Positions 1 through 11,859 of a stretch of 11,859 nt of DNA are shown here, piece after piece. The DNA lies in the NCBI GenBank assembly GCA_003525045.1, contig DQGF01000526.1, forward strand, positions 1 to 11,859, in the 5' to 3' direction. Below the pieces are notes generated by a model. The model searched no databases and was not told where the DNA came from. It was given only the letters and a program-made list of their open reading frames with translations. Position numbers and translations under genes: made by a program. This DNA comes from Pseudomonas sp. (GTDB taxonomy: Bacteria > Pseudomonadota > Gammaproteobacteria > Pseudomonadales > Pseudomonadaceae). Every line of letters begins with the position of its first letter. Position 1 is the first letter of the stretch.

Positions 1-166
1 TTCGCGGGCGAGCCTCGCTCCTACAGGGGTTGGTTGTCTGGGACATTGAAGCGTGCCGACACTGCTGCAAGCCATAGGCGCCGAGTACCACCGCCAGGAC
101 GAACAACAACGTGGCCAACAGCGCCCAGAGCCACAGGCGCTGGGCGATAGTCATTGCCTTGAACAT
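1..166 (-). pseudogene. 5' fragment of a methyl-accepting chemotaxis protein gene, probably decayed
   Basis: Reading leftwards from the ATG at 166-164, the first 35 codons encode a start typical of Pseudomonas chemoreceptors. MFKAMTIAQRLWLW is followed by one hydrophobic transmembrane segment (about residues 11-33) ending in GAYGLQQ. In the family this helix leads into a periplasmic sensor domain, HAMP and a signalling domain. Here the frame instead continues as unrelated residues (CRHASMSQ...) and passes straight through a REP palindrome to the window edge, with no in-frame stop in view. REP elements normally lie between genes, so I infer that only the 5' end of the receptor gene remains. 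A short single-helix membrane protein is an alternative. The family assignment rests on about 35 residues recalled from memory, so it is moderate. The start lies 56 bases after the aldehyde dehydrogenase stop, with no strong ribosome binding site. Confidence 0.5.
3..27. repeat. REP-like palindromic element
   Basis: GCGGGCGAGCCTCGCTCC-type sequence followed by TACAGG matches the REP elements scattered in many copies between genes of Pseudomonas genomes. A short imperfect palindrome is visible: GCGAG at 8-12 pairs with CTCGC at 14-18. The left flank, and any inverted partner copy, lies outside the window. It interrupts the reading frame of the chemoreceptor fragment. Confidence 0.6.
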
Positions 167-222
167 ATTCAGTGGCCTGTCTCATGGAGCGGATGGGTCG
201 CGCAAAGCAACCCACACCGAAA

Positions 223-1659
223 TCAGTCGCAAGTGACCGCGGCCAGCATGGCCGACAGAAAGTGCTCGCCATAGGGCGGCAACAGGCCCCATTCGCGGCG
301 CGGATCGTGGACCGATGCCTTGAACACCGTGCGCAAGTGACTGAATTCGAGAAACCCCTCGCGACCGTGATAGTGGCCCATACCCGAGGCGCCGACGCCG
401 CCGAACGGCGCATCGTGCATCGCCGCGTGCATCATCACATCGTTGATCGTGACCCCGCCGGACAGGGTGTGCTCCAGCACGTGACGTTGCTCTTGCGCGT
501 CCTCACCAAAGTAGTAAAGCGCCAGCGGCCGTGGTCGCCCGTTGATGTCAGCGATGACCTGATCGAGGTCTTCATAACTCAACACCACCATGGCCGGGCC
601 GAAGATTTCCTCGTGCATGATCAGGCTGTCCGTGGCTGGATCAACCACCACCCGCAGCGGACGGCGACGATCATTGTCATTGACGGCCAACGGTTCGGGC
701 AGGCACTCGATACGCGCACCGCGCGACTCGGCGTCCTGGACCAGGCCCTCTACCCGGTCCAGATGACGCTGGTTGACCACCGCGACTACATCCACGTTGC
801 CGGCCACTGTCGGGTTAAGCTCGCAGTAGGCATCGCGCAGCGCATCGAGGAACGGTTCGAGCGAGGCGCTGGGCACGTACACCAGGTCCGGGTTGATGCA
901 AATCTGCCCGCCATTGCAGGCCTTGCCCGCCGCGATGCTGAACGCGGCCTTGTTGAGGTCGGCGCTGCACGAGACGATCACCGGCGACTTGCCGCCCAGC
1001 TCAAGGGTCACCGGCACCAGGTTCTGCGCGGCATTGCTCATCACCCGCCGGCCAATCGCCGTGCTGCCGGTGAACACCAAGTGGTCGAAGGGCTGGCTGC
1101 TGAACGATTCGCCCAGCTCCGGACCACCGTTGACCACCGCCACGACCAACGGGTCGAGGTGTTCGGCGCACAGGCGCGCCACCAGCTCGGCAGTGCGCGG
1201 CACCACCTCCGAAGGTTTGAGAATCGCTCGGTTACCGGCGGCCAGGGCCGAGGCCAACGGGCTGAACAAGGTGAACAATGGCGCGTTCCAGGTACCGAGG
1301 ATGCCCACCGTGCCCTTAGGCTGGTGCATGACCCAAGCCGTGGCGCCGAGTTGATCGTAGGGGCTGAACATCTGGCGCGGTTCGTCCTGCATCCACGCCT
1401 GCAAGTTGTCACGGGCATATTTAAGCGAAGCCAGTGCGCCCAGCACGTCGTTCATCAGGGAAAAACCGGCGGGCCGTCCGCCAAAGTCCTGGTCGATCGC
1501 CGTGGTCAATGCCGCATGGTTGTGGACCAACAGGTCGATCACTTGCTGGAGTCGCTGGCGACGGGTGTCGGCGCCGACAGTGCCGGCGCTGGCAAACGCA
1601 GTTTTCTGTCGTGCCAGCAGGCTGGAAAGGTCTTGGACGCTAGAAGTTTCTGAACTCAT
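223..1659 (-). CDS. coniferyl-aldehyde dehydrogenase-like NAD(P)-dependent aldehyde dehydrogenase (CalB type)
   Basis: Cytoplasmic enzyme of the aldehyde dehydrogenase superfamily, predicted to oxidise an aromatic or long-chain aldehyde to its acid with NAD(P)+. The protein has 478 residues, the usual length for the class 3/CalB branch. Visible landmarks are TWNAPL with the oxyanion Asn near 125, the ELGGKSP motif with general-base Glu near 220, the nucleophilic Cys near 254 in GGQICINPD, EEIFGP near 350-355, and the C-terminal FGGVGASGMGHYHGREGF signature typical of this branch. I start at the ATG at 1659-1657 because AAGGGG (1666-1671) sits 6 bases upstream; an in-frame ATG at 1692 lacks this. 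The gene diverges from the flavin reductase-MFS operon across a gap holding a perfect inverted repeat. The exact substrate cannot be read from sequence; coniferyl aldehyde is the family name, not a demonstrated activity. Confidence 0.9.
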   Translation of the reverse strand: MSSETSSVQDLSSLLARQKTAFASAGTVGADTRRQRLQQVIDLLVHNHAALTTAIDQDFGGRPAGFSLMNDVLGALASLKYARDNLQAWMQDEPRQMFSPYDQLGATAWVMHQPKGTVGILGTWNAPLFTLFSPLASALAAGNRAILKPSEVVPRTAELVARLCAEHLDPLVVAVVNGGPELGESFSSQPFDHLVFTGSTAIGRRVMSNAAQNLVPVTLELGGKSPVIVSCSADLNKAAFSIAAGKACNGGQICINPDLVYVPSASLEPFLDALRDAYCELNPTVAGNVDVVAVVNQRHLDRVEGLVQDAESRGARIECLPEPLAVNDNDRRRPLRVVVDPATDSLIMHEEIFGPAMVVLSYEDLDQVIADINGRPRPLALYYFGEDAQEQRHVLEHTLSGGVTINDVMMHAAMHDAPFGGVGASGMGHYHGREGFLEFSHLRTVFKASVHDPRREWGLLPPYGEHFLSAMLAAVTCD

Positions 1660-1742
1660 TGTTATCCCCTTGCAGGTTGGCTCGATGGCCATTGAACGCC
1701 CGATGCGCCTGGCGCCACCCTAGCCTCGCGATCAGGTGCCCC

Positions 1743-1764
1743 GCCTCGTCCAATCGGACGAGGC
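1743..1764. promoter_or_regulatory. perfect inverted repeat in the divergent promoter region (candidate operator)
   Basis: GCCTCGTCC (1743-1751), a 4-base spacer AATC, then GGACGAGGC (1756-1764) form an exact 9-bp dyad. It lies 84 bases upstream of the aldehyde dehydrogenase start and 94 bases upstream of the flavin reductase start, near the middle of the divergent gap. There is no T-run on either side, so a terminator is unlikely. A dimeric regulator binding site controlling both directions is the simplest reading. The cognate regulator is not identifiable, and no convincing -35/-10 pair was found nearby. Confidence 0.5.
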
Positions 1765-1857
1765 TCGCGCATGAGTGTTAGTCCGTTGAGACGATGTTCA
1801 GTACCTGCAAACACCCAATACTGGCCATACGAAAACCCCCACTCCATGAGGCCAGTC

Positions 1858-2841
1858 ATGGCAATGCAGAACATCAGCTTCGATCCCCAGGCATTTCGTG
1901 CCGCGCTCGGCACCTTCACCACCGGGGTCACGATTATCACCACCCAGACCGAAGACGGCTCACCCGTGGGCATCACCGCCAATAGCTTCAACTCGGTGTC
2001 GCTCAACCCACCGCTGGTGCTCTGGAGTCTGTCCAAGCAAGCCCGCAGCCTGCCGGTCTTCAGCAATGGCAAGCACTGGAACGTGCACGTGCTGTCCACG
2101 GAACAGGAGACCCTGTCGGGACGATTCGCCACCCAGGGCGAGGACAAGTTTGCCGAGATCGAACTGGACGATGGCGTCAGCGAGGCTCCGCTGCTGCAAG
2201 ACTGCACGGCGCGTTTCCAGTGCCGCACGGCGTTCCAGTATGAAGGCGGCGACCATGTGATCTTTGTCGGCGAAGTACTCGCGTTCGATCACAGTGACCG
2301 TGCGCCGCTGGCGTTCCAAAGTGGCCAATATGCATTGGCGACCCGCAAGCCGCGCAGCGAGCTGCGCCTGGCCACAACACCGCCACCGCCCGAGTGCAGT
2401 TATACCGAGGACTTGCTCGGCTACCTGCTGGGGCGCGGACATTACCAGGCGCTTAACGCGCTGCGGCAACTGTTGAATAGCCAGCAACTGGACGAACAAA
2501 CGTTTTTTGTTCTGTCGATTCTGTGTATCCGCGACAACTTGACCCTTGAGGAAATCAATACCTTTGTTAACTACACTGGCCGCGTAGTCACCCTGGCCAG
2601 CATGCGTTTTCTAGAACGTCAGCGCCTGGTGGCGTTCGAGGGCCCAGCGCAATCGCTTCGTTTTGTTCTCACGGCCCAGGGTCGCGAAGTTTCCGTGCAT
2701 CAACTGGCGCTGGCCAAGGCCGTGGAAGAGGACCTGGCCGCCAAGCTCGGTGCCGCCGACGCGCAAGCCTTGAAGGTCTTGCTCAAGCGGCTGATCGTCG
2801 TGAGTGATCCCGGCTTACCTGATCTGTGGGCACCGCGATGA
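1858..2841 (+). CDS. two-domain flavin reductase: FMN-binding reductase plus C-terminal MarR-like domain (C1-HPAH type)
   Basis: Predicted NAD(P)H:flavin oxidoreductase that supplies reduced flavin to a partner monooxygenase. Of 327 residues, about 1-165 form the flavin-reductase-like FMN-binding domain. Its landmarks are FRAALGTFTTGVTIIT near the start, GITANSFNSVSLNPPLVLW at about 38-56, and GDHVIFVGEV at 131-140. After a proline-rich linker (about 174-179), residues 181-315 look like a MarR-type winged helix. The same architecture is known in the reductase component C1 of Acinetobacter 4-hydroxyphenylacetate hydroxylase, where the MarR-like part binds the aromatic effector and relieves autoinhibition. 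The start at 1858 is chosen for GAGG (1848-1851) 6 bases upstream and because the family's N-terminus fits; in-frame starts lie upstream at 1771 and 1846. The stop overlaps the next gene by ATGA, implying translational coupling. No monooxygenase partner lies within the window. Confidence 0.85.
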   Translation: MAMQNISFDPQAFRAALGTFTTGVTIITTQTEDGSPVGITANSFNSVSLNPPLVLWSLSKQARSLPVFSNGKHWNVHVLSTEQETLSGRFATQGEDKFAEIELDDGVSEAPLLQDCTARFQCRTAFQYEGGDHVIFVGEVLAFDHSDRAPLAFQSGQYALATRKPRSELRLATTPPPPECSYTEDLLGYLLGRGHYQALNALRQLLNSQQLDEQTFFVLSILCIRDNLTLEEINTFVNYTGRVVTLASMRFLERQRLVAFEGPAQSLRFVLTAQGREVSVHQLALAKAVEEDLAAKLGAADAQALKVLLKRLIVVSDPGLPDLWAPR

Positions 2842-4166
2842 CTGTCCGCGCAGGCGTGTTGTTCCCGGCCAGGGTCGGCTGGGGCAGCCACGGTTTGCTG
2901 TTGGTGCTGGCCATGGTGTTTGCCGACAACTTCGTTGGGCGACAAATACTCGCGGTGATGGTCGAACCGATCAAATCCGAATTCGCAGTCAGCGACACCG
3001 CCATCGGGCTGATCTCAGGCTTGGCGTTCGCTGCAGTCTATGCGCTCATGGGCCTGCCGGCGGGGCGGTTGGTGGACCGCATGCCGCGTATTCGACTGCT
3101 GGCAATGTCTTGCCTTCTCTGGGCCCTGGCGACAATGGCTTGCGGGCTGGCAGGCAGCTTCCTTGCGCTGGCCATTGCGCGGATGCTGGTTGCAGTCAGC
3201 GAATCGCCGACGACTTCGGCCTCATTGTCGTTGATCGCCGACCTGTATCCACCACAACGACGCTCATTCGCCATCAGTTGTTTTACCGCGGCGCCCACGT
3301 TTTCCTCGATCATTGGCTTGAGTATCGGCGCATGGGTGGTGGAGCACTACGGCTGGCGCAGTGCGTTTATTGCCCTTGGCGTGCCAGCCTTGGTGTTTTG
3401 CACCATTCTGACTTTTTTCGTTCGCGACCCGCAGCGCGGCCGTTGGGACCTGCCGCCAAACTCTCACACGCAGCCTGCGCTGCTTGGCATGGGCGCCGAA
3501 GCGCGCAAGCTCTGGGCATTGCCAGCGTACCGTTGCCTGATTCTCGCGGGGGGACTGGCCACGCTCAGTTCCTATGCCCTTGGCATGTGGAACACCAGTT
3601 TCCTGGTGCGCTCCCATGGCTTGTCACTGCAACACGCGGGACTGCTGGCGGGAGTCATTTGCGGGACCTCGGCCGGAATGGGTGGCCTGCTCAGTGGTTG
3701 GTTATGTGACCGTCTGTGCCGGCGTAATCCACACTGGCAATTGTCCATTCCAATGGTGGGCCATCTGGCGGCCATCGCCGCGCTAATCCCTTATCTGCTT
3801 TGGTCCGATACCCTGCTGGTACGCTTTGGCAATGTGCCAATTCCGACTGCCATGCTCTGGTGCGCGCTCTATTCCTTCTTTGCGGTGTGGTGGGTCGCTC
3901 CGTCCTACAACCTCGTCACCCAACTGGTACCACCGGGTCGACGCGGTACCGCAATGGCTCTGCAAACCATCGTCAGCACGCTGCTCGGGGTGGGCGTCGG
4001 ACCCCTGCTAACCGGATTGTTCAGTGATATGTTGCTACCGCTGTTTGGCCAAGAGTCACTGCGGTATGCGCTACTGCTGGTGAACCTGCCGGTGATCTGC
4101 GCGGTGCTGTTACTCATTCGCACCGCGAACCATGCTTCCAGAACTAACTATCGCCACGCGGAATAA
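2838..4166 (+). CDS. MFS transporter, spinster-like/aromatic-acid type
   Basis: Inner-membrane secondary transporter of the major facilitator superfamily, 442 residues, with hydrophobic segments along its length consistent with 12 helices. The first helix is followed by FADNFVGRQILAVMVEPIK, then a canonical loop 2-3 motif, GLPAGRLVDRMPR, at about 72-84. DNF...RQ and GLISGLAFAAVYALMG resemble the spinster-like MFS branch often found beside catabolic genes for organic acids. I start at the ATG at 2838, which overlaps the reductase stop as ATGA; a GTG at 2826 is the in-frame alternative. No good ribosome binding site precedes it, so it is probably translated by coupling to the reductase. A role in taking up the aromatic or organic acid used by the reductase's oxygenase system is inference. 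It ends 189 bases before the convergent LysR gene, with no clear terminator between. Confidence 0.85.
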   Translation: MTVRAGVLFPARVGWGSHGLLLVLAMVFADNFVGRQILAVMVEPIKSEFAVSDTAIGLISGLAFAAVYALMGLPAGRLVDRMPRIRLLAMSCLLWALATMACGLAGSFLALAIARMLVAVSESPTTSASLSLIADLYPPQRRSFAISCFTAAPTFSSIIGLSIGAWVVEHYGWRSAFIALGVPALVFCTILTFFVRDPQRGRWDLPPNSHTQPALLGMGAEARKLWALPAYRCLILAGGLATLSSYALGMWNTSFLVRSHGLSLQHAGLLAGVICGTSAGMGGLLSGWLCDRLCRRNPHWQLSIPMVGHLAAIAALIPYLLWSDTLLVRFGNVPIPTAMLWCALYSFFAVWWVAPSYNLVTQLVPPGRRGTAMALQTIVSTLLGVGVGPLLTGLFSDMLLPLFGQESLRYALLLVNLPVICAVLLLIRTANHASRTNYRHAE

Positions 4167-4355
4167 GTCTCATGGCGCGAGGTCTAGGGGTATGGGCGTG
4201 TTCGTCGCTCATTCGATTATTCCTTTATCGATCTTGATAGTGGCCTGGGATGTAGTAGTGCGCCTCACGCCGCGTCAAGCGCCAGCATGCTGCGCGAAGA
4301 AGTCCTTGGTTACACCAATCATACGTACCGCCAGCTGGGAAGAACCTACGACGAT

Positions 4356-5243
4356 CTAATAGGTGCTGTGCAAAAAGACCTTAAGCCGCTGCGCCAAGCT
4401 TTCCAGGGTCAGAGTGCTGTAATGCTGACGGTCCCACGCAGCATGCAGCGTAACGCCCAGTTCCACTTCTGGAGTACGTGGCGATGCCTGGATCAGCACG
4501 CCATGTAGCCCGTAGCTCGGCAAATCAGTCACGACACCCACTCCACGACCATTTGCAGCCAACGCCTGGATGATGGGTGATTGATCGCACTCCTCCACCG
4601 ACGAATACCGCAGCCCTTCGCGTGTCATGGCCAGATCCAGTTCAAGCCGACTGACGCTGGAACTGCTGGGCAATAACAAAGGTTGATCCGCCAGTTCGGC
4701 GAGCGTCACCATGCTCATCTTTTTGATAGCCCATGGGTGGTTGCTTCTCACATAGGCTCGAAGCGGTACCAGACCTAATTGCAGCGTGGCGCAATCCTGC
4801 TCAGGTGTGATTGGAGAGACCACCATGTCCATCCCGCCATGAAGCAGTTCGTGCAAACCGAAATGCGACGATTCGTGGGTGAGGATCAATGGATCCTCGA
4901 CCTTCAACGTGCTGATGAAAGGCGCGATCAAACCGGTGATCGTGGCATACGTCGCGCCTAGATGCAGACGCTTGATATGCCCCTTGGACCAGCTCTGTGC
5001 CGCTGCTTTTACCGAGCGTGCGTTGCTCAAAAGTTGCCGCGCCAAAGGCACCAATTCGCGACCGGCTGGCGTCAGCCGCAAGCGGTTGCGCTGATTATCG
5101 AATAGCTTGAAGCCCAGCTCGCCTTCGAAACTTTGTATTTGTCGACTTAGGGCCGGCTGCGCCATGTGCAATTGCGGGGCGGCAGCGGTGACCGTGCCAA
5201 AATCGACTACGGCGAGAAAACACTCGACACGGCGTAAGTTCAT
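4356..5243 (-). CDS. LysR-family transcriptional regulator
   Basis: DNA-binding regulator of 295 residues, normal for the family. The N-terminal winged helix-turn-helix covers about residues 1-60: LRRVECFLAVVDFGTVTAAA, then HMAQPALSRQIQSFE and LTPAGREL. The remainder is the substrate-binding-like effector domain. SFEGELG replaces the more usual LE-ELG in the wing region, a small oddity. I start at the ATG at 5243-5241, 5 bases after AAAGG. An in-frame ATG at 5264 has no usable ribosome binding site and adds residues before the conserved start. It lies downstream of the RidA gene in the same direction but is separated from it by a strong terminator, so it probably has its own promoter within the RidA 3' end. 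By position it is the likely regulator of the amino-acid oxidation operon; this is inference, since it is not divergent from its target as is common for the family. Confidence 0.9.
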   Translation of the reverse strand: MNLRRVECFLAVVDFGTVTAAAPQLHMAQPALSRQIQSFEGELGFKLFDNQRNRLRLTPAGRELVPLARQLLSNARSVKAAAQSWSKGHIKRLHLGATYATITGLIAPFISTLKVEDPLILTHESSHFGLHELLHGGMDMVVSPITPEQDCATLQLGLVPLRAYVRSNHPWAIKKMSMVTLAELADQPLLLPSSSSVSRLELDLAMTREGLRYSSVEECDQSPIIQALAANGRGVGVVTDLPSYGLHGVLIQASPRTPEVELGVTLHAAWDRQHYSTLTLESLAQRLKVFLHSTY

Positions 5244-5269
5244 AGCGCCTTTACCATTTTGCATTCCTG

Positions 5270-5300
5270 AAAAGAAGCGCAGCTCAGTGGCTGCGCTTTT
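5270..5300 (-). terminator. rho-independent terminator after the RidA gene
   Basis: A perfect 9-bp stem, AAGCGCAGC (5275-5283) with GCTGCGCTT (5290-5298), closes a 6-base loop. On the minus strand the stem is followed by CTTTTC (T-run 5273-5270), the form expected of an intrinsic terminator ending the operon about 15 bases after the RidA stop. The plus-strand side also has TTTT (5297-5300), so it could act weakly in both directions. It separates the enzyme operon from the LysR gene. Confidence 0.8.
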
Positions 5301-5314
5301 AGCGTATCAGTCGG

Positions 5315-5821
5315 TCAAGGACGTACCGCCGTGACTTCTATTTCAACCAGGTAGCCCGGATTGGCAAGGCCGGTCACTTGAAAAACCGACCGAGTGGGCA
5401 GCAGCGGTTGTTGTGCCGTGCCGAAAAACCGAGTGTAGCCGTTCATGAAACCGGCAAAATCCATTTTGCCCTGCTTCGCCGGATCCCCCACCAGGTACAC
5501 CTGCATCTTCACCACATCGCGCATCTCCAGGCCAAGGTTCTTCATTGTTTGCTCGATACCCTGCAGGACATTGACCGTCTGGGCCTGGGTATCACCATAG
5601 GCGGCGACACTGGTTTTGTCCTGATCGGCGTGGATCACCGACGGCACCGCCCCACTGAAGTTCACCAGCGTAGCGTTTGCCGGAATCTCGATGGCCAGCG
5701 CGACGGGGAAATCGGTCCCTGGAATTTTGTGACGGATCACTTCACTGGCATTGGCTTGAGCGAGCAGCATAAAGATTCCCAGACTGGCGGCGAGTGCCGG
5801 ATTGACGGAAGAACGGGGCAT
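5315..5821 (-). CDS. exported RidA-family (YjgF/UK114) protein, probable imine deaminase
   Basis: RidA proteins hydrolyse reactive 2-imino acids and enamines to keto acids and ammonium. This one has 168 residues against roughly 130 for cytosolic RidA. The extra length is an N-terminal signal peptide (MPRSSVNPALAASLGIF..., hydrophobic to about 20, likely cut after AQANA), so it should be periplasmic. The RidA core follows: NFSGAVPSV at 54-62, QTVNVLQGIEQTMKNLGL at 81-98, the conserved active-site Arg at about 144 in LPTRS, and Glu at about 162 in VEIEVTAV. I prefer the ATG at 5821 because GAGAGA lies 6 bases upstream. An in-frame ATG at 5854 overlaps the cytochrome stop as ATGA and would add 11 residues to the signal peptide; it has no ribosome binding site but would allow coupling. 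It is the last gene of the operon. Its place after an amine-oxidising flavoprotein suggests that it processes that enzyme's imine product. Confidence 0.85.
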   Translation of the reverse strand: MPRSSVNPALAASLGIFMLLAQANASEVIRHKIPGTDFPVALAIEIPANATLVNFSGAVPSVIHADQDKTSVAAYGDTQAQTVNVLQGIEQTMKNLGLEMRDVVKMQVYLVGDPAKQGKMDFAGFMNGYTRFFGTAQQPLLPTRSVFQVTGLANPGYLVEIEVTAVRP

Positions 5822-5850
5822 CGAAATTCTCTCTATTAAATTTGGCAAAC

Positions 5851-6246
5851 TCATCGGCCGGTTAATGCCTTAACCGTTGCCATGTTGACCGGTTCATTGA
5901 ATGCATTGCCGTTGTGCGTGCGGATGTAGGTCACCACCGCCGCAATCTGTTCATCGTCCAGGAAACTCTTGAAAGCAGGCATGCCGCCCTGCCCTTGAGC
6001 CACCATGAAAACGGGATAGGCGTCTGCTGATAATCGCGGATTGTTGGCCAGGGCCGGATACGCGCCTGCACCTTGCGCGCCTTGGCCTTGAGCCATGTGG
6101 CAGCCTTGGCAAATGGCCTTGAACAGATTTTCGCCCTCTCGTTGTTCGAAATGCTTGCCAGGGGCAGACACTTGCGGATCGAGTGCATTTGCCTGCACGC
6201 TCGCCACCGAAATCAACAACACCGAGGCAGAATAAAGTCGTTTCAT
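5851..6246 (-). CDS. small exported class I c-type cytochrome
   Basis: Periplasmic mono-haem electron carrier of 131 residues. It has a signal peptide (MKRLYSASVLLISVASVQANA, likely cut near residue 21), one haem-binding motif CQGCH with Cys46, Cys49 and axial His50, and a likely axial Met89 in GQGGMPAF, followed by the usual C-terminal helix (DDEQIAAVVTYIRTH). The ATG at 6246-6244 is preceded at 6 bases by AGGAG (6257-6253), which overlaps the stop codon of the upstream oxidase gene; the gap between the genes is only 10 bases. This tight pairing suggests it accepts electrons from the flavoprotein. There is precedent: the nicotine oxidoreductase NicA2 of P. putida S16 uses a cytochrome c encoded nearby instead of oxygen. 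The RidA gene follows at once. The fold and haem site are clear; the electron-donor partner is inferred. Confidence 0.92.
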   Translation of the reverse strand: MKRLYSASVLLISVASVQANALDPQVSAPGKHFEQREGENLFKAICQGCHMAQGQGAQGAGAYPALANNPRLSADAYPVFMVAQGQGGMPAFKSFLDDEQIAAVVTYIRTHNGNAFNEPVNMATVKALTGR

Positions 6247-6256
6247 GGTTAGCTCC

Positions 6257-7861
6257 TCAGGCCTTGGCGGTCTGGTGTCCGACGATGTGCGCATGCAGGC
6301 GGGTGATAGCGTCCTGTGCCGAAAGAATTGCGCCTTCCTGCCACGCTGGCAGTTGCGAGGCGTGTTCACCGGCAAGTACCAGACGCCCATCGATCTGACA
6401 CAGATTGTTGTAGTGTGCTGCGCGCGAAGCCTCGGTCCAGGCCCCGTAACACCCGTTGCTCCAAGGCACGCGATGCCAGCCAACAGCGATACCGTTGTCG
6501 AATTCGACCGGATACTGCGCGTGAACCTGACTGCCGTATTCGACGGATTTTCTGATCCGTTCTTCAGGCGTCATTGCCGTGAATTCGAAGGCGTTGTTGT
6601 TTTCCCAGAGGTAGCCCCCGAGTAAAACGCCTTTGCCGCGACTGCCATAATCGCAATTGGGATAACCAATCTGCTGCATGGGTGAATCTGTGTAGCTCAC
6701 CCCGCCATAAATATGTTCGTCCTGTTCCCAGAAACGTCTTTTGAACTGCAAGCCAATCTTGACCGATGCGTTGTAAGGCACCGCCCGAATGGCTGCCAGC
6801 ATCGGCGCGGCGCAATCGACAGGGATTTGGCTGAGGATCGACAACGGCAGTGTGCACACGCACCAATCGGCTTTTTCCTGGCGAGGTTGGCCGCCCTGGC
6901 TGCTTTCACAGGTGACCGTCACCCCTTGATCGTTCTGCTGGATGCGGGTGACTTTGCTATTGAACTGGATCAAGCCTTCGAGCTGGCGAGCGAACGCCTG
7001 GGCGATCATGTCCATCCCCCCCACGGGCTGAAACAGCGAGGTCTGGAACTCATGCAACTGACCGACCATGAGGTACAGCCACATGCCTGATTGGAGCAGC
7101 GCCTGACGATCGATGATTTCCGAGGGTTGGGCCGCAGGCATCAGACCGCCACCGGCATCCACGGCAAAGCCGCGACGCAGGCTGGTGTTTGGCGATTTCC
7201 GGTACTCATTGCCAGCATCGAGCCCGGCCCATACACGCAGGCTTTCCAGTAGTTTTTGCCGATCTTCGGCAGTGACTTCCTGATCCAGCGCCCCTTGGTT
7301 GACCGCCTTGCTCAACAGCTCGGCAATATGCCCCTGGTAATCGGCCTGGACTTCACGATAACGCTTGGGTTTGCCGCCGAACGCCTGACTGTTATGGACC
7401 AGAGCGTTATGGTTGACCTGTACGAAGGGTTCGAGCTTGACCTCGAATTTTTTGCAGTAATCAAGAATGGCATGGTGATGGTAGGGAATTCGCCAAGGCC
7501 CCGGATTGAAATAAAGCCCCTGATCAAAATGGCAATCCTGAACTGCGCCCCCTAACTCGGTGAAGCGATCACCACCACGCAGGGTCCAACAGCGACCTCC
7601 GGCCTTCGCGTTGTATTCCAGCACTTTGACCTTGTAACCTGCCTGGCGCAGTTCATAAGCAGCCGTCATGCCTGCCAGACCAGCCCCCAAGACCAGTACC
7701 GTCGTACCTTTTGGCGCCTGGCTCAGCTTGAAATCACCGGTATAAGTCGACTCACCGGCAAAGCTCAAGGCGCTCATGGCCTGGTACATCGCGGCCGCAC
7801 CGGCGGTGTTGCCAATCCAGCGCAGCAACGTGCGCCGTGTCACTTTAGCTTGATCGATCAT
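6257..7861 (-). CDS. Tat-exported FAD-dependent amine/L-amino acid oxidase-family dehydrogenase
   Basis: Flavoprotein of the amino oxidase family, 534 residues. A twin-arginine signal is visible (TRRTLLRW at 8-15, then a hydrophobic stretch to about 35), so it should be exported folded with FAD bound. The FAD domain begins with VLVLGAGLAGM (55-65), Glu82 for the ribose and AGGRC at 87-91. Lys368 in ASVKIGLQF matches the conserved flavin-N5 lysine, and GEHAS (498-502) with WQEG (507-510) closes the FAD site. Arg124 in NPGPWRIP sits where L-amino acid oxidases and tryptophan monooxygenase place the arginine that grips the substrate carboxylate, so an alpha-amino acid substrate is likely (inference from memory). 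Its ATG overlaps the M20 gene stop as ATGA, and the cytochrome gene follows after 10 bases. It may therefore act as a cytochrome-linked dehydrogenase making an imine rather than as a peroxide-producing oxidase. The exact substrate is unknown. Confidence 0.88.
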   Translation of the reverse strand: MIDQAKVTRRTLLRWIGNTAGAAAMYQAMSALSFAGESTYTGDFKLSQAPKGTTVLVLGAGLAGMTAAYELRQAGYKVKVLEYNAKAGGRCWTLRGGDRFTELGGAVQDCHFDQGLYFNPGPWRIPYHHHAILDYCKKFEVKLEPFVQVNHNALVHNSQAFGGKPKRYREVQADYQGHIAELLSKAVNQGALDQEVTAEDRQKLLESLRVWAGLDAGNEYRKSPNTSLRRGFAVDAGGGLMPAAQPSEIIDRQALLQSGMWLYLMVGQLHEFQTSLFQPVGGMDMIAQAFARQLEGLIQFNSKVTRIQQNDQGVTVTCESSQGGQPRQEKADWCVCTLPLSILSQIPVDCAAPMLAAIRAVPYNASVKIGLQFKRRFWEQDEHIYGGVSYTDSPMQQIGYPNCDYGSRGKGVLLGGYLWENNNAFEFTAMTPEERIRKSVEYGSQVHAQYPVEFDNGIAVGWHRVPWSNGCYGAWTEASRAAHYNNLCQIDGRLVLAGEHASQLPAWQEGAILSAQDAITRLHAHIVGHQTAKA

Positions 7862-9201
7862 GACGACTTGGCTCCCAACCCCGCGAGCAGTGGATAGTTG
7901 AGAACGAACTCGACATGGGCCCGCACACCGGTCTTCAGCGTGGCATCGTCGACGGTAAAAAACGGGCTGTGATTGACGGGCGCTTTGAGCATGTCCTGAT
8001 CGGGAGATGTCGCTCCCAGGAACACGAACAGTGCAGGGACCCTTTTGGCGTAATGGGCGAAGTCTTCACTCGCGGGTGAGAAATTCGGTGTGATTTTCGC
8101 GTTGCCGTCCGCAGCCTTCTTCATCGACGCGGCCATCATTCGGGTCAGGCGCTTGTCGTTCATCAGGACCGGTGCGTATTCCGCGAGCTCGACTTTTGCT
8201 GCGACACCATTGGCTTGGGCGACGTGTTCGATCATCGGCGGCAACTGGTTCAGGATGCCGTTACGGATCTCGTTGTCGTTAGTACGCACCGTGCCAAGCA
8301 TCGACAAGGTGTCAGGAATGATGTTGCCAACCGTTCCGGCGTTGATTGCACCAATCGTGATGACCCCCATGCCTTGACTCAGGTCAGCGCGACGACTGAT
8401 CAGGGTCTGCAATGCAGTGATCATCTGTGCACTGGCAACTACCGGATCCGCGCCTTTCCAGGGCATCGAGCCATGCACTTGTCGTCCACTTACGGTAATG
8501 CGCAGGCCATCGGCACTGTTGAGAATAGGTCCGGGCTTGTAGCGAATTTGTCCGCTCGGCAGCCCGGCCATGACGTGCAAGCCGAAGATGGCTTCAACTT
8601 TTGGGTTGTCCAGCGCGCCTTCGGCAATCATTTTCCGCGCACCGATTTCTGCGCCTTGGGTGAAGTTATCGATGTTCGCGCCACCCTCCTCGGCTGGCTG
8701 AAACACAAATACCACGGTGCCCGCAATCTGGTCACGGTGGTCAGCCAGCAGCTTCGCCGCACCCAGCAACATCGCGGTATGAGCATCGTGCCCACAGGCA
8801 TGCATGACCGGAACTTCCTTGCCCTGGTATTGCGCCCGGGCGGTGCTCGCGAAGGCCAGCCCCACAGGTTCCTGCACCGGCAACGCGTCCATGTCGGCGC
8901 GTAACGCCATGACCGGTCCTGGCTTGCCGCCCTTAAGGACACCGATGACTCCGGTATTAGCGACGTGGGTACGAACTTCGATGCCCAGTGATTTCAAACG
9001 CTCAGCAACCAACTTTGAAGTTTCAAACTCTTGATTGCCCAACTCGGGATGCTGGTGGATCCTGTGTCGCAGCGCGATTACGGCGGGCTCTTCCTGCAAG
9101 GCAGAGGCTTTGACCCAGTCATCGGGCTCGCTGGCTTGCGACGCCGTGTTGACGGCAGCGGTAAGCATTGAAACGAACAGCATCGGATAGATGGATTTCA
9201 T
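7858..9201 (-). CDS. exported M20-family metallo-amidohydrolase (hippurate/IAA-amino acid hydrolase type)
   Basis: Predicted zinc- or manganese-type hydrolase that removes an acyl group from an N-acyl amino acid. The 447-residue protein starts with a Sec signal peptide (MKSIYPMLFVSMLTAAV..., likely cut near residue 23), so it is periplasmic; most family members are cytosolic. Metal and catalytic residues are present: Cys136 and His138 in MHACGHDAHTAM, Glu171-Glu172 in QPAEEGG, His209 in GLHVMAG, SPASEDFA at 375-382 and His411 in NHSPFF. The dimerisation domain occupies roughly residues 226-335. I start at the ATG at 9201-9199, which begins the signal peptide and has AAAGAG about 8 bases upstream; an in-frame start at 9303 would spoil the export signal. 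The stop overlaps the amine oxidase start (ATGA), so the two are coupled: the free amino acid released here is probably that enzyme's substrate. The acyl group and amino acid are not determinable from sequence. Confidence 0.9.
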   Translation of the reverse strand: MKSIYPMLFVSMLTAAVNTASQASEPDDWVKASALQEEPAVIALRHRIHQHPELGNQEFETSKLVAERLKSLGIEVRTHVANTGVIGVLKGGKPGPVMALRADMDALPVQEPVGLAFASTARAQYQGKEVPVMHACGHDAHTAMLLGAAKLLADHRDQIAGTVVFVFQPAEEGGANIDNFTQGAEIGARKMIAEGALDNPKVEAIFGLHVMAGLPSGQIRYKPGPILNSADGLRITVSGRQVHGSMPWKGADPVVASAQMITALQTLISRRADLSQGMGVITIGAINAGTVGNIIPDTLSMLGTVRTNDNEIRNGILNQLPPMIEHVAQANGVAAKVELAEYAPVLMNDKRLTRMMAASMKKAADGNAKITPNFSPASEDFAHYAKRVPALFVFLGATSPDQDMLKAPVNHSPFFTVDDATLKTGVRAHVEFVLNYPLLAGLGAKSS

Positions 9202-9315
9202 AGGAACACTCTTTAACGAACAGGCACACCTCTCCCGCTCTTGACGACGCCAGAGAAACCATACGTGTTGAAAAAAAGGGTAATCGCCGTGCTGGCCAAT
9301 CACCCTGAGGAAAGC

Positions 9316-10644
9316 TCAGTCAGGCTGGTGGCGCGTCACGAACAACGTGATGATCGTGGCGCACAGCGAGATGGCGGCGATAAGGCTGAGGAGCAGCGCA
9401 GGCCCCCATGACTTGCCATCCGAAAGCATCAGGAACCCTGTGGCCAATGCCGGCATGAACCCCGCTATCAAGCCGGAAAGGTTGGCCGACAACCCCAGGC
9501 CGCTGTAATGCAGATGCGGTGGAAACAAGCGGGTCAGCACATTGCCGATAGGCGCGTAGGCCACCGTCGCCAACCCCAGGCCAAGGACCATGGCAAGGTT
9601 GATGTACATGGGTTCACGGGTATCGACCAGCCAGAACATCGGGAATGCCAACACCAGGGTAATGATGTAGCCGATGATTACCGTTTGCGTCGCGCCAATA
9701 CGGTCGGCCAGCTTGCCGGACACCACCAGGGTGACCATTTGCATGAGCGCACCACAGGTCAACGCCGTGAGAATGACGTGGCTGGGCAAGTTCAGCGTCT
9801 TGGTGACATAGCTGATCATGAACGCGGTAATGATGAAGAAACCAGCATTGCAATAAAGGTAAGTGGCGATGCCCAACACTAGCCGTCCCGGGACTTGGCG
9901 GAACAGTTCGAGCACCGGCATTTTTTCGGTTTTGTTCTCGCTGGCCAGTTGTTGGAAAGCCGGGGTTTCTTCGACTTTCCAGCGCAACCACAGCGCTACG
10001 CCGACCAACACGATGGACACCGCAAACGGCACACGCCAGGCCCACTCCAAGAAGGCGTCACCCGGCAAAGAAGCGGCCAGGGCGACGGCACCCGACGACA
10101 GCAAGGTGCCCGTCGGCGAGCCCAATTGCACGATGGCTGCGTACAACCCGCGTTTTTTCGGCGGCGCGTATTCGATCGCCAGCAAGGTCGCTCCGCCCCA
10201 CTCTCCACCGGCAGCAATACCTTGCACGGCACGCAGGATAGTCAACAGGATGGGCGCGACGATTCCGGCCGTGGCGTAAGTCGGCAGAAAACCGATCATG
10301 GTCGTCGCCAGCCCCATCATCAGTACCGTGATGACTAATGCACTGCGCCGGCCATACTTGTCACCGATATGCCCGAAAATCACGGCCCCCAGCGGACGAG
10401 CAGCGAAGCCGACACCGAAACTTAAAAACGCGCCCATCACCGAAATGGCGGGGACGTCACCCGGAAAAAACAGCGGAGCGAACACAATCGCGGCCACGGT
10501 GCCGAACAGGAAAAAGTCGTACCACTCCAGGGCAGTTCCGATATAAGCAGCGATCACGATCTTGCGTGTCTGCGCCGCATCGAAACTGACCGGGGTCGAA
10601 GCTGGCCCGTCTGTCGAACTCACGGGGAGCGTAGTGGATTTCAT
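9316..10644 (-). CDS. MHS-family metabolite:H+ symporter (MFS)
   Basis: Inner-membrane proton symporter of the metabolite:H+ symporter branch of the MFS (ProP, ShiA, KgtP relatives), 442 residues with 12 predicted helices after a soluble N-terminus of about 28 residues. The branch hallmark ALEWYDFFLFGT is at 38-49, the loop 2-3 motif GHIGDKYGRR at 91-100, and ILRAVQGIAAGGEWGGATLLAIE, with the usual GGEWGG, follows the fourth helix. The ATG at 10644-10642 has GGAG about 5 bases upstream. It lies between the porin gene (50-base gap, no terminator seen) and the M20 gene (114-base gap), all in one direction. Family substrates are carboxylates such as 2-oxoglutarate, shikimate and citrate, so import of the keto acid or acyl acid made in the periplasm is a reasonable inference. 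Import of the intact conjugate seems less needed, given the exported enzymes. Confidence 0.92.
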   Translation of the reverse strand: MKSTTLPVSSTDGPASTPVSFDAAQTRKIVIAAYIGTALEWYDFFLFGTVAAIVFAPLFFPGDVPAISVMGAFLSFGVGFAARPLGAVIFGHIGDKYGRRSALVITVLMMGLATTMIGFLPTYATAGIVAPILLTILRAVQGIAAGGEWGGATLLAIEYAPPKKRGLYAAIVQLGSPTGTLLSSGAVALAASLPGDAFLEWAWRVPFAVSIVLVGVALWLRWKVEETPAFQQLASENKTEKMPVLELFRQVPGRLVLGIATYLYCNAGFFIITAFMISYVTKTLNLPSHVILTALTCGALMQMVTLVVSGKLADRIGATQTVIIGYIITLVLAFPMFWLVDTREPMYINLAMVLGLGLATVAYAPIGNVLTRLFPPHLHYSGLGLSANLSGLIAGFMPALATGFLMLSDGKSWGPALLLSLIAAISLCATIITLFVTRHQPD

Positions 10645-10694
10645 GGGTACTCCGGTTTTTTATGCTGTTATTAGTGTTTACGGGCTGCGGCGGA

Positions 10695-11859
10695 TCAGAA
10701 AATGTTGAAAGGCACGTTGACGATCAGGCGAAACTCTTCAAGGTTGCCTTCGATTTGGTTTTCGCTCGCGCGATGCCAGGCATAACCACTGAGTAGATTG
10801 ACGCCTTTCAACTGCCCTGACTGGACGACATAACTGACGAAGGTTCCAACCTCATAGTGGCTTTCGTCACTCTGCTTGAGCACAGACGAATAGATGCCGT
10901 CGGGCCCTCCATCATAGTGAGTTCCATCAATTCCCCAGCCCTTGATGTACCAGAGGATGGTCTTGAAACCTGGAAAACCATACGCCGCGAAATCATTGAT
11001 GTAATTGACCTGGAATGAGCGTTCATTGGGGCCGTTGTAATACGAGAGCATGGTGTTTGGCAGATTGATCGCATTCGATTCGGCCACATAGTCGAAGTAC
11101 TCATCACCCTTGATCTGCTGCAGGCCAAATTTCAGCGTGTGGTTCTTGTAAACAGGTGTAATGCTCAGGCCATAAGCCTGCTGGTCGATAGTCCCAGCCA
11201 CTTCCCGGCCACTGGACTGGGTGTTGTAGAAGTCAAACTGGATATCTGTTGTGATTTCATCCCATTTGAATTTCTGTCCCAGCCCCACGTATTCACGATC
11301 CCAAATGTCCTCGAAACGCGAGACGTAAGCACTGGCGCGCCAGCCATTGCTGGCCAGGTAGTCGGCGCCGGCGTAAGCCACCCAGTCACTGGTGACCCGT
11401 CGAGTGCCGAAACTGGGCGTCAAATCCTGACTGCCTGCGCCGGTGCGCGGCGTAGCCCTGTCAAAGTACCCGGACTTGATCGTCAGGCCCTCAACGTCAT
11501 GACTTTCCAGCGAGACACCGTCGAATGCTGCCGGAAGCGTGCGTGTATCGGAATAACCCATCACGGGTGTCTTGACCTGGTGCCTGCCGACTTTCAGCAC
11601 CGTGTCGGATACTTTGAATTTCAGCGCCGCGACACCCATCTTGCTCCAGTCATCAACCACGTCGCCGTCTTTGTCGACCAACAGACGGTTGCTCCCACCG
11701 GCGGTCGCCAGTTTGCCGCGTTCAAGAGCAACGGCAGAGTACGCCGACAGATCAAGGCCGAAACCGACCATGCCTTGGGTGAATCCGGACACATAATCAA
11801 GCTTGAAACCCTCAAGCCAGGCCGTGCGGTCGCGCACGGCCCGCCGCCCTTCAGATGTT
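10695..11859 (-). CDS. OprD-family outer-membrane porin (5' end beyond the window)
   Basis: Substrate-selective outer-membrane channel of the Pseudomonas OprD family. About 387 residues are visible; the frame is open to the window edge (...SEGRRAVRDRTAWLEGFKLDYVSGFTQG), so the signal peptide and first residues, perhaps 30-50 in all, are missing. The GTG at 11837 is internal, not the start. Features seen are alternating beta-strand residues throughout, VGRHQVKTPVMGYSDTRTLP with the following FDGVSLES (an OprD hallmark region), a late YYNGPNERS segment, and a C-terminal phenylalanine (VNVPFNIF) as required for assembly by the BAM machinery. It appears to be the promoter-proximal gene seen here of the operon running through the MHS symporter, M20 hydrolase, oxidase, cytochrome and RidA genes. 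OprD relatives take up amino acids, dipeptides and aromatic acids, which fits entry of an N-acyl amino acid; this specificity is inferred. Confidence 0.93.
   Translation of the reverse strand, partial: TSEGRRAVRDRTAWLEGFKLDYVSGFTQGMVGFGLDLSAYSAVALERGKLATAGGSNRLLVDKDGDVVDDWSKMGVAALKFKVSDTVLKVGRHQVKTPVMGYSDTRTLPAAFDGVSLESHDVEGLTIKSGYFDRATPRTGAGSQDLTPSFGTRRVTSDWVAYAGADYLASNGWRASAYVSRFEDIWDREYVGLGQKFKWDEITTDIQFDFYNTQSSGREVAGTIDQQAYGLSITPVYKNHTLKFGLQQIKGDEYFDYVAESNAINLPNTMLSYYNGPNERSFQVNYINDFAAYGFPGFKTILWYIKGWGIDGTHYDGGPDGIYSSVLKQSDESHYEVGTFVSYVVQSGQLKGVNLLSGYAWHRASENQIEGNLEEFRLIVNVPFNIF

Follow-up and report, generated by a model that had tools for sequence, protein, structure and literature searches.

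A putative periplasmic deamination module in a Pseudomonas gene cluster that may divide amino acid breakdown between two compartments

Introduction

Six neighboring genes of a Pseudomonas sp. contig (DQGF01000526.1, assembly GCA_003525045.1) raise the question of what their products might jointly break down and in which cellular compartment. They lie in the window, i.e., the whole stretch of 11,859 nucleotides analyzed here, and a sequence-only reading of this stretch had proposed an operon for a complete periplasmic pathway for N-acyl amino acids. Here, we compare the locus with related loci, known protein families, and published systems, and propose which part of the pathway might be exported.

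Results

Organization of the locus. Gene calls and family matches bore out the proposed six co-directional genes, which are arranged on the minus strand in the order porin, metabolite:H+ symporter (MHS) family transporter, M20 amidohydrolase, flavin amine oxidase (FAO), cytochrome c, and Rid protein (Table 1). Porin and MHS genes are separated by 50 bp, MHS and M20 genes by 114 bp, and FAO and cytochrome genes by 10 bp, and the M20-FAO junction is a 4-base ATGA overlap. An ATGA overlap of the cytochrome and Rid genes exists only with the upstream Rid start at 5854. Judging from the sequence, we prefer the start ATG 5821, which yields a clean signal peptide, is preceded by a purine-rich stretch, and lies 29 bp past the cytochrome stop codon.

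Table 1. Features of the window discussed in this work
Feature	Coordinates	Strand	Basis
OprD-family outer membrane porin	10695..11859	-	Pfam PF03573, 350 bits; 5' end lost at window end (N-run)
MHS-type inner membrane transporter	9316..10644	-	TIGR00883 best match
M20 amidohydrolase, Sec-type signal peptide, start ATG 9201	7858..9201	-	TIGR01891 above cut-off
L-amino-acid-oxidase-type flavoprotein, Tat-type signal (TRRTLLR)	6257..7861	-	PF01593; 2jae; conserved Tat motif
Small single-heme cytochrome c (CQGCH), Sec-type signal peptide	5851..6246	-	PF13442; signal by eye
Rid3-type imine deaminase with signal peptide, start ATG 5821	5315..5821	-	PF01042; 9bka, 9bkc nearest solved
Intrinsic-terminator-like hairpin and T-tract between Rid and LysR genes	5270..5298	-	fold, z -2.96
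LysR-family regulator	4356..5264	-	PF00126/PF03466; in 8/8 clusters of the clade

The four enzymes for which export had been claimed all have signal-like N termini, as judged by eye and with simple scripts rather than SignalP, but for Rid the script called a signal peptide in only 39 of 58 proteins, with many misses due to the choice of start codon. Completeness could not be upheld. The contig contains an N-run at 11860-12166, directly past the window end, and further on encodes a cytosolic ArgE/DapE-type deacylase and pieces of an aldehyde dehydrogenase (ALDH). Since these cluster genes lie past the window, the operon as given is incomplete, and the LysR gene also belongs to the conserved cluster.

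The flavoenzyme and its cytochrome c. Both by sequence and by fold, the best solved match of the flavoenzyme was 2jae. The L-amino acid oxidase (LAAO) fold is accompanied by the carboxylate-binding Arg and Tyr as well as the Lys, whose roles are treated in the parts of PMC9331233 and PMC10331595 drawn on here. Searching the genome with this protein returned one full match; the other four were partial and 29 to 46% identical. The Tat-type RR motif was present in all 80 named FAO relatives and, with a stricter pattern, which had no control, in 78 of 80. The looser pattern also matched 42 of 480 control windows taken from these proteins.

Genes in the relatives' loci were located by six-frame searches and a codon-usage gene finder, and neighbor counts at the 80 named loci use domain coordinates. 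A cytochrome c gene was found just 3' of the FAO gene in 79 of the 80, a figure that counts presence of the gene, the Sec signal having been judged, by eye, for the cytochrome of the window. From this pairing, a dehydrogenase seems more plausible than an oxidase. The flavoenzyme is thus likely a cytochrome-c-linked dehydrogenase, with the small cytochrome c as its likely electron acceptor. A true periplasmic oxidase, which would use amino acids to generate H2O2 in competition or defense, with the cytochrome as scavenger, would agree with the fold, which is that of the L-amino acid oxidases, known H2O2 producers. We consider this highly improbable in view of the almost invariably adjoining cytochrome gene, a feature linked to dehydrogenase behavior in other FAOs (excerpted text of PMC12224317), and of neighbors that are catabolic (porin, symporter, decarboxylase, and ALDH).

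A same-strand gene within 400 bp 5' of the FAO gene was present at 35 of the 80 named loci. Scanning 34 of them, with the M20 at L006 left out, yielded TonB-dependent receptors (9/34), GNAT acetyltransferases (6/34), and otherwise a mixture, among the 25 of 37 families listed.

The Rid protein. The nearest solved chains were 9bka (E value, 5e-32) and 9bkc (3e-30), with the next chain at 1.5e-4. PFL_1385 and PSPTO_3006 (PDB 9bkc and 9bka) are Rid3 imine deaminases according to the portion of PMC5619798 used here, in which a link to a cytochrome-linked LAAO is not given. Like these closest solved relatives, the Rid protein of the window retains the catalytic arginine; Arg and Glu are kept in 48/48 homologs from the named loci, and Arg in 58/58. 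Its sequence thus places the protein in the Rid3 subfamily by its nearest known members and the retained arginine. The sequence-only reading was right about a Rid protein, but RidA proper was rejected (TIGR00004, 37 bits versus a cut-off of 106). A Rid gene lies 3' of the FAO gene in 48 of 80 relatives and was not found at 32 named loci, 31 of which extend at least 3.6 kb past the FAO gene.

The M20 amidohydrolase. The M20 protein scored 338 bits against TIGR01891 (cut-off, 154), and alignment to YxeP and 4ewt revealed the metal-site motifs CGHD, PAEE, and LH. Its assignment as an equivalog of carboxypeptidase CpsA was rejected (365 bits versus a cut-off of 500). Its solved relatives include indole-3-acetate (IAA)-amino acid hydrolase and N-acyl-glutamine aminoacylase.

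In one small Pseudomonas/Geopseudomonas clade, porin, MHS transporter, deacylase, and LysR regulator accompany the core in 8/8 loci, and the periplasmic M20 is encoded directly 5' of the flavoenzyme in seven of them. Of the 80 named FAO relatives, 79 have no adjoining M20. The eighth cluster, L127, has kept porin, MHS transporter, flavoenzyme, cytochrome, Rid, and LysR genes and is missing the periplasmic M20, with an M20 relative (60%) elsewhere in the genome. The Geopseudomonas M20 occupies the same place in the cluster but stems from another branch than the M20 lineage of the window (AU test, P = 0.00015).

A pathway reserved for N-acyl amino acids, defined by M20 catalysis at its start and ending with acid import, might account for the position of the M20 gene, including its overlap with the FAO gene in the window, for the activities of the solved relatives, and for the second M20 lineage, as if a periplasmic amidohydrolase had been wanted repeatedly. 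We regard this as unlikely, given the cluster without M20 and the scarcity of adjoining M20 genes among the FAO relatives. Furthermore, M20 enzymes also cleave dipeptides and other amides, and the additional cytosolic enzymes point to steps after import.

Genes beyond the window. A homolog of thiamine-diphosphate decarboxylases is encoded at the end of another contig of this genome, and the ALDH pieces lie among N-runs and are possibly a chimera. L206 has neither decarboxylase nor ALDH adjoining its cluster, and L127 has no ALDH. By family, the decarboxylase falls into the broad, acetolactate-synthase-like group PRK08199. Among its relatives with 43 to 48% identity, 10 of 29 loci were fetched, and their neighborhoods varied and so pointed to no substrate. 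The cluster ALDH is nearest to PuuC; the one of G208 shares 74% identity with a stand-alone PuuC/KauB-like ALDH encoded on contig C15 of the genome from which the window comes.

An auxin or aryl-acetate route would have either the M20 protein release amino acids from conjugates of IAA or the flavoenzyme convert tryptophan to indole-3-pyruvate, with decarboxylase and ALDH leading to indole-3-acetate. The match of the M20 protein to a plant IAA-amino acid hydrolase fits the former and the pair of decarboxylase and ALDH the latter, and in Gluconacetobacter diazotrophicus, insertions in the lao gene abolish IAA formation from tryptophan, as stated in the part of PMC5053998 consulted. However, no indolepyruvate decarboxylase was among the 25 of 51 family matches listed for the acetolactate-synthase-like enzyme, PuuC/KauB-like ALDHs are tied to amino- or guanidino-aldehydes, and the cytosolic deacylase would have no role. 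This route thus appears improbable.

A 2-oxo-acid decarboxylase combined with a KauB/PuuC-like ALDH is also reminiscent of the arginine and polyamine routes (AruI, KauB, and PuuC), AruI being the guanidino-oxopentanoate decarboxylase. Scores for the AruI-KauB arginine route stayed below the model cut-offs: two full-length decarboxylases reached 259 and 265 bits versus 500 for the 5-guanidino-2-oxopentanoate decarboxylase model, and two ALDHs 699 and 703 bits versus the PuuC cut-off of 850. No KauB-specific model was matched. In contrast to these routes, deamination in the cluster is assigned to an exported flavoenzyme.

Discussion

We lean toward a two-compartment pathway, which would start in the periplasm with the respiratory deamination of an amino acid and continue with 2-oxo acid import and cytosolic decarboxylation and oxidation. 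Gene content, gene order, relationships, motifs, and phylogeny are observed, and from these we infer every reaction, transport direction, and localization. The substrate would enter through the OprD porin. The exported M20 amidohydrolase, optional since it is missing in one orthologous cluster, might cleave an N-acyl or peptide-like amide to release the amino acid. Oxidation by the Tat-exported flavoenzyme would give the imino acid, with the electrons passing to the respiratory chain via the small cytochrome c, and hydrolysis of the imine by the exported Rid3 protein would yield the 2-oxo acid and ammonium. Uptake of the 2-oxo acid would then fall to the MHS symporter. It is likely an importer of an organic acid, scoring below cut-off against both TIGR00883 (377 bits versus 443) and the shikimate transporter model (320 bits). 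Breakdown may be completed in the cytosol by the products of three genes outside the window, namely the decarboxylase, the ALDH, and the ArgE/DapE-type deacylase. Of the pathway outside the cytoplasm envisaged in the sequence-only reading, exported deamination persists as a prediction, but these three enzymes would be cytosolic. Were a cytosolic deacylase required once import has taken place, deacylation might come before or after deamination. We would only weakly guess at an amino acid with a polar or acylated side chain as the substrate.

The three-gene core, encoding LAAO-type flavoprotein, cytochrome c, and Rid, has been published as a gene set. Its embedding in a whole uptake-and-breakdown cluster was not found in open-licence PMC papers, judged by title and the start of the abstract. 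In G. diazotrophicus PAL5, lao-cccA-ridA encode such proteins, and the part of PMC5053998 available to us proposes a periplasmic location with electron transfer to the cytochrome, suggests a role in IAA synthesis from tryptophan, and names Xanthomonas and Caulobacter as sharing the cluster. In the window, the three genes are adjacent and co-directional. Porin, MHS transporter, M20, deacylase, decarboxylase, ALDH, and LysR are not mentioned in the part of PMC5053998 available to us. The putative kinship with the G. diazotrophicus proteins, including GDI2456, is drawn from gene content and from the occurrence of the cluster in Xanthomonas; four Xanthomonas loci with cytochrome and Rid genes were among the FAO relatives (L051, L056, L064, and L082).

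NicA2/Pnao-CycN and other cytochrome-c-using flavoprotein amine dehydrogenases (PMC12224317 and PMC9396064, in excerpt) likewise combine a Tat-exported FAO with an adjacently encoded, Sec-exported cytochrome c as acceptor. The FAOs in the excerpt of PMC12224317 were found as relatives of NicA2, whereas the flavoenzyme of the window is nearest to L-amino acid oxidases; NicA2 was not among the 50 structure-comparison entries listed for it, which excludes nothing. In Pseudomonas pseudoalcaligenes, a flavin monoamine oxidase is mentioned in the available part of PMC8567248, which does not mention the other cluster genes.

It is tempting to speculate, with somewhat less confidence than in the two-compartment pathway itself, that LAAO-type flavoenzymes with a dedicated cytochrome c, often joined by an exported Rid3 protein, provide a widespread respiratory route of periplasmic amino acid deamination in Proteobacteria and a few Campylobacteraceae. 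In one Pseudomonas/Geopseudomonas clade, this module might then have become the outer part of a pathway split between compartments, with amide cleavage, deamination, and electron harvest outside and decarboxylation and aldehyde oxidation inside, and a periplasmic amidohydrolase might have been recruited or exchanged repeatedly. Many bacterial entries named monoamine oxidase, tryptophan 2-monooxygenase, or flavin monoamine oxidase are probably cytochrome-linked amino acid dehydrogenases acting outside the cytoplasm. Working there, such enzymes would release nitrogen and gain electrons before any amino acid uptake, which, if true, would change the modeling of amino acid use and of auxin-like 2-oxo acids in soil and plant bacteria. 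The gene set of the clade is compact and testable, and one of its natural versions lacks the periplasmic amidohydrolase.

The LysR protein is the probable regulator of the cluster and would control its expression. A terminator had been thought to close the operon, and a hairpin with a T-tract does lie 3' of the Rid gene at 5298-5275 (59-base stretch, -17.7 kcal/mol, z -2.96), but the LysR gene of the conserved cluster lies beyond it on the same strand. The hairpin was not in the output of the automatic scan. It is absent from L127 and recurs, with a single loop change, in L126. The Rid protein of L127 failed the signal script, yet its leader is visible.

Gene content of the window and its continuation

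The minus strand of the window carries, in this order, genes for an OprD porin (truncated by the window end), an MHS-type symporter, an M20 amidohydrolase, a flavin amine oxidase (FAO), a small cytochrome c, and a Rid protein. The porin and MHS genes lie 50 bp apart, and MHS and M20 114 bp; M20 and FAO overlap by 4 bases, 10 bp separate FAO and cytochrome, and the preferred Rid start is 29 bp past the cytochrome gene. The six co-directional, closely packed genes of the sequence-only reading are thus present, and the export signals it assigned to four enzymes agree with N-termini that, as read from the sequence, appear Sec-like in M20 (MKSIYPMLFVSMLTAAVNTASQAS), cytochrome (MKRLYSASVLLISVASVQANA), and Rid (MPRSSVNPALAASLGIFMLLAQANA) and Tat-like in the FAO (TRRTLLRWIGNTAGAAA). 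Closure by a terminator was borne out in part: a hairpin with a T-tract follows the Rid gene, but a LysR gene continues on the same strand. Contrary to the sequence-only reading, the operon is not complete in the window, since contig C197 carries further cluster genes beyond its end.

Coordinates of features in the window, on contig C197, and at related loci
Feature	Location	Strand	Remark
Aldehyde dehydrogenase (ALDH)	window 223-1692	-	nearest MdlD-type benzaldehyde dehydrogenase, 290 of 550 bits
Flavin reductase	window 1771-2841	+	like p-hydroxyphenylacetate 3-hydroxylase reductase, 219 of 340 bits
MFS transporter	window 2826-4166	+	left part of window
Rid, preferred start	window 5821	-	
FAO	window 6257-7861	-	
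M20 amidohydrolase	window 7858-9201	-	signal-bearing
N-run	C197:11860-12166		directly at window end
ArgE/DapE-type M20 deacylase	C197:12436-13737		93% to G208
ALDH pieces	C197:13897-15001		locus L188, among further N-runs
FAO of L205	L205:5451-7046		three frames, two in-frame TGA
Aldolase-like and GhrA-like genes	L206:6441-8158		between MHS and M20
M20 relative, porin, MHS	L138:7300-12653		without FAO
M20 relative, porin, MHS	L143:5769-10114		without FAO

The assembly comprises 610 contigs at about 80% completeness. C197 is 15002 bases long, and the window covers its first 11859. The deacylase past the window has no visible signal peptide. Among the ALDH pieces that follow, a similar C-terminal region appears twice, from different sequences, and the assembly is therefore probably chimaeric there. 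Another contig, C416, ends within a gene for a thiamine-diphosphate decarboxylase homologue, of which it encodes the first 393 of 549 residues. From the gene order in the related genome G208 (decarboxylase, ALDH, deacylase, porin, MHS, M20, FAO, cytochrome, Rid, LysR), we infer that C416 and C197 are neighbours.

The core module in relatives of the FAO

Neighbours were surveyed for 80 relatives in named genomes, the best 80 of at least 580 confirmed (56 to 94% identity). Within these best 80, a cytochrome c gene lies immediately downstream of the FAO in 79 (all with CxxCH; exception L047), a Rid gene lies downstream in 48, cytochrome and Rid occur together in 48, and an M20 gene adjoins the FAO in one, L006. 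A Rid match was absent from 32 of the 80 loci; because 31 of these have at least 3.6 kb of sequence, with only L019 ending close (780 bases), Rid is a common, not constant, partner at the search sensitivity used. All 80 FAO N-termini carry a Tat-type RR motif, 78 by a stricter pattern, and the looser pattern occurred in 42 of 480 control windows from the same proteins. The catalytic Arg and Glu are kept in all 58 Rid proteins compared (48 named loci, the window, and 9 others). A crude script found a signal-like start in 39 of the 58; several misses have a leader visible by eye and no accepted start codon. The Rid proteins encoded after the cytochrome in L011-L017, L028, and L030 have lipobox-like leaders (TAGC, TTGC, NTGC, or LAGC), suggesting that they may be lipoproteins. 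A TonB-dependent receptor gene, possibly a counterpart of the porin, lies immediately upstream of the FAO in 9 of 34 loci examined (L051 and eight others).

The core gene set has been published since 2016, and its authors already proposed a periplasmic site and electron transfer to the cytochrome (PMC5053998). For NicA2 relatives, too, the idea of a cytochrome-linked FAO is already in print. In open-licence PMC literature we found no description of the core amid porin, MHS, M20, deacylase, decarboxylase, and ALDH genes. The core is thus already known, and, as far as that literature shows, what appears new is this wider setting.

Distribution and variation of the cluster form

The FAO was found in 9 of 398 genomes of the genus (5 of 298 in an earlier draw) and in 7 of 198 of a family draw, the window's genome being counted in each; genus and family draws together gave 15 different genomes. 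The porin-MHS-FAO cluster is present in seven: the window's genome, G208 (L126), G292 (L127), G503 (L205), G567 (L206), G382 (L128), and G375 (L129). It was not found, as far as the sequences were read, in G151, G256, G529, G496, G333, G367, G441, and G471; for G496, around whose FAO the gene finder made no calls, absence was judged from L021, taken as its counterpart. Geopseudomonas has the cluster genes in rearranged order.

Together with L006 (Pseudomonas sp. ERMR1:02), these seven give eight cluster loci, all with deacylase, porin, MHS, FAO, cytochrome, Rid, and LysR. Several cluster genes are split in two frames in L006, and the broken FAO of L205 may reflect either assembly error or decay. 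The signal-bearing M20 is present in all except L127. A decarboxylase gene belongs to five (the window's genome, on C416, and L126-L129); in L006 and L205 the stretch or contig ends too early to show one, and L206 has none within 2.3 kb before the deacylase. ALDH likewise occurs in five (the window's genome, in pieces, L126, L006, L128, and L129), is absent from L127 and L206, and L205 is cut. L206 has two additional genes, one class II aldolase-like and one GhrA-like, the latter scoring below its cut-off. Neither the flavin reductase nor the MFS gene was seen beside the cluster in L126, L127, or L206.

Phylogeny of the FAO and the signal-bearing M20

The FAO tree contains 34 sequences: one from the window, 20 from among the 80 named loci, and 13 from other loci or proteins. 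In this tree, the loci that bear an M20 fall together with L127 in a single group of nine (support 96/94). Of these, P0005 is counted as M20-bearing solely because the M20 protein P0128 comes from a contig of equal length (14160). Because L127 falls inside this group, loss of its M20 would be the simple reading. M20 relatives are encoded elsewhere in the L127 genome (60%) and likewise in the window's genome and G208.

The M20 tree has 34 rows, one of them long: 5 from clusters, 10 stand-alone, and 19 of the 120 listed homologues. The Geopseudomonas copies lie away from the window's group (fork 90/81), and forcing the two together, a grouping named after the tree had been seen, was rejected (p-AU 0.00015). 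The amidohydrolase at the cluster position has thus probably been exchanged, or newly recruited, on more than one occasion. At L138 and L143, where the FAO is lacking, genes for an OprD porin and an MHS-type transporter adjoin signal-bearing M20 relatives.
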